Assembly: GCA_016931415.1 (NCBI GenBank)
Contig: JAFGEW010000076.1
Coordinates: 1 to 64,000, forward strand
Source of the DNA: Verrucomicrobiota bacterium
Lineage (GTDB): Bacteria; Auribacterota; JABMQX01; JAFGEW01
Length of the DNA stretch: 64,000 nt
Direction: 5' to 3'
Below the pieces are notes generated by a model that ran no database searches, was not told the origin of the DNA, and saw only the letters and a list, made by a program, of their open reading frames with translations. The position numbers and the translations under genes are program-made. Of this stretch, positions 1-64,000 are shown piece by piece (positions within the stretch are counted from its first letter, which is position 1; every line of letters starts with the position of its first letter).

Positions 1-31
1 GATGTGTAGGGCGGGTCGCCCTCGGCCCGCC
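1..31 (+). repeat. REP-like hairpin, copy 1
   Basis: This 31-base segment is repeated exactly at 742-772, and bases 5-31 recur inverted at 641-667. It contains an imperfect palindrome: GGCGGG on one side, CCCGCC on the other, with CGCCCTCGG between them. The three copies flank the RAYT gene at 81-578, the usual arrangement of REP sequences and their transposase. Confidence 0.8.
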
Positions 32-80
32 GCAACTCCAACGGAGGTGCACTTCCGCGCGACAAAGCCAGGTCTCTCAG

Positions 81-578
81 TTATCCCTCTCGCTGCCGGG
101 CAAGATGCTGGTCCCACCATGCACCGCCCGTGTGCGACCAATTCTCGGCTCGCTCGATGAGCGCAGCGCGCACGGGGTTGTTGGCAACGTACTCGCACTT
201 CTCGCCCAGTGATGCTTCCGAGCGAATCCTGTGATCGAAAAACTCGCCCTGCCACACCCTGCCCTCGACGCCGATGTCGCGCAGCTTGCGCGCGCACCAT
301 GTTTTCCACCTGCTCACAAGCTCTGAGAGGCTCGAGCTGCCTTCGTGGGCTGCCACGATGGCATGCACGTGATCGGGCATGACGGTGTAGAGAAGAACGC
401 CATAGCCATGACGCGCAGCATAGTCCGCAAACGTCTCGACGGCGATACGCGCTCTGTTGGTCTCGGCGAAGATTCGGCGTCTTTTGGCGCAGTTGACGGT
501 GAGCAGGTAGATCTCACCGACAGGCAGGCGGTATAACTCGCGAAGACGAGACAGGTGTTTGCGTGTTGGCAGAGCCAT
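81..578 (-). CDS. REP-associated tyrosine transposase (RAYT, Y1_Tnp/IS200-like)
   Basis: A single-strand DNA transposase of the HUH/Y1 type, 165 residues, the usual RAYT length. The metal-binding HUH motif is visible as MPDHVHAI near residue 70. The C-terminal part has CEYVANNPVRA near residues 128-138, whose tyrosine is the expected nucleophile and whose NNPVRA run is typical of RAYTs. REP-like hairpins lie on both sides (1-31, 641-667, 742-772), which are its likely substrates. RAYTs are generally domesticated and single-copy rather than freely mobile. No frameshift is visible, so the protein may be functional. Confidence 0.9.
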   Translation of the reverse strand: MALPTRKHLSRLRELYRLPVGEIYLLTVNCAKRRRIFAETNRARIAVETFADYAARHGYGVLLYTVMPDHVHAIVAAHEGSSSLSELVSRWKTWCARKLRDIGVEGRVWQGEFFDHRIRSEASLGEKCEYVANNPVRAALIERAENWSHTGGAWWDQHLARQREG

Positions 579-640
579 GGGCTCATCATACCGCGTTGTC
601 TCCCGTCGGGCAACGGGGTGATGTCGCGCCGCGCGAGGAC

Positions 641-667
641 GGCGGGCCGAGGGCGACCCGCCCTACA
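641..667 (-). repeat. REP-like hairpin, inverted copy
   Basis: Exact reverse complement of bases 5-31. Together with the direct copy at 742-772 it forms an inverted pair upstream of the RAYT gene, like a two-REP BIME unit. Confidence 0.8.
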
Positions 668-741
668 TTTCCGGCTCCGCGGTATTGGCCCCTCGTACAC
701 GAGCAACGCGTCATCTCGGTGACCAGCGCGTGGTTGCAGAA

Positions 742-772
742 GATGTGTAGGGCGGGTCGCCCTCGGCCCGCC
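742..772 (+). repeat. REP-like hairpin, direct copy 2
   Basis: Exact repeat of bases 1-31. With the inverted copy at 641-667 it brackets about 75 bases of spacer. Confidence 0.8.
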
Positions 773-857
773 ATCCTGTCATGCTTGCTCGCGTGCGAAC
801 GTGACGCTCAGGTCGATCCGCGGATGCCGAGTTCCTCGTGACCATTGCCCGCTGGAC

Positions 858-3800
858 TCAGTCGCGCAGGTACTCGCGTGGGACGAACTCGAGGAGTTCT
901 CTGCCGGTTGTGGTCTCGATGTACTCGGCGACGAGCGGGGCGGCCTCGGGCCATTTCATGCCGTTGAGGCGTACGCCGCCAAGCACAGTGAGCGCGACGG
1001 CCGCCGGCAGCCTCGATGAGAGATCGTCGCTTTCGAGGTAGGCACGGATCGGCGCGGCGGCCCGGGGATCGCCGAGCGTCATGAGCGAGCGCATGGCCCA
1101 CACGCGCAGGCGCGGCGTCCAGCGGTCCGCCCAGCGCTGCTTGATGATGACGCCGAAGCCGGGGTCGGGCAGTGCGGCGATGAGCGCGTCGACTGCCTCA
1201 GGCGTGTTGTGTCTGTTGAGGCCGCGTGCCGCCGCGACGCGCGCCGCGTAGACCGGGCCGTCGAGCACGGCGATGAGCGGGCCGACGGTCTCGATGGTGC
1301 CGATCTCGGCCAACGCTTTCACGAGGCCTATCGTGACGCGGCGGTCGGTCTCGTGTTCGAGGCGTTTGGCGAGCGCGTCGACCGCGCGGCCGTCGTGCAA
1401 CATGCCCAGCGTCGCCGCCGCCGCGTCGCGCACCGTACTGTACTCGTCGTCAAGCTGCTCGGTCAGGCCGGGCAGCGCGCGCGGATCGCCCAGTTCGCCG
1501 AGCGCCCTGGCCGCCGCCTCGCGCACGTCGGGATGCTGGTCGGCGAGCGCGCCGAGGAGCACGGCGGGCGCCGGGCTCGACGCGGCGTGCATGAGCAGTT
1601 CGGCGCCTTCGACGCGCCGCCTCGGGTCCTCATCACCGAGCCACACGCTGCCGAGATCGACGAGCAGCTCGACCGAGCTGCTCGCCGTCGGCCGGCTGCT
1701 GGCGAGGCGGCGCGCCTGATGCGCCAGACCGTTGCGGACGCGGCGTTTTTCGTCGCGTGCCGCCGCGTCGTCGTCGTGGCTTGGGGAAAGGGCCAGGGCC
1801 AGTCTCACGATCGGATCGATTGCCGCAGGGTCGCCCAGCTCGGCGAGTGCGCCGGCGGCCAGCAGCTTGGCGTCGAGCGGCGCCTCGCTCCCCTCAACGA
1901 GACTGATCAGCGGGGGCACGGCGTCCGGGCCGATCGCCGTGAGCGCGGCCGCAACGGCCTCGCGCGTGTCGGCATGCCGCGCGTTCCCGGCGTTGATTCC
2001 ATCGTGGCTGAGCGCGGCCACGAGCGCGCCGATCGAGTCCTTCGACCTGAACTCACCCAGCGCCTCGACGGCCGCGCGGCGTACGGCGGACTGCGGCGCA
2101 TGGAGCAGCGAGTGCAGGCCGATGGCCGCCGGCTCGTGGCCGATGTGGCCGAGCGCCTCGATCGCGGCGACGCGGGCGGCCTCGTCGCGCAGTTCGTCCC
2201 GGGCCGCCACGAGCAGAGGGCCGACTGCGTTGCGCGACTTCATCCGGCCGAGCGCCTCGGCGGCTGCGCGTTGGACCGGCGGCGCTTTGTCGCTAAGCGC
2301 ATCGAGAAACGCCTTCTCGAATCCCGCGTCGCCCAACGTGGCCAGCGCCTTGAGTGCTGCTGTGCGCACGTCGCGCGAGCCTGATTCGAGTCCTGCCGCC
2401 ATGCTCGCAAGCGCCTCGATCCGTTGCCCGCCGACGAGACCGGGCGCCATCACCCCGAGCGCGATGATTGCCTCGGCGGCCACCTCGGGATCGCCGTGTG
2501 CGGCAAGATTCGCAAGTGCCGATACCGCCCCACCGGCTTCAAGCCGTCCAAGCGCCCGAGCCGCGTAGAGCTTGACCAAGCGATCGGCATCGCTCAACGC
2601 GGCAGTCAATGCGGGCACGACGCGCTCATTGGGCCGCACCGCGAGCGGGGCGATCTCGACGAGCGACAGCGCCGCGTTGCGACGCCGGACGGGGTGGTTG
2701 GTCTGAAGCTCGTCGAGGCAACCGGCGATCGTTGTGATGCGCTCGAGTCCCTCGTGCACCTGGCGGTCAACGTGCACGTCGAAGCTCATCACGTCGCCCG
2801 GCCGGCTGATCCCGCGGATCGTGATGCCGCTTTCCAGGCCCATCTCGCTCAGGCTGCTTGGCGTCGTCTTCGGGCCGAAGTGCGTGTTGCCTGTCGAGCC
2901 GGGGAAGGGGTCGCCGTCGTCGCCGAGGTTCTCCGTCGTGGGCGGATACGGCCGCCCGACGGGGTGACCGTGCTGAAGGTCAGCGCGGCCGTCGGCCTGC
3001 AGGAGGGTGAAGTTGCCCTTCCACGTGCGGTTGCAGTGGTAGATGAGCAGCCCGCCGCCGGGCAGCCGGTCCTCGAAGCCGATCGGCTGCCGGTTCTCGA
3101 CGAGGAAATACTCGAGCGTCCCGGGGATGGGGATCTCGACGCACTGCGGCTCGATCGCCATCGCCGTGAGCCGCACGTTGCGTGTGCTTTCAGTGATGAG
3201 GCGCGGTTCGAGCCAGCCCATGGCGATCTTGTGGTACGCGGTGAAATGCGACGGCTGAGTCCAGATTTCGTCGCGCGCGATGTCGCCGCGCTGCCCCCAG
3301 CAGCCGAGACCCATCATGCCCCAGATGCCGATGCCGTACTCGCCCTGGAAGTGGCTGCCGTAGTGATCGTAGGCGTGGTAGATGAAGTGGCCCGCCTCAT
3401 GGAGGTAGTAGCCGGTCACGCCGAAGCCGCACTCGCCCGTCGTGAGCGACAGAAACGTCGTGCGCCGCGCGAAGTTCGCGTACCGGCCCATGAGGCCGTA
3501 ACCGGTATCGAGCGGTCCCGCGAAGAAGACGTAGAGCTCGTCAACGAGGCCGTCGTCATCGGTCGAGTCTTCTGAGCGCGGCACGCCATCGGGACCGTCG
3601 TTGTCGAACGCGGCGGGGTCAACACCTTCCTTGAGAGTGCGGCGAACGCACTCCTCGGCGAGACGTTGGAGCCTGGAGCGTTCGCCACCGGGCGTCGCGT
3701 TGAGGTCGGTCACGCTCCAGCGCGAGCGATACCAGCCGAACACCTCGCCGTCGATCGTGTAGCGCCCGCCCGAGTTCTCGGCCACGTAGTGGCCCAGGCC

Positions 3801-4073
3801 CTTCGCCTCGCGATCGAACATGAACGCGCGGAGCCGTTCGGGCGGGTACAGCTCTCTGTCGACCGGCGCGTCGCTGAAATCCACGAGGACGACAACGGCG
3901 CGCAGATTGCCCAGGAGCTTGTTGCCGGGGTCAAGCTCCTGCAGTCCGAGCGCGAAGTTGACGCCGCCCGTGCCGTCGGGCGCCGCCGTGCGGCCCGTGT
4001 CCCTCCTGCCGCACGAAGCGGCGAGAACGAGCGCCGCGAGGCAGGCGACTCTCAGGGGATACCGAAGGCGCAT
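858..4073 (-). CDS. M6-family metalloprotease lipoprotein with HEAT repeats
   Basis: A 1071-residue exported protein. The N-terminus is a hydrophobic signal ending in LAASC (Cys21), a plausible though imperfect lipobox. Residues about 58-430 match the M6 (immune inhibitor A-like) fold: VVVLVDFSD, the segment YVAENSGGRYTIDG, and the zinc motif HEAGH at 225-229. From about residue 440 to 1060 there are many HEAT/PBS-lyase-type repeats of the form AAAEALGRM and LGDPRALPGL. The repeats probably form a solenoid for protein contacts while the N-terminal domain would be the peptidase. It is last in a minus-strand series after the arginine decarboxylase gene, 69 bases away. GGAG lies about 10 bases before the ATG. 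The substrate is unknown. Confidence 0.8.
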   Translation of the reverse strand: MRLRYPLRVACLAALVLAASCGRRDTGRTAAPDGTGGVNFALGLQELDPGNKLLGNLRAVVVLVDFSDAPVDRELYPPERLRAFMFDREAKGLGHYVAENSGGRYTIDGEVFGWYRSRWSVTDLNATPGGERSRLQRLAEECVRRTLKEGVDPAAFDNDGPDGVPRSEDSTDDDGLVDELYVFFAGPLDTGYGLMGRYANFARRTTFLSLTTGECGFGVTGYYLHEAGHFIYHAYDHYGSHFQGEYGIGIWGMMGLGCWGQRGDIARDEIWTQPSHFTAYHKIAMGWLEPRLITESTRNVRLTAMAIEPQCVEIPIPGTLEYFLVENRQPIGFEDRLPGGGLLIYHCNRTWKGNFTLLQADGRADLQHGHPVGRPYPPTTENLGDDGDPFPGSTGNTHFGPKTTPSSLSEMGLESGITIRGISRPGDVMSFDVHVDRQVHEGLERITTIAGCLDELQTNHPVRRRNAALSLVEIAPLAVRPNERVVPALTAALSDADRLVKLYAARALGRLEAGGAVSALANLAAHGDPEVAAEAIIALGVMAPGLVGGQRIEALASMAAGLESGSRDVRTAALKALATLGDAGFEKAFLDALSDKAPPVQRAAAEALGRMKSRNAVGPLLVAARDELRDEAARVAAIEALGHIGHEPAAIGLHSLLHAPQSAVRRAAVEALGEFRSKDSIGALVAALSHDGINAGNARHADTREAVAAALTAIGPDAVPPLISLVEGSEAPLDAKLLAAGALAELGDPAAIDPIVRLALALSPSHDDDAAARDEKRRVRNGLAHQARRLASSRPTASSSVELLVDLGSVWLGDEDPRRRVEGAELLMHAASSPAPAVLLGALADQHPDVREAAARALGELGDPRALPGLTEQLDDEYSTVRDAAAATLGMLHDGRAVDALAKRLEHETDRRVTIGLVKALAEIGTIETVGPLIAVLDGPVYAARVAAARGLNRHNTPEAVDALIAALPDPGFGVIIKQRWADRWTPRLRVWAMRSLMTLGDPRAAAPIRAYLESDDLSSRLPAAVALTVLGGVRLNGMKWPEAAPLVAEYIETTTGRELLEFVPREYLRD

Positions 4074-4142
4074 TGAGTCATCACTCCGTCACGTCATCCG
4101 GAGGATAGCCCAACACACCGTCGCGGTCGAGTCCGAAGCCTC

Positions 4143-4688
4143 CTAGAACAGGAACACAGCGGCAGCCATCACCGTGGTGTAGCCGCCATCTTCGATGACG
4201 GCAGACTGGGTGATGTTGTCGGTCTTGAAGATCTTGCCGCTGGCGCGGTAGACCTCGCGCTTCTCGTCCCAGTTCTTGTCGGCGTCGAACTCGATGCCCA
4301 GCGTGGAGGCGAGCATGGCGGCGGCCAGGTCCTCGGCGTAGTCGCCGGCAACGCGGGCCGTCTGGCCGTGCGCATGGTGCTCGCTGATGTAGCCGTAGTG
4401 GGCCTTGTCGGCCGGCATGGCCACCCCGACCGAGGCGGCAAGCAGGCGGCGCGGCTCGTTGCTGGCCAGGCGCGACATGACGCAGAAGGTGATCTCGCCG
4501 GGATGGAGGTGCTTGAGGCCCTCTTTGCGCGAGATCAGTTTGCAGTGTGGCGGCAGAATGCTGCTCACCGTGACCAGGTTGCATTTCTCGATGCCGGCGT
4601 GCCGCAACGCGAGCTCGAACGAACGGAGCTCTTCCTTGTGATGGCCGACACCTTTGGTCAGAAACACTCTGGTGGGTACAAGCGGCAT
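4143..4688 (-). CDS. pdaD: Pyruvoyl-dependent arginine decarboxylase
   Basis: Converts arginine to agmatine and CO2, using a pyruvoyl group made by self-cleavage. The 181-residue length fits the PvlArgDC family. The cleavage site is VTVSSILPP at 39-47, with cleavage expected between Ser42 and Ser43, giving a short beta and a longer alpha chain. Other family blocks are the [11 protein letters not shown] segment and the [13 protein letters not shown] segment. GGGAGGG lies 8 bases before the ATG. The gene directly upstream encodes an agmatinase, so the two together make a route from arginine to putrescine. This family is best known from archaea and scattered bacteria. Confidence 0.95.
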
Positions 4689-4766
4689 CTCAGGGCCCTC
4701 CCTGTGAACGTTACCCCGACGGCGCCCTGGCGTAAGGACAGGACGCCTGGTTTCCCCTTGCGGGGC

Positions 4767-5729
4767 CTACCGATCCCGGTTGTGCCTTGAGACGCCACCA
4801 GCCGGCGCCCGCGTCTTCCCCGGAAAGCATGAAGCATACTTGTAGCCGATCAGCTTGTACACAAGTTTTGCAGCAAGAAAATCGGGGGCCGCGTTGCCTT
4901 CAAGCGGGCGCAGCTCGACCACGTCGGCGGCCACGACACGGCGGTGCTCGAACACCATCCGCAGGAGGCGCAACAGGTCGTACCAGCCCAGGCCGCCCGG
5001 TTCGGGCGTGCCTGTGGCCGGCATGACGGCCGGGTCGAACACGTCGAGATCGATCGACACGTACACCTCTGGCCCGAGCGCACGGAGCAACCGGCGGGGG
5101 AAGCTCTTGTCGAAGAGCACCTCCTCGGCGGGGAATACGGCAATCTTGTGTGCCTGGATCGTGCGGTTGGCCTCGATGTAAGTGCTGCGGATGCCGGCAA
5201 GCACCGGCGTGGCTATCGGGAGCACGCGGCGCATGACGCACGCGTGGTTGAGCGGGCTGCCGTTGAAGCGGTCGCGCAGGTCGGTGTGGGCGTCGAACGA
5301 CAAAACCGTGAGCTGCGAAGAGCGTTTCGCGGCGGCGCGGATGGCGCCGATCGAGACCGCGTGCTCCCCGCCGAGCAACACGGGGAACTTGCCGGCGTCA
5401 AGGATGCTTGAGGCTTGGGCGCTCACCCAGGAGACCATCTTCGGAGACGAGGCCATGGCGAGCGGCTCGGGCTGGGGCAGCGTGCAGATCCCGTGGCGAT
5501 ACGGTTCGGTGCCCAACTCGATGTCGTACCATTCGAGGTTGGCCGATGCGCGCAGGATCGCCTCGGGGCCGTACTCGGTGCCGGTCTGGTATGAAACTGT
5601 TTTCCCAAAGGGCGCGCTGTAGACGACGACTCCCGAGTGCTTCCACGTCGTGAATCGTTTCGGCAGCAGGCCGAAGCCGGGCAGCTCCGGGATCGTCTCG
5701 CGGGCGTTCCCGCTATTCGAGCGTGACAT
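4767..5729 (-). CDS. speB: Agmatinase / arginase-family ureohydrolase
   Basis: Hydrolyses agmatine to putrescine and urea with a dinuclear manganese centre. The metal ligands are present: GGEHAVS (His123), SFDAHTD (Asp146, His148, Asp150) and SIDLDVFDP (Asp227, Asp229), followed by the expected TGTPEPGG loop. I chose the ATG at 5729 because it gives a normal 320-residue length and overlaps the 3' end of the preceding gene by only 17 bases. A longer reading to 5870 adds 47 residues with no ureohydrolase character. Agmatine is the likeliest substrate because an arginine decarboxylase gene follows 78 bases downstream; arginase or formiminoglutamase activity cannot be excluded. Confidence 0.9.
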   Translation of the reverse strand: MSRSNSGNARETIPELPGFGLLPKRFTTWKHSGVVVYSAPFGKTVSYQTGTEYGPEAILRASANLEWYDIELGTEPYRHGICTLPQPEPLAMASSPKMVSWVSAQASSILDAGKFPVLLGGEHAVSIGAIRAAAKRSSQLTVLSFDAHTDLRDRFNGSPLNHACVMRRVLPIATPVLAGIRSTYIEANRTIQAHKIAVFPAEEVLFDKSFPRRLLRALGPEVYVSIDLDVFDPAVMPATGTPEPGGLGWYDLLRLLRMVFEHRRVVAADVVELRPLEGNAAPDFLAAKLVYKLIGYKYASCFPGKTRAPAGGVSRHNRDR

Positions 5730-8643
5730 CGAAGAGCACCTGCGGTTCGAATAACCGGAGACCGTATTCGGCGCCGGCCGGCCAAAATTCGAGGCTGAAG
5801 CCGATCTGCTCGCCGAGCACGCAGTTGATCCCGGCCTGGGGGTCGCAGGGCACCATGAGTTCGAGCACAAACCGCTCGTCGGTCACGTTCCAGGCGAGCT
5901 TGACGTCCTCGGGCCGGATCACCGTGTTCTCGCTCCAGACGGTGTGCGCGCGGATCGTGTTGTCACAGTGGACGGTCCTGATCTCCGGCACCCCTTCGCG
6001 CATCACGGTGATCTCGATGTCGGAGTTGTCCGAGCCGACCGCGAGGCCGTCGTTGTTGCCGTCGAGCTCCAGGCGCAAGCGCATCGGCCGGTCGCTCGAG
6101 CGATAGGCAGCGGCCTGCTCGGGGGTCAGCTCCTGTTCGATGAGGAAGCACAGCCCCTCGTCGCGCCAGTTGACGCGCACGGCGCCCTTGAAGGCCGGGT
6201 CGTTGATGAGGCGGCTCGACTGCTCGTGCCACTCGTTGGCACCGAGCTGCCCATCGACAAGAATGTTAGTCTTGCGCGCCTTGGGCCACATCGGCACGAG
6301 AGGGAAGGCGTCGTTCGCGTCGGGGATCGTGTCGCCGTCCGTGTCGAGGCCGTACGGCTTCGGCCGGACATGGGGCAGGGCCGTGCGTGCTCCGAAGGTT
6401 TCGAAGTCGAGCGTGAGCCATTGGCTGAACATCACCTCAGCGAGATCACTCACACCGTCGCTGTCGCTGTCACTGCTGTTCGAACGCGTGCCGAAGCGTT
6501 TCTCGTCGAACGGGCAGCGCGGATCGTCGTCAGGAAAACCGTCGCTGTCCGCGTCGCGCACGAGGCGGATACTTCCGTAGAAATTGGCCAGGTAGGCATC
6601 CGGACTGAAGGTGCGTGCGATATACGCATTGCCGTCCCAGTGCATGCCGTAGTCGCCGATCAGGTCGTTGTCGTGAAAGTGGTTGAAGTGGTAGCGGTGG
6701 CCGAACGATCTCGCCATCATGTCGAGGACGTGACCGTATTCGTGCGTGAACAGCCATGCGGTATCGCCGCCGGCGTTGAACACACAGATCCCCGTGCCGC
6801 TGTAGGACGAGCCCCACGTGTTGCCTCCACTGCCCGACAGGACCCACCGCTTCGATGACGCGTCGTAGTGGCGCGCCCCGTAGACAATAACGGTGCCGCC
6901 GCCGGGGTCTCGGGGATCGTGGCCGCGGGCGGCCAGGAGTGCTTCGAGCTTCGTGCGGTCAGCATCCGGGAAGTAGGCGTAGCGCGAAAACGGGAAGCCT
7001 TCGTAGTGCTCGTCGATCTGGATGTAGTCGAACAGGAGGTTCATCTTGAGGTGGGAGTTGACCCAGAAGAAGCCGCGCGCCCGCTCGAGGTCGGTCTTGA
7101 CTCGCGCAATCTGGTCGGCCGTCATCGGGCCGGGCTTCTCGGGTACGATCGGGTTGCCCATGTCGTCCTTCGGCAGCTCGTCGTCCTTTGGGACCTCGAC
7201 GATGTCGGTAAACAGCACGACGCGCATCCTGAGGTCGAGGATGGCCGTCTGGCCCGAACGCGGTGCGGTCGTGACCACGCGCGCCTCGCAGAAGTGCTCG
7301 CGCGGATACGCGTGGCGCGTCGTGAGGTAGCGGTAGGCGTAGCGCGTGCCCGGATCGAGGCCCCCGAGGCGGACGCGGTGCCTGCGCATCGGCCTCTTCT
7401 GCTCGATGCGCGTCGGCAGCGTATGCGGGCCGAGGTAGGGGAATGGGCCGTCGAGCCGGCCGTACTCGAATACGATCGGGACCTCGTCGCGCGTGTCGTA
7501 CTCGATCAGCGCCGAGTTCGATGTCACCTCGATGAGACGGTGGGCGAACGGCGCGTCGTGCGGCTGCCACCCCTCGGCGATCTGCCGGCGGCTGATCTGC
7601 ACGGCGAAGCTCTGGGCGCGGTCAACGACGACGAGATTGCCCTGGCTGTCAAAGGCCATGCCGCGCGGCTCGATGAACCGGCCATTGGAGAAGTTGTCCG
7701 TCTCGTAGTAGGGCATCCAGTCTTCAGGTCCCGCCTTGAGCGGGCGGAGCGCCTCGGGATACTGGTCGAGCTGGGCCGTATCCACCTTGGCGACAAGCAC
7801 GCGGTTGTGGATCGAGGTCGAGTTGTGCGACTGCAGGTACGCGATCTCGTTGTGCTTGCCATCGTAAGCGACGTCGCCCATCCACTCGTCCGTGTACCAC
7901 TCCTTGGGCTCGGTGTACTTGAACGGGGCGGCAGTCTTCTTCGACGTGTCGTAGTGCCACACGCTGAAGAGGCCGACATGCTGATCGGCCACGACCAAGG
8001 CGCCGTCGCCGAGGACGCAGCCGCGCACCGGACGGTTGAGCGTGATCTTGCCTGAGACCGTTGCCGAGATCGGATCGGCTGGCGTGCCGCTGAGCCGCTT
8101 GGCCGAGTAGTTGCCCTCGCGGAACTGCATGATGTAGGCGCCGCTCGAGCCGAAGACCTGCACCCGTTTGTTGCCGGTGTCGAACACGATGATGTTGCCG
8201 TCGCGATCGACCGTGACTCCCTGGGGCGAGTGGCACTCGCCGGCTCGCGAGCCGGCCTTGCCGTCGCTGCCGATCGTGAACTGGTAGTGGCCGTCCTTAT
8301 TGAAGACCTTGACGCAGTGGTTGCCCGTGTCCGCCACGACAATCTCGTCGTTGGGCCCGCAAGAGACACCCTCGGGCTTCTTGAGCGGGTTGACCCGGCG
8401 CTGGAGCGCCTCGATCACGCCAACGGGCTCGAAATCCTTGTCGAGTACGAGGACCCGGTCATTGCCCGTGTCGGCGATGATCTTGCGGTCGGCGCTGTCG
8501 ATGGCGATGCCACACGGCCCGTTAAGGGCGGCCACGTAGCTCCGGTCCACGGACGTCTGGGACCGGGCCGTCTGTCCCGCGGCCACGGCAAGCGCCGACG
8601 CCGCGCTCAGCGCGAACACAAGCTTGACCTGTCTGGCCGTCAT
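5713..8643 (-). CDS. Secreted NHL-propeller / zinc-metalloprotease-like modular protein
   Basis: A 976-residue exported protein with a signal peptide at about 1-28. Residues about 35-360 carry NHL-type repeats (PCGIAIDSADRKIIADTGNDRV, PEGVSCGPND, PQGVTVDRDGN). A fibronectin-like stretch follows, then a domain with HEYGH at 634-638, a zinc-protease signature, next to a His/Asp-rich segment. Around residues 697-770 are calcium-binding thrombospondin type 3-like motifs (DADSDGFPDDDP, DTDGDTIPD). The last 170 residues resemble a CBM9/DOMON-like sugar-binding domain. GGAGGAG lies 6 bases before the ATG. It overlaps speB by 17 bases and so probably heads that transcript. It is probably a cell-surface hydrolase; the substrate is unknown. 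Confidence 0.75.
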   Translation of the reverse strand: MTARQVKLVFALSAASALAVAAGQTARSQTSVDRSYVAALNGPCGIAIDSADRKIIADTGNDRVLVLDKDFEPVGVIEALQRRVNPLKKPEGVSCGPNDEIVVADTGNHCVKVFNKDGHYQFTIGSDGKAGSRAGECHSPQGVTVDRDGNIIVFDTGNKRVQVFGSSGAYIMQFREGNYSAKRLSGTPADPISATVSGKITLNRPVRGCVLGDGALVVADQHVGLFSVWHYDTSKKTAAPFKYTEPKEWYTDEWMGDVAYDGKHNEIAYLQSHNSTSIHNRVLVAKVDTAQLDQYPEALRPLKAGPEDWMPYYETDNFSNGRFIEPRGMAFDSQGNLVVVDRAQSFAVQISRRQIAEGWQPHDAPFAHRLIEVTSNSALIEYDTRDEVPIVFEYGRLDGPFPYLGPHTLPTRIEQKRPMRRHRVRLGGLDPGTRYAYRYLTTRHAYPREHFCEARVVTTAPRSGQTAILDLRMRVVLFTDIVEVPKDDELPKDDMGNPIVPEKPGPMTADQIARVKTDLERARGFFWVNSHLKMNLLFDYIQIDEHYEGFPFSRYAYFPDADRTKLEALLAARGHDPRDPGGGTVIVYGARHYDASSKRWVLSGSGGNTWGSSYSGTGICVFNAGGDTAWLFTHEYGHVLDMMARSFGHRYHFNHFHDNDLIGDYGMHWDGNAYIARTFSPDAYLANFYGSIRLVRDADSDGFPDDDPRCPFDEKRFGTRSNSSDSDSDGVSDLAEVMFSQWLTLDFETFGARTALPHVRPKPYGLDTDGDTIPDANDAFPLVPMWPKARKTNILVDGQLGANEWHEQSSRLINDPAFKGAVRVNWRDEGLCFLIEQELTPEQAAAYRSSDRPMRLRLELDGNNDGLAVGSDNSDIEITVMREGVPEIRTVHCDNTIRAHTVWSENTVIRPEDVKLAWNVTDERFVLELMVPCDPQAGINCVLGEQIGFSLEFWPAGAEYGLRLFEPQVLFDVTLE

Positions 8644-8953
8644 CCGCTACTCCTCCTTCGGTCCCTCGCTGTCGAGGCCTCCCTCTCAGACGGTTCCATG
8701 CCTATAGCACACTCGCCGCAGGGTGTCTATCGCCCTGGTGTGCGCAGGAATCTCGGAATCCCGGCGCGCCGCGCGTGTCCAGCCACAGCGCCGCTCAGCA
8801 TGCCGCTAGCCCCCGGCAGGGAGGCAAGGATGATCCTGAAAGGACGATCTTGATCTGGCCCGCGGTTCCGTGTAGACTACGCACATCGGGTTTCTGCCGG
8901 CATGGTTTGGATGGGTTGATGCCGGTTCGGATCTGCCAGAAGGAGGGAGTCTC
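8644..8953. other. Divergent intergenic region
   Basis: 310 bases between two genes transcribed away from each other. Apart from the promoter candidate at 8850-8878, which serves the plus-strand gene, I see no open frame or conserved RNA. The promoter for the minus-strand gene was not identified. Confidence 0.6.
8850..8878 (+). promoter_or_regulatory. Candidate sigma-70-type promoter for the HAF-repeat gene
   Basis: TTGATC and TAGACT are separated by 17 bases, each matching four of six consensus positions. The -10 lies about 75 bases before the GTG start at 8954. Confidence 0.45.
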
Positions 8954-10054
8954 GTGCGATCGGCCGAATGGCGATTCGTGTGTCTATGCATCATCGGGTG
9001 TCTCGCCGTTGCCCAAGCCGGGGCGGCGACCCAATACATGGTGACCGAGCTCCTTGCGCCGTGCACGTATCCGCACCCGCTCTATGCGGACATCGGCGGT
9101 GCAGGCCACGTCGTTGGCGAGTGGTGCGACACCGGCCACTCGCGGAGCTACATCTGGCAAGGCGGTTCATGGACCGATCTCGGCGACCTCGGCGGCGGGG
9201 CGTGCTTCGCGATGGCCATCAACGCCTCGGGCCAGGTGGCCGGCAAGTCGCACATCGATTACGATACCGTGAACGCGTTTCGCTGGGAAGGTGGGGTCAT
9301 GACTCCGCTCGGCACGTTGCCGGGCGCAAGCTACGAGGCGAGTGCAGGGCTTGACATCAACGCCGTCGGCGTTGTCGCCGGTTACTCTTACAGCGCATCG
9401 GGTTACGTGCGCCCGTGCCAGTGGATCGGGACGACGATCTCGGATCTCGGCACGCTTGGCGGCACCGAAGGGATCGCGCGGGGCCTCAACGACCAGGGCG
9501 AGATTGTCGGCAATGCGGACGTCGCTGGCGGCGTCGAGCATGCGTTCCTTTACCTGCCTGTCGCTGCCTATGGGCTCTCAGCCGGGATCAACGATCTCGG
9601 CACTTTCGGGGGCACGTCGAGCAAGGCGCTCCGGATCAACAACCAGGGGCAGATCGTCGGCGGCTCGGTCGACAAGAGCGGTTCCTGGCAGCCGTGGATC
9701 TGGGAGCTTGGCTCCATCACGCCGCTGGGTGGGCTTGGGGGAACCTACACGAGCCCCCAAGACCTGAACAACTCGGGCCTGGTCGTCGGCGGCTCCGGTA
9801 CGGCCTCGGGTGACTGGCACGCCTTCCTTTGGGAGGGCGGCATGATGTGTGACCTGAATGACTCCATCGCCGGCGGCTCGGGGTGGATACTCGAAACCGC
9901 TTGCGGTATAAGCGACTCGGGCTGGATCGTCGGCTACGGCACGCTGGACGGCGAGGCGCGGTGCTTTCTTCTGACGCCCGTACCTGAGCCGGGCCTGTTC
10001 CTCCTGATGGCGCTCGGAGCGGCCGGCCTGTTCGTCAAGGCCAGGAAGGTGTAG
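8954..10054 (+). CDS. PEP-CTERM protein with HAF extracellular repeats
   Basis: A 366-residue exported protein. It starts at a GTG preceded by GGAGGGA. An N-terminal signal peptide (to about residue 25) is followed by about seven HAF-type repeats in which a DLG-TLGG or LGGLGGTY element alternates with AINASGQVAG, GLNDQGEIVG or RINNQGQIVG. The C-terminus is a PEP-CTERM signal: VPEPG, a hydrophobic stretch, then RKV. PEP-CTERM proteins are processed by exosortase at the cell envelope, so an exosortase must be encoded outside this window. The HAF repeats likely form a beta-propeller. The role is unknown. Confidence 0.88.
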   Translation: MRSAEWRFVCLCIIGCLAVAQAGAATQYMVTELLAPCTYPHPLYADIGGAGHVVGEWCDTGHSRSYIWQGGSWTDLGDLGGGACFAMAINASGQVAGKSHIDYDTVNAFRWEGGVMTPLGTLPGASYEASAGLDINAVGVVAGYSYSASGYVRPCQWIGTTISDLGTLGGTEGIARGLNDQGEIVGNADVAGGVEHAFLYLPVAAYGLSAGINDLGTFGGTSSKALRINNQGQIVGGSVDKSGSWQPWIWELGSITPLGGLGGTYTSPQDLNNSGLVVGGSGTASGDWHAFLWEGGMMCDLNDSIAGGSGWILETACGISDSGWIVGYGTLDGEARCFLLTPVPEPGLFLLMALGAAGLFVKARKV

Positions 10055-10248
10055 GCCGGGGGCGCACGGCCCACGCCGGCAAGGACTGCGTCTGGCTGTT
10101 TCCCGACCGGGCGCGGCGCGCAATGCCCAGGCATCCTTGTTACCCTGCTCAAGTGTGCACCTCGACCCGCCGATATCAACGGTGAGAACCTGTATCAGCC
10201 ACCTTGTGTGTGTGCGTGCGGTCGAGCCGCAGCGTTGGAGGCAATACG

Positions 10249-11484
10249 ATGATCTCGCTACATATGGTACGCCGCGCCGGCTTGGTCCTGATGGCGCTTG
10301 CTGTCTGTCTCAGCTCGCTGAGTGCCATGGCCGCCGATGCCCGGTCGCTCTTCCAAAGCGGCAAAGGCCGCCTCGAGGAGGGCAACAGCGACGTTGCGTT
10401 CCTGTACTTCCGCGAGCTCCTGCGCGACTATCCGGACTCACGCTACGCCGTCGAGGCCCATTTCCTGATCGCGCGCTATTACAAGGACACCCGCAACTTC
10501 TTCCAGGCCAATCAGGAACTGCGCGCACACATCAAGGCCTATCCCGACTCGCCCTACATGACCCAGGTGCTCGGGATGCTCGCCGAGCTGGAGGTGGTTG
10601 ACCTGCAGAACCGCGCCCTCAAGTCGATGGAATCGAGCGAGTACCGCGTTGCCAAAGTGCTCTGGGAGGACGTGCTCGCCAAGAACCCCGACAGCGAGAT
10701 CGCCACGCGCAAGCTGGCCGAGTGCGACCGCATCATCGAGCGCATGGACTACCAGAAGCGCCAGCTCGAGAACGAGCGCGAGCGCATCGAGGCCGAGAGC
10801 CGCGCCATCGCCAAACTGCTCGATGACGCGAAGCGCCAGCGCGCCGAAGCCGAACGTATCCGCGCCGAGGCCGAGGAGATGGACAGCCGCACGCGGGAGA
10901 AATACGAGGCCGCTCTCGCCGAGGCCAACCGCCTCAGTGCCGAACTCGAGGAGCGCATCCAGCAGCTCGAGGCCGACCTCAAACTCTGGCGCGACCGCGC
11001 GCGTAAGTACGAGGCCCGCCTGCTCCAGGCCCCCGATATCGGACCGCTCCAAGGCATCGCCGCCGGAGGGAACGCGTCGAAGATCATCTTCGAGGGGGTG
11101 CAGTCCGATCCCTACCCCGAGGCCGGTGAAGAGCAGGTTGCCGGACTCGTCTCCGACGCCTCGCCGTCCATTGTGCTCGTCAACGAGTTCCTCAATCGCG
11201 AGACCAACATGCTCAAAGCCGAGGTCGTTGTCGGCGTAGACCTCGAACGCGCTTGGCCACGCGACGAGCCGCACCTGCTCAAGGTCCGGATCGACTTCAC
11301 CCCGAGCACCGCCGCCGCCGCCTCGACCGTGACGTCGAAGACGATCTACTGCGCCCTCGAGGATATGGACGATGTCGACACGCGCAACCGGGCCTACCGC
11401 AAGAAGCTGATCGTTGCCGTGGACAAGAACACGATTGACACCTATGCGGTGGCCGCGTACTTTGTGAAGAAAACCAAGCCGTGA
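10249..11484 (+). CDS. Exported TPR and coiled-coil protein (BamD/YbgF-like N-terminus)
   Basis: 411 residues with a signal peptide (about 1-27). The next 130 residues look like tetratricopeptide repeats of the outer-membrane-assembly type (GKGRLEEGNSDVAFLYFREL, then YPDSRYAVEAHFLIARYY). Residues about 165-270 form a long, highly charged coiled coil rich in Glu, Arg and Ala. The C-terminal 130 residues are a separate domain I do not recognise. I chose the ATG at 10249 because GGAGG precedes it by 7 bases; an earlier in-frame start at 10204 gives a non-signal-like extension. The protein probably sits in the periplasm or inner face of the outer membrane as a scaffold. Confidence 0.7.
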   Translation: MISLHMVRRAGLVLMALAVCLSSLSAMAADARSLFQSGKGRLEEGNSDVAFLYFRELLRDYPDSRYAVEAHFLIARYYKDTRNFFQANQELRAHIKAYPDSPYMTQVLGMLAELEVVDLQNRALKSMESSEYRVAKVLWEDVLAKNPDSEIATRKLAECDRIIERMDYQKRQLENERERIEAESRAIAKLLDDAKRQRAEAERIRAEAEEMDSRTREKYEAALAEANRLSAELEERIQQLEADLKLWRDRARKYEARLLQAPDIGPLQGIAAGGNASKIIFEGVQSDPYPEAGEEQVAGLVSDASPSIVLVNEFLNRETNMLKAEVVVGVDLERAWPRDEPHLLKVRIDFTPSTAAAASTVTSKTIYCALEDMDDVDTRNRAYRKKLIVAVDKNTIDTYAVAAYFVKKTKP

Positions 11485-11554
11485 CCTCGCGTAGAGCGCG
11501 TCCAATTCTCTGTCCCGTGGAGCCGTTCAGCGAGGCAGAGTTGCCGCTGAGCCG

Positions 11555-12454
11555 ATGATTCCCCTGAAAGACCTCAACCCGACCCGCACGCTGGGGTATC
11601 TGACAATCGCGCTGATCACCCTCAACGTGGTGGTCTTCGTCTGGCAGCTCACCCAGGGCGGGATCGAAGGCGAACTCGTCTTCCAACGCCACGGCATGAT
11701 CCCGAAGTGTTTTCTCTCCCAGGGCGACACCGAAAAGCATGAACAGGCGTTGCGCGAATCCCTGAAGCCTGTGGCAGCGCGGTGGCTCCGCGGAGACAGG
11801 GCTTTCATGGCGCGGGTGCTTCAGCGCGTCCGCGAGGAGGAAGATGGCTTCCGCCCGGGCCCGGAGTGGGGAGATACCATTCTGGAATCGGCCGTCGACA
11901 TCCTGCGTGAAGACGTCGGCCAACGGCACGAACTCTTTACGTTGCTTACGTCGATCTTCATGCACGGCGGCTTGCTCCACCTCCTCGGGAACATGTGGTT
12001 TCTCTGGATCTTCGGCAACAACATCGAAGACGCATGTGGTCGCATCCGTTATCTGGTTTTCTACATGCTCTGCGGGCTGCTCGCCACGGCGGCCCACATC
12101 CTCAGTGCTCCGGACTCGACTGTGCCGACCATCGGCGCCAGCGGCGCCATTTCCGGTGTGCTTGGCGCCTACCTGTTCCTCTATCCCCGTGCCCGCATCC
12201 TGAGCCTGATCCCACTCGGCTTCTTCTACTGGGCGGAGGAAATGCCGGCCTGGGTCTTCCTCGGGGTATGGGCGCTCATTCAGTGGGTCAGCGGCCTGAG
12301 CACATTGCGCAGCCAGGCAACAACCGGCACGGCCTGGTTCGCCCACATCGGCGGTTTCTGTGCCGGCCTTCTACTCATCTACGTCTTCCGCCGTCGCCGA
12401 CAGCGTGCGCCCGCCATGATGGACTACGATCTGGACCCCGTCGAATGGGAGTAG
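11555..12454 (+). CDS. Rhomboid-family intramembrane serine protease
   Basis: A 299-residue polytopic membrane protein. The catalytic pair is visible: serine in IGASGAISG and histidine in WFAHIGGF, with the conserved HGGLLHLLGNMWFLWIFG helix before them (Asn in LGNMW). A hydrophobic helix sits at about residues 12-33, before a 90-residue soluble insertion between the first helix and the HGG helix. Rhomboids cleave transmembrane segments of partner proteins. The neighbours are exported TPR proteins, so no substrate can be inferred. The ribosome binding site is weak. Confidence 0.92.
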   Translation: MIPLKDLNPTRTLGYLTIALITLNVVVFVWQLTQGGIEGELVFQRHGMIPKCFLSQGDTEKHEQALRESLKPVAARWLRGDRAFMARVLQRVREEEDGFRPGPEWGDTILESAVDILREDVGQRHELFTLLTSIFMHGGLLHLLGNMWFLWIFGNNIEDACGRIRYLVFYMLCGLLATAAHILSAPDSTVPTIGASGAISGVLGAYLFLYPRARILSLIPLGFFYWAEEMPAWVFLGVWALIQWVSGLSTLRSQATTGTAWFAHIGGFCAGLLLIYVFRRRRQRAPAMMDYDLDPVEWE

Positions 12455-12585
12455 TCGGCCGTTCCTGAGCGAACGCCGATTCCTAAGAGAGGCAAGGCAA
12501 GGGCCGCGACAGATAGCGCTACCCATCTCTCGACGTTGAACACGCGGGACCCGGTCTGCGTTCTAGTGCTATGAGGTTCTGCAAT

Positions 12586-14001
12586 ATGAGGTCATCGCCC
12601 GCCCGACAGGGGATCGCGGCTCTCGCCGTGCTGGTCGCGCTGCTGGCGACAACCGAATGCCTTGCCTCGGAAGCACTTACGTACAATAACGCCGGCGTCG
12701 AGGCGCTCGATGCGGGCGACTACGAGACCGCGATCCGCTCGTTACGCGCCGCGCTCGATCTCGAGCCCGGCGACCAGACCATCCGGCGTAACCTGACGAC
12801 GGCGTACAACAACTACGGTGTCACCTTGCTCGAGGGCGGCGACTTCCAGAGCGCCGTGGCGGCGCTCAAGGCAGGCCTCGATATCGCCCCCAACGACGAG
12901 CAGGCTCTCTCCAACCTCGCGCGCGCCTACAACAGCCGTGGCGTCGCCCTGATCGACGCTGAGAACTACACGGCGGCCGAAAGCTACCTGCTCGAGGCAA
13001 TTCGCCACCAGCCGGCCGAGCCGGTGTTTCGCGCCAATCTCTCGGTGGCCATGACGCACTACGCGCGCGCCTTCTACGACGCCCACGACCGCGGCATGGC
13101 TTTCCTCAAGCTACGCGAGGCGCTTCAGTATGACCCGCAGAACACGGGCGCCATGGTCCTGCTCAGCCAGATCTGCTACGAGCGCCAGGAGCTTGGCTGG
13201 GCCCTTTACTACCTGCGCGCCGCCCGGCAACTCGAGCCCCAACGCCTTGCCAGTCTTGCGAAGCGTATCGCCCAGCTCGAACATGAGGCCGGTGTCGAGG
13301 GCGCCTTTGAGCACCAGGACCACGGTGTGTTCGATATTCGTTACGATAAGGGCCTCAAGAACCTCGACCTCAAGGCCTTGCGCGCGCACCTGAGCGACGC
13401 CTACTACACCGTCGGCGGCGCCTTCGGCTACTACCCCCGGCAGAAAATCATCGTCATCGTCTACGAACCCGAGGACTTCGCGCGCCTGCGCTCGCAGCCC
13501 GACTGGGTCAGCGGCTTCTACGACGGCAAGATCCGCGTCCCCTCCGACGGCACGCGGAGCGCCGCCGACTTCCGGCGCCTCATCCGGCACGAGTATACGC
13601 ATGCCGTGGTCGGAGCGCTCTCCAAAGACAAGTGCGCGGTCTGGCTCAACGAGGGGCTGGCCAAGCTCATGGAGTACTGGGGCGACCGCGCCCAAGGGAA
13701 CGGCATGCCGATGCCGCTGCTGAAGGAACGGCTACGCACGGGCACCTGGATGTCGTTTGCCGACCTCCAGGGCGAGTTCCTCAAAATCGAAGGCCGCGAC
13801 GCCGTCGCCCTGGCCTACGAGGAGTCCTACACGATCGCCGCCTACCTCCTCGATACCTACGGCATGTGGAAAGTCAAGCGCATGCTCGCCGGATATGCCG
13901 CCGGCGACGACACCCCCACCATCCTCGCCCGCGAGTTGCGCCGCACGCCCGAACAGTTCGAGCAGGACTGGCTCCGCGCGCTCAAACGCCAGTTCCGCTG
14001 A
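12586..14001 (+). CDS. Exported TPR protein with peptidase-MA metalloprotease domain
   Basis: 471 residues with a signal peptide ending near CLA. Four or five TPR motifs follow (YNNAGVEALDAGDYETAI type, roughly residues 25-215). The C-terminal half has the zinc motif HEYTH at 335-339 followed about 17 residues later by WLNEGLA, whose glutamate would be the third ligand, the pattern of peptidase MA-like gluzincins. I prefer the ATG at 12586, which has GAGG 9 bases upstream; another ATG lies at 12571. It is similar in plan to the protein at 36269-39772 and to the degenerate one at 51856-55809. Confidence 0.8.
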   Translation: MRSSPARQGIAALAVLVALLATTECLASEALTYNNAGVEALDAGDYETAIRSLRAALDLEPGDQTIRRNLTTAYNNYGVTLLEGGDFQSAVAALKAGLDIAPNDEQALSNLARAYNSRGVALIDAENYTAAESYLLEAIRHQPAEPVFRANLSVAMTHYARAFYDAHDRGMAFLKLREALQYDPQNTGAMVLLSQICYERQELGWALYYLRAARQLEPQRLASLAKRIAQLEHEAGVEGAFEHQDHGVFDIRYDKGLKNLDLKALRAHLSDAYYTVGGAFGYYPRQKIIVIVYEPEDFARLRSQPDWVSGFYDGKIRVPSDGTRSAADFRRLIRHEYTHAVVGALSKDKCAVWLNEGLAKLMEYWGDRAQGNGMPMPLLKERLRTGTWMSFADLQGEFLKIEGRDAVALAYEESYTIAAYLLDTYGMWKVKRMLAGYAAGDDTPTILARELRRTPEQFEQDWLRALKRQFR

Positions 14002-14190
14002 GCCTCCTCTCGCACGTCCCCAGCCCGCTTCGTGTCCGCCCCTCCTGGGCAGGTTCACTTGAGCACCTCCCGGATCGGGCGCTTCCCGGTGGAAGCCCAG
14101 ATACTGCCGCCCACCTTTCTCCGGGAACCTGTGCTCTGAACGATCTCATCCTTCCCTGCTGGACCCTGGAAACCAGCGGTCCGAAAGGTT

Positions 14191-14396
14191 CTCGCACTTT
14201 TTTGGTTGCCGGATTCCGCCCGGTTTTCTTTGTGCGAGTGTCAGGGGTTCGAAAGTAGCATCGCTTATCACTCCGAGTCGCGCTCGGAGATAAGGGGGGT
14301 TACGAAAGACTCGTAACAAGTCTCTACAACCTCATCCTTTTCGCAAGGCAAGCCGACCCGATACCCTAAACCCTTCCCGGCTTGCCTTCTTTTTTG
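14191..14396 (+). ncRNA. Candidate structured RNA A, ending in an intrinsic terminator
   Basis: Four successive inverted repeats are visible: 14191-14197 with 14232-14238 (7 bp); 14264-14277 with 14283-14294 (12 bp with a 2-base bulge, loop TCGCG); 14299-14305 with 14311-14317 (7 bp, loop AAGAC); and 14345-14355 with 14378-14388 (11 bp) followed by six T. The last is a good Rho-independent terminator. No protein frame fits, so a transcript ending here would be noncoding. It does not match the signature motifs of RNase P RNA, tmRNA or SRP RNA. The 5' end and promoter are not defined. Confidence 0.35.
14345..14396 (+). terminator. Rho-independent terminator-like hairpin
   Basis: Arms 14345-14355 and 14378-14388 pair perfectly over 11 bp. 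The run CTTTTTTG follows at once. The 22-base loop is longer than usual. The nearest upstream gene ends 344 bases away, so it either terminates a long 3' UTR or an independent RNA. Confidence 0.6.
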
Positions 14397-14819
14397 TCTC
14401 GACGAGGGCGCCGTGCACGCACTTGCGTGACGCGCTGATGTCCGCGCAGCGATCACGCTGAGCACGCAGAAAGAGAAGACGCTTTTTGCCCTTTGTGCCC
14501 GTCGTGGTGGGTCCCTCAATGCCTGCCTTGGGGTATTGCTGTGCGAGGAGTGGCTTCGTGCTGTCTGTGTCCTCCGTGATGAGTCTCTGACTCTGTGTCC
14601 GGCGACATTGCCTGGGCAGGGTCCAGGGACCTCTATCCTTAGGCCGCCGCATCTCAACCATCACGCGAGACTGGTCGGCGTAGCGTGGTTGTATACTCGG
14701 TGTTACGCGATTTTCCGGTTGCGTAGTGCGCGGTCTGTTTCGTTGTGTTAGTGTAATAATGTGCTGCGTGTCGGCGTATGCGGCGAGTAAACGTCGGCCG
14801 CAAGAGTCCTAGTCTCCGG

Positions 14820-14967
14820 TCGTGGGGCAGGGGACCGCGTGCTGGAGCACGATTCGATAGGATTCTCGCCTGTGTCTTGCCAAGCATGACCAAGATCCTA
14901 TCGACTACGGGGCAGGTCGAGTTCGAACCCCTACAAATGCTTCCCTCTCGGCCTGCCTTCTTCTTTG
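14820..14967 (+). ncRNA. Candidate structured RNA B, related at its 3' end to A
   Basis: Inverted repeats: GTGCT/AGCAC at 14839-14850; a 9-bp perfect pair at 14855-14863 with 14895-14903; and an 11-bp pair (one G-U) at 14911-14921 with 14947-14957, followed by TTCTTCTTTG. The last 40 bases resemble those of candidate A: both contain CCCTA, CTTCCC, then GGC-TGCCTTCTT. This suggests two diverged copies of one element. A GTTCGAAC in the loop resembles a tRNA T-loop, but no tRNA can be folded around it. Confidence 0.3.
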
Positions 14968-15111
14968 CCCGCATGACATGCGGCTGCCTGCGATCCAGAG
15001 CCGCACCCGACGCACCCGTACGAGGAAGAGCGTTTTCCTGCACATGACCAACAGGAGCGACTGGCTCGACAGGACGGAACTCCCTCAGAAGGAATTCTGT
15101 TGATCCTTTCC

Positions 15112-15134
15112 AACAGGATTCTGCCGATCCTGTT
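15112..15134. repeat. Short inverted repeat (AACAGGAT / ATCCTGTT)
   Basis: An 8-bp perfect stem with a 7-base loop, sitting 27 bases before the MGMT gene. A related CAGGAT / ATCCTG pair occurs at 58168-58203, so this may be a dispersed intergenic repeat. Confidence 0.4.
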
Positions 15135-15160
15135 CATCCTGCTCCACGAGGATCCAGAGC

Positions 15161-15721
15161 ATGGACAACCTCCGCGCTTTCGACATCGTCATCGCAGACC
15201 GCAGTCTCGTCCTGCGCGCCGGCAACCTTCTTGTGGTTGCCCACCACGACGGAAAGGCCCTGCATCGGCTCGAACTGCGCAGCACGGACGTGTCGCCCGT
15301 GAAAGATCGGCACGGCATGGAACGGGTGGCATCGCGGCAAGCGCGGCCGACGTGTCCGATCGAGGAGACTCTGCTCGACGAGATGCGCCGTTACTTCGGC
15401 GGCGAGCGCGTGAGGTTCAGCATTCCGCTGGCCGATGTGCCGGCGACCGTGTTCCAGCGCGCCGTGTGGGATGCCCTGCTCGCCATCCCCTACGGCGAGA
15501 CGCGCAGCTACAGCGCCGTCGCGCGCGCCATCGGCAAGCCCAACGCCGCCCGTGCCGTCGGCGCCGCCTGCGGCGCCAACCCCATCCCCATCATTATCCC
15601 CTGCCACCGCGTCATCGCTGAGGATGGCGGCCTCGGCGGCTACTCGGCCAGCCTCAAATGGAAGCTTGCAGGGCTTGTGCTGGAGGGGGCTAGACTGGGT
15701 AGGCAGAGGCAGCCGGGCTGA
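15161..15721 (+). CDS. ogt: Methylated-DNA-[protein]-cysteine S-methyltransferase (Ogt/MGMT)
   Basis: Repairs O6-alkylguanine by transferring the alkyl group to its own cysteine. 186 residues. The active site is PCHRVIAEDG near residue 150, preceded by the helix-turn-helix region with ARAVGAACGANP, and followed by GGYSASLKWKLAGLVLEG. The N-terminal about 65 residues form the usual less conserved ribonuclease-H-like domain. It stands alone at the left edge of the accessory island. A decayed second copy of an MGMT C-terminus lies at 20495-20614. Confidence 0.93.
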   Translation: MDNLRAFDIVIADRSLVLRAGNLLVVAHHDGKALHRLELRSTDVSPVKDRHGMERVASRQARPTCPIEETLLDEMRRYFGGERVRFSIPLADVPATVFQRAVWDALLAIPYGETRSYSAVARAIGKPNAARAVGAACGANPIPIIIPCHRVIAEDGGLGGYSASLKWKLAGLVLEGARLGRQRQPG

Positions 15722-16327
15722 CGTAATCTGGTGTGATCGAGGCTCGGGCGTGCCCAGGGTGAACCGGGTTGGCGCGGTGTCTGCGATCCGCCGAGCAGAC
15801 CGGCCCTAGGCACTAAGATCACGAGCTCCCTGCCCGGACAAGGGGCGCATCCTGTGGACGCACCGCTGACAGAGCGGGTGCCCCTCCACAAGATCACTCG
15901 ATCGGCTGTCTGTCTGGCGCCAGTGACGGTCGACGACCCCGCATTGTCCGAAAACCCGCACTTGACGCGTAGCCGAGAGGGATCCACAATGACTGGCAAT
16001 TGTGAAGGAGCACGTGTCGAGGAGACGGAACGGCCAATGGGCGCATGCTTCTGCGCGGCTCCCAAGAGGTAGCGCGGTCTGCGGCCCCAGTCAGGCTGCG
16101 CTGGCGATGCGCTGGGCGTCGCCGCCTGTTCCCGGAGGTATGGGAATGCACTCGATGACAGCACACTCTTGCCACATCCAGAACCAGCATGCTGGCGAAC
16201 CACGCGAAAGCGACTCGACGCAGTGTCCCTGGCTGTCCTGGCCGTTAGGGCGACTTCCTTTGCCGTAGCACAGGGCCTGTCTCAGCGCGTGGACGCCGAA
16301 CGTACGCATGCCCCCGAGAAGGGCCTT
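15722..16327. other. Intergenic region left of the island operon
   Basis: About 600 bases between the MGMT gene and the three-gene operon. I find no convincing gene. A 12-base perfect palindrome, CCAGCATGCTGG, lies at 16184-16195, about 130 bases before the first operon gene; it could be an operator. An in-frame extension of that gene back to 16169 is open, but its residues do not look like folded protein. Confidence 0.5.
16184..16195. promoter_or_regulatory. 12-base palindrome, possible operator
   Basis: CCAGCATGCTGG is perfectly self-complementary and lies upstream of the three-gene operon starting at 16328. Only position and symmetry support a regulatory role. Confidence 0.25.
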
Positions 16328-17149
16328 ATGACGACGTCTTGTGATACCGAAAGGGTCAATGCCGTGAAAGACCAGAGCATCACAACCTACCCCGTGCGCG
16401 AGATCATCTTCAGATTTGAGATGTCACCGACTACTGAGTTCGCGGGCAAGGCACCGAACATACAACCGCATTTCGACCAGTACCTGAGTTCCCATCATTC
16501 CACCCGGAAAAAGCCCTGTTTTCTGGCCGCCCCGAAACTGCGAGCCAAATACCCGCCCAGTGGTGCCACGGATGAGCCCATTCGGTTCGACCTCATCAAT
16601 GAGACCGGCTTCCAGCTTCAGGCTCTCAATGGCCGAGTCGTTGGGGCAATGTCGCCGGGGGGGGATTGGTCTCGCTTCGTTGTGGTGTCGGACTACCTTC
16701 TGGCAGCCTATCAGCAAGCCTGTGGCGATCCAGAGCCACGGGATTTCCTGGTTGATGTCCGGTCAGTTCTGAAGCTCAAGGGCAGCAGGAACTACGAAGC
16801 CTTGCTCAAGATCGTACCTAGCGTCTACCCGCCAAAGGGGTGCTTCCTCCCCATAGCAGACGTGGCGAAGAGGTCCAAGGCTCGCGTTCAGCCAGAACGT
16901 CTCGACGTTACCTTCACAGTCAATGTGGGGCGAGTTGAGTTCATATACGACATACAGGCACCGGCCAACGACGATCACACATTGCTGTGGCTGGATCTCA
17001 GATGCCGGAGCCCTCAGGAGGAGTACGCAACCAAGGATGTCTTCTCCCTGGCAGCGGTGGAGCCATTCCTGAGGCAAGGCCTTGCAGTATATGAGAAACT
17101 CGTGAGCGGCCTGGAGGTGGAGGCAGGCGTACATGCTTTCGAGGAGTGA
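16328..17149 (+). CDS. Unknown protein, first gene of the ParA/HD operon
   Basis: 273 residues, no signal peptide or membrane segment. I do not recognise it with confidence. The opening YPVREIIFRFEM, a central NGRVVGAMSPGGDWSRF segment and the end VEPFLRQGLAVYEKLVSGL recall the sporadic TIGR04255 family, which also begins with a strand of the form EAIFEIRF and ends in a helix near an F-x-LI motif; this is only a resemblance. The ATG at 16328 follows a GA-rich stretch (GAGAAGGG). Its 3' end overlaps the ATPase gene by 17 bases, so the two are translated together. Codon use is less GC-biased than in neighbouring core genes, which fits acquisition. Confidence 0.6.
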   Translation: MTTSCDTERVNAVKDQSITTYPVREIIFRFEMSPTTEFAGKAPNIQPHFDQYLSSHHSTRKKPCFLAAPKLRAKYPPSGATDEPIRFDLINETGFQLQALNGRVVGAMSPGGDWSRFVVVSDYLLAAYQQACGDPEPRDFLVDVRSVLKLKGSRNYEALLKIVPSVYPPKGCFLPIADVAKRSKARVQPERLDVTFTVNVGRVEFIYDIQAPANDDHTLLWLDLRCRSPQEEYATKDVFSLAAVEPFLRQGLAVYEKLVSGLEVEAGVHAFEE

Positions 17150-18293
17150 CCCAGAGACACCGTGCCTCCTTCTGGTCTCGGTTGAGTCGCTCAAGGGCGG
17201 CGTGGGCAAGAGCGTGATGGCAATGTGGCTCGCGGCTATGGCGAGTCAAGCTCCCCCTGGCCCGGACTGCGACATCTTGCTCATCGACATGGATGTCCTC
17301 GGGTCCGGGACCTTCCTTGACGAGCCCGAACGGCAAGCACGCTCTAAGACCCTTACGCTGTTGGACATCGTGCTTCCGAGTCCGGTATCCAGAAGGTCGG
17401 CCAAGACACCAGTGCGAGTCCGAGTCCTGCCCCGGGGGCCATCGGGCCTAGTGACACTGACCCTCGATGCGGGTGCGGAGGATGGCCGCTCTTTTGAGTA
17501 CATCGGGATGACATCGACGGATCGATCTGAGCTGGGCAGGTACAGCTCTGAAGCCCAATCGCTGCGTGAGTTCAATGGCCTTTTCAGATACCTGTTAGGC
17601 AGGTACAAAGCGACGAAGAGGAGCCTTCTGGCGATAGTCGACATGCCTCCGGGGAGAGGGAGCTGGTGGCGAGCCCTTGGAAGCGAAGCACGGGCTGCGG
17701 TTCAAGATGAGCCATGCCTGATCTGGCGATCTGTGCTCCTGACTATTCCCACCTTCGCGCAGCTCGATTGCGTGGCGGACCCGGCGGTGTTGATGGCGGA
17801 CACGGCGGCCGGTGTACGCCAGCGTCCGCAGATCGTGGTGAATATGGTCACGCCCGAAGCGGCCAGATGGCTGCGTTCGTCGGCTCGCTTGTTGTTGTCC
17901 ACCTCCACTCGTGGCGGAGCGGATTCCCACATAGTAATAAGAAATCTCTCATCCCTCAGGACGGCGAACGGCGGATCCGCGTCTACAGAGGAGCCCGCAG
18001 GGATTGAGGAGAAACTCCCGACGTACAGCACAGCTAAGAGGGCGGCCCCCGATGGAGCGTCCTCATTTTGCGAAGTGCTGGACATAGTCGGTACGACGAC
18101 CCCCGTGCTTCCCTCTCAGGCGATCTACCTGGCGTACGATCCGTCGCTGGCAATGGCTTTCTCGATTCAGCGCCGTGTCGTTGCCCTTCCGATGAGCCTC
18201 CCCAGTGTCGCACCAGCGATCCCCGGCTCCCGAGAGCCGGGTTCACTTGCCGGGCTGCTACATGGGAACATCGCAATGGAGGTCGAGCGGTGA
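17133..18293 (+). CDS. ParA/MinD-like deviant Walker P-loop ATPase
   Basis: 386 residues. The deviant Walker A motif SLKGGVGKS is at about residues 19-27, followed by DILLIDMDV (A' motif) and LAIVDMPPG (Walker B region), the order of the SIMIBI class that includes ParA, MinD and Soj. Such proteins dimerise around ATP and position cargo or activate partners. The middle and C-terminus are not typical of plasmid ParA, and there is no ParB gene nearby, so a partition role is unlikely. GGAGG lies 9 bases before the ATG. The stop codon overlaps the next start as GTGA. The partners are most likely the two genes beside it. Confidence 0.8.
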   Translation: MLSRSDPETPCLLLVSVESLKGGVGKSVMAMWLAAMASQAPPGPDCDILLIDMDVLGSGTFLDEPERQARSKTLTLLDIVLPSPVSRRSAKTPVRVRVLPRGPSGLVTLTLDAGAEDGRSFEYIGMTSTDRSELGRYSSEAQSLREFNGLFRYLLGRYKATKRSLLAIVDMPPGRGSWWRALGSEARAAVQDEPCLIWRSVLLTIPTFAQLDCVADPAVLMADTAAGVRQRPQIVVNMVTPEAARWLRSSARLLLSTSTRGGADSHIVIRNLSSLRTANGGSASTEEPAGIEEKLPTYSTAKRAAPDGASSFCEVLDIVGTTTPVLPSQAIYLAYDPSLAMAFSIQRRVVALPMSLPSVAPAIPGSREPGSLAGLLHGNIAMEVER

Positions 18294-19900
18294 TCCACAG
18301 CGGCGAGGGAGTCCTGTTCGAGTCCGAACGGGAAGGCCATGGCAGACTGCGGGGCTCTGTCGCAGAGGCCGTTTTCGGGGAAGCATGGCTTAGCGCACTG
18401 AATGAGTGCATGTCTGCGTTTGCCCCTGCTAGGCGCGGGCCAGACGTTCATCGCGCGAGACTTCGAGCAGAACGGGCATTCCTGGTGGCTCGCAGGCTTC
18501 TTGGTGAGGAGGTGGAAGAACAGTGGCGGGCAGCGTTCTTCCTATATCTCGATGCGATGGAGAGTGTTCCGGCATGCTGGGACCGGCTTTCGCTGGTTCT
18601 GTCCACAGAGTTGATGCTCTATTGTGAAGACAGGAAGAAGCCGTATCGTGAGCACTATGCTCATCCGATCTATGTATACTTGGCGGGGCGAGCGCTTCTC
18701 GACAGGATGCTCAGCGATCCCGGACGAAAGGCCTGGCTTCTTCGATTGGTGTTCTCCTCCCGCGTCATCTCGGATGAGTTCCTCCGTGCTCTTCCTGCAA
18801 GACTGGCTTCAATCCACCCTGGTCTAGCGATTGCCGTGTCTGCGGAGGATGTGGCGAGTGCAACTGATGAGGATCGCTGCATCCGGATCCTTCGCATCGC
18901 GTGGCTGCTATCAGCGCTGCTGCACGATGTGGCATATCCCTCGTTTCAGTTGGCCGAACGCGGACAGACGCTCGCAGACGTGACAGCTCCAGTGTGCCTC
19001 CATCCGCACATTGAGATGACCGTTGGGTTTCGGGCATTCGCTGAGCAGTCGATACTCCTTCACGCCCTTGGCCAACGGCTTAGGCCCACTCGCTCACCCG
19101 AGAAGGCCTTGCTCGCGATTACGGAGAGCCTACCGCGGAACCATAGCGTTGCCAGTGGGCTTCAGACGCTCCATATGCTGTACAGCCTGCTGCCGGACTG
19201 GCGAAGAGAGCCAGAGGGTGTACCCATGGCTGGGCTAAGCTTGTGTCGGCCGTCCGACGCCAAGAAGGTGTTTGACGCGGTTGTGGCTTTCGAGCTAGCA
19301 GCGAAGGCGATAGCCTTGCACGACCTTGATTTCGGAAGTAAGGCGGGCGACATCGACGGGCGGCTGGATCTCGAGGATGACCCACTGGGCATGCTACTGC
19401 ATCTCGTGGACAGCCTCCAGGAGTGGGACCGCCCCATTCTGAGGCGCACTCTGGCCGCGGCGCGGTCTGTTGGCACGATATCGCCTTTCCGGGGAGTTCT
19501 GGTCCGAGTGGCGGATCGGGATGCAGACGGAGTTGAGGAGACTGCCGCCGCCCCTCTGACGGCTGTGCGTGTGCTTGCCACGAACGTGGCCCGGATGATC
19601 GCGAGAGGGCAGACGTGGGTTCTCTGTCAACGCGCCCTGTGCTTCCGGTCGGAGTGTGCCCTCTCCGCGCGACGGGTGTCGTGGACAGGTCGAGACCTCA
19701 AGATACTGGAGTGCATCCATGCCAGAAAGCCTGATGGCCCGTCGGACTGCTACGAGCGATACTGGAACCCGTCCGTGCTCTTCGTCCAGAAGCAGCGCAG
19801 GACGGGCAAGCCGTACGGCGATGCATTTGTCCGTCTGGCGGGGATTGGTGGCTCTAGCACAACTGGGCCCGGTATCGTGAAGCGGCGCATGCCGCGCTAA
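18290..19900 (+). CDS. HD-domain protein, third gene of the ParA/HD operon
   Basis: 536 residues from the GTG at 18290, which overlaps the ATPase stop codon and has GGAGG 7 bases upstream. Metal-binding residues of an HD-type phosphohydrolase can be traced: EHYAHPIYVYLAG (His122, His125), LLHDVAYP (His212, Asp213), a second ALHDLDF (His344, Asp345) and LLHLVDSLQEWDRP (Asp374). HD enzymes hydrolyse phosphate esters of nucleotides or cyclic dinucleotides. The C-terminal 150 residues are unassigned. Nucleotide-active HD proteins are common effectors in antiviral systems, which fits the island setting but is not proof. Confidence 0.7.
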   Translation: MIHSGEGVLFESEREGHGRLRGSVAEAVFGEAWLSALNECMSAFAPARRGPDVHRARLRAERAFLVARRLLGEEVEEQWRAAFFLYLDAMESVPACWDRLSLVLSTELMLYCEDRKKPYREHYAHPIYVYLAGRALLDRMLSDPGRKAWLLRLVFSSRVISDEFLRALPARLASIHPGLAIAVSAEDVASATDEDRCIRILRIAWLLSALLHDVAYPSFQLAERGQTLADVTAPVCLHPHIEMTVGFRAFAEQSILLHALGQRLRPTRSPEKALLAITESLPRNHSVASGLQTLHMLYSLLPDWRREPEGVPMAGLSLCRPSDAKKVFDAVVAFELAAKAIALHDLDFGSKAGDIDGRLDLEDDPLGMLLHLVDSLQEWDRPILRRTLAAARSVGTISPFRGVLVRVADRDADGVEETAAAPLTAVRVLATNVARMIARGQTWVLCQRALCFRSECALSARRVSWTGRDLKILECIHARKPDGPSDCYERYWNPSVLFVQKQRRTGKPYGDAFVRLAGIGGSSTTGPGIVKRRMPR

Positions 19901-20309
19901 CACCACAGCCGCCTCTCTTGCCCTGCGCGCTCACGTCGGGTCTTCCTCCGTCAGTCCGAGCCCGCGATGCCATGGCGGCTGGACCACTCGCCATGGAGCT
20001 CGGCACAGGTCTGCGGAGCTCGCCGGCGGAGGACGTTCGGATGTCGCACCGCTGGGCTGTGTTGTCCAAACCAAGCGAGTGAGCTGTCGTGCGCCAGACT
20101 GGGGGCTCCACGAACCCAGCTCCAACGGATAGCCGACCCGGGAATGACGTCCCGGGGAACGCGCGGGCCGTTGCCTCGATGCGTGAGCAGCAGCGTTTCC
20201 CTCAGATCCCTTGACTTGCCTTTGTGCCCGATACCACGATTCTGGGGCTGACGCGATGGGTGCAAGACTCCCGGTTGGGGTGGGAGACGGTGTTGCGGGG
20301 CAGGTGTGG
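19901..20309. other. Intergenic region after the ParA/HD operon
   Basis: About 400 bases without a credible gene. From about 20214 onward it resembles the upstream region of the intact BMC-T gene (22819-22921), so part of it is duplicated BMC leader. No clear terminator is seen after the HD gene. Confidence 0.5.
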
Positions 20310-20465
20310 ATGGCGGACGCGCGGGAAGCGGAACGGGAGATTGTCCTGATCGAGCTGTCGAGCATCGCGGCGGGGGTGTTGACCTGCGACGCGATGGCCA
20401 AGGAGGCGCCCGTGCGGCTCGTCGAGGCGAAGCCCGTCTGCCCCGGCAACTTGATGATGCTCGTG
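20269..20465 (+). repeat. Diverged partial duplication of the BMC-T gene and leader (copy 1)
   Basis: This stretch closely matches 22878-23077, covering the immediate leader (CCCGGTTGGG-TGGGAGACG in both), the start codon context and the first third of the BMC-T gene. The match stops sharply after CTCGTG. Confidence 0.75.
20310..20465 (+). pseudogene. 5' fragment of a BMC-T shell protein gene
   Basis: The frame from ATG 20310 reads EIVLIELSSIAAGVLTCDAM and continues to KPVCPGN, matching residues about 8-46 of the intact BMC-T at 22922-23488. It then breaks off and the remaining 140 residues, including the second BMC domain, are missing. A short translated product could not form a shell trimer. 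It is joined to an MGMT remnant in another frame. Confidence 0.75.
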
Positions 20466-20494
20466 CCATTTGCCGCGCGCGCTGTCGCGCCGAC

Positions 20495-20614
20495 AAGCCA
20501 TGGCCCATCACCCTTTCCTGCGATCGCGTCATCGCCTCCGACGGCACCCTCGGCGGCTGCTCGGCCGGACTCAGACGGAAGCGGGCTCTGCTGGCGCTGC
20601 AGGGGGACGAGTGA
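20495..20614 (+). pseudogene. 3' fragment of an MGMT gene with ruined active site
   Basis: The frame reads KPWPITLSCDRVIASDG, then TLGGCSAG and KRALLALQGDE, ending at a stop codon. It aligns with the C-terminus of MGMT proteins (PIPIIIPCHRVIAEDG in the intact gene at 15161-15721). The PCHRV site has become SCDRV, so the alkyl-acceptor cysteine is kept but its His partner is lost. It is closer to a generic MGMT tail (ASDGTLGG, KRALLALQG) than to the intact copy, so it may derive from a different MGMT. Confidence 0.65.
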
Positions 20615-20822
20615 TGACTGGGTCAGGGACTTGCGCGCGACGGGGCTCAATCCACATTGCCGCGAGTGCCAAACGGCAGTGATAACCCCGCTGCACAAGA
20701 GGTGCCCGGCCAGTCCGAAATGCAGTGAACGTGGCGGCATCCACGCGTGCGGATGTGCAGCCCGTGCGCCGCTTGCTCCAGTTGAGGCCAAGGTCAGTGG
20801 TGTCCCCAGCACCGGATCCCCG

Positions 20823-21449
20823 TCAGCCGTTGGCGATGAGTTCCGCGGCTACATCGACTAGCCGTTGGTAGTGCGCGAAGATGGTGATTCCCGCTGAGTC
20901 GTGTGGGTGCTGTGCCAGCAGGAACTCACCCAACCTACAAGGGATCACAGCCGCCGGGCCGAGGATTCTCTGTGCGAGTCCATCAAGGCCGCTTTGGGCT
21001 GTGGCTGTGATGTGTGCAGACGCATTCCTCATGGTCCGAAGGTCTGCAAGCGCTTGCGTTATGGTAGGGAAGTAGGTCCCGATGGGGCCTCCGCTATCGA
21101 GAAACAGCTTAGCCGCCCTAAGGGTGTAATCGTGGTTGCCGAAGTCGAAGAACCTCTGCGTGCCGATGAGCATATCGAGAGCATGCTGCCGGCTTGGAGG
21201 ATTCGCCAGCCGAACAGGAAGCCTGCCGAGGACAGAGGGTTCGCCTGTCATGTAGTCGAGGACAGCAGACTCCACAAACGCCTCCCAGGCGAGAAAGAAG
21301 CTCAGAAAAGCAGCAGTGACAATCTTCTGCCGCTGGCAAGCCGTGGCAACGAACGACCCTTGGGCGTCCGTGTTGTAGGCGAGGAGCACCAGCTCGTTGC
21401 AGTCCTGCACGGCCATTCTGAAGTCCGCGAGAGCCTGGGCGAGAGCCAT
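20823..21449 (-). CDS. HEPN-domain protein (MAE_28990/MAE_18760-like)
   Basis: 208 residues, mostly helical. The HEPN signature R-x4-H is present as RNASAH at about residues 143-148, the site of metal-independent RNase activity in this superfamily. The N-terminal FLSFFLAWEAFVESAVLDYM segment matches MAE_28990-like HEPN proteins. The gene starts one base after the DUF262 stop codon, with GGAGG before its ATG, so the pair is translationally coupled. DUF262 and HEPN genes are known to co-occur in predicted defence or toxin modules. It is likely an RNase effector restrained or triggered by the DUF262 protein. Confidence 0.75.
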   Translation of the reverse strand: MALAQALADFRMAVQDCNELVLLAYNTDAQGSFVATACQRQKIVTAAFLSFFLAWEAFVESAVLDYMTGEPSVLGRLPVRLANPPSRQHALDMLIGTQRFFDFGNHDYTLRAAKLFLDSGGPIGTYFPTITQALADLRTMRNASAHITATAQSGLDGLAQRILGPAAVIPCRLGEFLLAQHPHDSAGITIFAHYQRLVDVAAELIANG

Positions 21450-21450
21450 C

Positions 21451-22509
21451 CTACCCCTCCTGCATAAGCTTCAGCAGGAACTCCGTTCGGCGCTTTCTGA
21501 CCTGTACGTCTGTGGTGGCCCTGCGGCTGTCCTCGAGGAACTGCCGGGCTTCTTTGGGGAGCTCAGCAGTATCCTTGGCCTGGAAGTATGTTTCCACCCT
21601 GTCGAGGCCAGAGCGAATTCGGGGGATCGTATGGTCGGTGATAAGCGGCCTTTCAGCAGTAAGCTCGGGGAGTCCGTTGAGCGCATGGTCAACCGCCGTG
21701 AAGAGCGAGTAGAACACATGCGGACGCCGGAACTCAGTGCTCCTCAGTCCTTCGGAGAAGATGGCGCTAATCCTGGCGAGCGTCGCGTCGAACCGTGTCT
21801 CAAGGGCCTCACAGTTATAGCCGAACTCCTTCTCGAACTCGGCGTAGTACGATTTGATCTGTTTTTTTGCATGGACACCCGCGACCATGGCGATCAGGAG
21901 GTCGGCCACCAGGGTCACTTCCTCCATCCTCATGATTCTCTGCGAGGTGAAAATGCCCTGCTCTGACCAATAGCTGAAGTACTTGTGCCCGATCCTGTCG
22001 GCCAAGGTCTTGAAGGGCCCGAAGTACTTCGCGTTGAGTTTCTCTTGCTCGTTCAACACCACAGCGTAGGAGTTCAGCCGACTGAAGACGTCCAGAACCT
22101 CCGAGTCGGGCAAATCGATCAGTAGATCTACAGACATCTCGTACGCCAGGAGCTGTGACTGGATGTTCTCGTCAATCTCGGCCAGCTGGCTGAAAAGGTG
22201 GCCGCCGTACTTTGGGTGGTGTCCTCGACTGATGGCGAATCCGTCCTTCAGGTAGGAAAGAATCGTTCTCAGGCGCTGCTGGCCATCCACAACCTCCCTG
22301 ATAGACGATCGTGTCGACACATTGATCCGCTGGCGGATGAATATCTTCGGGATCGGCTTCCCACGGATGATTGTGTCCATCAGGAAACTCTTGGCCTTGT
22401 CCGTCCAGACTGAGCGCCGCTGGAATTTGGGGTCGAGCACAAGCTGTCTGCTCTTATCCCACTCCAGGAAGTCATTGATGCTGTAGGTCCGAGAGTCGAA
22501 GCTCTTCAT
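21451..22509 (-). CDS. DUF262-domain protein (GmrSD/ParB-like N-terminal domain)
   Basis: 352 residues. The DUF262 core is at residues about 5-220: LDPKFQRRSVWTDKAKSFLMDTI, then REVVDGQQRLRTI, the conserved DGQQR motif of the ParB/Srx-like nucleotide-binding fold, then FSRLNS. DUF262 is found in the type IV restriction enzyme GmrSD and in phosphorothioation-sensing SspE. A GmrD-type HNH domain is not visible at the C-terminus. I chose the ATG at 22509 because AGGAGG lies 6 bases upstream. First gene of a pair with the HEPN protein. Confidence 0.85.
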   Translation of the reverse strand: MKSFDSRTYSINDFLEWDKSRQLVLDPKFQRRSVWTDKAKSFLMDTIIRGKPIPKIFIRQRINVSTRSSIREVVDGQQRLRTILSYLKDGFAISRGHHPKYGGHLFSQLAEIDENIQSQLLAYEMSVDLLIDLPDSEVLDVFSRLNSYAVVLNEQEKLNAKYFGPFKTLADRIGHKYFSYWSEQGIFTSQRIMRMEEVTLVADLLIAMVAGVHAKKQIKSYYAEFEKEFGYNCEALETRFDATLARISAIFSEGLRSTEFRRPHVFYSLFTAVDHALNGLPELTAERPLITDHTIPRIRSGLDRVETYFQAKDTAELPKEARQFLEDSRRATTDVQVRKRRTEFLLKLMQEG

Positions 22510-22921
22510 TTTTGCCTCCTTGGAATCGGGGCGCACCGTGCGCGTCTGGGCGTCGGGAGAAGGCGCCCCAAGTCTTCGTGCAATCGCGTCCGCTTCCATG
22601 CCCAGATCATGGCAATGGTGGGTCATCGGCCCCATCCCTGCTTGGCTCGTTCTGGGCAGGCCGGTTATACGGTTGCTGGGGGGGACGTCGTTTTGGCCCA
22701 ACTGCCCATGTCAGCCTCAGCAGGAGGTAAGTGTAGGCTGCGTGGACAGACAGGACAAGAAGAAAGCCTCATCGGGTCCTGGATTGAGCGACCAGTCAGG
22801 AACCGGTGCCCTAAATGGCTTGACTCTGGCGCGGGGTGGGTGCGACCATTTTGTGGTCGAATCTGAGGGGCGAAGGCCCCCGGTTGGGCTGGGAGACGAT
22901 TCCCTGCAAGGGTAGGTGAGG
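22510..22921. other. Divergent region between DUF262 and BMC-T genes
   Basis: About 410 bases with no credible gene. It should hold promoters for both directions. From 22819 it resembles 20214-20309. A perfect 6-bp palindrome CGACCA / TGGTCG with a TTTTG loop lies at 22843-22859, about 60 bases before the BMC-T start. Confidence 0.5.
22843..22859. promoter_or_regulatory. Palindrome upstream of the BMC-T/aldolase genes
   Basis: CGACCA and TGGTCG are perfectly complementary with a 5-base spacer. The symmetry and position suit an operator for a dimeric sugar-responsive regulator, but no regulator gene is adjacent and the palindrome is not kept in the duplicated copy near 20230. Confidence 0.25.
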
Positions 22922-23077
22922 ATGGCGAGCGCGGGGCAGGCGGAACGGGCGATTGCGCTGATCGAGCTGTCGAGCATTGCGGCGGGGGTGTTGACCTGCG
23001 ACGCGATGGTCAAGGAGGCGCCCGTGCGGCTGGTGGAGGCGAAGCCGGTCTGCCCGGGCAAGTACATCGTGCTCGTG
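22878..23077 (+). repeat. Duplicated BMC leader and 5' coding segment (copy 2, intact gene)
   Basis: Counterpart of 20269-20465. The two copies lie about 2.6 kb apart in the same orientation. Confidence 0.75.
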
Positions 23078-23488
23078 GCGGGCGACGAGTCGAGCACGGA
23101 AAGCGCTTACCGGCGCGGGCTTGAGGTGGGCGACGACGCGGTGGTCGACCACCTGCACATCACGGGCCTGCACTCTCAGGTGATGCCGGCGCTGACGGGC
23201 GGTGTGAGGCTCGACGCGTTCGACTCGGCCGGCGTGATCGAGACGACGACGGTGGTGGGCACGATTCTGGCTGCCGACGCCGCGGCGAAGGCGGCGCCGG
23301 TGACGCTGACGGAGGTGCGGCTGGCCGTCGGGCTGGGCGGCAAGGCGTTCGTGGTGATGAGCGGGACGTTGGCCGACGTCGAGGCGAGTGTGGCCGCAGG
23401 CGTGGCGGCGGTGCCGAAGCCGGAGCATGTCGTGCGCTCGGTTGTGATCGCGAACCCACATCCAGATCTTAACCGCTTCATGTTGTAG
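22922..23488 (+). CDS. Bacterial microcompartment shell protein, BMC-T (PduT-like)
   Basis: 188 residues with two tandem BMC domains (about 8-92 and 100-180). Each begins with the typical strand-helix pattern, IALIELSSIAAG and GVIETTTVVG. The VCPGKY segment (Cys44) matches the place where PduT holds its [4Fe-4S] cluster at the trimer pore (CPGKF in PduT), so this protein may carry an iron-sulfur cluster and pass electrons through the shell. The ATG at 22922 is chosen because it is kept in the duplicated fragment; a GTG lies six bases earlier. No hexameric BMC-H or pentameric BMC-P gene is in the window. A class II aldolase follows 161 bases downstream. Confidence 0.9.
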   Translation: MASAGQAERAIALIELSSIAAGVLTCDAMVKEAPVRLVEAKPVCPGKYIVLVAGDESSTESAYRRGLEVGDDAVVDHLHITGLHSQVMPALTGGVRLDAFDSAGVIETTTVVGTILAADAAAKAAPVTLTEVRLAVGLGGKAFVVMSGTLADVEASVAAGVAAVPKPEHVVRSVVIANPHPDLNRFML

Positions 23489-23649
23489 GGAAGACAGACA
23501 TAGGCGTGATCGGCGGATGAGAGCCGCGTGTTCGCAATCACCGGCAGTGCGAGGGGCGGCCCGCCGAGAATACCGGATATGCGATGCTCCTTGCGGGGCG
23601 GCTTGCGCGATGCTGGGGCATCGCGCCGCATGGGGTTCCAGGAGAAGCC

Positions 23650-24462
23650 ATGAGCGAGTGGTCGAATACGGCGGCGGGTGAGCATCGGATCAGGCAGGAC
23701 GTCGTGCGCGTCTGCCATCTGATGCACGAGAAGAATCTGATCGCGGCGACGGACGGCAACGTGAGCGTGCGGCTCGGGCCGGATCGCGTGCTGGCGACGC
23801 CGAGCGGCGTTCACAAGGGGCTGGTGCGGTTGGAGGACTTGATCGTCACCGACATGCAGGGCCGCAAGCTGGCCGGGCGCGGCAAGCCGACATCGGAGAT
23901 GGCCCTGCATCTGGCGGTCTACGAGGTGCGGCCTGACGTGCGCGCCGTGATCCACGCGCACCCGCCGATCGCGACGGGATTCTCGATTGCGGGCGTACCG
24001 CTCGACCAGTGCGTGATCCCCGAGGTGGTGTTCACGCTCGGCTCAATCCCCACGACGGAATATGCCATGCCGGCGTCGCCCGAGGGCGCCGAGGTGATCC
24101 GACGCTACATCACGAAGTGCGACGCGCTTATCCTGCAGCGTCACGGCACGGTGACCGTTGGCGAGGATCCGTTGCACGCGTACTACAAGCTCGAGAAGCT
24201 CGAGCACGCCGCCCACGTGACGCTCATCGCGCGCCAGCTCGGCCAGGTGCAGACGCTGCCGGCCGAGGAAGTTGCCAAGCTCATGAAGCTGCGCGAGCAG
24301 TTCGGTCTGAGCGGGCCCGTGTACCCATGTACGGTCGACGGGACATGCGTCGTGCCGGGGCAGGCGGCGCAGTCGGGTGGCGAGAAGAGCAAGGACGACG
24401 TGATGCTCGACCGCGTGGCCGACGCCGTCGCGGCCGAGATCAGACGACAGCGAGCGGAGTAG
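23650..24462 (+). CDS. Class II aldolase (fuculose/rhamnulose-phosphate type) with probable encapsulation tail
   Basis: 270 residues, an AraD/FucA-type aldolase/epimerase. Zinc ligands and catalytic residues are visible: TSEM (Glu83), IHAHPP (His102, His104) and QRHG (His165). Enzymes of this family split deoxysugar phosphates to lactaldehyde and DHAP, the reaction housed in the PVC-type microcompartment for fucose and rhamnose. After the catalytic domain comes a Gly/Ser/Lys linker (about 236-249) and an amphipathic helix (about 250-268, VMLDRVADAVAAEIRR), the form of an encapsulation peptide. GGAG precedes the ATG at 23650; an earlier in-frame Met at 23584 is not supported. The next gene starts 3 bases after the stop. 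Confidence 0.87.
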   Translation: MSEWSNTAAGEHRIRQDVVRVCHLMHEKNLIAATDGNVSVRLGPDRVLATPSGVHKGLVRLEDLIVTDMQGRKLAGRGKPTSEMALHLAVYEVRPDVRAVIHAHPPIATGFSIAGVPLDQCVIPEVVFTLGSIPTTEYAMPASPEGAEVIRRYITKCDALILQRHGTVTVGEDPLHAYYKLEKLEHAAHVTLIARQLGQVQTLPAEEVAKLMKLREQFGLSGPVYPCTVDGTCVVPGQAAQSGGEKSKDDVMLDRVADAVAAEIRRQRAE

Positions 24463-24465
24463 ACG

Positions 24466-25461
24466 ATGCCATCGTTCGACGAGTCAGCGCAGAAGGCGCG
24501 CGACCCGAAGGCGCTGACGTTCCAGCGCAAGAGCGCGATCCAGGATCTGGCCCGGAAGGGCGACGCGGCCGCGGTCGAGGTGCTGGGCGGGTTGCTCGAC
24601 GACGCCGACGTGTCCATACGGCGCGAGGCGATCGCCGCGCTGGGCCCGGTCAGGACGCCCGAGGCGATGGAGTGCCTCGTGCGGGCTCTTGAGGACAAGG
24701 ACCGCTCGTGCGTGCGCGTGGCGCTCGAGGCGATCGGAGCGCGGAACGATTGCGCCGCTGTGCCCGCGCTCGAGCGCCTTGTCGAGACAGCTGACTTCTC
24801 GACGCGCATCGAGGTCGAGCGGCTGCTCAAGCAGCTCGGCGCCGCGAGAGACGAGGAGCCGGCTCGTGAGGCCGCGCTTCAGGACGAGCCGGCCGTTGAG
24901 ATGCGTAAGCCGCCGCAGCGTGAGCCGGCACCCCGCGTTGAGGTCAGACCTCTGCGGCCGAGGAACGTTGCGCCACGCGCACCGCGCGTCGGGTCGGTGT
25001 CTCGGGACGAGTCGGCGCCTCGTCCCGAGGTGATGCCAGCTTCCAGGGCCGAAAGCGTCGTGTTGGTGCCTCCGCCCTCGAGCCCAAGGGCGCCGGTCCC
25101 GCCGCCACCGCCTCGCGTGCCACGTGTCGCACCGAGCGCGGAGAGTCCTCCTCAGATGGCGGTGCCCATGGCGCCGCCCGTGCCGGAGCACCGGCGCGCA
25201 CCTGGGCACGGTTCCGTGCCGTCGCCGCCTGGGTCCAGGCCGGCTCGTCCTCTGCCACCGCCGCCGCCGCCAGCACCGCCGAATGTTCGTCGCCACACTC
25301 CGTTCGGGGGCGAACGCCCCAGGGGAATGTCGCGCGAGTTGTTTGTGCAACGCGCACGCGAGCGCGGTGACGAGGAGAACGTGGGCGCCAAGGCGGCCGC
25401 CGTCGTGTTCGCCGTCATCATCTTCTTCATCCTTCTCGTGGGCGTGTGCAGCCGTGTGTAG
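24466..25461 (+). CDS. HEAT-repeat, proline-rich protein with C-terminal membrane anchor
   Basis: 331 residues. Residues about 20-125 contain three HEAT/PBS-lyase-like repeats (AAAVEVLGGLLDDADVSIRR type). A long low-complexity stretch rich in Pro, Arg and Ala follows (about 130-285). The final 25 residues are a single hydrophobic segment (about 309-328) ending in CSRV, so the protein is likely anchored in the inner membrane by its tail with the HEAT part in the cytoplasm. It begins 3 bases after the aldolase stop codon, so the two are probably one operon. I know no described function; it could be a scaffold. Confidence 0.65.
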   Translation: MPSFDESAQKARDPKALTFQRKSAIQDLARKGDAAAVEVLGGLLDDADVSIRREAIAALGPVRTPEAMECLVRALEDKDRSCVRVALEAIGARNDCAAVPALERLVETADFSTRIEVERLLKQLGAARDEEPAREAALQDEPAVEMRKPPQREPAPRVEVRPLRPRNVAPRAPRVGSVSRDESAPRPEVMPASRAESVVLVPPPSSPRAPVPPPPPRVPRVAPSAESPPQMAVPMAPPVPEHRRAPGHGSVPSPPGSRPARPLPPPPPPAPPNVRRHTPFGGERPRGMSRELFVQRARERGDEENVGAKAAAVVFAVIIFFILLVGVCSRV

Positions 25462-25483
25462 CGGCCGCCGCAGGGTGTCAGCC

Positions 25484-28171
25484 GTGAGTGAGTCCCTTCC
25501 AGCCGAGCGCTTGGCCAGCCACATCGAGCGCGAGCTCGCTGCCGGGCGCTCGTACCCCGAGGCGGTCCGCGTGGTTCTCGACGAGGAGCGCGACGCGCTG
25601 CTCGGAGCGCACCGTGCTGGGGGCTCGGGTGTCGAGATCGTCCGGCGCCGCGCGGCAACTGTCGACGAGGTTGTGCGCCACACGTGCGGGCATTGGGTGC
25701 GCGAGATCATGCCGCGCGGCAAGCCGACGCCGTGGTGCCTCGTCGCCATCGGCGGGTATGGCCGGCGCGAGCTGAGCCCGCACTCGGACCTCGATCTCGT
25801 GTTCGTCTCATCCAAGGACGGCGACGGGGTGCACCAAGCATTCAACGAACGCATCGTGCACACGCTCTGGGACGCCGGGTGTCAGGTCGGGCACGCGTTC
25901 CGAACCGTCGAGGGGTTCCTCGATGTCGCCTCAGACGATGTGGCGACCAAGACGTCGCTGCTCGAAATGCGGCTCATCGCCGGAGATGAGACCCTTTTCG
26001 ACCTGCTGCGCACGCGGGCGCACGAGACGTTGTTCGCCGGCCGCGAGGGCGACTTTCTCGATGAGAAGATCGAGGAGCGCCGCCAGCGTCACGCCAAGTT
26101 CGGCGAGACGCTGTACCTCCAGGAGCCGAACATCAAGGAGAGCATCGGCGGGCTGCGCGACCTGCACACGGTGCTTTGGGTGGTCCAGGCGCTGCACGGG
26201 ACGACGGACTTCGGCCGGATGCGCGAGATCGGGCTGCTCGACCTGAGGCAGCAGAAGAGCCTCGAGCACGCGCTCGACTTCTACTTGCGCGTGCGCACGG
26301 AGCTGCATTTCATCATTGGCCGACCGTATAACGTCGCCGAACTGACGCACCAGCCGGCGATCGCCGCGGGTCTCGGCATCGGGCCGTTCCGCGGCGCGAG
26401 TGCCGACGAGCACCTCATGCGCCTCTACTACTTCCACGCGCGCAACGTGAGCCGCACGACCAACCTGCTGCTCGCGCGGCTGCGCCGCAGCCTCGCGCCT
26501 CAGCTCATCGAGAAGGCGGCGGCCACGCCGTCCGAACCCGTGGCCGAGGGCTTCACGGCCCGCGACGGCATGCTCGAGGCCGCCGACGCGCGCGTGTTCC
26601 GCTGCAATCCGGTGCGGCTCATCGAGGCGTTTGCGCTCGCCCAGGAGCGCGGCCTCGCACTGCACCCGGACCTGCAGTTGCTGATCCGCTCGTCGCTTGC
26701 CCTGCTCGACGGTTCGGTCCGGACCTCCGGACGGGGCTCCGAGCTGTTCGTGACGATCCTCGGCCGACCCGGGCGGGTCGCGGCCGCGTTGCGGCAGATG
26801 CACGAGCTTGGCGTGCTCGGGCGTTACCTGCCCGAGTTCGGCAAGCTGACGTGTCTCGTCCAGCACGACATGCACCATCGCTTCACAATCGACGAGCACA
26901 CGCTGCGCAGCCTGGGCCACCTCGACGACATCGTGCGCTCGCACGATCCCGGCTTGCGCCTGTACCGGCAGACATTTCACCATCTGGCGCACCCGCACGT
27001 GCTTGCGCTCGCCGTGCTGCTGCACGACGTGGGCAAGCCAATCGGGCCGAATCATGCCGAGTCGGGCGCCGGGCTGGCGTGGCAAGCGTGTGTGCGGCTG
27101 CGACTCGACCAAGCGCAGGCGGCGCGGGTCGAGTTTCTGGTTCGTCATCATCTCCTGCTGCCGCACACAGCGTTCCGGCGCGATCTGAGCGACGCGAAGG
27201 TAATCCGCGACGTGTCAGCCGCCGTCGGGTCGCTCGATGCGCTGCGGCAGTTGCTGTTGCTTTCCGTTGTGGATATCCGCGGCACGGCACCCGAGCTGTG
27301 GAGCGAGTGGAAAGAGGCGTTGCTCTGGGACCTGTTTGGGCGGTGCAAGGCGCGCCTGCAGCGCTCGGAGCGGACGGCGGCGTCTAAGCGGTTGGCCGAA
27401 GCGCGGCGCGATGTGCGGCTCATTCTGAGCGGCACCTACGACACGGCGACGCTACGGCGGCTGCTCGAGCAGTTGCCGCAGCGCCTGTTCCAGATCTTCA
27501 AGCCGGGCTACATCGCGCGCCTGGCGCGGCTGCCGCACGAGCTGGGCGACGGGGCGTTCGTCGTCGACTGGGCGTGGAATGCCGAACGACGGGTCTGGGA
27601 TGTTGCCGTGTGCACGCGCGACCGGCACGCGCTGTTCGCGAGCCTCGCGGGGGTGTTCGCCGTCGAGGAGGTCAACATCCTCGACGCCTACATCCATACG
27701 CTCGAGGGGGGTGTCGTGCTCGACGTGTTCCGCGTCGCGGCGCTCGCGGGCCGTACGCCCATCGACCAGTTGTTCATCGACCGAGTCGATGACGTGTTCG
27801 AGAAAGTGCTCGCCCGGGGCGTCGATGTCGAGAAGCTGTTGGCCCGTGCCACGGTGTCGGTGCGGCGCAAGCCGGCACCGGCTGCGGCGCCCGAGATCCA
27901 CTTCAATAACACCGCCTCGGATCGCTGCACGCTCATCGAGGTGCGCGCCGCCGACCGTGTTGGTCTCTTGCACGACATGCTCCGCGTGCTCTCCGATGGC
28001 GGTCTCGACATTCAATCGTCGGTCATCTCGACCGACCGCCACCTCGTATTCGACGTGTTCTACGTCGTGGACGAGCGCGGTCGCAAGCTGCGCGACAAGA
28101 AGCGCCAGCACGCCATCCGCGAGCCGTTGCACGAGGTGATCGCCCAGAAGGCTCCGTACGCAAGCCGCTAG
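25484..28171 (+). CDS. glnD: [Protein-PII] uridylyltransferase / uridylyl-removing enzyme
   Basis: Nitrogen sensor that uridylylates and deuridylylates PII in response to glutamine. 895 residues, the normal GlnD length. The nucleotidyltransferase motif GGYGRRELSPHSDLDL is at about 90-105, the PII-uridylyl-transferase domain follows (NIKESIGGLRDLHT), the HD domain has LLHDVGKP near residue 513, and two ACT domains occupy about 690-890 (RDRHALFASLAGVFA; ADRVGLLHDMLRVLSDGGLDI). The start is a GTG with AGGG 8 bases upstream; another GTG lies at 25475. It follows the HEAT gene by 22 bases. No glnB or ammonium transporter gene is present here. Confidence 0.92.
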   Translation: MSESLPAERLASHIERELAAGRSYPEAVRVVLDEERDALLGAHRAGGSGVEIVRRRAATVDEVVRHTCGHWVREIMPRGKPTPWCLVAIGGYGRRELSPHSDLDLVFVSSKDGDGVHQAFNERIVHTLWDAGCQVGHAFRTVEGFLDVASDDVATKTSLLEMRLIAGDETLFDLLRTRAHETLFAGREGDFLDEKIEERRQRHAKFGETLYLQEPNIKESIGGLRDLHTVLWVVQALHGTTDFGRMREIGLLDLRQQKSLEHALDFYLRVRTELHFIIGRPYNVAELTHQPAIAAGLGIGPFRGASADEHLMRLYYFHARNVSRTTNLLLARLRRSLAPQLIEKAAATPSEPVAEGFTARDGMLEAADARVFRCNPVRLIEAFALAQERGLALHPDLQLLIRSSLALLDGSVRTSGRGSELFVTILGRPGRVAAALRQMHELGVLGRYLPEFGKLTCLVQHDMHHRFTIDEHTLRSLGHLDDIVRSHDPGLRLYRQTFHHLAHPHVLALAVLLHDVGKPIGPNHAESGAGLAWQACVRLRLDQAQAARVEFLVRHHLLLPHTAFRRDLSDAKVIRDVSAAVGSLDALRQLLLLSVVDIRGTAPELWSEWKEALLWDLFGRCKARLQRSERTAASKRLAEARRDVRLILSGTYDTATLRRLLEQLPQRLFQIFKPGYIARLARLPHELGDGAFVVDWAWNAERRVWDVAVCTRDRHALFASLAGVFAVEEVNILDAYIHTLEGGVVLDVFRVAALAGRTPIDQLFIDRVDDVFEKVLARGVDVEKLLARATVSVRRKPAPAAAPEIHFNNTASDRCTLIEVRAADRVGLLHDMLRVLSDGGLDIQSSVISTDRHLVFDVFYVVDERGRKLRDKKRQHAIREPLHEVIAQKAPYASR

Positions 28172-28202
28172 GCGGCCGCCGCTGCTTCCGACGAGAAAGG
28201 GC

Positions 28203-28230
28203 TTGACCTTGCCTCCCGAACTGCTATTGT
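28203..28230 (+). promoter_or_regulatory. Candidate sigma-70 promoter for the porin gene
   Basis: TTGACC and TATTGT separated by 16 bases, about 170 bases before the porin start codon. It matches five of six -35 and four of six -10 consensus bases. The long leader (28231-28402) has no clear riboswitch. Confidence 0.5.
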
Positions 28231-28402
28231 TCTGCCTGAATTGGATGGTGGCTGGTGCCGTCTCACCAGCAGCGGGAGAGCGTGTTCGAGAGCCTCCCGA
28301 AGTCCAGGGCGAGGGTGCCGCTGCCGTTCGCCTGGGGACGAGCGTCCGCACTCGTAGCGTACCGTGGAAGAAATGACACAGCGGGAAAAGGAGAAAACGG
28401 CA

Positions 28403-29137
28403 ATGACAAAAGCACTACTGAGTGGGCTGGTAGCGGCGCTCGTGCTCGTGTTTGTCGGCACAGCCGCGGCCCAGGAGGACCTCAAGATCTCGATCGGCGC
28501 CGACCTGGTCAGCGACTACATCTGGCGCGGCATTCCGTGGAACGAGGACGGCGCGATCCAGCCGTGGGTCAACCTCGACTACGCCGGCTTTACGGCACAG
28601 CTCTGGGCCTCGATGGACCTGGACGACACGCCGAACGACGCCCAGTGGGAGTTCTCCGAGTTCCGCCTCCTTGGCAGCTACGGGATCCCGGTGGCCGGCT
28701 ACATGCTCGACGTGGGCGCCATCTATTACGACTATCCGAACACGGACTTGACGAACACGTTTGAAGTCTTCGGCACGTTCACCTTCACGGGCGTGACCCT
28801 CACCCCGTACGTGAGCCTCTACTACGATGTGGACGAGGTCGAAGGCTTCTACCTGCGGGTCGGCGGCAGCTACGGCCAGGAGCTCGAGAGCTTCGAGTGG
28901 CTGGTCGGCGTCTCGCTCGGCGCCGGCAGCGAAGACTACAACGAAGGTTACTACGGGGTCAGCGAGTTTGCGCTCAATGACCTCACAGCGACCTTGACGG
29001 CTACCATGCCGTTCTCGGAGCAGTTCAGCGCCAAGGCGTTTGTCACCGCTTCGTGGCTTGTCGGCGACGACATCAAGGATGCGGTCGAGGACGATTCGAG
29101 CATCGGCTTCGGCGCGGGCGTCAGCTACACCTTCTAG
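28403..29137 (+). CDS. TorF-type putative porin (outer-membrane beta-barrel)
   Basis: 244 residues. A signal peptide (about 1-24, ending GTAAAQ) is followed by alternating amphipathic strands typical of a barrel, and the protein ends in an aromatic residue (SYTF), the outer-membrane insertion signal. The opening SIGADLVSDYIWRGI is the hallmark of the Gcw_chp/TorF family. I chose the ATG at 28403, with GGAG 9 bases upstream, over an ATG 39 bases earlier that gives a charged leader. The solute it passes is unknown. A 15-bp hairpin follows at 29164-29196. Confidence 0.85.
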   Translation: MTKALLSGLVAALVLVFVGTAAAQEDLKISIGADLVSDYIWRGIPWNEDGAIQPWVNLDYAGFTAQLWASMDLDDTPNDAQWEFSEFRLLGSYGIPVAGYMLDVGAIYYDYPNTDLTNTFEVFGTFTFTGVTLTPYVSLYYDVDEVEGFYLRVGGSYGQELESFEWLVGVSLGAGSEDYNEGYYGVSEFALNDLTATLTATMPFSEQFSAKAFVTASWLVGDDIKDAVEDDSSIGFGAGVSYTF

Positions 29138-29163
29138 CGTCCGGCTCTGAACGGAGAGACAAC

Positions 29164-29196
29164 AACGCCGCTGCGGACGACGTCCGCAGCGGCGTT
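29164..29196. terminator. Bidirectional terminator-like perfect hairpin
   Basis: A perfect 15-bp stem (29164-29178 with 29182-29196) and a GAC loop lie between two converging genes. The U-tract is poor, so the efficiency as an intrinsic terminator is uncertain. Confidence 0.65.
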
Positions 29197-29217
29197 CGTC
29201 ATTCCACGCGGCGCGCC

Positions 29218-30348
29218 TTACTCGCCGGGCGCGACCTCCTCGATACGGCGCACGATGAGGAGCAGCATCCTGCGCGCGCTTTGGTGCTGCTCGGCGACCG
29301 CGCGTTGCTTGTTGAGCGCCTCGACGTTCTTGGCGTTCTCGAGATCGATCTCCTCGAGCGCCTTGTCGAACTGCTTGACGGGCATGTCGATGATGAGCGC
29401 CGAGAGCTCGGCGTCCGTCCACTGTTCGGTCACGGTGCCGCCGTGAGCGCGGGCGATCCGGAGCACGCGCGCGACGTCGGTGTCAAGGTCGAGGACGGTG
29501 AACATGACCCTCGCGTGGTCCTCGGGCTTGCCGACCTCCCCCCTGACCTGGGATCCGAACCAGCGATCCTCGTCTCGTGTCGTTTCCTTCTCGGCATCCG
29601 AAGGGACCTCGTCGCTCTCATCGGAGCCGGTACGCACGGAACTACCCGCTTCTGTCGGGCCCGCGCCCCGGGCGTCCTTTGCTCGTGCACTGGGCTGCGT
29701 ATCTCCGCTCCGGCTCCCGACATCGGCGAGAACGAGGTCGTCGCCCTTCGCCTCGCGGCCGATCATAGGTTGCGATTCTCCTTCCTCGGTTTCCGAGAGC
29801 ACCGATTCGTCGCTCCCGTCCGCGTATTCCAGATTCCTGCCGCGCAGGAGGCCGTTGCTTTTGTCTGCTTTCGTCTTCTCCAGCGCGTCGAACGTCGCGC
29901 CGAAAGACCCGTTGCCGTCCCGCCCCGGGCGGCCCTCCGCGTCGTAGTCGTAGGCCACCTCGATCTCGCCCGCCTTGGGCTGGGACTCCGGGCGAGACTG
30001 CTCAGCGACCTTCGGTGGCCGCGTCATGACGTAGAAAGCGGCGACGAACGCGACGATGATGACCGGAACGGCCACCGACACGCCTGGCCGCGGTGTCACA
30101 AGCAGCCCGCGCAGGCGCTCCCAGACGGTCGGCCGGTCAATGCGCGCCCGTACGCTGTGCAGGAAGCCGCCCGGCACGGGCAGCTCGTCGAGCGAGCCGA
30201 CGAGCGCCGCCACCTTGCGCAGCTCCTCGATCTCACGCCGGCACGCGGCGCAGCCGGTCAGGTGTTCGCTGACCTGCGCCCGCTCGGCGGCCTCGAGTGC
30301 CTCATCGAGGTAGTCGTGCAGGCGTTCACGGGACTGCTGGCAGTTCAT
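29218..30348 (-). CDS. Membrane anti-sigma factor with zinc-finger domain
   Basis: 376 residues. The N-terminus has the ZAS zinc motif: Cys3, then HLTGCAAC (His29, Cys33, Cys36), which binds an ECF sigma factor. One transmembrane segment lies at about 89-108. The C-terminal 265 residues would be periplasmic, with a low-complexity charged region and a helical end. The gene lies 155 bases downstream of an ECF sigma factor gene and in the same direction, so it is its likely inhibitor. The site-2 protease gene at the head of the set suggests release by regulated intramembrane proteolysis. Confidence 0.87.
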   Translation of the reverse strand: MNCQQSRERLHDYLDEALEAAERAQVSEHLTGCAACRREIEELRKVAALVGSLDELPVPGGFLHSVRARIDRPTVWERLRGLLVTPRPGVSVAVPVIIVAFVAAFYVMTRPPKVAEQSRPESQPKAGEIEVAYDYDAEGRPGRDGNGSFGATFDALEKTKADKSNGLLRGRNLEYADGSDESVLSETEEGESQPMIGREAKGDDLVLADVGSRSGDTQPSARAKDARGAGPTEAGSSVRTGSDESDEVPSDAEKETTRDEDRWFGSQVRGEVGKPEDHARVMFTVLDLDTDVARVLRIARAHGGTVTEQWTDAELSALIIDMPVKQFDKALEEIDLENAKNVEALNKQRAVAEQHQSARRMLLLIVRRIEEVAPGE

Positions 30349-30503
30349 GGTTGTCTACCCGCTTTCCTCATTTCTGCGAACCGATCTCGGATTCTCCATC
30401 GGCGCCCACCGCCTGGGGCTCAAGCCTTCACCACATCGCATGGGCTTCCGGCCCGTGCCTCCGACGGGCGTACCCGTTCTGACGGGCGAGAAACCCGCGC
30501 TGC

Positions 30504-31187
30504 CTAGAGCAGATCGCGCAGGACGTCGCGCAGCTCGAGCCGCGCGCGGTGCAGGCGCGATTTCACCGTGCCCTCGGCGCACTGGAGCACCTGAGTCATT
30601 TCCTCATACGAGAGGCCCTCGATGTGGCGCAGCACGATGACCTGGCGGTGCTCAGCGGCGAGCCGCATCAGCCCGCGCTGGATCTGCTCCTGGATCTCGC
30701 GGCCATCGAGCTCGCGCGTCGGCGAGAGCTTCTCGTCCTCGATCTCCCGTACGGCCTCGCTATCGTCGTAGCGCTTCGGGTTGTCGAGCGAGACCTTGCG
30801 GTGCTCGCCGCGGCTCACCTTCCGGCGGTAGCGATTGCGGGCCAGGTTGAGAATGATCTTATAGAGCCACGTCTTGAACGACGACTTGCCCTTGAATCGC
30901 CGCAGGCTCCGGTAGGCGCGCACGAAGGCATCCTGGGCCACCTCGAGCGCGTCCTCGTGCTGCGATAGAAAGCGGTAGGCGATGTTGTAGGCCCGCCGCT
31001 GGTGGCGCAACACGAGGCGGTTGAACGCTTCCTCGCTGCCGGCCAGGAACTGCGCGATCAGCTCGGCGTCCGACCCCTCTTCGCGCCGCCCCGGTTCCTG
31101 GACGATCCGGTCTATCTCGGTCTCTTTGGACACAACCCCGCCAGGAATGTTCCGGGTCGGTTTTGATGTCGTGCCCTGTCGGTTCAT
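30504..31187 (-). CDS. ECF sigma-70 factor (RpoE-like)
   Basis: 227 residues with a 40-residue N-terminal extension. Region 2 reads FNRLVLRHQRRAYNIAYRFLSQHEDALEVAQDAFVRAYRSL (given here as landmarks: DALEVAQDAF for 2.2, FKTWLYKIILN for the following helix). Region 4 has LPAEHRQ-like AAEHRQVIVLRHIEGLSYEEM and the recognition helix GTVKSRLHRARLEL. Its ATG overlaps the stop of the M50 protease gene (ATGA), so the two are translationally coupled. The anti-sigma factor gene follows. ECF factors usually autoregulate their operon; no promoter pair could be recognised. Confidence 0.9.
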   Translation of the reverse strand: MNRQGTTSKPTRNIPGGVVSKETEIDRIVQEPGRREEGSDAELIAQFLAGSEEAFNRLVLRHQRRAYNIAYRFLSQHEDALEVAQDAFVRAYRSLRRFKGKSSFKTWLYKIILNLARNRYRRKVSRGEHRKVSLDNPKRYDDSEAVREIEDEKLSPTRELDGREIQEQIQRGLMRLAAEHRQVIVLRHIEGLSYEEMTQVLQCAEGTVKSRLHRARLELRDVLRDLL

Positions 31188-31993
31188 CGCATGAGCGAGG
31201 AGATGACGTCTACGAGTGCGAAGTACACCGGCGTGTACGCGAGGCGCACGAGCGGCAGCGCCACAAACAGGAGCGCCAGGAGGTTGAACGGCGGCATCAG
31301 GAGTCTATCGATCGCCTCGGCGGCGCGGCGAGAGACGAACACTCTTAGTATGTGCGAGCCGTCGAGCGGCGCGATCGGGATCAGGTTGAACAGCCCGAGG
31401 ATAAGGTTCAGGACCAGCAGGCTGAAGATGAACTCATAGAGGCCCTGCCCGATCCGCTCCTGTACGGTATACGTGCCGGTTTCTAGCATTCTTTCGGTGC
31501 TCGTTCCATAGCCCCCTTGCGTATCCGGGTTGACGATGCCGAGCGACGAAACAATGACTGCGCAGATCGCGAAGGCGCATGCCGCCAGGATGAAGTTGGA
31601 CGCCGGTCCGGCAAACGAGACCAAGATCTCGCCCCGGCGCATGTTGCGGAAACGGACCGGATTGACCGGCACCGGCTTAGCCCACCCGATCAGCGGCAAG
31701 TGCACTCCGGGCATGGCGAACGATGACACCACCATGATGAGCGGCATGAGGACGGTTCCGATGGGATCGATATGGACGAAGGGGTTCAGGGTCATTCGTC
31801 CCATCAGGCGCGCCGTGTCGTCGCCGCAGCGGTTGGCCATCCACGCATGTGCCGCCTCGTGCACGGAAAGGGAGAGATAGAGGGCGACAAGGAAATGCAC
31901 GATGCCGATCACATCGGCCCTCGTCACTGCCAAGAGCGCCGGGAACTGGTCGAATGTCACGGTCGTCGTTCCTCGATGCTGCTGAATCCTCAA
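31184..31993 (-). CDS. Site-2 protease family (M50) membrane metalloprotease
   Basis: 269 residues, five or six hydrophobic segments. The zinc motif is VHEAAHAW (His45, Glu46, His49) and the third ligand region is IPIAPLDGSHIL near residue 215. The form is that of the short YwhC/SpoIVFB-like group without PDZ domain. It is transcribed first and overlaps the sigma factor gene by four bases. S2P enzymes cut anti-sigma factors within the membrane after a first cleavage, so the anti-sigma factor two genes downstream is the natural substrate candidate. A general housekeeping role is the alternative. Confidence 0.88.
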   Translation of the reverse strand: MRIQQHRGTTTVTFDQFPALLAVTRADVIGIVHFLVALYLSLSVHEAAHAWMANRCGDDTARLMGRMTLNPFVHIDPIGTVLMPLIMVVSSFAMPGVHLPLIGWAKPVPVNPVRFRNMRRGEILVSFAGPASNFILAACAFAICAVIVSSLGIVNPDTQGGYGTSTERMLETGTYTVQERIGQGLYEFIFSLLVLNLILGLFNLIPIAPLDGSHILRVFVSRRAAEAIDRLLMPPFNLLALLFVALPLVRLAYTPVYFALVDVISSLMR

Positions 31994-32024
31994 CTCGACA
32001 GCATATCGGGAGGCTGGGGCGGGG

Positions 32025-34091
32025 TCAAGGGTGCGGCCGTTTGCGTCCGAGCGCCATAACGCCGGCCACGGCGCCGGTCAAAATGAGGGCGGCGATTGCC
32101 AGCAACCCGAACGGCACATGCCCCTTCCCCTCAAGCCACGGCCCCGCAGCGCCCATACGCTCGAACAGCTCCCGGGCGTCGTCGGGGAACACCGCAAACA
32201 GGACCATGCCGGCATTGAATGTGAGGTGGCATACCATGCCACTGTAGATCGAATCCGAGTAGGCCACGAGCAGGCCGAGCACAACGCCCAGGACAATCTG
32301 GGTGACCGGGATGATGTTGATGATCAGCTGACCGATGTGGAACAGGCCGAAGAGCAACCCGACGACGATGGCTGCCCTCCAACGCACCGTAGATGCCGAG
32401 AGGCCGCTCAGGATGAACCCGCGAAAGAGGAGCTCTTCGCAGATTGCTGGGAATACAGCGATGAACACGATGAGTTCAACCGGGCTCAGGCCGCTCAGGG
32501 GGTCGCTGCTCTGTTCAGCCAGTGCGTCGATGGGGGGGGCGAAAAATGACCAGAGAAACTGGAGATCGAAGGCGACGATAACAGCGGCCGCGCCGGCGAT
32601 GAGGCCGCCGGCGAGGCCAACGAGCGCCTTGAGATCCGACTTAGGCCGCAGTCGGAAGGTTTCACTTAGGTCGAGCCGCAGGTAGTGGGCAAATACCGCG
32701 GCCGGCAAGAACACGAGTCCCCAGAGCGTCAGAGTAGTTGCCGCGCGGAAGCCGAGACCTTGGATCGCTTGGCCAATGAGAAAGAAAAGCACGAAGCAGA
32801 CAGCGGTTAGGAACATCGCTTCGCCGGGTGTCGGCAGCGGGCGTGGCTTGAGCCGCTTGCGGCCCAGAAAGAGCGCGAATGGCTGCTCCGACGAGAAGAG
32901 CACGTTCTCGTTATGGAACAGACGGATGGTGATCCGCAGGGCAATGTAGGCGTAGAGCGAGGTCGAGAGGAAGACGAGCGCAAGATGGCTCGCCACAATG
33001 TCGCCCTGAACGAGCTCCTTGAGCAGCAGCGTGACGCCCACGACGGGCACGAGGCACATGGCCAATGAGAGCTCGAAGGCCGGCAGCGTCGACATCATCG
33101 CCGGAATGACGCTCAACAGGTAGATGGGCGTGGCGTAGTTTTGCGCCTCTTTGAACGTGCGCGCGTACATGGCCACGGCCATCATGACCGAGCTGAACAG
33201 GAACGCGAGCGGCAGGATGAAGATGAGCATGAAGAACGCCGCATCGAGCGGCAACGACAGGTTGATCTGCGCCTGCGCCGCGCTGCCGATGGCCGCCAGC
33301 GACAGACCCATCCCGGCCAGGTTGAGCAGCCCGGTGGCGACGGCGATGACGAAGACGGTGAGGAACTTGCCGGTGACGATCTCGGCGGTTCCAGCCGGTG
33401 TGGTGAGAATTGTCTCGATCGTGCCGCGTTCCTTCTCGCCGGCGGTGATGTCGATGGCCGGGTACATCGAGCCGGCGATGGTCATGAGGACGAGCACCAT
33501 CGGGATAGCGTGGGCAAGCATGCGTCGGCCCATGGCCTCGGGCGTGCCGACGGATTCCTCGCTCACGACGAGCGGGTACGCGTACTGCTCGCCCTTGTCG
33601 AGCACGGCGATGTGCGCCGCGATCATCTCGCGCGAATAGGCGTCGATCACGTCGCGGATGCGATCGAGCGCCAGCTCGGACCGCTCGTCCGCCGCGTTGT
33701 GGATCACGACCACGCGGACGAGGTGGCGCGCCTGCATCGCCTTCTCGCCGGGGATCTCGACGTCGCGCGTGATGAGAACAGCGGCGTCTGCCCGGTTGAG
33801 CCGGACCACCTTCCTCAAGTCGGCCTCTCCGTGCGACTGGACAAGCTCGATCAGTGTGTCGTCATCAAGCCGCTTGGCCAGCGCCTTGTCGAGCCGATCA
33901 CCGGCGATGACGACGAGCGACGGCTCCTGCTCGAGCTTTCCCTGTTGCGCGCGCGTCATGGTGAACATGACGAGGATGAGTACCGGGTAGATGAGCACGG
34001 GGCCAAGGATCATGACCATCAGCGTGCGCTTGTCGCGCACGGTCTCGAGCAGCTCCTTGAAAAAGACGATCTTCACCTGCCGGAGCTTCAC
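32025..34091 (-). CDS. ABC-2 permease (NatB-like) fused to a CPBP-family intramembrane protease
   Basis: 688 residues. Residues 1 to about 400 are an ABC-2/NatB-type permease: a first helix after VRDKRTLMVMILGPVLIYPVL, a large extracytoplasmic loop (about 45-180), then AGEKERGTIETILTTP and five more helices. Residues about 430-670 are a CPBP (CAAX-like) protease domain with ICEELLFRGF and FGLFHIG, the EExxxR and FxxxH motifs, and a later CHLTFN. Such fusions are known in Na+ exporter-like systems of planctomycetes and relatives. The ATG overlaps the ATPase stop codon (ATGA). Substrate could be Na+ or a peptide. Confidence 0.88.
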   Translation of the reverse strand: MKLRQVKIVFFKELLETVRDKRTLMVMILGPVLIYPVLILVMFTMTRAQQGKLEQEPSLVVIAGDRLDKALAKRLDDDTLIELVQSHGEADLRKVVRLNRADAAVLITRDVEIPGEKAMQARHLVRVVVIHNAADERSELALDRIRDVIDAYSREMIAAHIAVLDKGEQYAYPLVVSEESVGTPEAMGRRMLAHAIPMVLVLMTIAGSMYPAIDITAGEKERGTIETILTTPAGTAEIVTGKFLTVFVIAVATGLLNLAGMGLSLAAIGSAAQAQINLSLPLDAAFFMLIFILPLAFLFSSVMMAVAMYARTFKEAQNYATPIYLLSVIPAMMSTLPAFELSLAMCLVPVVGVTLLLKELVQGDIVASHLALVFLSTSLYAYIALRITIRLFHNENVLFSSEQPFALFLGRKRLKPRPLPTPGEAMFLTAVCFVLFFLIGQAIQGLGFRAATTLTLWGLVFLPAAVFAHYLRLDLSETFRLRPKSDLKALVGLAGGLIAGAAAVIVAFDLQFLWSFFAPPIDALAEQSSDPLSGLSPVELIVFIAVFPAICEELLFRGFILSGLSASTVRWRAAIVVGLLFGLFHIGQLIINIIPVTQIVLGVVLGLLVAYSDSIYSGMVCHLTFNAGMVLFAVFPDDARELFERMGAAGPWLEGKGHVPFGLLAIAALILTGAVAGVMALGRKRPHP

Positions 34092-34867
34092 GGCGTCACC
34101 TCCGGCAGGGCGGCGTCAGCTTCCTCGAGGTAGTGGAAGAACGCCGCGTTGAGCCCCGTCGTGCCGGCGTGCTGGACGAGGTGCTCGAGGCTGTCGATGG
34201 CGAGGAACCGCCCGCGGTAAAGCAGGGCGACGCGGTCACACAGCTCCTCGGCCTCGGTCATGTAGTGCGTTGAGAGCAGCACGGTTTTGGCGTGCGCCTT
34301 GGCATCACGAATGAGCGAGACGATGGCACGCGACGCGACCACATCAAGACCGGCGGTCGGCTCGTCGAGGATGAGCACCTCGGGGTCGTGAATGAGGGTG
34401 CGGGCGATGGAGATTTTCTGCTTCTGGCCCGTGGAGAGCTTCTCGAACCGGCGGTCGCGGATGTCGTCCATGCCGAGCGAGGCGAAGATCGAGTCGGTGC
34501 GGCGCGCGATCGTCTCGTCGTTGAGGCCGGTGAGCCGGCCGAAGTAGCGGACCGTCTCGGCGGCCGTGAGCCGCGCGTAGAGCTTCGTGTTGCCCGAGAG
34601 GAAGCCGATACGGCGCTTGACCTCCTCGGGCCGGCGCACGACGTCGAAGCCACAGACAGTGGCCGTGCCGCCGGTGGGCTTGATGATCGAGGCGAGCATC
34701 CGGAGCAGCGTCGTCTTACCGGCGCCGTTGGGGCCGAGGATGCCGAGGATCTCGCCGCGGGCGGCCTCGAAGCTCACGCCGGCGACGGCGTGCACCTCCT
34801 CGCCGCGTGCGTCGACGAAGACCTTGTGCAGCCCGTCGGCCCTGATGACGATGCTGTTGTCGGTCAC
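34088..34867 (-). CDS. ABC transporter ATP-binding protein (NatA-like)
   Basis: 259 residues with Walker A GPNGAGKTT, the signature LSTGQKQK, Walker B VLILDEPTAGLD and the switch His in LLSTHYMTEAEEL. It powers the fused permease encoded next, with which it overlaps by four bases. Similarity in arrangement to NatA/NatB (sodium export) is the basis for the name; the substrate is not proved. Confidence 0.92.
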   Translation of the reverse strand: MTDNSIVIRADGLHKVFVDARGEEVHAVAGVSFEAARGEILGILGPNGAGKTTLLRMLASIIKPTGGTATVCGFDVVRRPEEVKRRIGFLSGNTKLYARLTAAETVRYFGRLTGLNDETIARRTDSIFASLGMDDIRDRRFEKLSTGQKQKISIARTLIHDPEVLILDEPTAGLDVVASRAIVSLIRDAKAHAKTVLLSTHYMTEAEELCDRVALLYRGRFLAIDSLEHLVQHAGTTGLNAAFFHYLEEADAALPEVTP

Positions 34868-34941
34868 GTCGTGCGTGCTCCAGTCATGCCCGCCCTACAT
34901 CCGCTGGCAACGCACCCTGTTGATGACGATGACGCGCGGCG

Positions 34942-36156
34942 TCATGCGCCGAACTTGTCGATGCGGCCCGCGTTGGCCAGCAGCACGGGCATCAGCTCGA
35001 CCATCGGAAAGATGCCGAGGCTGCCTGAGTTGCAGTTCTTCTCGGTGAAGCGGTCGAAGCCGTCGGCGCCGCAGACGCGCGAGCGCACCATGACGGGGAC
35101 GGGGTGCCAACTATGCGCCTTGTTGGTCACCGGCGTCGAGTGGTCGCCGGTGACGCAGAGCACGTCGGGCTCGCGCTTGAGCAGGGCCGGGATCGCCGCG
35201 TCGGTTTCCTCGATGGCGGCGACCTTCGCGTCGAAGTTGCCGTCTTCGCCGGCGGCGTCGGTCGGCTTGACGTGCAGGAAGACGTATCCGTAGTGGGCCG
35301 CGTCGTTGACATAGGTTGCAGCCTCGTCAGCGATCGTCTCGCCGGTGGCGAGCACGTTGAGGCCCAGGAGCTTCGTGATGCCCCGATACATGGGGTAGGT
35401 GGCGATCGCCGCGCTCGAGATGTGCCACTTCTGCGGGAAGGGCCGGATGACGGGCGTCTTGGAGAAGCCGCGCATCATGATACCGTTGGCCGGGTGCTCG
35501 GACTTGAGCAGCTCGTTGGCGCGTGCGATGAACTCGTTGGCCATGCGCGCCGCTTTCTGTCCTTCGGACTTGTTCGCTTTGACCTCGAGGATGGGCGAGC
35601 CCTCGTGATGCGGGTCGGCGTCGGTCAGGTCGCCGTCAAGACCGTCGCCGCGCAGGATAACGACGAAGCGGTGGCCCTTGCCCGCCTTGAGCACGAACTC
35701 GACGTCCTCGATCACCGGGATGCGGCGGGCGAGCTCGGCGACGAGTTCGCGGCACTTCTCGGTCGGGATGCGGCCGGCGCGGCGGTCGGTGATAATGCCG
35801 TTCGCGTCGTAGGTGCCGAAGTTGGCGCGGGTGCACACGTCGCGCGACGTGATCTCCATATCGAGCCCAGCCGCCTCGAGCACGCCGCGGCCGATCTCGT
35901 GCGCCACCGGCTCGTAGCCAAAGAGCGCGAGATGGCCCGGCCCGCTACCGGGCGTAATGCCGGGCGACACCGGGATGCCGCGACCGCAGGCGGCGGTCTT
36001 GACGAGCTCGTCGAGATGAGGCGTTCTGGCTACTTCGAGCGGCGTGCGCCACCTGGTCTCCGCCGTCGCCGTATCGCCGAGACCGTCCATGACGAGGAGC
36101 AGGATCGAGCCGCCCTCGTCGAGCAGCAGGCTGTCGAGCACGTGTTCGGGCATCAT
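34942..36156 (-). CDS. apgM: 2,3-bisphosphoglycerate-independent phosphoglycerate mutase, archaeal type
   Basis: Interconverts 3- and 2-phosphoglycerate in glycolysis/gluconeogenesis. 404 residues. Alkaline-phosphatase-superfamily metal sites are seen at VMDGLGD (near residue 23) and VTGDHSTPV with SWHPVPV (near 340-355). The block TPGSGPGHLALFGY carries the catalytic serine of the family. The length and the ARTPHLDEL, CTRANFGTY and RIPTEKC blocks mark the ApgM rather than the GpmI type. GGAGGTGA lies 6 bases before the first of two ATGs. Confidence 0.92.
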   Translation of the reverse strand: MMPEHVLDSLLLDEGGSILLLVMDGLGDTATAETRWRTPLEVARTPHLDELVKTAACGRGIPVSPGITPGSGPGHLALFGYEPVAHEIGRGVLEAAGLDMEITSRDVCTRANFGTYDANGIITDRRAGRIPTEKCRELVAELARRIPVIEDVEFVLKAGKGHRFVVILRGDGLDGDLTDADPHHEGSPILEVKANKSEGQKAARMANEFIARANELLKSEHPANGIMMRGFSKTPVIRPFPQKWHISSAAIATYPMYRGITKLLGLNVLATGETIADEAATYVNDAAHYGYVFLHVKPTDAAGEDGNFDAKVAAIEETDAAIPALLKREPDVLCVTGDHSTPVTNKAHSWHPVPVMVRSRVCGADGFDRFTEKNCNSGSLGIFPMVELMPVLLANAGRIDKFGA

Positions 36157-36268
36157 GGGCGTTCACCTCCACGGCAAGTCATAGATGCGGCTGGCTTCTA
36201 GCACATCCCTCGACGGGGCTGCAAGGCAAAAGGGGACGCCAGCGCTGCACGATGGCGTGTTGCCGCCC

Positions 36269-39200
36269 CTAGTAGCCAGCGCCCTCGGCGTCGGCGGGCC
36301 GCCCGTCCTCGCTCGGAGGCACCGGTTGCTCGGCTTCAGTCGGGGGGTTGTCCGGGTCGATGCCGGCTTGCGCGGCGAGCGAGCGCGCCTCTTCGCTTGT
36401 CGGGTCCAGGGCGAGGGCGATGAGGAGGTAGTGGATGACCTCCGCCCGCTTGAACGTCGTCTTGGCCGCGCCGAGTGCGATGCGGGCGCCGAGCGCGCGG
36501 AACTCCTCGGCCTTGTCGTCCTGCTCGCGTTCGGTGTAGGCGCGCACGAGCGACGCGTAGACGTCGGGGTCGTACAGGTTGAACTCGAGCGCCTTCTCCA
36601 GCACGCGGACCGCGTCCTTCCAGGCCTTGCGCTGGGCGTAGAGCTCCCCGAGTTGGAGCAGGGCTCTGTAGGGCTGGCGATCGACCTGGAGCACGTGTTC
36701 GAGCTCGGCGATCGCCTTGTCGTCCTCCTTGCGCTTCGAATAGATTCCGGCGAGTGCATGGCTCACCGCGCTGTCACGGGGGTAGGTCCGCTTGGCGGCC
36801 TCGTAGTGTGTGAGGGCCTCGTCGAGGCGGCCGGCCTTGGCCGCGATGTCGGCGAGCGTGCGATGGGCCGAGTAGTTGCCCGGATCCTTGGCGAGCGCCT
36901 CGTTGCAGCGCGTTGTGGCCGCGGCTTCATTCCCGGCGTTCGCTTCGAGGAAGGCGAGCACCGTGTACGGTTCGGGCATCGCGCTGCCGAGCTCTATGGC
37001 CTTCTCGGCGTGCGTGCGCGCCTCGTCAATGAGGTCGGACGGCGCGGGCCCGCGCGCGGCGGCAGTCCGCTGGGCGATCGCCTGCGCGTAGCGGGCGTGG
37101 AGCGCGGCGTTCTCCGGTTCGGCGTCCAGCCGGGCCTTGAGGCGTTCGGCGTCGTCAAGAATGAACAACGGCGGCACCCGGAGCGCACGGCCGCGGCCGA
37201 TGATCGAGGCGCGCGTGCGGCGCTCGAACTCGGCTTGGTCGATGCCGCACGCCTTCTGGATCACGTCGGCTGTCTTCACTCCGTCGCGGTAGAGCTCGAG
37301 CATCTTCACGATTGTCTCGCGGCCATACTCGGCGTAGAGGTACTCGGCGATCAGCAGCGACTGCGCGTATGCCCACTGCCGTTGGCCCATCGAGCGGGCG
37401 CGCGTGAACCAGCTGTTCAGCTCGTCGAGGGGTACGACCTCTTCGAGCACGGCGCAACGCACCGCCATGCGGTCCCATTCGATCGGCGTCGGGCCGGTCT
37501 CCCAGCTCACGGCGAGTCCCTCGGTGAACCACATCGGGATGTTCATGTTGGTCTGCTGGAGCGTGACGACGTGGACGAACTCGTGCTCGAACACCTGCTG
37601 CCAATTGAAACCGCTGTGGCGCGGCGAGTCCATGGCGAACACCTTGCCGAAGCAGGCGCCGACGGTGGCGATGAACGGCATCCCCGAGATGCGCGCGGCA
37701 AACCGGTCGTGATCGGGGAAGACCTCGATGAGCGTCTTGGCCGGTGGCTCGAACCCGAACTGGCCGCAGACGCGCGCATAGGCGTCCTCGACGAACTCGG
37801 GCAGAAAGTGGCGGAGGGCGAAGTCGCGCTCATCGTGCCACTTGAGCACGAAGTGCTCGGTCTCGCGCACGGCGTAGTCGGCCTTGAGCTCGTCGAGAAC
37901 CTTCTTGAAGTTGAGCGTGCGATGATTGTAGCTGTCGAGCCTGAACGCCGTCGAGAGCGCCTCGCCCGCTTCCTCTTCGAGCCCTTCGCGCATCAGGATG
38001 CCGCCGAGGCTTGTCCAGGCCGACGCCGCTCTCGGGTCGAGCTCGAGCGCTTTGTACAACAAGGCGAGCGCCTCGCCGTTCTGGCGGCGGTACTCGCAGG
38101 CGGCGGCGACGATCTCATAGCCCTCGGCGTAGCGCGGATTGATGGCGAGGATCTGCTCCATCGTTCGCTCAAAGGAGCGCGCATCGCCGCTCTGGTGGTG
38201 CCAGGCGGCAAGGGTGGCGAGCGTCTCGAGCGACTTGGGGTTGACGGCGAGCGAGCGGTCGAGTGTCTCTCTCGCGAGCGCGTATTGCTCGTCGAGGATG
38301 TTGAGCCAAGCGAGGATGTTGAGCGCGTCGACGAGGTTCGGATTGACGGCGAGCGCTTCGTCGCACCGCTGCTGGGCGTCACCGAACTGGCCGTCTTCCA
38401 TCGCGGCCTTGGCCAGGCCCACGAGCGCGCCCGTGTGATGCGGGTCGATCTTGAGAATGTCGGCAAATTCCTTTACGGCATCGTTCTTCTGATGACGTTC
38501 GAGGAACAGCTCGCCGAGCCAGAGTCGCGCGGGAATGTAGGTCGAGTCCTTCTTGGTTGCCTCGACGAAGCAGTGGAGCGCGTCCTTTGGGTTGTCGGTG
38601 TATCGGCAGGCGACGCCGACATGGGTCAACATGCGGGCCGTCAGCTCGCGCTCGGTCGTGGCCGCCTCGTAAAGGTCGTAGAGCCGGTAGAAGGTTCTCT
38701 CGGCCTCGTCGTGCTTGCCGGCGGCCCGGAGGGAGAGCGCGGCGCCGATGATCGCCTCGACGTTGGCCTCGTCGGCCTCGAGGGCGGCGCCGTACTCGTC
38801 TTCGGCCCTCGAGTAGCGGCCCGTGGCGGCGTAGAGCTCGCCGAGCAGCGCGTGGGCCGGCGCAGCCTCGGCGTCGAGCTTGATCGCCTTGAGCGCGGCC
38901 GAGATCGCGTCGTCGTACCGGCCGATGGCGAGCGCCGCGCGCGCCTCGCCGAGGTAGGCGTCGTAGAAGCCGCCCTCGGTTTTCGAGACGGTGCGGAACT
39001 CCTCGAGCGCCTCGACATACTCGCCGCGGCGCAGCTTGAGCTCGGAGAGGAGCAGTCGCGTCTCGACGTGCTCGGGATCGATCGCACGGTTGGCCTCGAC
39101 GAGCTTCTCGGCCTCGTCGAACTTGCCCGTCTTGAGCTTGATGCGGGCCATCGCCAGGCGCGCGTCGAGGTCTTTCTCGTCGGCTTCGAGCAACGTGCCG

Positions 39201-39772
39201 TAGACCCACGCCGCTTCATCGTAGCGCAGGACGCGCTCGCACATCGTCGCGATGCGGCGGGCGACCGCGGGTTCGGGCGTGGCGCCGATGAGCTTCTCGA
39301 TCTCGCCGATGACGCGTTCGGCCTTCGCGTCGCCCGCGATCATCAGCTCCAGAGCCTTCGCCATGAATTCCGGGTTGTCGGGATGCTTCTCGATCAGCAT
39401 GTGGAAGAGGCGCATCGCCTCGGCCTCGAAGCCCCAGTCGGTGCACACCCCGGCGACCTGCTCGAGTTGTTCGTCGCTGAAGACGCCGGCCTCGAGCGCA
39501 TCGTCAATGGCGCGCCGGCATTGGCTCTCCTTGCCCTCCACCTGCGCAAGCAGGTCGATCAACAACAGCCGCGGTTGGGGGTCGTTGGGCCAGAGACGCA
39601 CCGCTTCGCCATAGAGCTCGGCAGCCTTGGTGTAACGGCCCGCGGTCGTCTCCTCGGCCGCTTGCGTGAGGAGTGCGTCGAGCGCGGAAGGTTCCTGCTC
39701 GTCAGCGGCACGCGCCCCGTGCGCGAGCGCCAGGAGGGTGAGCATGAGGACGGCTCGGGTCACGTTCTTCAT
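36269..39772 (-). CDS. Large exported TPR protein with internal peptidase-MA domain
   Basis: 1167 residues from the ATG at 39772, which opens a clear signal peptide (MKNVTRAVLMLTLLALAHG, cleaved near ARA). About 20 TPR units precede and follow a metalloprotease domain with HEFVH at 730-734 and WFTEGLAVSW about 17 residues on, the HExxH...E pattern of peptidase MA. The first half holds about 15 TPRs, the last 300 residues about 7 more. TPR scaffolds with an embedded protease suggest envelope protein turnover or assembly. The opposite strand is open for 1223 codons, but this is a codon-bias artefact. It is downstream of the radical SAM gene by about 70 bases. Confidence 0.83.
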   Translation of the reverse strand: MKNVTRAVLMLTLLALAHGARAADEQEPSALDALLTQAAEETTAGRYTKAAELYGEAVRLWPNDPQPRLLLIDLLAQVEGKESQCRRAIDDALEAGVFSDEQLEQVAGVCTDWGFEAEAMRLFHMLIEKHPDNPEFMAKALELMIAGDAKAERVIGEIEKLIGATPEPAVARRIATMCERVLRYDEAAWVYGTLLEADEKDLDARLAMARIKLKTGKFDEAEKLVEANRAIDPEHVETRLLLSELKLRRGEYVEALEEFRTVSKTEGGFYDAYLGEARAALAIGRYDDAISAALKAIKLDAEAAPAHALLGELYAATGRYSRAEDEYGAALEADEANVEAIIGAALSLRAAGKHDEAERTFYRLYDLYEAATTERELTARMLTHVGVACRYTDNPKDALHCFVEATKKDSTYIPARLWLGELFLERHQKNDAVKEFADILKIDPHHTGALVGLAKAAMEDGQFGDAQQRCDEALAVNPNLVDALNILAWLNILDEQYALARETLDRSLAVNPKSLETLATLAAWHHQSGDARSFERTMEQILAINPRYAEGYEIVAAACEYRRQNGEALALLYKALELDPRAASAWTSLGGILMREGLEEEAGEALSTAFRLDSYNHRTLNFKKVLDELKADYAVRETEHFVLKWHDERDFALRHFLPEFVEDAYARVCGQFGFEPPAKTLIEVFPDHDRFAARISGMPFIATVGACFGKVFAMDSPRHSGFNWQQVFEHEFVHVVTLQQTNMNIPMWFTEGLAVSWETGPTPIEWDRMAVRCAVLEEVVPLDELNSWFTRARSMGQRQWAYAQSLLIAEYLYAEYGRETIVKMLELYRDGVKTADVIQKACGIDQAEFERRTRASIIGRGRALRVPPLFILDDAERLKARLDAEPENAALHARYAQAIAQRTAAARGPAPSDLIDEARTHAEKAIELGSAMPEPYTVLAFLEANAGNEAAATTRCNEALAKDPGNYSAHRTLADIAAKAGRLDEALTHYEAAKRTYPRDSAVSHALAGIYSKRKEDDKAIAELEHVLQVDRQPYRALLQLGELYAQRKAWKDAVRVLEKALEFNLYDPDVYASLVRAYTEREQDDKAEEFRALGARIALGAAKTTFKRAEVIHYLLIALALDPTSEEARSLAAQAGIDPDNPPTEAEQPVPPSEDGRPADAEGAGY

Positions 39773-39842
39773 CGCATCGCCTGCCTCGCGGGGTGGTTGT
39801 CGTGCCTTGCGCCGCACAGTACACGAGCCGGGGCGGGATGGG

Positions 39843-41267
39843 TCAATCGACTTTGACCACAGCCGGCTGCGGCGTGAGCGCTCTGAGGAGTTCGACGCAG
39901 TTGGCCTGCTCAAGGATCCGGCCGAATTCGGCGTTGAAGCGGAGCCACTGCTTGTTGATCCGGTTGCCGTAGTGGCGCAGGAAGGCGCCGAAGAAGTCGA
40001 ACCGGACGTAACGCTTGGCGATCTCCTTGGGCGAGTAGAACTTGGCGAGCGCGTTCCAGGTCTCCAGGTGGAGCTGGAGCGGCGACATGTGCTTTGGTTT
40101 GAACACGACATGTTGGGCGTCGTACACGCTCCAGTCGCGCACGAGGATGCGGCCCTCGCTCTCGAGCTGGTGGTAGGTCTCCGTGTCGGGCAGCGGGGTC
40201 AGGATCATGAACTGAACCGTGTCGATGCCCATGCGGCGGGCAAACCGGCCCGTGTCGCGCAGCGTCTGCACGGTGTCGGTGTCGGCGCCGAAAACGAACA
40301 TGCCGTGGATGCGCACCTTGTGCTCGTGGAGCCGCCGGACGCAGTACTCGATGTCCTCGACCGTCTGGTGCTTGTTGTAGAGCTTGAGCGTCTCCGGGTT
40401 GATCGATTCGAGCCCGACGTAGACGAACCGGCAGTTCGAGCGCCGCATCAGGTCGAGCATCTCATCGTCCTTGGCGACCTCGACGCGCACCTGGGCCGAC
40501 CAGCGTGGCGTGACCTTGCGCTCGATCATGAGGCGCATGAGCGCCTTGGCCCGCTTTGGATTGGCGATGAAGTTGTCGTCGACAAAGAACGTGAAGAACC
40601 ACTTCTTGATCGCCATGGCGCGTTCGAGCTCCTCGACGATCTTCTCGGGGCTGCGGAATCTGTAGCGGTGGCCGAACATCTTGGTCACCGAGCAAAACGA
40701 GCAGTTGTGCGGGCAGCCGCGTGAGGTCATCACCGGCAGAATGCGCATGCGGCGCCACCCCTCGATGAGCGTCAGGTCGGGGATGGGCAAGGTGTCGAGG
40801 TCGACGGGCCGTGTTGGCAGCGGGTTGTGCACGCCGCCGAGCTCGGTCCGGTACGACAACCCCTCGATGTCCGTGAGGACGCGGCGGTGCTCGAACTTCT
40901 CGAGGAACTCGAAGAACGTCTCGTCGGCCTCGCCCCGCAGCACCCAGTCGGCGTGCTCGAGCGCCTCGTCGGGCCGGGCGCTCACGTGTGGGCCGCCCAT
41001 GAGTACAGGCAGGCCCTGGCGGCGGAACCTGTCGGCGAATGCGTAGGCGCGCGGCGCTGTCGAAGAGATCGTCGTGATGCAGATGAGGTCGGACTCGCAG
41101 GCCGCCTTCATGTCAACTCGGGCGACGTCCTCGATGTAGACGCGGACCGTGTGGCCCAGCTCTCGCGCGCGGGTGGCCATCGTCGGCACGCCCATGCGCG
41201 GCATGCGGAAGCGGGTATAGACGTGGATGCCCGTGGCCCGGGGTTCGATAAACGTGATTGTGAGCAT
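39843..41267 (-). CDS. B12-binding-domain radical SAM protein
   Basis: 474 residues from the ATG at 41267. An N-terminal cobalamin-binding-like Rossmann domain (about 1-140, with LICITTISSTAPRAYAFA and VLMGGPHVSA) is followed by the radical SAM core with SRGCPHNCSFCSV, the CxxxCxxC cluster site near residue 185, and typical barrel elements VDDNFIANP and YVGLESINPETLKLYNK. The family (RimO/BchE-like, COG1032) includes methylases, cyclases and hopanoid-modifying enzymes, so the substrate cannot be named. A longer reading upstream to 41492 is not protein-like. Confidence 0.88.
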   Translation of the reverse strand: MLTITFIEPRATGIHVYTRFRMPRMGVPTMATRARELGHTVRVYIEDVARVDMKAACESDLICITTISSTAPRAYAFADRFRRQGLPVLMGGPHVSARPDEALEHADWVLRGEADETFFEFLEKFEHRRVLTDIEGLSYRTELGGVHNPLPTRPVDLDTLPIPDLTLIEGWRRMRILPVMTSRGCPHNCSFCSVTKMFGHRYRFRSPEKIVEELERAMAIKKWFFTFFVDDNFIANPKRAKALMRLMIERKVTPRWSAQVRVEVAKDDEMLDLMRRSNCRFVYVGLESINPETLKLYNKHQTVEDIEYCVRRLHEHKVRIHGMFVFGADTDTVQTLRDTGRFARRMGIDTVQFMILTPLPDTETYHQLESEGRILVRDWSVYDAQHVVFKPKHMSPLQLHLETWNALAKFYSPKEIAKRYVRFDFFGAFLRHYGNRINKQWLRFNAEFGRILEQANCVELLRALTPQPAVVKVD

Positions 41268-41467
41268 ACGTGCCTCATCCTTCGGGTGAGTGGGCTGCCG
41301 GGGAGGCTGGGTCTCCAGGGCAGGAAGCTTTCGCGGACATCGCAATATAGGCATTCGGACCGGCGAATGCAACAGGGAACCACGACATTTGAACGCCACT
41401 TCAGTTGAAATCGTTCCGGCGCTGTGATTGACTGTGCCGGTTCCAAAACGCCCACGGGAGGAGAACA

Positions 41468-42508
41468 ATGGCGAACACGGTACATCAAGCACGGCTCAGA
41501 CGATTGTTCCGCAAGCTCGACGGCGTGGCCGACGCCGTGCTCATGGAGGGCGACGAGTCGCTACTGCGTTGGCTTACGGGCGTGCGCGAGGGGATGGCGA
41601 TCGCCACGAAGAAGGGCGTCACGATGGTGGCGCACCCGATGTTCGCCGAGGCGTGCGGCGAGAGCGGCTGGCCCGTCGTCGTGTTCTCGAAGAAGGAGAA
41701 GGCGTCGGTCACGATCCGTCGCGTCCTGGACGGCGCCAAGAAGGTTGGTCTGCGCTTCGGACCGGTCGGCCACGCGCAGTTCCTCCATACCAAGAAAGAG
41801 CTTCGCGGCTGCACGCTCGTGGACATCTCGGCGCACGTCGACGAAGTGCAGCGCTCGCGCGACGCGGCCGAGCTGAAAGACCAGCGCAAGGCCTGTCTCA
41901 TTGCCGCGCGCGCGGCCAAGGCGGTGCCGACCATGTGCGACGAGGGGATGACCGAGATCGATCTGCTCGCCGAGATCATCTTCCACATGGCCGGGCAGGG
42001 CGCGGAGGGCCACGGGATGGTCGCCTTCGGCACGCACACCTCGTATCCGCACGTAATCACCAGCGGGCGGCGGCTCAAGAAGGGCGACTATGTCATGGTC
42101 GACTTCGGCTGCAACGTGGGCGGCGTCGGATCCGACATCACGCGGACGTTCGTCTTCGGCCAAGCCTCGGCCAAGCAGAACGCCGTCTACAACGAGGTCT
42201 GGAAGGCCTGTCAGCTCAGCTTCGACCTGATCGAGAAGAAGAAAGACGTGCGCGCCATCAACACGGCGATCAACGAGCTTTTCGACAAGGACGGCTATGG
42301 GCCGTTCATCCACTCGGTCGGCCACGGGCTGGGCATTTTCGGCGGCGCGTTTCATATCGTGCCGGGCGCGGTCGTCACCATCGAGCCGGGCATCTATATT
42401 CCCGGCTTCGGCGGCGTGCGCATCGAGGACGATATCGTGATCACCAAGCCCGGCAAGTACGAGTTGCTCACCGGCGCCAGCCCACGCTCGAAGCTCATCG
42501 AGATCTGA
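41468..42508 (+). CDS. M24-family metallopeptidase (Xaa-Pro aminopeptidase-like)
   Basis: 346 residues with the creatinase N-terminal domain (1 to about 120) and the pita-bread catalytic domain. The five metal ligands can be traced: VDFGCN and GSDITRTF (two Asp), SVGHGLG (His), TIEPGIY (Glu) and RIEDDIV (Glu). This is the pattern of aminopeptidase P/prolidase. GGAGGAG lies 7 bases before the ATG. A methyltransferase gene follows 34 bases downstream. Confidence 0.92.
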   Translation: MANTVHQARLRRLFRKLDGVADAVLMEGDESLLRWLTGVREGMAIATKKGVTMVAHPMFAEACGESGWPVVVFSKKEKASVTIRRVLDGAKKVGLRFGPVGHAQFLHTKKELRGCTLVDISAHVDEVQRSRDAAELKDQRKACLIAARAAKAVPTMCDEGMTEIDLLAEIIFHMAGQGAEGHGMVAFGTHTSYPHVITSGRRLKKGDYVMVDFGCNVGGVGSDITRTFVFGQASAKQNAVYNEVWKACQLSFDLIEKKKDVRAINTAINELFDKDGYGPFIHSVGHGLGIFGGAFHIVPGAVVTIEPGIYIPGFGGVRIEDDIVITKPGKYELLTGASPRSKLIEI

Positions 42509-42542
42509 CCAGACCACGGGGAACACGGAGCGGTGTCGTCCT

Positions 42543-43361
42543 ATGACGGGTGATGAGAGTGCCGGGGCCCGGACGGAGTTCGGCGACGAGGTCCGGCGGA
42601 TCTGGGATCGCAACGCCGAGTGGTGGGACGACCGGATCGGCGACGGCAATGCCTACCAGATCGAGCTGATCGAGCCGGCGCAGGAGCGGCTGATCAGGAT
42701 CGAGTCCGGGACAACGATCCTCGATATCGCCTGCGGCGCGGGGCGCTTCTCACGCCGGATGGCCGAGCTGGGCGGGCACGTGGTCGCCTTCGACTTCAGC
42801 GAGCGCTTCATCGCGCGCGCCAAGCAGCGCACGCCGGCTGAGATGACGAACGTGGAGTACCACGTTGCTGACGCGACGGACGAGGCGGAGCTTCTCAAGT
42901 TCGGTGCTCAGCGCTTCGATGGCGCTGTGGCGACGATCGCGCTCATGGACATTGCCGACGTCGGGCCCCTATTCCGGGCGCTGGCGCGGCTGCTCAAGCC
43001 GGGCGGCTGGTTCGTCTTCTCCGTGCTCCATCCGTGCTTTCAGGGCGCGCAGCGGCGCCTGTTCACCGAGATGGACGATGACGGCGAGGGCCGGATCACG
43101 TTCCGAAGCGGTGTCGCCATCATGCAGTATCTCACGCCTCGCGCGCATCTCGGCGAGGGCATCATGGGACAGCCGGAGCCGCACTACTACTTCACCCGAC
43201 CTCTGTCCGTGCTGTTTGCCGCGGGCTTCGAGAGCGGCTTCGTGCTGGACGGCCTGATCGAGTCGGCATTCGAACCGGGCCGGGGCGATGGCCGGTCCGT
43301 CACTTCGAAGAACATGCCCGAGATCCCGGTGATCTTGGCAGCCCGCATGCGGCTGACTTGA
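42543..43361 (+). CDS. Class I SAM-dependent methyltransferase
   Basis: 272 residues. Motif I is ILDIACGAGRFSRRMAELG near residues 61-79, followed by VVAFDFSERFIARAK (acidic loop), the motif around DATDEAELL, and LLKPGGWFVFSVLHP (motif III), as in ubiquinone/menaquinone-type and small-molecule methyltransferases. The substrate is not predictable. Likely cotranscribed with the M24 peptidase gene. Confidence 0.9.
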   Translation: MTGDESAGARTEFGDEVRRIWDRNAEWWDDRIGDGNAYQIELIEPAQERLIRIESGTTILDIACGAGRFSRRMAELGGHVVAFDFSERFIARAKQRTPAEMTNVEYHVADATDEAELLKFGAQRFDGAVATIALMDIADVGPLFRALARLLKPGGWFVFSVLHPCFQGAQRRLFTEMDDDGEGRITFRSGVAIMQYLTPRAHLGEGIMGQPEPHYYFTRPLSVLFAAGFESGFVLDGLIESAFEPGRGDGRSVTSKNMPEIPVILAARMRLT

Positions 43362-43448
43362 TCTTGCTCGGCCAGACAGATGAACGACGGGCCGCGTGGG
43401 CGAAGTATTGCCTGCCTGCGGATATGAGTCTGGTGGGCGGTGCCTACC

Positions 43449-44381
43449 CTACCGTCTGATGTACACGCCCAGGCTGGTGCCGACGGGCCGCCAGCGGCCG
43501 TCGCTGGGGCGGTTTGTCACTTGTTCTCCACCGGGCGGGGCGAAGACGAAAGACGCAGAGCCGCCGCCGTCCAGGTTGACTGCGGTCGTGGCGCCAAGTT
43601 CGATCAGGATATCAGCAAGCTCTGGGAGCGTTACGCCGATGCTCCAGTCCGGTTGGCGGCCGTCTATGACAGCGAAGATCAAGGTGTGGTTGTCGACGGA
43701 CAGGCCGACCGCTGTGCGAGGATGCCGTTCGGTTGGCCTGGGCAGTGCGGTGTTGCCCACGTTCTTCCCGTGTTCGACAAGCAATCCGCCCGGTTTCCCG
43801 TCCAGTTCGGGCAATCCGGACACAACGGCGTCCATCTCGTCCAACTCGCGCGGTGTCAGCATGGCGATGCGGGCGCGACAGCGCTTGGTGACAGCGAGCA
43901 CAGGGCTGGCCTTGCCGTCGTCGGGGCCGGGAGCCACGATGCGGCCGGCGCTTCGGCATGGCCCGAGCAGAGAGACCGGTATGCCTGGGGGGACCTGGTC
44001 TTCGCCGTCGTCCAGGCGGACAAAGAAATGCGCGTTGACCGCGAGCACCAGGCCTTCACGGCGGAGCCAGTCGGGCGTGGTTTCGGTGTAGGCTTCGGTG
44101 CGCGACGGCTCGTCGGTCTTGGGTTCGTGCGGGCCGGTGACGCGAATCTCGACGCGCGGGTCGTCGAGATCGACCCAAGCGACCCAGCCGCGAATGGGCT
44201 GGTCCTCGGCCGTCTGCCTGATCTCCTCGATTCGGATCGGCAGGGCCGTGGTCAGGCGGGAAACCTGGCTCGTTTGTGATGCGGGCTGGCATCCGCTGAA
44301 CTGGGCGGCGACGAATGCGGCCAGGCCGAGAAGAAGGACGGCGCCTGCGATGAACGGCAGCGAAGAACGGCGTCGGGTCAT
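43449..44381 (-). CDS. Phosphodiester glycosidase family protein (NAGPA domain)
   Basis: 310 residues. An N-terminal membrane/lipoprotein-like signal (SLPFIAGAVLLLGLAAFVAA, then SGC at Cys31) indicates export. The C-terminal 200 residues match the NAGPA domain: LAVNAHFF near residue 105, RTAVGLSVDN, and GATTAVNLDGGGSASF. The human relative uncovers mannose-6-phosphate by cleaving GlcNAc-1-P diesters; bacterial members act on cell-wall or teichoic-like phosphodiesters. ATG at 44381 chosen as the first giving the signal. It converges on the methyltransferase gene. Confidence 0.85.
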   Translation of the reverse strand: MTRRRSSLPFIAGAVLLLGLAAFVAAQFSGCQPASQTSQVSRLTTALPIRIEEIRQTAEDQPIRGWVAWVDLDDPRVEIRVTGPHEPKTDEPSRTEAYTETTPDWLRREGLVLAVNAHFFVRLDDGEDQVPPGIPVSLLGPCRSAGRIVAPGPDDGKASPVLAVTKRCRARIAMLTPRELDEMDAVVSGLPELDGKPGGLLVEHGKNVGNTALPRPTERHPRTAVGLSVDNHTLIFAVIDGRQPDWSIGVTLPELADILIELGATTAVNLDGGGSASFVFAPPGGEQVTNRPSDGRWRPVGTSLGVYIRR

Positions 44382-44684
44382 CGGACGGCTTCTCCAGCTC
44401 AGGTGTCTGACGGTGCCGACGGACACACGGCGACCGCCGAGTCGGCAGTGTACCACGGACATGGCGATGGCTGGTGGCTGTATACTGGTTGCCGCCCAAG
44501 GGTACATGGCCGCGGCCCGCGGGGCGCGGGACGCGGGTCGCGGATCCTGGTCGCCCGGATGCGACTGGCCTGACTCCGCCCTCAACCAAACAGGTGAACA
44601 ACAAGGCGGGGCGTGCGTATAATACGGGCAGAGGCGGCGCCTGCCGTCTCCGCGGGTGCGAACGAGCTGAAGAGGATCAATTTG
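44382..44684. other. Divergent region between NAGPA and lipoprotein genes
   Basis: 303 bases. It holds the promoter candidate at 44595-44623 for the lipoprotein gene. Nothing else recognisable. Confidence 0.55.
44595..44623 (+). promoter_or_regulatory. Strong candidate sigma-70 promoter for the small lipoprotein gene
   Basis: TGAACA and a perfect TATAAT are separated by 17 bases, with the -10 about 62 bases before the ATG at 44685. It is the best consensus promoter in the window. Confidence 0.6.
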
Positions 44685-45071
44685 ATGAAGTTGACACTCC
44701 CCTTGATCATGGTGCTGGCGGCCGGGCTGGCATTGCTGTTCTGCGTGAACGGCTGCAACACGGACGAGACGGACAACATCACGACAGACGGCCCCCCGGG
44801 TTTTGACATCAGCGGCTCGTGGACGGGCACTTACACCACGTCCGACTCGAGCGGCGACTTCAACTTCTCGATGACCATGGACGCCGACGGTGAGGTCGAG
44901 GGGATGAATACCCGCCTCGGCCGGTTCACTGGCGACGTGACGGGCAACCGCTTTACGATCGACGCAACGGATTTCTTCGCCACGATCTCGCCCAACGGCC
45001 GCTCGATGACGGGCACATTTACAGACGCAGCCAGCGGCGACGTCGCCACCGTTGAGGCGACCAAGAACTAG
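44685..45071 (+). CDS. Small putative lipoprotein, unknown function
   Basis: 128 residues. The signal peptide (MKLTLPLIMVLAAGLALLF) ends in VNGC at Cys24, an acceptable lipobox. The mature part is a small beta-rich domain (ISGSWTGTYTTSDSSG, then GEVEGMNTRLGRFTGDV, then GRSMTGTFTDAASG), a strand-turn pattern seen in lipocalin-like domains that begin with G-W-x-G-x-Y. AGAGGA precedes the ATG at 44685. It has its own strong promoter and stands alone. Confidence 0.75.
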   Translation: MKLTLPLIMVLAAGLALLFCVNGCNTDETDNITTDGPPGFDISGSWTGTYTTSDSSGDFNFSMTMDADGEVEGMNTRLGRFTGDVTGNRFTIDATDFFATISPNGRSMTGTFTDAASGDVATVEATKN

Positions 45072-45167
45072 GACGGCGCGAGACGGGGCCTGCGGAACCG
45101 GCGGCGTATCCGGCAGTTGCCTGAGCTCCGAAGCCCGAGGACCGTCTGGCAGTAGCCACGGGTGCGG

Positions 45168-45238
45168 GGCCTGTTGAAGAACCGATCGCAGGCGGAATGC
45201 GGGGAGAATGTGCCCCTCCGGGGCTTTCTCAACAAGCC
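45168..45238. repeat. Possible 71-bp miniature inverted-repeat element
   Basis: The ends GGCCTGTTGAAGAAC (45168-45182) and, read from the other side, GGCTTGTTGAGAAAG (45238-45224) match at 12 of 15 positions. Inside is a GCCCC-TCC-GGGGC hairpin followed by TTTCTC, which could also serve as terminator for the lipoprotein gene. No target-site duplication is clear. Confidence 0.3.
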
Positions 45239-45334
45239 TTCGCGCCAGTGGTTGATCCCAATCGGCTTTCAAAGGGCTCGGTGGCTCTCGCACGGGGGCT
45301 CTTAGTCCACCGCGGGCTGCGCGGGGCCTGCGGC

Positions 45335-46597
45335 TCAGAACTCCTCGGGCAGGATGGCTTTCTCGCCGGTCTCGGTGGCGCGTCGGGCCAGCTCATAGGC
45401 CTCATTGTACTGGCGGGCCACCACGCCCCACCGGACCACATTGTCAAGGTAGCGCTTGAGCTTCTCACCGAGCTTCATGCGCAGCGGCTCGTTGAGCGCA
45501 AGTTGGATGACGTGCTGCTTGAGCATCTCCTTGGTGGTAAAGAGCAGGCCGCCGCCGGACTCGAGTGTTTGCGCCGTGAGTCCCTCCATCGGTGCGGTGG
45601 TGATGAAAGGCTTGTTCAGCGCGATGATGCGCGCCAGCGTGCCCGACTGAGTCTCGTCAATGGTTGGGAGCACGATGAAATCGCACACGGCCATCATCTT
45701 GTAGTAGATGTCGCCGCGCGGGACGAACTCGTAGTAGTGAGCGATGCCCTTCTGCTCGAGCATCTGGGCCTGGGCCTTCCAGTTCTCATAGTCAGCGCGG
45801 TGGTTGGGGTCGCGCATCGCGCCGGCGGCCAAGAGGTCCCAGTCCTCGCCCGAGCGGCGCAGGATATCGGCGTGGATCTCCTCCCACATCGAAAGCAGGA
45901 TGTCCCAGCGCTTGTTCGACTGGATCCAGCCGACCATGCCGACAAGCCGGTCGCCGAGCGTCGCCACCTTGTCGAGACCGAGCTCGTTGCGGAGCTTGGG
46001 GATCTCGTGCAGGCCCCAGCGCTTGTCGCTGCGCGAGCCGTGGGGCACCACCATCACATTTCGTGGCACCTTCCATCCGCGGCCCTTGAAGTTCCAGTCG
46101 AGGCGCCACTTCTGGTAGTGGCACTTGAACAGCACCACGTCGGCGCGTTGACAGAGCTTGTAGATGAAGTTTGCCTCGAAGTCGTCGAGCCGGCCGTGGA
46201 CCGTGTGTGGCTCGACGACGGTGGGCAGCCCCTCGATCGCCTCAAGCAGATTGAGGAAGCCCTCGTTGCCGTCGCCGACGCCGCGGTCGTCGCGGTACTC
46301 ATAGAGGCCGTACTCGTGCTCGATGTGGATGGCGTACGGCTCGAGCCGGGCGATCTCACGCGCGACGGGCCGCCACCACTCGGGCCGGTCGGGTTTCATG
46401 ATCGGGATCACCCCGTCGCCCGCGCCGTCGGTGTGGCTGATGACGAGGACTTCGCGGCCCGGGTTGGCCTTCTGGATGAACTCGCGCGCCTCCTCGCAGA
46501 ACGTGCCGATGCCGCACAGACGCGGGGGATAGCTCGAGATCATCACGATGGGGCCGTTGTGCAGGCAGGCGCCTTCGGCTGCGTTGTCCGCTGGCAC
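45335..46597 (-). CDS. Glycosyltransferase family 4 protein
   Basis: 420 residues, GTG start with AGGAGG 7 bases upstream. The N-terminal Rossmann domain has MISSYPPRLCGIGTFCEE, a form typical of retaining GT4 enzymes, and IHIEHEYGLYEY. The C-terminal donor domain carries VGMVGWIQSNKRWDILL and the DFIVLPTIDETQSGTLARIIAL block with the acidic E-x7-E region. It lies 11 bases downstream of another GT4 gene and probably acts with it on the same glycan. Donor and acceptor are unknown. Confidence 0.87.
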   Translation of the reverse strand: MPADNAAEGACLHNGPIVMISSYPPRLCGIGTFCEEAREFIQKANPGREVLVISHTDGAGDGVIPIMKPDRPEWWRPVAREIARLEPYAIHIEHEYGLYEYRDDRGVGDGNEGFLNLLEAIEGLPTVVEPHTVHGRLDDFEANFIYKLCQRADVVLFKCHYQKWRLDWNFKGRGWKVPRNVMVVPHGSRSDKRWGLHEIPKLRNELGLDKVATLGDRLVGMVGWIQSNKRWDILLSMWEEIHADILRRSGEDWDLLAAGAMRDPNHRADYENWKAQAQMLEQKGIAHYYEFVPRGDIYYKMMAVCDFIVLPTIDETQSGTLARIIALNKPFITTAPMEGLTAQTLESGGGLLFTTKEMLKQHVIQLALNEPLRMKLGEKLKRYLDNVVRWGVVARQYNEAYELARRATETGEKAILPEEF

Positions 46598-46608
46598 GGT
46601 GGATCCTC

Positions 46609-48921
46609 CTAGGCGGAAACTTGTTCCGAGACTGGAAGACCCAGAGTACTCAAGGATAGGAGCGCCAGCAAGAACGTAATGACCGCCTCGGCGCCGCGGT
46701 TGAGGTTGACGCGCCCCGGGTCAAGGCCGTCGGCGACAGCGCCGGTGCGCCCGTCGTAGAGCGGCACGCCAAGCCGGTTGCGGCCCATGAACCAATCGAA
46801 ACAGCGCCGGGCGGATATGAGGTACTGCTCCCGGCCGGTGATCGCATGCGCCGTCACACACGCGGCGGTCAGGTAGCCGGGCTCGATCGGTTGCTGGCTG
46901 TAGACGGCACGCGGGCCGCCCTTGACCCACCACCCCTCGTTGCCGACGAAGTCGAAGTAGTCCCCGTTCCACTGGCTCCGGATGAGGAAGTCGAGGCTTT
47001 CCAGGCCCACCTCGCGCATCGCAGCGTCGCCGCTCAGCGCCGAGGCGGCGAGCAACGCGTGGGGCAGGATGGCGTTGCCGTAAGTGACGATGTCCTCAAA
47101 CCAGTGCCACTCGCCGTCGCGGTTGATCTCGTAGATCTCGACGAGGCTTCCGGCCAACGTTTCCATTGTGTGCCGGAGGATATGGTTGTCGCTGAAGCCG
47201 TCGAGCACCTCGGCCAGTCCGCAGACGGCGTACGCCTTGGCTCGCGGGCAGGTGAGTTTGCCCAGCCTCGGCGCGGCGCGTTGGAGCAGGCTTGCGGCAC
47301 GCGCGAGGGCTTCGCCGTCCTCGGCGTGGCGCAGCAGCGTGCCGAGCCCCCACACGACGCGCCCGAGCGTGTCCTCGTTGCTGCCGTCGTCGGTGAACCG
47401 GCCGCGGGCGTCCATGAAGTTGTGGAACCGGCCGCTCTCGGTCTGCGCCCGCTCAAGAAAGCCCAGGCACTCATGGCTCACGCTTGTAGCCTGGTCAGCG
47501 TCGTCGGTGTGCGCGCGGGCCAGCACGATGAGCGCCCGGCCTACGTCGTCGGCGCTGTAGCCGTGGCGCAGATCAGGCACAGGCCCGCTCGTGTGCTGCA
47601 CGAGGCCTCGGTCGTCGGTAAGCGCAAGCAGGTGGTTGAGATTGAGCTCGGGCAGCCCGCGCCACATGCGGGCCCGGGGCGCGCGGGCCGCGGGGCCGAC
47701 GAGCACTTGGCGGGCGGCCCGGGCAAGGACGATCCTGCGCCGTTCATCGAGGACGCGCTCGAACTCTGTCACGTAGCGCCGGCCGACCTCGCGCCACACC
47801 ATCCGTCGGCCGAACTCATACGTATGCTCGCGCAACCGCCGGCGCAGCGCTTCATCGCCGAGGAGCTGCAGGAGGGTCTGCGCCAGACCGCCCGTATCTC
47901 TGGCGCCGACCAGGATGCCCCGGCCGTCGGCGAGCATCTCCTCGGCGTACCAGTACGGGGTCGAGATGATCGCCCGGCCCGTAGCCACTGCGTAGGCGAG
48001 CGTGCCGCTGACGATCTGCTCGCGGCTCAAGTACGGCGTGAGGTAGACATCGCTGGCGCAGAGGTAGCGCACCAACTCGTCGGTCTCGACGAACCGGTCG
48101 CGGAAGATGACGTTGTCCCGGAGTCCGAGGTCGGCCACCTGTTGCTCGAGCCCCTCGCGGTAACGCTCGCCGCAGCGGCGACGCACCTCGGGGTGCGTGG
48201 CGCCGAGCACGACGTAGGCCAGATTTGGGAATCGCTCGACGACAGGTGGCAGCGCGGCGATCGCGTGCTCGATGCCCTTGTTCGGGCTGAGCAGCCCGAA
48301 GGTGAGCACCACGGGTCGGCCCGAGACACCGAACTGGGCCTTGTGCTCGTCGGGATCGGTGAACGGTACGTCGGGTGTCCCGTGATGGATGAGTCTCACC
48401 TGCGACTCGGCCACGCCGTAGACCTCGCGCAGAATGCCCACCGCGCGCTTGCTCATCACGAGGAGGCGGTCCGAGCAGCGGATCAAGTCGAGCATCGAGC
48501 GGCGATACGCCGGCTCCGGCCGCTCGAGCACGGTGTGTAGGGTGGTGACGACCGGTTTCTCAAGCTCGGCGAGCAGTCGGCCCAGGTAGCTGCCTGCCTC
48601 GCCGCCGAAGATGCCGAACTCGTGCTGCACGCAGACCAGCTCGGCATTCGACTCGTTGATGAAGCGGGCCGCGCGGATGTAGTCGCCCGGGCGGTCCTGC
48701 TGGATTCCGAAGACGACCGGGTCCGGGTAGTCGTACCCTTCAGGCGTGTTGTTCATGGCCACCACGGCGAGGTTGCGTGCGGGCAGGTGTCCGCCCACAG
48801 CGCCGTGCAGGTCCGTGGTGAAGGTGGCTATCCCGCACTTGCGGGGTAGGAAGTTGCCGATGAAGACGACACGCGGGCGGCCGCCGCTGTAGGAGGTTCT
48901 GCTTTCCATCATTTGCTCCAC
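46609..48921 (-). CDS. Two-domain protein: GT4 glycosyltransferase plus alpha/alpha-barrel domain
   Basis: 770 residues. Residues about 15-400 are a GT4 transferase (FIGNFLPRKCGIATFTTDL, VCVQHEFGIFGG, LTFGLLSPNKGIEHAI, and YLSREQIVSGTLAYAVATGR). Residues about 430-755 form a helical domain with WGLGTLLRHAEDGEAL and YFDFVGNEGWWVKGG, resembling (alpha/alpha)6-barrel glycosidase or epimerase folds. Similar two-domain proteins are found in planctomycetes next to GT4 genes. The start may be the GTG at 48921 (AGGA 6 bases before) or the ATG at 48909 (GGAG 6 bases before). Confidence 0.8.
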   Translation of the reverse strand: MEQMMESRTSYSGGRPRVVFIGNFLPRKCGIATFTTDLHGAVGGHLPARNLAVVAMNNTPEGYDYPDPVVFGIQQDRPGDYIRAARFINESNAELVCVQHEFGIFGGEAGSYLGRLLAELEKPVVTTLHTVLERPEPAYRRSMLDLIRCSDRLLVMSKRAVGILREVYGVAESQVRLIHHGTPDVPFTDPDEHKAQFGVSGRPVVLTFGLLSPNKGIEHAIAALPPVVERFPNLAYVVLGATHPEVRRRCGERYREGLEQQVADLGLRDNVIFRDRFVETDELVRYLCASDVYLTPYLSREQIVSGTLAYAVATGRAIISTPYWYAEEMLADGRGILVGARDTGGLAQTLLQLLGDEALRRRLREHTYEFGRRMVWREVGRRYVTEFERVLDERRRIVLARAARQVLVGPAARAPRARMWRGLPELNLNHLLALTDDRGLVQHTSGPVPDLRHGYSADDVGRALIVLARAHTDDADQATSVSHECLGFLERAQTESGRFHNFMDARGRFTDDGSNEDTLGRVVWGLGTLLRHAEDGEALARAASLLQRAAPRLGKLTCPRAKAYAVCGLAEVLDGFSDNHILRHTMETLAGSLVEIYEINRDGEWHWFEDIVTYGNAILPHALLAASALSGDAAMREVGLESLDFLIRSQWNGDYFDFVGNEGWWVKGGPRAVYSQQPIEPGYLTAACVTAHAITGREQYLISARRCFDWFMGRNRLGVPLYDGRTGAVADGLDPGRVNLNRGAEAVITFLLALLSLSTLGLPVSEQVSA

Positions 48922-49462
48922 TGTCTGTCCTGAGTCTCTTCGCCAAGGGTACCGGCCGGGCCGACGGGCGGCCTGTCCGGTAAGCTCGTCCGCGGGGACG
49001 AGACTCGAAGCCTTGAGCGCAACCTCACCTCAGGCCGGGAAGCTGGCCCCCTCCTCCAAAAGCTGCCTGGCTGGCTTCCCCGTGGCTCGAACGCGGCATT
49101 CGCGAAGGCTGCCTCCCCCGCTCTGGTCGCCCTGATGGGCGATGGCGGGTTCGTATCTCAATGAACCGGTCAAACTGGGCCCTGGTTCCCTACAAATCTG
49201 GTGCCACCCGACACGGCTGCCCAAAGCCTGTCGTTCGCATGACCTGCTGGGCGTTGCCTCGACCCACGTGCACTGGGGTCTTACGCCTGTGCTTCAGGAT
49301 ACAGACGCTGCCGGGTGCGTGTCAAGTCTAAATCCCATGTGCATACCGTGCACCAACCCCATGCTCATGACCGCTGGGCAGTGGAAGCCGGCATGGGTTG
49401 AAGACAGAGGGATTCCCGTCCACAATGCGCATCTCGGGCTGTTCTCTCCGAGGCTCGGAGGT
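48922..49462. other. Gene-free stretch between GT4 operon and GH36 gene
   Basis: 541 bases with no supported gene; the frames open on the plus strand run into the antisense of the GH36 gene. It should hold the promoter of the glycosyltransferase pair and the 3' end of the GH36 transcript, but I could not single out either. Confidence 0.5.
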
Positions 49463-51613
49463 TTACGGCTTCGACCAAGCTATCCGAAGCGTGGAAGTTG
49501 GCTCCCGGAACGTGAGTTTGAGGCCGATGGCCTCGCCTTGGCTCTCAGCTTCCGTGACATCGGCCCCGTCAGCTTCAAGAGCGTCGAGTTTCCAGCCCTT
49601 GGGGCGGTGGAGCCAGTAGGTTTCGCTCGTGCCGGGGACGCCCTCGATCGTGAGCAGCAGCGTTTGGTCTTTCCAGGTCTGGGTCTTGACGCTCACGGCG
49701 TCCATGCTGACGTGGCGCGTCGAGGCAAGAAACTGCGGTCCGTCTTTCGCCTCGCGCAGTGCGATGACTTGCGTGTCGCCGGCCTCGAGCGCGGGCACCT
49801 CGATCGTGGCGGAGACGGTGCCGAGGAAGCGCTGCGACCAGAAATTGAAGGCAAGGTAGATCTTGTCGGGGTCGAGCCCGACGTTGCCCAGCGGGAGCTT
49901 GGAGGCGCGCAGCGGGATGGTAGCTGAACGCTGGACGACGCACCACTGGCCGGCCTCGGTGCGGAAGTGGAACGCCCAGAGCGACGAGAAGGGGTGGTCG
50001 TCATCGTTCGATCCATGATCACCGGCGATCGTGCGCGCGGTGTCGGCGTCGATCTCCTGCCAGGCGCCCATGATCTCACCCTTGAAGGCGGCGCCGTGCG
50101 CCTTGGTCCAGGCGTAGGCGGGGAAGGTCATGTCGAGCGGGCCGGTCTCGGCCGTCACCGTGGTGAGTGAGGGCAGGCAGCGCTGGATGATGCGTAGCCG
50201 ATCGACGTCATACTTCTCGATCGGGTCGCTGAGCATGAACAGCCCGCCGGTGAGCGTGACGTTCGACACAAGGTTTCGGGCCCACATTGGCTTGGTGCGC
50301 ACGGTCATGTGGTCCGGATCGTTCAGGTAGAGGATGCGCTGGGTGTGCCACCAGCGGGCCTCCTCGACAATCTGCATGCGGATCTTGCGCCACTCGGGGT
50401 TCGAGTCGGTGGCAATGCGGCAGGCGTCGAAGATGCCGATGGTCTGGTTCAGCACGCCCCAGCTCGCCAGGAAGTAAATGTCGTGGCCGAGCCCCTCACG
50501 GGCGACGCGCAGGTAGTTGCGGAACCGCGTTTCGACCTCGTCGTTGCTCAGCAGGCCGAGCTTGCACGCTTTCTGGAGCGCGTCGTAGAGCAGGTGGCGG
50601 ATATTGTCGAGCTTGATATAGCTGAAGCCGCAGGCACGAAGGCCCTCGTAGAGTGGCCGGATATGGCGCTCAACGTTGTCGGGCGTGCAGTCGAAGGCGA
50701 ACGCCATCCACGCCGGCTTGAGCGGCGTGCCGTCCTTATGGCGCAGAAGGAAGTCGGGCGTGTCGCCGCTGGTCTCGGCGTGCGTGATGTTGCTGTTGAG
50801 CCAAAGGGCCGGCTCGAGGCCACGGTCCCTGATCTGCGCGGCAAGCCCGTCGAGGCCCGACGGGAACTTCTCGTTGGGCGTGAGCCACGAATCGGCCAGC
50901 GAGGTGTCGGGTGTGATCCGGATCTCGCCCTGGTACCCGTCATCGATCTGGACGTATTCGAGGCCGTACGGTTTGAGGTGGCGCGCCAGGAAGTCGGCCA
51001 CCTGGAGCACGCTCTCCTCGGTGACCTCGCGGCGGTAGGCTTCCCACGAGCACCAGCCGTTAACTGACTTGAGGTTCGGTCGCTGCTCCCATGGCTTGTG
51101 GTACTCGTAGCCGAGGTGGACGCGGTAGTAGTGCGGCCGCAGGTTGATGATCCACGGTTTGGGGCTAAGCTCGACCTCGATGCTGGCTGAGAGCGTGTCG
51201 TCCTGGTTCCGCTCGATCTGGTCTCCCGTCCATCGCCAAGGCGCGCCGTGCCAGTCGACGAGCAGGTCGTCGAGCACGTCGTACAGGCCGTTGACGCCGT
51301 CGATGAGCGGCCGGCCGATCTGGCCCAGGATTGCCTCCTCATGCCGCGCGCGGCGCGGACGCATGCAGACGCCGTCCTCGCTGAGCGTGAACGTCACGGT
51401 CGTCTTGACCGGCTCGGACATGACGACGAGGTAGATCTGCTGGAAGAACGGAGAGCTGGCGACCTCGCCGTCGGACTCGACGCGGTACATGACCTCGCCC
51501 TCGCCCGGGATCTGCATCGAGACCAGTGTCCGTCCGTTATAGGCGTACTCGAGCGTCCGGGTGTCGGGATCCCAGTGGCTGTCGGCGTGGGCGATCGGCG
51601 GCTCGTTTCTCAT
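49463..51613 (-). CDS. Alpha-galactosidase-type glycoside hydrolase (GH36-like)
   Basis: 716 residues from the ATG at 51613. The TIM-barrel centre shows VNGWCSWEAYRREVTEESVL, then LEYVQIDDGYQG, then FSYIKLDNIRHLLYD, whose aspartate is the expected nucleophile in clan GH-D. An N-terminal beta-sandwich (about 1-200) and a C-terminal beta domain complete the fold. There is no signal peptide, so it may act in the cytoplasm on imported galactosides. GGAG lies about 11 bases before the ATG. It faces the same way as the GT4 pair but is separated from it by 540 bases. Confidence 0.85.
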   Translation of the reverse strand: MRNEPPIAHADSHWDPDTRTLEYAYNGRTLVSMQIPGEGEVMYRVESDGEVASSPFFQQIYLVVMSEPVKTTVTFTLSEDGVCMRPRRARHEEAILGQIGRPLIDGVNGLYDVLDDLLVDWHGAPWRWTGDQIERNQDDTLSASIEVELSPKPWIINLRPHYYRVHLGYEYHKPWEQRPNLKSVNGWCSWEAYRREVTEESVLQVADFLARHLKPYGLEYVQIDDGYQGEIRITPDTSLADSWLTPNEKFPSGLDGLAAQIRDRGLEPALWLNSNITHAETSGDTPDFLLRHKDGTPLKPAWMAFAFDCTPDNVERHIRPLYEGLRACGFSYIKLDNIRHLLYDALQKACKLGLLSNDEVETRFRNYLRVAREGLGHDIYFLASWGVLNQTIGIFDACRIATDSNPEWRKIRMQIVEEARWWHTQRILYLNDPDHMTVRTKPMWARNLVSNVTLTGGLFMLSDPIEKYDVDRLRIIQRCLPSLTTVTAETGPLDMTFPAYAWTKAHGAAFKGEIMGAWQEIDADTARTIAGDHGSNDDDHPFSSLWAFHFRTEAGQWCVVQRSATIPLRASKLPLGNVGLDPDKIYLAFNFWSQRFLGTVSATIEVPALEAGDTQVIALREAKDGPQFLASTRHVSMDAVSVKTQTWKDQTLLLTIEGVPGTSETYWLHRPKGWKLDALEADGADVTEAESQGEAIGLKLTFREPTSTLRIAWSKP

Positions 51614-51800
51614 GCGATTTGTTTCTCCGTCCATTCTGCTGCGATGTGTCACTGGTGCAGAGAAGCCCTGCGCTATCGGTGTCGTCCCGCAGCCGCGATC
51701 AGATGACCGCGAAGGGCGCCACCATCCAGGCTGAGCGGCGCAGTGTAGGCAAGCGCGTTCTCCTATGCAATGCCTAAGGCACGATTAGAACCGGCACCGT

Positions 51801-51834
51801 GGCCCGGGGAGAGGGCGTCGTGCCTCCCCGGGCC
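51801..51834 (-). terminator. Terminator-like hairpin after the giant secreted protein gene
   Basis: GGCCCGGGGAG (51801-51811) pairs with CTCCCCGGGCC (51824-51834), 11 bp. It lies just downstream of the stop codon of the minus-strand gene at 51856. A T-tract is lacking. Confidence 0.55.
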
Positions 51835-51855
51835 GGGTGATGTGCAGATGCTGCG

Positions 51856-54800
51856 CTATTCGGCTTCCTTGATGACCGCTACGAGGACGGGACGGCGGTC
51901 GGGGCCGCCGCGGTCGCTCTCGCAGTAGATGCGGATGGCGACCACATTGCGGGCGCCGGGCTTGAGCAGCTCGGCTGGGACGGCGTAGATGCGCTCGTCG
52001 TCCCCGGCGTCCTTGAACTCGGGTGGGAAGGCGCCCGTCGCGCCGATCTTCGTGCCGTTGACGTAGGTCTCGTCGGCGGCCCGGATCTCTCCGAGGCGCA
52101 ATTCGAGGTTGTCGGTCTTGAAGTCGGCGGGCACGTCGAACGTGAACCGGTACCAGGCGGTGCCGGCTTGGCCGTCGAACTCGCGCACCTTCTCGCCCCA
52201 CGGGCCTGGGCCTGGGTTCTCCCACTCACTCGGCGCAGCGGCGACGGCCCAGGTCAGATCGTCGAACTCTGGCGCGGAGAAGTCGGGCGAGTCCCCCATG
52301 AAGACGCGAGGTTGGCGCGGCAGAATGAGGAAACGGTCGGCGGCGTCCTGCGGATCGGGCGTTAGGTCGAAGAGCCACTCATCCGTGAAGCGCTTGCCCA
52401 GGTTCTGGTCGCCGCTGACGCGGACCAGCTCATCGACAAACAGGATCTGCTTGGCTTGGTTGCCCATGACGCGATAGACATCGGCATTGAGTCGCCGCTG
52501 CTCGGCGTAGAAGCGGCTCCAGAAATCGGCGCCATAGGCTTCGACGATCTGATCGACGATGTACCAGCACAAGGCGTCCGTCTTGGCGCGCATCGTGCCG
52601 GGCTGCTTGTTGTATTCGTCGGGCGGGAGCTGGATAGGGTTCGAGCCGAGTTCCTTGACTTCCTCGAGCATGGCGAGCGCCCTGGCCGTGTTGCGCCGAC
52701 GCGCCCCGTCGGAGTCGGCCATCTCGGTGACGCGCCAGCCGATCTCCTCAGTGCCCATGGCGAAGCCGTTGTCGGCCCATGCAGGGACGCCACGCACCAT
52801 CGCGGTGATGGTGACCCAGTGCAACTCATGCGAGTCGACGAGCAACGGGTTACTGCCGTGGCGCCACTGGCACGGAGCCATGCGGTGCGATGCCGGGATC
52901 CATGTTTCCGATCCGTTTCTGTCGCCCAAGGTGCCTCCGCCGTAGCCGGAAAGCATCGAGGCGTCCTGCACGCCGACGTAGAGCGCATACGGGCGGTGGT
53001 GGCCCGTGTACTCGATCTGCTTGTCGTAGATTGTGCGCACGTAGTCCATGTAGAAGTGGAACCAGCGCCGGTTGTTCGGGGTGTCGGGCATGAAGGCGAC
53101 CAAGCCCCGGTACTCCATGGACATCCAGCGCGTGAGCACATTGTCGGCTCTCCAGACCGCCTCGAGCTGGCCCTTGGGCGAAACGCGGAAGACACGCTCG
53201 GTCTCGTTCGACGGCTCCGGTGTCCAGCGTTCATTTCTCCATGTCTTCGGCACGTCGGTGATCCGCCAGGTGCTGAGGGCCTTCGTGTCGAGGATGCCGG
53301 CCGGCGAGCGGAAGTAGACGTGCTCGCGGCGCCCGCTCCAGTTGTACTTGGACATCGGGACGTTGTAGGCCGCCTCCGGCCACTCGTACGAGATCCGAAT
53401 CTCCTCACCGGGCTTCGGCGCAACGAACAGCGGCAGGCCGGCGCCGCCGAGCCGGCCGTCCCAGCCGACAAGGTACTCGGTGATCGCTTCCTGGATCGTG
53501 TAGCCTGTGCAGCCTTCGACGACGAGGTTGGTGGCTCCGCGCGGGATCGCTGCGAGCACGGGCGCGCGGCTCGTGCGGCTCACGGTGGCCGAGCCGTCGT
53601 CGCGGAAGGCGATCTGCCAGTTCTCGATGGGTGCATCGGCTTCCGAGTTCATCTCCCAGGCGACCACCTCGACCGTGTGCGGCAGGATGATGCCGGTCAC
53701 GTCGGGGTCCTGTGAGATGGTGAGCGTGAGCGGCCGCTTCCCGTCCATGACCTTGTTGCCGTCGAGGATCGTAGCCTCAATCACGGGGTGTTGGGCCGTG
53801 CGTGTCGCCAGCGGCTTCTCGCCGGCGAGCGTGGCGGTGACCTCGATGCCGCGGCTGTTGACCATCACGGCGAGACGGCCGGTGTTCTTGTCCGGTAGCG
53901 TCAGCTCAGCCGTCCAGTTGCTGTCCTTGCTCAGCTCGATGGTCCAGATGTGATTGTAGAACTCGCCAGCGCCCAACCACGTGTTGCCGAGCGCGCGCGA
54001 CGAGCGAGTCGGTGAGCCGTCGTCGGGGTAGGGGAACGGCTCTGGATCGGCCTCGTCCCAGATCGCGTCGATGCGGGCGCGGGCGCGGATCATCAGGTCG
54101 AGATCCGCGCGGCACTCTTCGATGAGCAGCCCCCACTGGCGGCGTTCCTGCATCAGGTTGCCCAACTGGCGCAGCCGCTCGGCGGCCGCGATGCGGATGT
54201 CGGGCTGACGCGGATCATGTTTGAGCACCTCGTCGGTTACCGCGTCGATGCGACTGCGCAGGTTCGGGTCCTTTCGGATCAGCTCGGCGGCGAGAGCCTT
54301 GCCCTGCCGCTCGTGCATGCTCGGGCTGAGCTGGAGCATGACGGCGATGCCGTCCTCGATTTGCTTGCGGTAGTCCTTGAGCTCGAGCTTCTCCTTGACC
54401 GCCTCGAGCGCGTCGGCGCCGGCCTTGCGGCGGGCCAACTCGTCGCCGAGCCCGTCCCAACGCACGACGCCCCAGGCGGGTATCTTCCAGGCGGCGGCGA
54501 CGAGGAGCTGCTCCGGCGAGTCATAGGTGAAGATCTGCATGGTCGGCTGGATGCTGCGGACCCAGAGCGGCACGCCAAGCTCGGGCGATTGGAGCCCGAA
54601 ATCGATGGCGAATCCGTCGCCCATGCTCCCATCTGCGCCGGGCGCGGCAAAGCACTCGATCCGGTTCGGCCACGTCGAGAGCGCAATCGACTGCTCCCAA
54701 CTCCTGGCGTTGTCCGAGAAGACGTGGGCGAGCGGCCGGCCGTCGATCTCGACGGTCAATCGCGCGCTCGTGATCGCGGCGGGTTTCGGCACCTCGGTCG

Positions 54801-55809
54801 TCTTGTACTGCCGGGCGCGTACGAGCAGGAGAATGCTGCCTTCCTCATGCTTGAACTGTGCGCGCTCGAACGCAACGTGGAGGTCGCGTAGCGTGAACGT
54901 CATCGGGCCTGCCGCGGGCATCAGCATGCCGGCCAGGATCCCCTGCGGCTCGGGCGCTGCGTTGCCGGTGAGTACATTGCGGTTGGGCTGCACGTCGGCG
55001 TGGACAAGCCGCTCGCTCGGCTGCACGAGGTCGACGAGCGCGAGTGCTTGGCCGCCGCCGCTCACGGTGCAGGCGCCGTCTCGCCAGAACGCCGTATGGG
55101 CCGGGTCCGTCAGGTTGGTGGTCACGACGAGCCGGGAGGCCGGTTTAAGCGTGACGCCCTTCTTGAGTTCGCGCTCGGTCAGCTCGGTCCCGTCGAGCAC
55201 GAGCTTCAGGCCCTCGGGCAGCGGGTCGGTGGCGCCCAGATGCAGCTCGCCGCTGCGTGTGGCAGCGTCGACGTTGGCTTGGTCGCGGGTGGCTTCATGC
55301 TCGGCGGCTACCGTGTTCCAGTCGCGGAACAGGTTGTGGCTCCCGCTGATGCCGCCCCAGCCGCGCAGGTAGACGGTGTCGTTGACGGCGATCGTGCGTG
55401 CAATGATGTTGCGGTCCTTGATGGGCGGGATCCATGCGTCGACCTCCTCGGGATCGAGGTCGGTCAGGAACATGAACTCGCCTGTCTTCGAATCGACCAA
55501 GCGCGCATCGAGCCAGTTGCCCCAGTCGCCACCGTGGCCGTCGCCCTCGTCGTCGATGATGAGCGAGAGCGTTCCCGCCTGGTCAAGCGGGATGTCGATC
55601 GACTCCGGGTCGTCGCCGGGCAGGAAGACACGCGACTTGAACACCTCCGTGCCGTCGAGTTGGACGCGGAAGATCGACTCGCCGCTCCGGCCCTTGCAGC
55701 CGTCGTCGACCGCGATCCGGGCCACGAAGCGGTCGAATGTCGTGCCTGACGCGGGCACAGCGGCGAGCAGGATGAGCGTTACGGCGGATACAAGGGTGGC
55801 GCGTAGCAT
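51856..55809 (-). CDS. Giant secreted protein with NPCBM domain and degenerate peptidase-MA region
   Basis: 1317 residues. Signal peptide to about residue 23 (LAAVPASGT). Residues about 24-150 fit an NPCBM/NEW2-type sugar-binding domain (DRFVARIAVDDGCKGRSG, FRVQLDGTEVF). A helical stretch lies near 480-600. Around residue 990 it contains HELHW (994-998) followed by VPAWADNGFA, aligning with the HExxH...WxxEGLA block of the peptidase-MA proteins in this window but lacking the second histidine at its normal place and the third-ligand glutamate. The C-terminus is a galactose-binding-like jelly roll (AWYRFTFDVPADF). A purine-rich GGAGGAGGAGG precedes the ATG. Confidence 0.75.
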   Translation of the reverse strand: MLRATLVSAVTLILLAAVPASGTTFDRFVARIAVDDGCKGRSGESIFRVQLDGTEVFKSRVFLPGDDPESIDIPLDQAGTLSLIIDDEGDGHGGDWGNWLDARLVDSKTGEFMFLTDLDPEEVDAWIPPIKDRNIIARTIAVNDTVYLRGWGGISGSHNLFRDWNTVAAEHEATRDQANVDAATRSGELHLGATDPLPEGLKLVLDGTELTERELKKGVTLKPASRLVVTTNLTDPAHTAFWRDGACTVSGGGQALALVDLVQPSERLVHADVQPNRNVLTGNAAPEPQGILAGMLMPAAGPMTFTLRDLHVAFERAQFKHEEGSILLLVRARQYKTTEVPKPAAITSARLTVEIDGRPLAHVFSDNARSWEQSIALSTWPNRIECFAAPGADGSMGDGFAIDFGLQSPELGVPLWVRSIQPTMQIFTYDSPEQLLVAAAWKIPAWGVVRWDGLGDELARRKAGADALEAVKEKLELKDYRKQIEDGIAVMLQLSPSMHERQGKALAAELIRKDPNLRSRIDAVTDEVLKHDPRQPDIRIAAAERLRQLGNLMQERRQWGLLIEECRADLDLMIRARARIDAIWDEADPEPFPYPDDGSPTRSSRALGNTWLGAGEFYNHIWTIELSKDSNWTAELTLPDKNTGRLAVMVNSRGIEVTATLAGEKPLATRTAQHPVIEATILDGNKVMDGKRPLTLTISQDPDVTGIILPHTVEVVAWEMNSEADAPIENWQIAFRDDGSATVSRTSRAPVLAAIPRGATNLVVEGCTGYTIQEAITEYLVGWDGRLGGAGLPLFVAPKPGEEIRISYEWPEAAYNVPMSKYNWSGRREHVYFRSPAGILDTKALSTWRITDVPKTWRNERWTPEPSNETERVFRVSPKGQLEAVWRADNVLTRWMSMEYRGLVAFMPDTPNNRRWFHFYMDYVRTIYDKQIEYTGHHRPYALYVGVQDASMLSGYGGGTLGDRNGSETWIPASHRMAPCQWRHGSNPLLVDSHELHWVTITAMVRGVPAWADNGFAMGTEEIGWRVTEMADSDGARRRNTARALAMLEEVKELGSNPIQLPPDEYNKQPGTMRAKTDALCWYIVDQIVEAYGADFWSRFYAEQRRLNADVYRVMGNQAKQILFVDELVRVSGDQNLGKRFTDEWLFDLTPDPQDAADRFLILPRQPRVFMGDSPDFSAPEFDDLTWAVAAAPSEWENPGPGPWGEKVREFDGQAGTAWYRFTFDVPADFKTDNLELRLGEIRAADETYVNGTKIGATGAFPPEFKDAGDDERIYAVPAELLKPGARNVVAIRIYCESDRGGPDRRPVLVAVIKEAE

Positions 55810-56067
55810 GTGTTGTCTTCCTCCTCCTCCGTTCGGGCCTTTCTGGGCGGTCCGGCGGGTCCTCATGTGGGTCGGCGGCCCCCTGGCCGTTGCGCGCCGG
55901 TGTGGGTGTGGACGCCCGGCGTGCGCAAACCAATAAGCTAGGACGGCCGGTCTAGCTTTTCAACACGAAACGGCCAGCGTGCCCGGGGTGGGTGCGAGGA
56001 GCGTTGCGCGCCGAGCGCGGTATCGGATAGGATGGCGAGCGGCGGCGCTCCCGCCGAGGAGCTTGAT

Positions 56068-57420
56068 ATGCCCCTGCTGGCGAAATACCTGACGGCTGAC
56101 CGCGTCGTGGATCTATCGAGCCGCGACAAGGCCGGCGCGATCCGCGAACTCGCGGCGGCTGCGGCGCGCTCGACCGATGGCCTGGACGCGGCACATATCG
56201 CCGAGCGGGTATTCGAGCGCGAAGCGCTCATTACAACCCGTGTGGGCGACGCCGTGGCCTTGCCGCACGCCCGGTTGGCGATGGGCCCCGAGGCGGTCCT
56301 TGCCGTAGGCCGGAGCGTGGCCGGGGTGGACTACGATGACGACAACCCGGCACCGGTGCGGCTGCTCGCGCTGCTGTTGGTCGACGAGCGGCGGCCTGAG
56401 TTGGCGCTCACGCTGCTCTCGGCGCTCGGGCGGCGGCTGCGCGATGAGAGGCTTCGCAACCGGCTGATCGAGACGGCCGACCCGGCACGCTTCGCCGAGC
56501 TGCTCGATGCCGGTGTGCCGCGCGAGGAGGCGCAATCGCCCGGCGTGGCCCCCGAGCTGTCAGCGCTTACGCTAAGGCACGCCGTCGAAGCCGCGCGAGA
56601 ATCCGGCGCGGCTGCCGCGATTATCTGCGTGGACGCCGAGACCGAGATCGACGCCGTACTCGACGCCGACTGGCCTGTGCCCGTCATCATCGCCGGCCAG
56701 GATCTCAAGCTTCCTGATGACAGCGAGCGCCGGACCCACCAGACGGTCCTGCTGCCGGCGCCTGGACGCAACCGGACCGACTCGGTCCGCCTGGGCCTGC
56801 TCATGTGCGTGGCCCAGCGGCTCGTCGGGCGACACGACGTGGTGGTGGCGCTGAGCGGCCCGCCGCACTCGGGCTGGCTCGACACGCTGCTGTTGACGCG
56901 CGTGGGCGATGAGCTTGGCGCGCTGAGCGACGCGTGGGTCTCCGACATCGCCGTGGACATCCGGCCCGCCGTACTCGAGCGGCTCGTCGAGATCGCAACC
57001 TCGCTCGGGCGTGAGGGCCGCGAGGGGCGCTCGGTCGGCACGATCTTCATTGTGGGCGACTCCGAGCGGGTGCTCGCCCAGTCGCACCAGCTCATCATCA
57101 ACCCATTCCGCGGCTACGACGAGAACGACCTCAATATTCTTGATCCCCGCCTCGAGGAGACGATCAAGGAGCTCGCTGCCGTTGATGGCGCCTTCATCGT
57201 GCGCGGCGACGGCGTGCTCCTCTCGGCCGGCACCTACCTGCGTCCGGTCACACAGGGCGAGCCGCTCCCCTCGGGCCTGGGTACACGGCACGCCGTGGCC
57301 GCCGCGACCAGCGCCTCGACGGCCGCGTTGGCCATTGTCGTGTCCGAGTCGTCGGGCGCGGTCACCGTGTTCCACGACGGGCGCGCGCTCATCTCCCTCA
57401 GCAGGTCGGCCGCGGGGTAA
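56068..57420 (+). CDS. Diadenylate cyclase (DisA_N domain) with N-terminal PTS EIIA type-2 domain
   Basis: 450 residues. Residues 1 to about 155 match the PTS EIIA (fructose/nitrogen) domain, with the phospho-histidine site ALPHAR at His67. Residues about 170-300 resemble the pyruvate-kinase C-terminal-like domain that precedes the cyclase in archaeal DacZ-type enzymes. The C-terminal DAC domain shows the DGAFIVRGDG motif (Asp373) and GTRHAVAAATS (Arg407, His408), the two blocks that bind ATP and metal for c-di-AMP synthesis; the usual RHR is RHA here. The start at 56068 has GAGGAG 7 bases upstream. A PTS-regulated c-di-AMP synthase is implied. Confidence 0.8.
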   Translation: MPLLAKYLTADRVVDLSSRDKAGAIRELAAAAARSTDGLDAAHIAERVFEREALITTRVGDAVALPHARLAMGPEAVLAVGRSVAGVDYDDDNPAPVRLLALLLVDERRPELALTLLSALGRRLRDERLRNRLIETADPARFAELLDAGVPREEAQSPGVAPELSALTLRHAVEAARESGAAAAIICVDAETEIDAVLDADWPVPVIIAGQDLKLPDDSERRTHQTVLLPAPGRNRTDSVRLGLLMCVAQRLVGRHDVVVALSGPPHSGWLDTLLLTRVGDELGALSDAWVSDIAVDIRPAVLERLVEIATSLGREGREGRSVGTIFIVGDSERVLAQSHQLIINPFRGYDENDLNILDPRLEETIKELAAVDGAFIVRGDGVLLSAGTYLRPVTQGEPLPSGLGTRHAVAAATSASTAALAIVVSESSGAVTVFHDGRALISLSRSAAG

Positions 57421-57466
57421 GTGGTGCTCATCGGGAGAACGGTGCGATCATCAAGGAGACACGGAA

Positions 57467-57679
57467 GTGAAGATCGTCCTGGAGAAGGTTACGCCTGAGA
57501 CGCTGGCGAGGTACCTCGAGAACAAGGCGCTGCGCATCTACGGCATCACGCCGGTCTCCGAGGGCTACAAGCCCAACGTCGAGGAGGAGATGCGCACCTC
57601 CTACAACGTCGAGATCCTTGTGCTCGGCAAGCTCAAGCAGCAGTTCGCCGACCTGCTCGAAGGCAGACCCGCCAAGTAG
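57467..57679 (+). CDS. Small protein of unknown function, downstream of the cyclase
   Basis: 70 residues from a GTG with AGGAG 8 bases upstream, 47 bases after the cyclase gene. Sequence begins VKIVLEKVTPETLARYLENKALRIYGITPV and is a small alpha/beta protein without signal peptide (given as three pieces: VKIVLEKVTP, ETLARYLENK, ALRIYGITPV). Charged and well-formed codons support a real gene. I do not recognise the family. It could be a regulator or a partner of the cyclase. Confidence 0.65.
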   Translation: MKIVLEKVTPETLARYLENKALRIYGITPVSEGYKPNVEEEMRTSYNVEILVLGKLKQQFADLLEGRPAK

Positions 57680-57909
57680 CGCCGTCCACCGGCCGCGCGC
57701 GTTGCACTGCCGCACAAGGCGTCGGCGTCACGCCCGCGGCGGCGGCCGACGACGGCTCCCTCCCTGTTTCGGCACCCGGCATGGGTGTTGCTCTCGCGTG
57801 GACTAAAGAGACTCGCTAAGGAACTCCTGGCGCGCGCTGGCGTTTTCAATGACGAGGGCATGTGATGGGCATCCCGGTCGCCCGTCCGGCCAACGAAGGG
57901 GTAGGAGCC

Positions 57910-58155
57910 ATGAGAGACCTGAAGCTGACACCAAGGACTCGCACCAGCTACGTCATGAGGTCGGTGCCGGACTTCGACCGCGTTCTGCGGCGCGAGCGGC
58001 AGTTCAACCTGCTCCGCATCATCCACGAATTGCCGAACGCCAGGCAGATGCCGTGGTGGACGGTGTGTCGCGTCGCGGGATTGACCGAGATCGAGATCCG
58101 CCTGCTCAACGACGTACTGGCCGAAGAAGCGCGCGACTCTGTGCAGGCCGCCTAG
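57910..58155 (+). CDS. Small basic protein of unknown function
   Basis: 81 residues. Begins MRDLKLTPRTRTSYVMRSV and includes VLRRERQFNLLRIIHEL and a WWTVCRVAGLTEIEIRLL segment that looks like a winged or helix-turn-helix helix pair, so DNA binding is possible. The ATG at 57910 has GGAG just upstream; an ATG 48 bases earlier is also in frame. No family is recognised. Confidence 0.55.
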   Translation: MRDLKLTPRTRTSYVMRSVPDFDRVLRRERQFNLLRIIHELPNARQMPWWTVCRVAGLTEIEIRLLNDVLAEEARDSVQAA

Positions 58156-58167
58156 CTTTCGGAACGA

Positions 58168-58203
58168 CAGGATCGCAGGGCCAACACGGTCCGTCCCATC
58201 CTG
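58168..58203. repeat. CAGGAT / ATCCTG inverted pair between converging genes
   Basis: A 6-bp pair (58168-58173 with 58198-58203) around a GC-rich loop. It may terminate the plus-strand gene ending at 58155 or be a relative of the repeat at 15112-15134. Confidence 0.35.
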
Positions 58204-58224
58204 CAGATCCCGTCCTCTTTCTAA

Positions 58225-59856
58225 TCACTCAAAGTCGCGCGCGTAGCGCTCGCGCAACGCCTGCTTGAGCACCTTCTCCGTCGTGCCCTGGGGCATCTCG
58301 CCGGCGGCGACGATGTGGATGCGTCGCGGGGCCTTGTACGGGGCGATGCGCGCACGGCACCAGTCGAGCAGCTCGTCTTCGTCCGGCCGGAGTCCGTCGA
58401 GCAGCTCGACGACGCCGACCGGCACCTCGCCCTTGTCGCGATGCGGCACGCCGATGACGACGGCGCGTGCCACGGCCGGGTGCTCAGCGATCTCGTCTTC
58501 GACCTCGCTCGCGAAGATCGAGTACCCTCCGCACTTGATGACGTCCTTAATGCGCCCGACGAGCTGCACGAGTCCGCCGGGGAAGCGACGCGCCAGGTCG
58601 CCCGTGCGAAGCCAGCCGCCGGGCGTGAGTGCCTCGCGCGTGGCTGCCTCGTCTTTCCAGTAGCCGTTCGTGACGCCGGGCCCCTTGATGAGGCACTCAC
58701 CCACGCCCCCCCAGCGCACTGTGTCCCCACGCTTGTTCTCGATCCGCACCCGGTACGGCGGCACCGGCATACACAGGCCGGCGCGGGTCGGCAGGAAGGG
58801 TGCGTCGAGGCCGAAGAGCGCCACGCCGCCCAGCTCGACCATGCCGTAGGCGTTCATGAACAGCGAGCGGCCCATTCGCTGCCCGAACAGCCGGAACAAG
58901 CCGCCGTAGCGGCGTAGCCGCCGCCGCGCCTCGTGGGGCAAGTGGTCGCTGGCGCAGATCCAGATGCGGATGCTCTTGAGCCTTTCGCGCGGCGGTGCGG
59001 CGTCGAGCAGGCGCTGGAACATCGTCGGCACGCCGGTAAAGACGCTCACCTTGTAGTGATCGATTATGGCGATCGCCCGCTCGGCGTCGAAGCGCGTCAT
59101 GAACCGTCCGCGCACTCCGGCGACCAGACCGTAGAGCACCGTGCTGATCGTCATGATGTGTGCCCACGGCAGGGCGATGAGCGCCAAGTCGCGCCGGCCC
59201 ACGAACGGCGCGTAAAGGCCCGAGATCGCCAGCCCCCCGAGCAACGCCCGGCTCGACAACATCGCACCCTTCGGCGAGCCTGTCGTGCCCGATGTGTGCA
59301 GGATGGCCACGGTGTCCCGCTGGTCGAGGGGAGCGGGTGTCACCGGCCCCGCGTCGAGGTAATCGGGCGAGATGCGCCGGAACCCGTCGAGGTGCGGCGT
59401 GCCGTGGTCGGCCTGCACCCAGTGCTCGACCGGCAACGCGGCAGTCGAGCCGATCTTCCCGGCAAAGAGCGCCGTATCAGTCACGAGTACGCGCGCGCCG
59501 CAACGCGCGAGCAGCTTGGCCACCTCGACGCGCTGGAGCAGCGGGTTGAGCGGCACGGCGATGCCGCCGGCGCGAATGATGCCCATGAAGTAGCGGAAGT
59601 AGCGAACGTCGTTCGTCTTGTAGATCGCCACGAGATCGCCCTTGCGCACGCCCACCTCCTCGACGAGGAACCGGGCGATGGCGTTGATCTCGCGATAGAG
59701 GTCGCGGTAGCGCTGGAGCGGCTCGGGCCGGCCGTCGAGCCCGACGAGATCGTCATGGTAGCTCACCTCGCGGTTGCCCAGGATGGGCAGCAGCTCGTCA
59801 GGCAGCGTCGCCAGCGTCAGCCGTTTGTCGCGGGCCAGCCGCAGTCGCCGCAGCAT
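58225..59856 (-). CDS. AMP-binding acyl-CoA ligase / synthetase
   Basis: 543 residues from the ATG at 59856. P-loop motif HTSGTTGSPKGAM near residue 190, the A5-like block NAYGMVELGG, the A7/A8 block GWLRTGDLARRFPGG and RIKDVIKCGGY, and the end with the catalytic lysine GTTEKVLK. It activates a carboxylic acid (probably a fatty acid) as an adenylate. It begins 2 bases after the stop of the reductase gene upstream, so they are one operon. Confidence 0.92.
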   Translation of the reverse strand: MLRRLRLARDKRLTLATLPDELLPILGNREVSYHDDLVGLDGRPEPLQRYRDLYREINAIARFLVEEVGVRKGDLVAIYKTNDVRYFRYFMGIIRAGGIAVPLNPLLQRVEVAKLLARCGARVLVTDTALFAGKIGSTAALPVEHWVQADHGTPHLDGFRRISPDYLDAGPVTPAPLDQRDTVAILHTSGTTGSPKGAMLSSRALLGGLAISGLYAPFVGRRDLALIALPWAHIMTISTVLYGLVAGVRGRFMTRFDAERAIAIIDHYKVSVFTGVPTMFQRLLDAAPPRERLKSIRIWICASDHLPHEARRRLRRYGGLFRLFGQRMGRSLFMNAYGMVELGGVALFGLDAPFLPTRAGLCMPVPPYRVRIENKRGDTVRWGGVGECLIKGPGVTNGYWKDEAATREALTPGGWLRTGDLARRFPGGLVQLVGRIKDVIKCGGYSIFASEVEDEIAEHPAVARAVVIGVPHRDKGEVPVGVVELLDGLRPDEDELLDWCRARIAPYKAPRRIHIVAAGEMPQGTTEKVLKQALRERYARDFE

Positions 59857-59858
59857 GC

Positions 59859-61019
59859 TCAGGCCGCCTCCGTTCGCAGCGTCACGGGCCGGCGGCCCCA
59901 GTCCGATTCGACGCAGTAGCGGAAGAGCTTCTCGAGGTACTCGGTCACCTTTGGCGCGCGGATGCCGGCCGGGTCGAGCAGCGCGCGGGCGCGTGTCGTG
60001 TCGTACATCGTCTTCATGCGGAAGTAGGGGAGATAGACTTTGCCGTTGTGCAGCACGCGCCGGCGCTTGCCCCAGACCGTGGCGTAGAGCAGCGGCCGCA
60101 ATACGGCGAGGAAGAACGTCGGGTCGAAGAACCGCGGCGGCTTGATGCCGAAGAACGCCGAGGCGAACTCGCCGATCTCGCCGATCGTCGCGCTCCCCTC
60201 GGGTCCGGCGCAGAGGTGAACGCACGTGCCCGCCACCTTGTCGTCGAGCGCGAGGTGCGCCACGGCGTCGGCGACGAAATCGACCGGGACGACGTCGATC
60301 ACCGCGTCCGGATGCCCCGGCACGGTGCGCCAGCGGTGCTTGGCGTAGACCTTGAGGGGCCAGTAGAGCGTTTTGAAGCTTGTCGTGATCCCCGTGCGCG
60401 AGTCGCCCACAATGATGCTCGGCCGCGCGATCACTACCGGCACGTCGTCCCTGGCAGCGCGCACGAGCTTCTCGGCTTCGCACTTGGTGCGCTCGTACGT
60501 GTTGCGGAAACCCTGGCCGATGTCGAGCTCCTCCTCCGTCACCAGCCCTGCCCGTGTGCCGGCCACGAACGCTGTGCCGATATAGGCCAGCGCCTTGAGC
60601 GAGCCGCTGCCCTGCAGCGCGCGCGCCAGATCAAGCACGCCCTTCGTGCCGCCGACGTTGATCTGCCAGGCCACCTCGAGCGGGCGGTCGAAGCGCACCG
60701 TGGCCGCTGAGTGGATCACGTGCGTCGTGCCGTCGATAAGCGAGCCGTAGGCCGCCTTACTGAGCCCGAAACGATCGAGTGTCAGGTCAGCCGCATGAAC
60801 CTCAATCCGTGTGCGCACCCTGTCACGCTCGGCCGGTTCGAACAGACCGTCCACCAGTTCGCTTACGCGGTCACCGGCCGGCTCGCCCTCGCGCCCGCGC
60901 ACAAGCAACGTAAACCGCGCCTGAGGCAGCCGCGCAACGAGCCGCTTGAGCACCTCGCGCCCAAGGAACCCCGTCGCCCCTGTTATGACAAACCGCTCAG
61001 CCAAGCGCGTGCCTCTCAC
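59859..61019 (-). CDS. Fatty acyl-CoA reductase-like short-chain dehydrogenase (Male-sterility domain)
   Basis: 386 residues. NAD(P)-binding GATGFLG at about residues 14-20 and the catalytic YERTKCEAE (YxxxK) near residue 178. The whole follows the NAD_binding_4 thioester-reductase pattern, which reduces acyl-CoA or acyl-ACP to aldehyde or alcohol. The C-terminal 120 residues (PPRFFDPTFFLAVLRPLL and VLHNGKVYLPYF) are an extra lipid-substrate region. The partner acyl-CoA ligase gene follows directly, so a route from fatty acid to fatty aldehyde, alcohol or alkyl-lipid precursor is likely. Confidence 0.87.
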   Translation of the reverse strand: MRGTRLAERFVITGATGFLGREVLKRLVARLPQARFTLLVRGREGEPAGDRVSELVDGLFEPAERDRVRTRIEVHAADLTLDRFGLSKAAYGSLIDGTTHVIHSAATVRFDRPLEVAWQINVGGTKGVLDLARALQGSGSLKALAYIGTAFVAGTRAGLVTEEELDIGQGFRNTYERTKCEAEKLVRAARDDVPVVIARPSIIVGDSRTGITTSFKTLYWPLKVYAKHRWRTVPGHPDAVIDVVPVDFVADAVAHLALDDKVAGTCVHLCAGPEGSATIGEIGEFASAFFGIKPPRFFDPTFFLAVLRPLLYATVWGKRRRVLHNGKVYLPYFRMKTMYDTTRARALLDPAGIRAPKVTEYLEKLFRYCVESDWGRRPVTLRTEAA

Positions 61020-61127
61020 TCCTCAGTGGTGGATCCCCGACGGCCCCGACGATAGCCGAGAACCCCGTGCCAATCAAGCGAACACCCAGCCCTTCTCGGC
61101 CGAGTTGGGTGCCGATCAGGAGGAGGC

Positions 61128-62207
61128 CTACCAGTGGCGGTGGGCGTCGAGCAGGGCGAGGAGGTTCTCGACGGGCGTGTCGGCTTGGACGTTGTGCGAG
61201 GCGCCGAGGATGTACCCGCCGCCGTGGGCGAGCGCGTCGAGGGTGTCGCGTGCTTCGCGCGCCACGTCTTCGGGCCTGCCGAACGGGAGGGTGCGCTGGA
61301 TCGAGATGCCGCCGTGGAAGGCGAGCCGGTCGCCAAACTCGGCTTTGAGCACCCGCGCATCCATGTCCGCGGCCTCGGGCTGGAGCGATTGGAGCACGTC
61401 GAGCCCGCGCTCGATCATGTGCGGGATCAGTTGCCGGACCGATCCGCACGTGTGATGCATGACGCGCAGGCCGAAGCTGTGGGCGATCCGGGTGTACTCG
61501 GCAAAGCCGTCGGCCAGATACTCGAGCCACATCGCCGGCGAGACCAGAGGGCCGTTTTGCGATCCGAAGTCGTCGCCGGTGAGCACGAGGTCGAGCTTGC
61601 CGCAAGCCGCCTCGAAGATGCGCTCGGCGTAGGCGCGGTAGAAGGCGCGGATCTTCGAGAAGATCGCCGCCGCCAGCTCGGGGCTTGCGCTCATATCGAC
61701 GAGAATCTGCTCGACGCCGCGCAAGTACATGGCGGGCTTGAGCTGAGCGATCCGGTTGAGCCGGTCACCCATGAACACGGCGATGCGGCCCGCGCTGCGG
61801 ACCTGCTCGCACTGCGCCTCAATGACGCTGTAGTCGAACCAGTCGGGCGATGGCCAGTGGGTGTAGGCGTCGACGGCCTCGACCGTTTCGGCCCCGGCAA
61901 GCGGCGACCACGCCAGCTCCCGGTAGGTCTCGACACCGCCCGCGACCGGCACTTCCACCCGTCGGCGGCACACGCCCCAGATGTCCTCGTCCGAGCCGTC
62001 GGCCAACCTCCGGAGCGGCGGTCCGATGTAGGCCGGCCCGGCGATGTAGCGCAGGTCCACATCATGGGTGTCGAGGAACGTCTCGACGGAGACGTTCAAC
62101 TCAAGCGTCAGCTTGCGCGCAAAGCCCGACGAGAACCACAGGTCGAGCGGGACGCGGTCAGGCGCCTCGTGATCGAGGGCTAGGAATGTCCGGTCGCGCG
62201 AATCCAC
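61128..62207 (-). CDS. Uroporphyrinogen decarboxylase-family protein (UroD/MtaA-like)
   Basis: 359 residues from a GTG at 62207 with GAGGA about 8 bases upstream. The TIM-barrel family signature is recognised from HEAPDRVPLDLW at the N-terminus, LTGDDFGSQNGPLVSPAMW mid-protein and HHTCGSVRQLIPHMIERGLDVLQSLQPEA towards the end. The HTCG histidine and cysteine fit the zinc site of the methyltransferase branch (MtaA/CmuA) rather than true HemE. Such paralogues are abundant in PVC and allied lineages; many act as methyltransferases with corrinoid or unknown substrates. Confidence 0.85.
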   Translation of the reverse strand: MDSRDRTFLALDHEAPDRVPLDLWFSSGFARKLTLELNVSVETFLDTHDVDLRYIAGPAYIGPPLRRLADGSDEDIWGVCRRRVEVPVAGGVETYRELAWSPLAGAETVEAVDAYTHWPSPDWFDYSVIEAQCEQVRSAGRIAVFMGDRLNRIAQLKPAMYLRGVEQILVDMSASPELAAAIFSKIRAFYRAYAERIFEAACGKLDLVLTGDDFGSQNGPLVSPAMWLEYLADGFAEYTRIAHSFGLRVMHHTCGSVRQLIPHMIERGLDVLQSLQPEAADMDARVLKAEFGDRLAFHGGISIQRTLPFGRPEDVAREARDTLDALAHGGGYILGASHNVQADTPVENLLALLDAHRHW

Positions 62208-62302
62208 GGCACGTGTCCTCGACCCCGATCTTAGGGTGTCGTTCGACTCCGCCGCGAGACGAAAATGCGTGACGCCGCGCGGTATCTTCGTAGACTCGCG
62301 GT

Positions 62303-63277
62303 ATGCCCGATACACACACAGATTCGAAGCCACCGCGCGTGCTCGTGTTACGCAGCGGGGCGATCGGTGACTTCGTCGTGACGCTGCCGGTACTGCAGTG
62401 GCTGCGGCTCATCGAGCCTCGGAGCGTCATCGACCTGGCATGCCATCCGCGCGTGGCGCCGCTTGCACACGGCTTGGTCTCGCGGTGGCGCGACATTGAG
62501 AGCACGGTCTTCCTGCCGCTCTACCACGATAGCCACGTCGAGGACCCCGTCCTTCAGGGATTCCTGGGCAACTACGACCTCGTGCTCTCGTTCCTTGGAT
62601 CGGATACGACACCGGCACAGCGCCTCCGCGAATTGACCAGTGAGCGCGCGGCCTGCATCGACCCGATCCCGCGTCACAACGGCCTGCACGTGACGGCATC
62701 GTTCTTCGAGCAGATGCGGCTGGCCGGGCTGCGGACACCCGACACCGATGAGGCAGCCCACATTCTGCCCGTGATCCAGCCCGACGAAGACCGGCACCGC
62801 CTCGCCGCAGCGCTTCTCGATGAACTTGGCCCGGGAGCCGGGCGCACGCTCATTGCGCTACATCCGGGGAGCGGCTCTCCAAGGAAGAATGCACCGGCCG
62901 GCGTGCTGGCTGAGGTGTGTGCGTGGTTGATTGAGGCCCTCGAAGACGCTGCGGATCGGACTCCTGCCCTCGTGTTTGTCAAGGGCGAGGCCGATGAGGA
63001 GGCAGTGGCACGCTTGTTCGAGCACATTGACCCGGCGACACCACTCGTCGAAACGCACGATCTCGGCGTGCTGGCTGCCGTGCTGGAGCGGTGCGCGCTT
63101 TTCGTTGGGCACGACTCGGGAGTGTCGCATATCGCTGCCGCGGTAGGCACGCCGACCGTCGCGGTATTCGTCTCGACCGACCCGCGCGTGTGGGCCCCAC
63201 GCGGTGTGAGCGTTGCGCTGGCCGAGCCGACCAGCACCTCGATCCGAGCTGCCGTCGTCTCGCTCGCTGAGCGCTAG
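62303..63277 (+). CDS. Glycosyltransferase family 9 (heptosyltransferase-like)
   Basis: 324 residues. The N-terminal LVLRSGAIGDFVVTLPVLQWL, the central LIALHPGSGSPRKNAP (ADP-sugar binding region) and the GHDSGVSHIAAAVGTPTVAVF block near residue 265 are the three GT9 landmarks. GT9 enzymes add heptose or related sugars to lipopolysaccharide core, supporting an LPS-bearing outer membrane. It is divergent from the UroD-like gene; 95 bases separate the starts. A hairpin at 63291-63316 follows. Confidence 0.9.
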   Translation: MPDTHTDSKPPRVLVLRSGAIGDFVVTLPVLQWLRLIEPRSVIDLACHPRVAPLAHGLVSRWRDIESTVFLPLYHDSHVEDPVLQGFLGNYDLVLSFLGSDTTPAQRLRELTSERAACIDPIPRHNGLHVTASFFEQMRLAGLRTPDTDEAAHILPVIQPDEDRHRLAAALLDELGPGAGRTLIALHPGSGSPRKNAPAGVLAEVCAWLIEALEDAADRTPALVFVKGEADEEAVARLFEHIDPATPLVETHDLGVLAAVLERCALFVGHDSGVSHIAAAVGTPTVAVFVSTDPRVWAPRGVSVALAEPTSTSIRAAVVSLAER

Positions 63278-63290
63278 CGCCCAGACGAAA

Positions 63291-63316
63291 GGGCCCTCTC
63301 ATGTCTGAGAGGGCCC
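63291..63316. terminator. Bidirectional terminator-like perfect hairpin
   Basis: An 11-bp perfect stem GGGCCCTCTCA / TGAGAGGGCCC with a TGTC loop lies between converging genes. For the minus-strand gene it is followed by TTTCGTC, a weak T-tract. Confidence 0.7.
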
Positions 63317-63382
63317 GTCAAATCTGCCCGCGGCAAGCGGGTCTGCTCGCCACAGGCGGGTTCTACCCCGTGTCCGCAGTAT

Positions 63383-64000
63383 CTATCGTCGAGATCGAAT
63401 GGTTGCCAGCACTCCAACGCCCAGAAGAACCAGGATCGAAGGCTCGGGAACAATGGTCTCTCCTGGCCCAGGAAGGAGTTCGTTGTCGGAGACGCCCCCG
63501 CCCGAGACCGTGCCTGGCACCAGCTCCCAGCCGGACTGGGCGACGTAGTACACGAGCGAGTACTCGTTCGGATCAAGCGTGCACCACGGATCGAAGAAGT
63601 TGCCCGAGAACGTGAACACCGTTGCCTGGGCGGGCCCACTGTACCCGTACAGGTACGGATCCTGGAATGTGTCAGTTGTCGGGCTGCCGTCCACAACCGG
63701 CACCACCCAGAGCGGGCTCAGCCACCCGACCGAGCTCACCGGGTAGAGGTTCGGATTGCCCACGTTGAAGTTGTTCGTAGAGGTGGACACCGAGTTGTCC
63801 ATGTCCAGAAAGTAAACGAACAATGCCTCGCCTTCGTTCAGTTCCGGCACGCCGGCCGGCAGCGAACTGCTGGAGTAGTCAAAGACGAAGGAGGTCACTT
63901 CCATGACCCAGTTGTCTGCAGCGAACGTGTCCTGCTGGACGTGTATCGGGTCCCCACCGATATCAGCGGTTGTTGCGGCGGCCGAGCCGGCTATAGACAG
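63383..64000 (-). CDS. PEP-CTERM sorting-domain protein (5' end beyond the window)
   Basis: The frame is open from the right edge (205 residues seen). The first residues, LSIAGSAAATTADIGG, look like the end of a signal peptide cleaved near AAA, so only about 20 residues are missing. The middle is a beta-rich extracellular domain of about 150 residues I do not recognise. The C-terminus is a textbook PEP-CTERM signal: VPEPSILVLLGVGVLATIRSRR split as VPEPS, a hydrophobic helix, then RSRR. Exosortase would process it. A start at 63904 would lack a signal and is rejected. Confidence 0.85.
   Translation of the reverse strand: MSIAGSAAATTADIGGDPIHVQQDTFAADNWVMEVTSFVFDYSSSSLPAGVPELNEGEALFVYFLDMDNSVSTSTNNFNVGNPNLYPVSSVGWLSPLWVVPVVDGSPTTDTFQDPYLYGYSGPAQATVFTFSGNFFDPWCTLDPNEYSLVYYVAQSGWELVPGTVSGGGVSDNELLPGPGETIVPEPSILVLLGVGVLATIRSRR

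Follow-up and report, generated by a model that had tools for sequence, protein, structure and literature searches.

To our knowledge, input signals have been identified for only a minority of diadenylate cyclases. These enzymes depend on face-to-face pairing of their DAC domains for activity. One class, DacD, is reportedly drawn as an EIIA-bearing DAC class in a 2013 review by Corrigan and Gruendling, and a 2023 census of DAC architectures by Galperin very likely covers the EIIA-DAC class as well.

An appendix figure legend in a 2019 study (PMC6741144) names five DacD members, from Lacunisphaera, Puniceicoccaceae, Coraliomargarita, a Verrucomicrobia bacterium, and an Opitutae bacterium. All members sampled there belong to the Opitutae/Verrucomicrobia, and the legend does not give their domain make-up. 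The same study reports that DacZ of H. volcanii, a member of a related class, makes c-di-AMP, and it models the N-termini of DacZ proteins as a pyruvate-kinase C-terminal fold (PMC6741144). In the nitrogen-related phosphotransferase system (PTS-Ntr), unphosphorylated EIIANtr binds and activates KdpD, and through this contact EIIA controls K+ uptake (PMC9239096). Uptake of K+ is also controlled by c-di-AMP (PMC6488665).

Here we describe a gene in a 64,000-nucleotide stretch of DNA (the window) whose product carries both kinds of domain in one chain. Our preferred reading, judged from sequence, is that the gene product is a soluble enzyme of DacZ-like lineage that makes c-di-AMP and carries a built-in N-terminal EIIA(Ntr/Fru) domain, making it a member of the EIIA-DacZ_P-DAC (DacD) family. 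We assign a probability of about 0.65 to this reading as a whole, with PTS phospho-control of the cyclase included.

Gene and domain architecture

The gene is a single intact open reading frame (56068-57420, +) of 450 codons plus a stop codon. The list of open reading frames begins it at an alternative ATG, 56032, which is 12 codons further upstream. We favor the start at 56068 because GAGGAG lies 6 nucleotides upstream and because the N-termini of relatives (MRLDKYI...) agree with it. Codon-position bias is strong (GC1 0.76, GC2 0.49, GC3 0.86), and GC3 is even through every domain and the linker. The neighboring genes code for an NPCBM-domain protein, a 70-amino-acid product, and an AMP-binding ligase, and they give no pointer to the function of the fusion protein. 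The 70-amino-acid ORF (57467-57679, +) is located directly 3' of the fusion gene, lacks a Pfam match, and is preceded by a plausible ribosome-binding site. It is possibly co-transcribed with the fusion gene.

Table 1. Features of the fusion gene and its product (positions are those of the window).
Feature	Positions	Strand	Evidence
EIIA-DacZ_P-DAC fusion protein, DacD-type diadenylate cyclase, 450 aa	56068..57420	+	ORF, Pfam, 65 full-length relatives
GAGGAG, likely ribosome-binding site	56056..56061	+	direct sequence reading; 6 nt 5' of ATG 56068
PTS EIIA type-2 domain (PTS_EIIA_2, PF00359), residues 14-147	56107..56508	+	63.0 bits vs cut-off 27; E 3.9e-17
His67, predicted phosphorylation site in ALPHAR (LPHAR)	56266..56268	+	invariant in 32/32 fused proteins
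DacZ_P domain (PF21755; pyruvate-kinase-C-related), residues 168-284	56569..56919	+	53.3 bits vs cut-off 27.4
DAC diadenylate cyclase domain (PF02457), residues 315-439	57010..57384	+	69.4 bits vs cut-off 27
DGA motif, residues 373-375	57184..57192	+	invariant across fused family
RHA motif (RHR position; GTRHAVAAA), residues 407-409	57286..57294	+	R and H the same in all fused proteins; third residue varies

When the protein is scored against the curated Pfam cut-offs, EIIA_2, DacZ_P, and DAC are each found above threshold in one chain and in that order (Table 1). The family profile also matches solved EIIANtr/PtsN structures (E 5e-21), and His67 falls within the stretch that corresponds to the EIIANtr active site in solved structures of PtsN. 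On the basis of these profile matches, the N-terminal domain is predicted to adopt the EIIA fold; a structure prediction from an alignment with one relative was of too low confidence to bear on it (pLDDT 45, pTM 0.36). For the central domain, PF02887 (PK_C) scores below threshold, and the fused-family profile gives a match to the solved pyruvate kinase 3eoe over positions 165-267 (E 3e-4), in line with the modeling of DacZ N-termini (PMC6741144).

An alignment of 32 fused proteins reveals that the EIIA site residues Glu52, Thr57, Pro66, His67, and Arg69 are invariant and that Arg51 is kept in all but one (31/32). Invariance extends to DGA, Arg407, and His408 on the cyclase side, and to two further motifs, GREG and NPFxGY. 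The original prediction had proposed the start at 56068, an EIIA type-2 domain with the phospho-histidine His67 of ALPHAR, a pyruvate-kinase-C-like domain as in DacZ enzymes, and a DAC cyclase domain. The start is backed by GAGGAG and the N-termini of relatives, and the first and last domains are borne out by their Pfam scores together with the invariant His67 and the intact DGA and Arg-His residues. The description of the central domain was right in substance, given its DacZ_P score and the match to 3eoe.

An apparently regulatory PTS and proposed control of the cyclase

It had also been suggested in the original prediction that the genome be searched for EI and HPr genes, and both were found together with HPr kinase. 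One contig (C50; L046:7707-11361, -) carries genes for a ribosome hibernation factor, HPr kinase/phosphorylase, HPr, and EI on one strand in that order, and by eye the HPr has the His (GLHARPAS) and Ser (NAKSI) phospho-sites. A search of the genome for PTS_EIIC (PF02378) found none, and the same search was positive in 7 of 14 control genomes. Seven EIIA_2 domains are encoded, that of the fusion protein among them. One forms the C-terminal part of an AA_permease_2 amino-acid permease (contig C106; L047:3370-5259, -) and keeps an IPH motif, and two are in HTH_17-EIIA_2 proteins that are apparent DNA-binding regulators (contig C41, L008:1222-1947, +; contig C101, L009:1126-1941, +). The others appear free-standing or nearly so. 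EIIA thus serves in this genome as a regulatory add-on that is repeatedly fused to outputs, and the PTS itself looks to be regulatory only.

There are three DAC genes in the genome. In addition to the fusion, these are a CdaA-type gene (contig C105) and a second DacZ-type cyclase gene (contig C27; L002:1429-2613, -) whose product has no EIIA and carries about 90 extra N-terminal residues. With two other predicted producers of c-di-AMP encoded, the fusion enzyme may contribute only a small share of the total.

Control of c-di-AMP synthesis by PTS phosphorylation is plausible because EI, HPr, and HPr kinase are present, His67 is invariant, and EIIA is joined to other outputs in the same genome. 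Phosphate would travel from PEP to EI, then to HPr, and then to His67 of the built-in EIIA, and HPr kinase would gate this phosphorylation. The phosphate need not pass on to a sugar, since no PTS_EIIC permease was found, and the level of phosphorylation would report the PEP/pyruvate balance. The state of His67 would in turn alter contacts among EIIA, DacZ_P, and DAC, or the way in which DAC domains pair, and thereby determine how much c-di-AMP is made. The PK_C-like DacZ_P domain might provide a second, ligand-sensing input. We infer that the protein has cyclase activity, is phosphorylated by HPr, and is subject to phospho-control, and that carbon/nitrogen status could be the input signal.

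From sequence, the best case for a role of phosphorylation is that the phospho-site is invariant even though the window protein is only 31-35% identical to the 14 family members aligned with it, which argues for retention of phosphorylation in the family. For the sign of the control, on which the sequence is silent, PTS-Ntr offers an analogy. There the unphosphorylated EIIA contacts KdpD, and we lean weakly toward the unphosphorylated form as the one that would restrain or alter the cyclase. A possible link of the fusion protein to potassium is attractive, since EIIANtr and c-di-AMP each act on K+ uptake. It is a more tentative and somewhat doubtful proposal that, if the PTS of this lineage serves regulation alone, the protein might turn the PEP:pyruvate ratio directly into a c-di-AMP level and in this way join PTS-Ntr and c-di-AMP.

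TrkA_C domains, which are common c-di-AMP targets, are encoded at five sites in this genome. Their presence is compatible with an alternative in which the cyclase is active and EIIA does not control catalysis. The domain might instead serve in docking, localization, or dimerization, as a phosphate buffer, or as a PtsN-like partner, for example of K+ transporters, and partner binding, for example to KdpD, is indeed how unphosphorylated EIIANtr acts (PMC9239096). However, EIIA and DAC are separated by DacZ_P at a spacing that is conserved in all aligned family members, and a permanent 1:1 fusion kept across many genera suggests coupling. We therefore regard a non-controlling EIIA as unlikely, and continue to prefer phospho-control of the cyclase.

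A less probable alternative is that the protein is a degenerate cyclase that has kept its fold and lost its activity through RHA in place of the RHR of CdaA and DisA. The original prediction had remarked on this substitution, and the motif is indeed present, but RHA proves to be the norm of the family rather than an oddity. Its third residue is Ala in 29 of the 32 fused proteins, eleven different residues (A/Y/M/I/R/V and others) occupy the position in 30 EIIA-free DacZ-type relatives, and one haloarchaeal DacZ has RHH. Because the third position varies freely among DacZ-type cyclases, RHA is no mark of an unusual or dead enzyme, and the idea was rejected by this comparison with 62 relatives. 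Moreover, DGA, R407, H408, and the remaining residues that are invariant in the family are all kept, and the DacZ class includes a proven maker of c-di-AMP (PMC6741144). Loss of activity is accordingly improbable.

Distribution and origin of the fusion

Among 44 genomes of the window's own phylum, a DacZ-type relative is present in nine and the fusion only in the window's genome. A set of 386 genomes spread over many families yielded one more full-length fusion. In the phylum to which that example belongs, 65 of 388 genomes carry a full-length fusion, and these span many genera in roughly a dozen families. A survey of the architecture across phyla had been suggested at the outset, and its result is that the fusion is conserved in another large phylum. 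From the DacD list and gene content, the 65 fusion-bearing genomes would appear to be Verrucomicrobiota (Opitutae and kin). In a fourth phylum, DacZ-type relatives occur in 155 of 195 genomes, with none fused among the matches listed. A Pfam scan of 15 family members found EIIA and DAC in every one and all three domains in 14. No relative was found in phages and viral contigs, plasmids returned haloarchaeal DacZ only, and a single-sequence search of genome contigs returned one relative only, which is EIIA-free.

Some gene neighborhoods of relatives were also recorded. In the phylum with 65 fusion-bearing genomes, a nuoA-like gene (assigned by eye) is located directly upstream of EIIA-DAC in several fused relatives (L097:1098-1472, +; also L082, L089, and L104). 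In another genome (G074; L051:2016-5942, +), the gene for an EIIA-free DacZ-type cyclase comes after dnaK and dnaJ (also assigned by eye), and this gene order is a possible link to stress.

In a tree of the EIIA part, the window protein groups with the fused family (support 90/86). In a tree of the cyclase part, the group of all fusions is weak (83/23), the window protein groups with four divergent fusions at 95/84, and branches are long. The cyclase tree also places the window protein apart from the EIIA-free DacZ paralog of its own genome, and a grouping of these two proteins is rejected (p-AU 0.028). Because the EIIA and cyclase trees independently agree and because domain order and spacing are shared, the data indicate that the fusion arose once and then either was transferred to the window's lineage or survived there as a lone member.

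A recent and independent fusion in the window's lineage would have had material at hand, as the genome holds both an EIIA-free DacZ and several EIIA domains, and it would account for the lack of a fusion in the other 43 genomes of the phylum. However, in both domain trees the window protein falls with the fused proteins, even if its exact place is unsure given the long branches, the grouping with its own DacZ is the one rejected above, and the N-terminus, domain order, and linker all match the family, such that a homemade fusion is very unlikely. An assembly chimera of two genes is hardly credible, for although the metagenome-assembled genome is split into 134 contigs, is estimated to be 4.5% contaminated, and has the only fusion in the phylum, the gene is one unbroken frame with uniform GC3 through the linker, lies on a contig of at least 64 kb, and has relatives of the same architecture that include some from single-contig genomes.

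Relationship to known systems

Few cyclases allow a specific upstream input to be read from sequence, and those that contain an EIIA domain, with PTS phosphotransfer as the input, are among them. If the proposed control is true, the protein would tie carbon/nitrogen status to c-di-AMP, and hence to potassium and turgor, and it would physically join PTS-Ntr and c-di-AMP, two bacterial systems that both act on potassium uptake. The protein described here is a lone member from beyond the main clade. The PTS of its genome is seemingly regulatory only, which makes for a cleaner setting for the hypothesis.

Matches to NCBIfam models (DacZ, fructose IIA, and PtsN) are concordant with the domain assignments, and all score under their cut-offs. 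The haloarchaeal DacZ equivalog NF041371 gives 124.7 bits against a cut-off of 430, and the PtsN equivalog TIGR01419 gives 46.7 bits against 138.7. Thus, the protein is DacZ-like and PtsN-like and is an equivalog of neither.

Judging by taxonomy and by the EIIA domain reported for DacD, the EIIA-DacZ_P-DAC family is very probably the published DacD class. DacD, which among the members sampled in the figure legend is confined to Opitutae/Verrucomicrobia, resembles the large clade of EIIA-DacZ_P-DAC proteins found here in many families, whereas the window protein comes from another phylum and has diverged to the identity given above for its 14 aligned relatives. The DacZ/DacY(CdaZ) enzymes of archaea and the DacZ-like bacterial cyclases are alike in having a PK_C-related N-terminal domain followed by DAC, and they share the DGA and GLGxRH motifs with the fusion protein, but they are without EIIA. 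EIIANtr (PtsN) and EIIAFru have the PTS_EIIA_2 fold that is matched by profile here, as well as the conserved Arg-Glu and PHxR site, but they are not joined to a cyclase. The HTH_17-EIIA and AA_permease-EIIA proteins of the same genome likewise join EIIA_2 to an output or transport domain, although their output is transcription or transport whereas that of the fusion protein is second-messenger synthesis. The fusion is therefore no new invention, but an outlying member of a family that is already conserved and probably already named.
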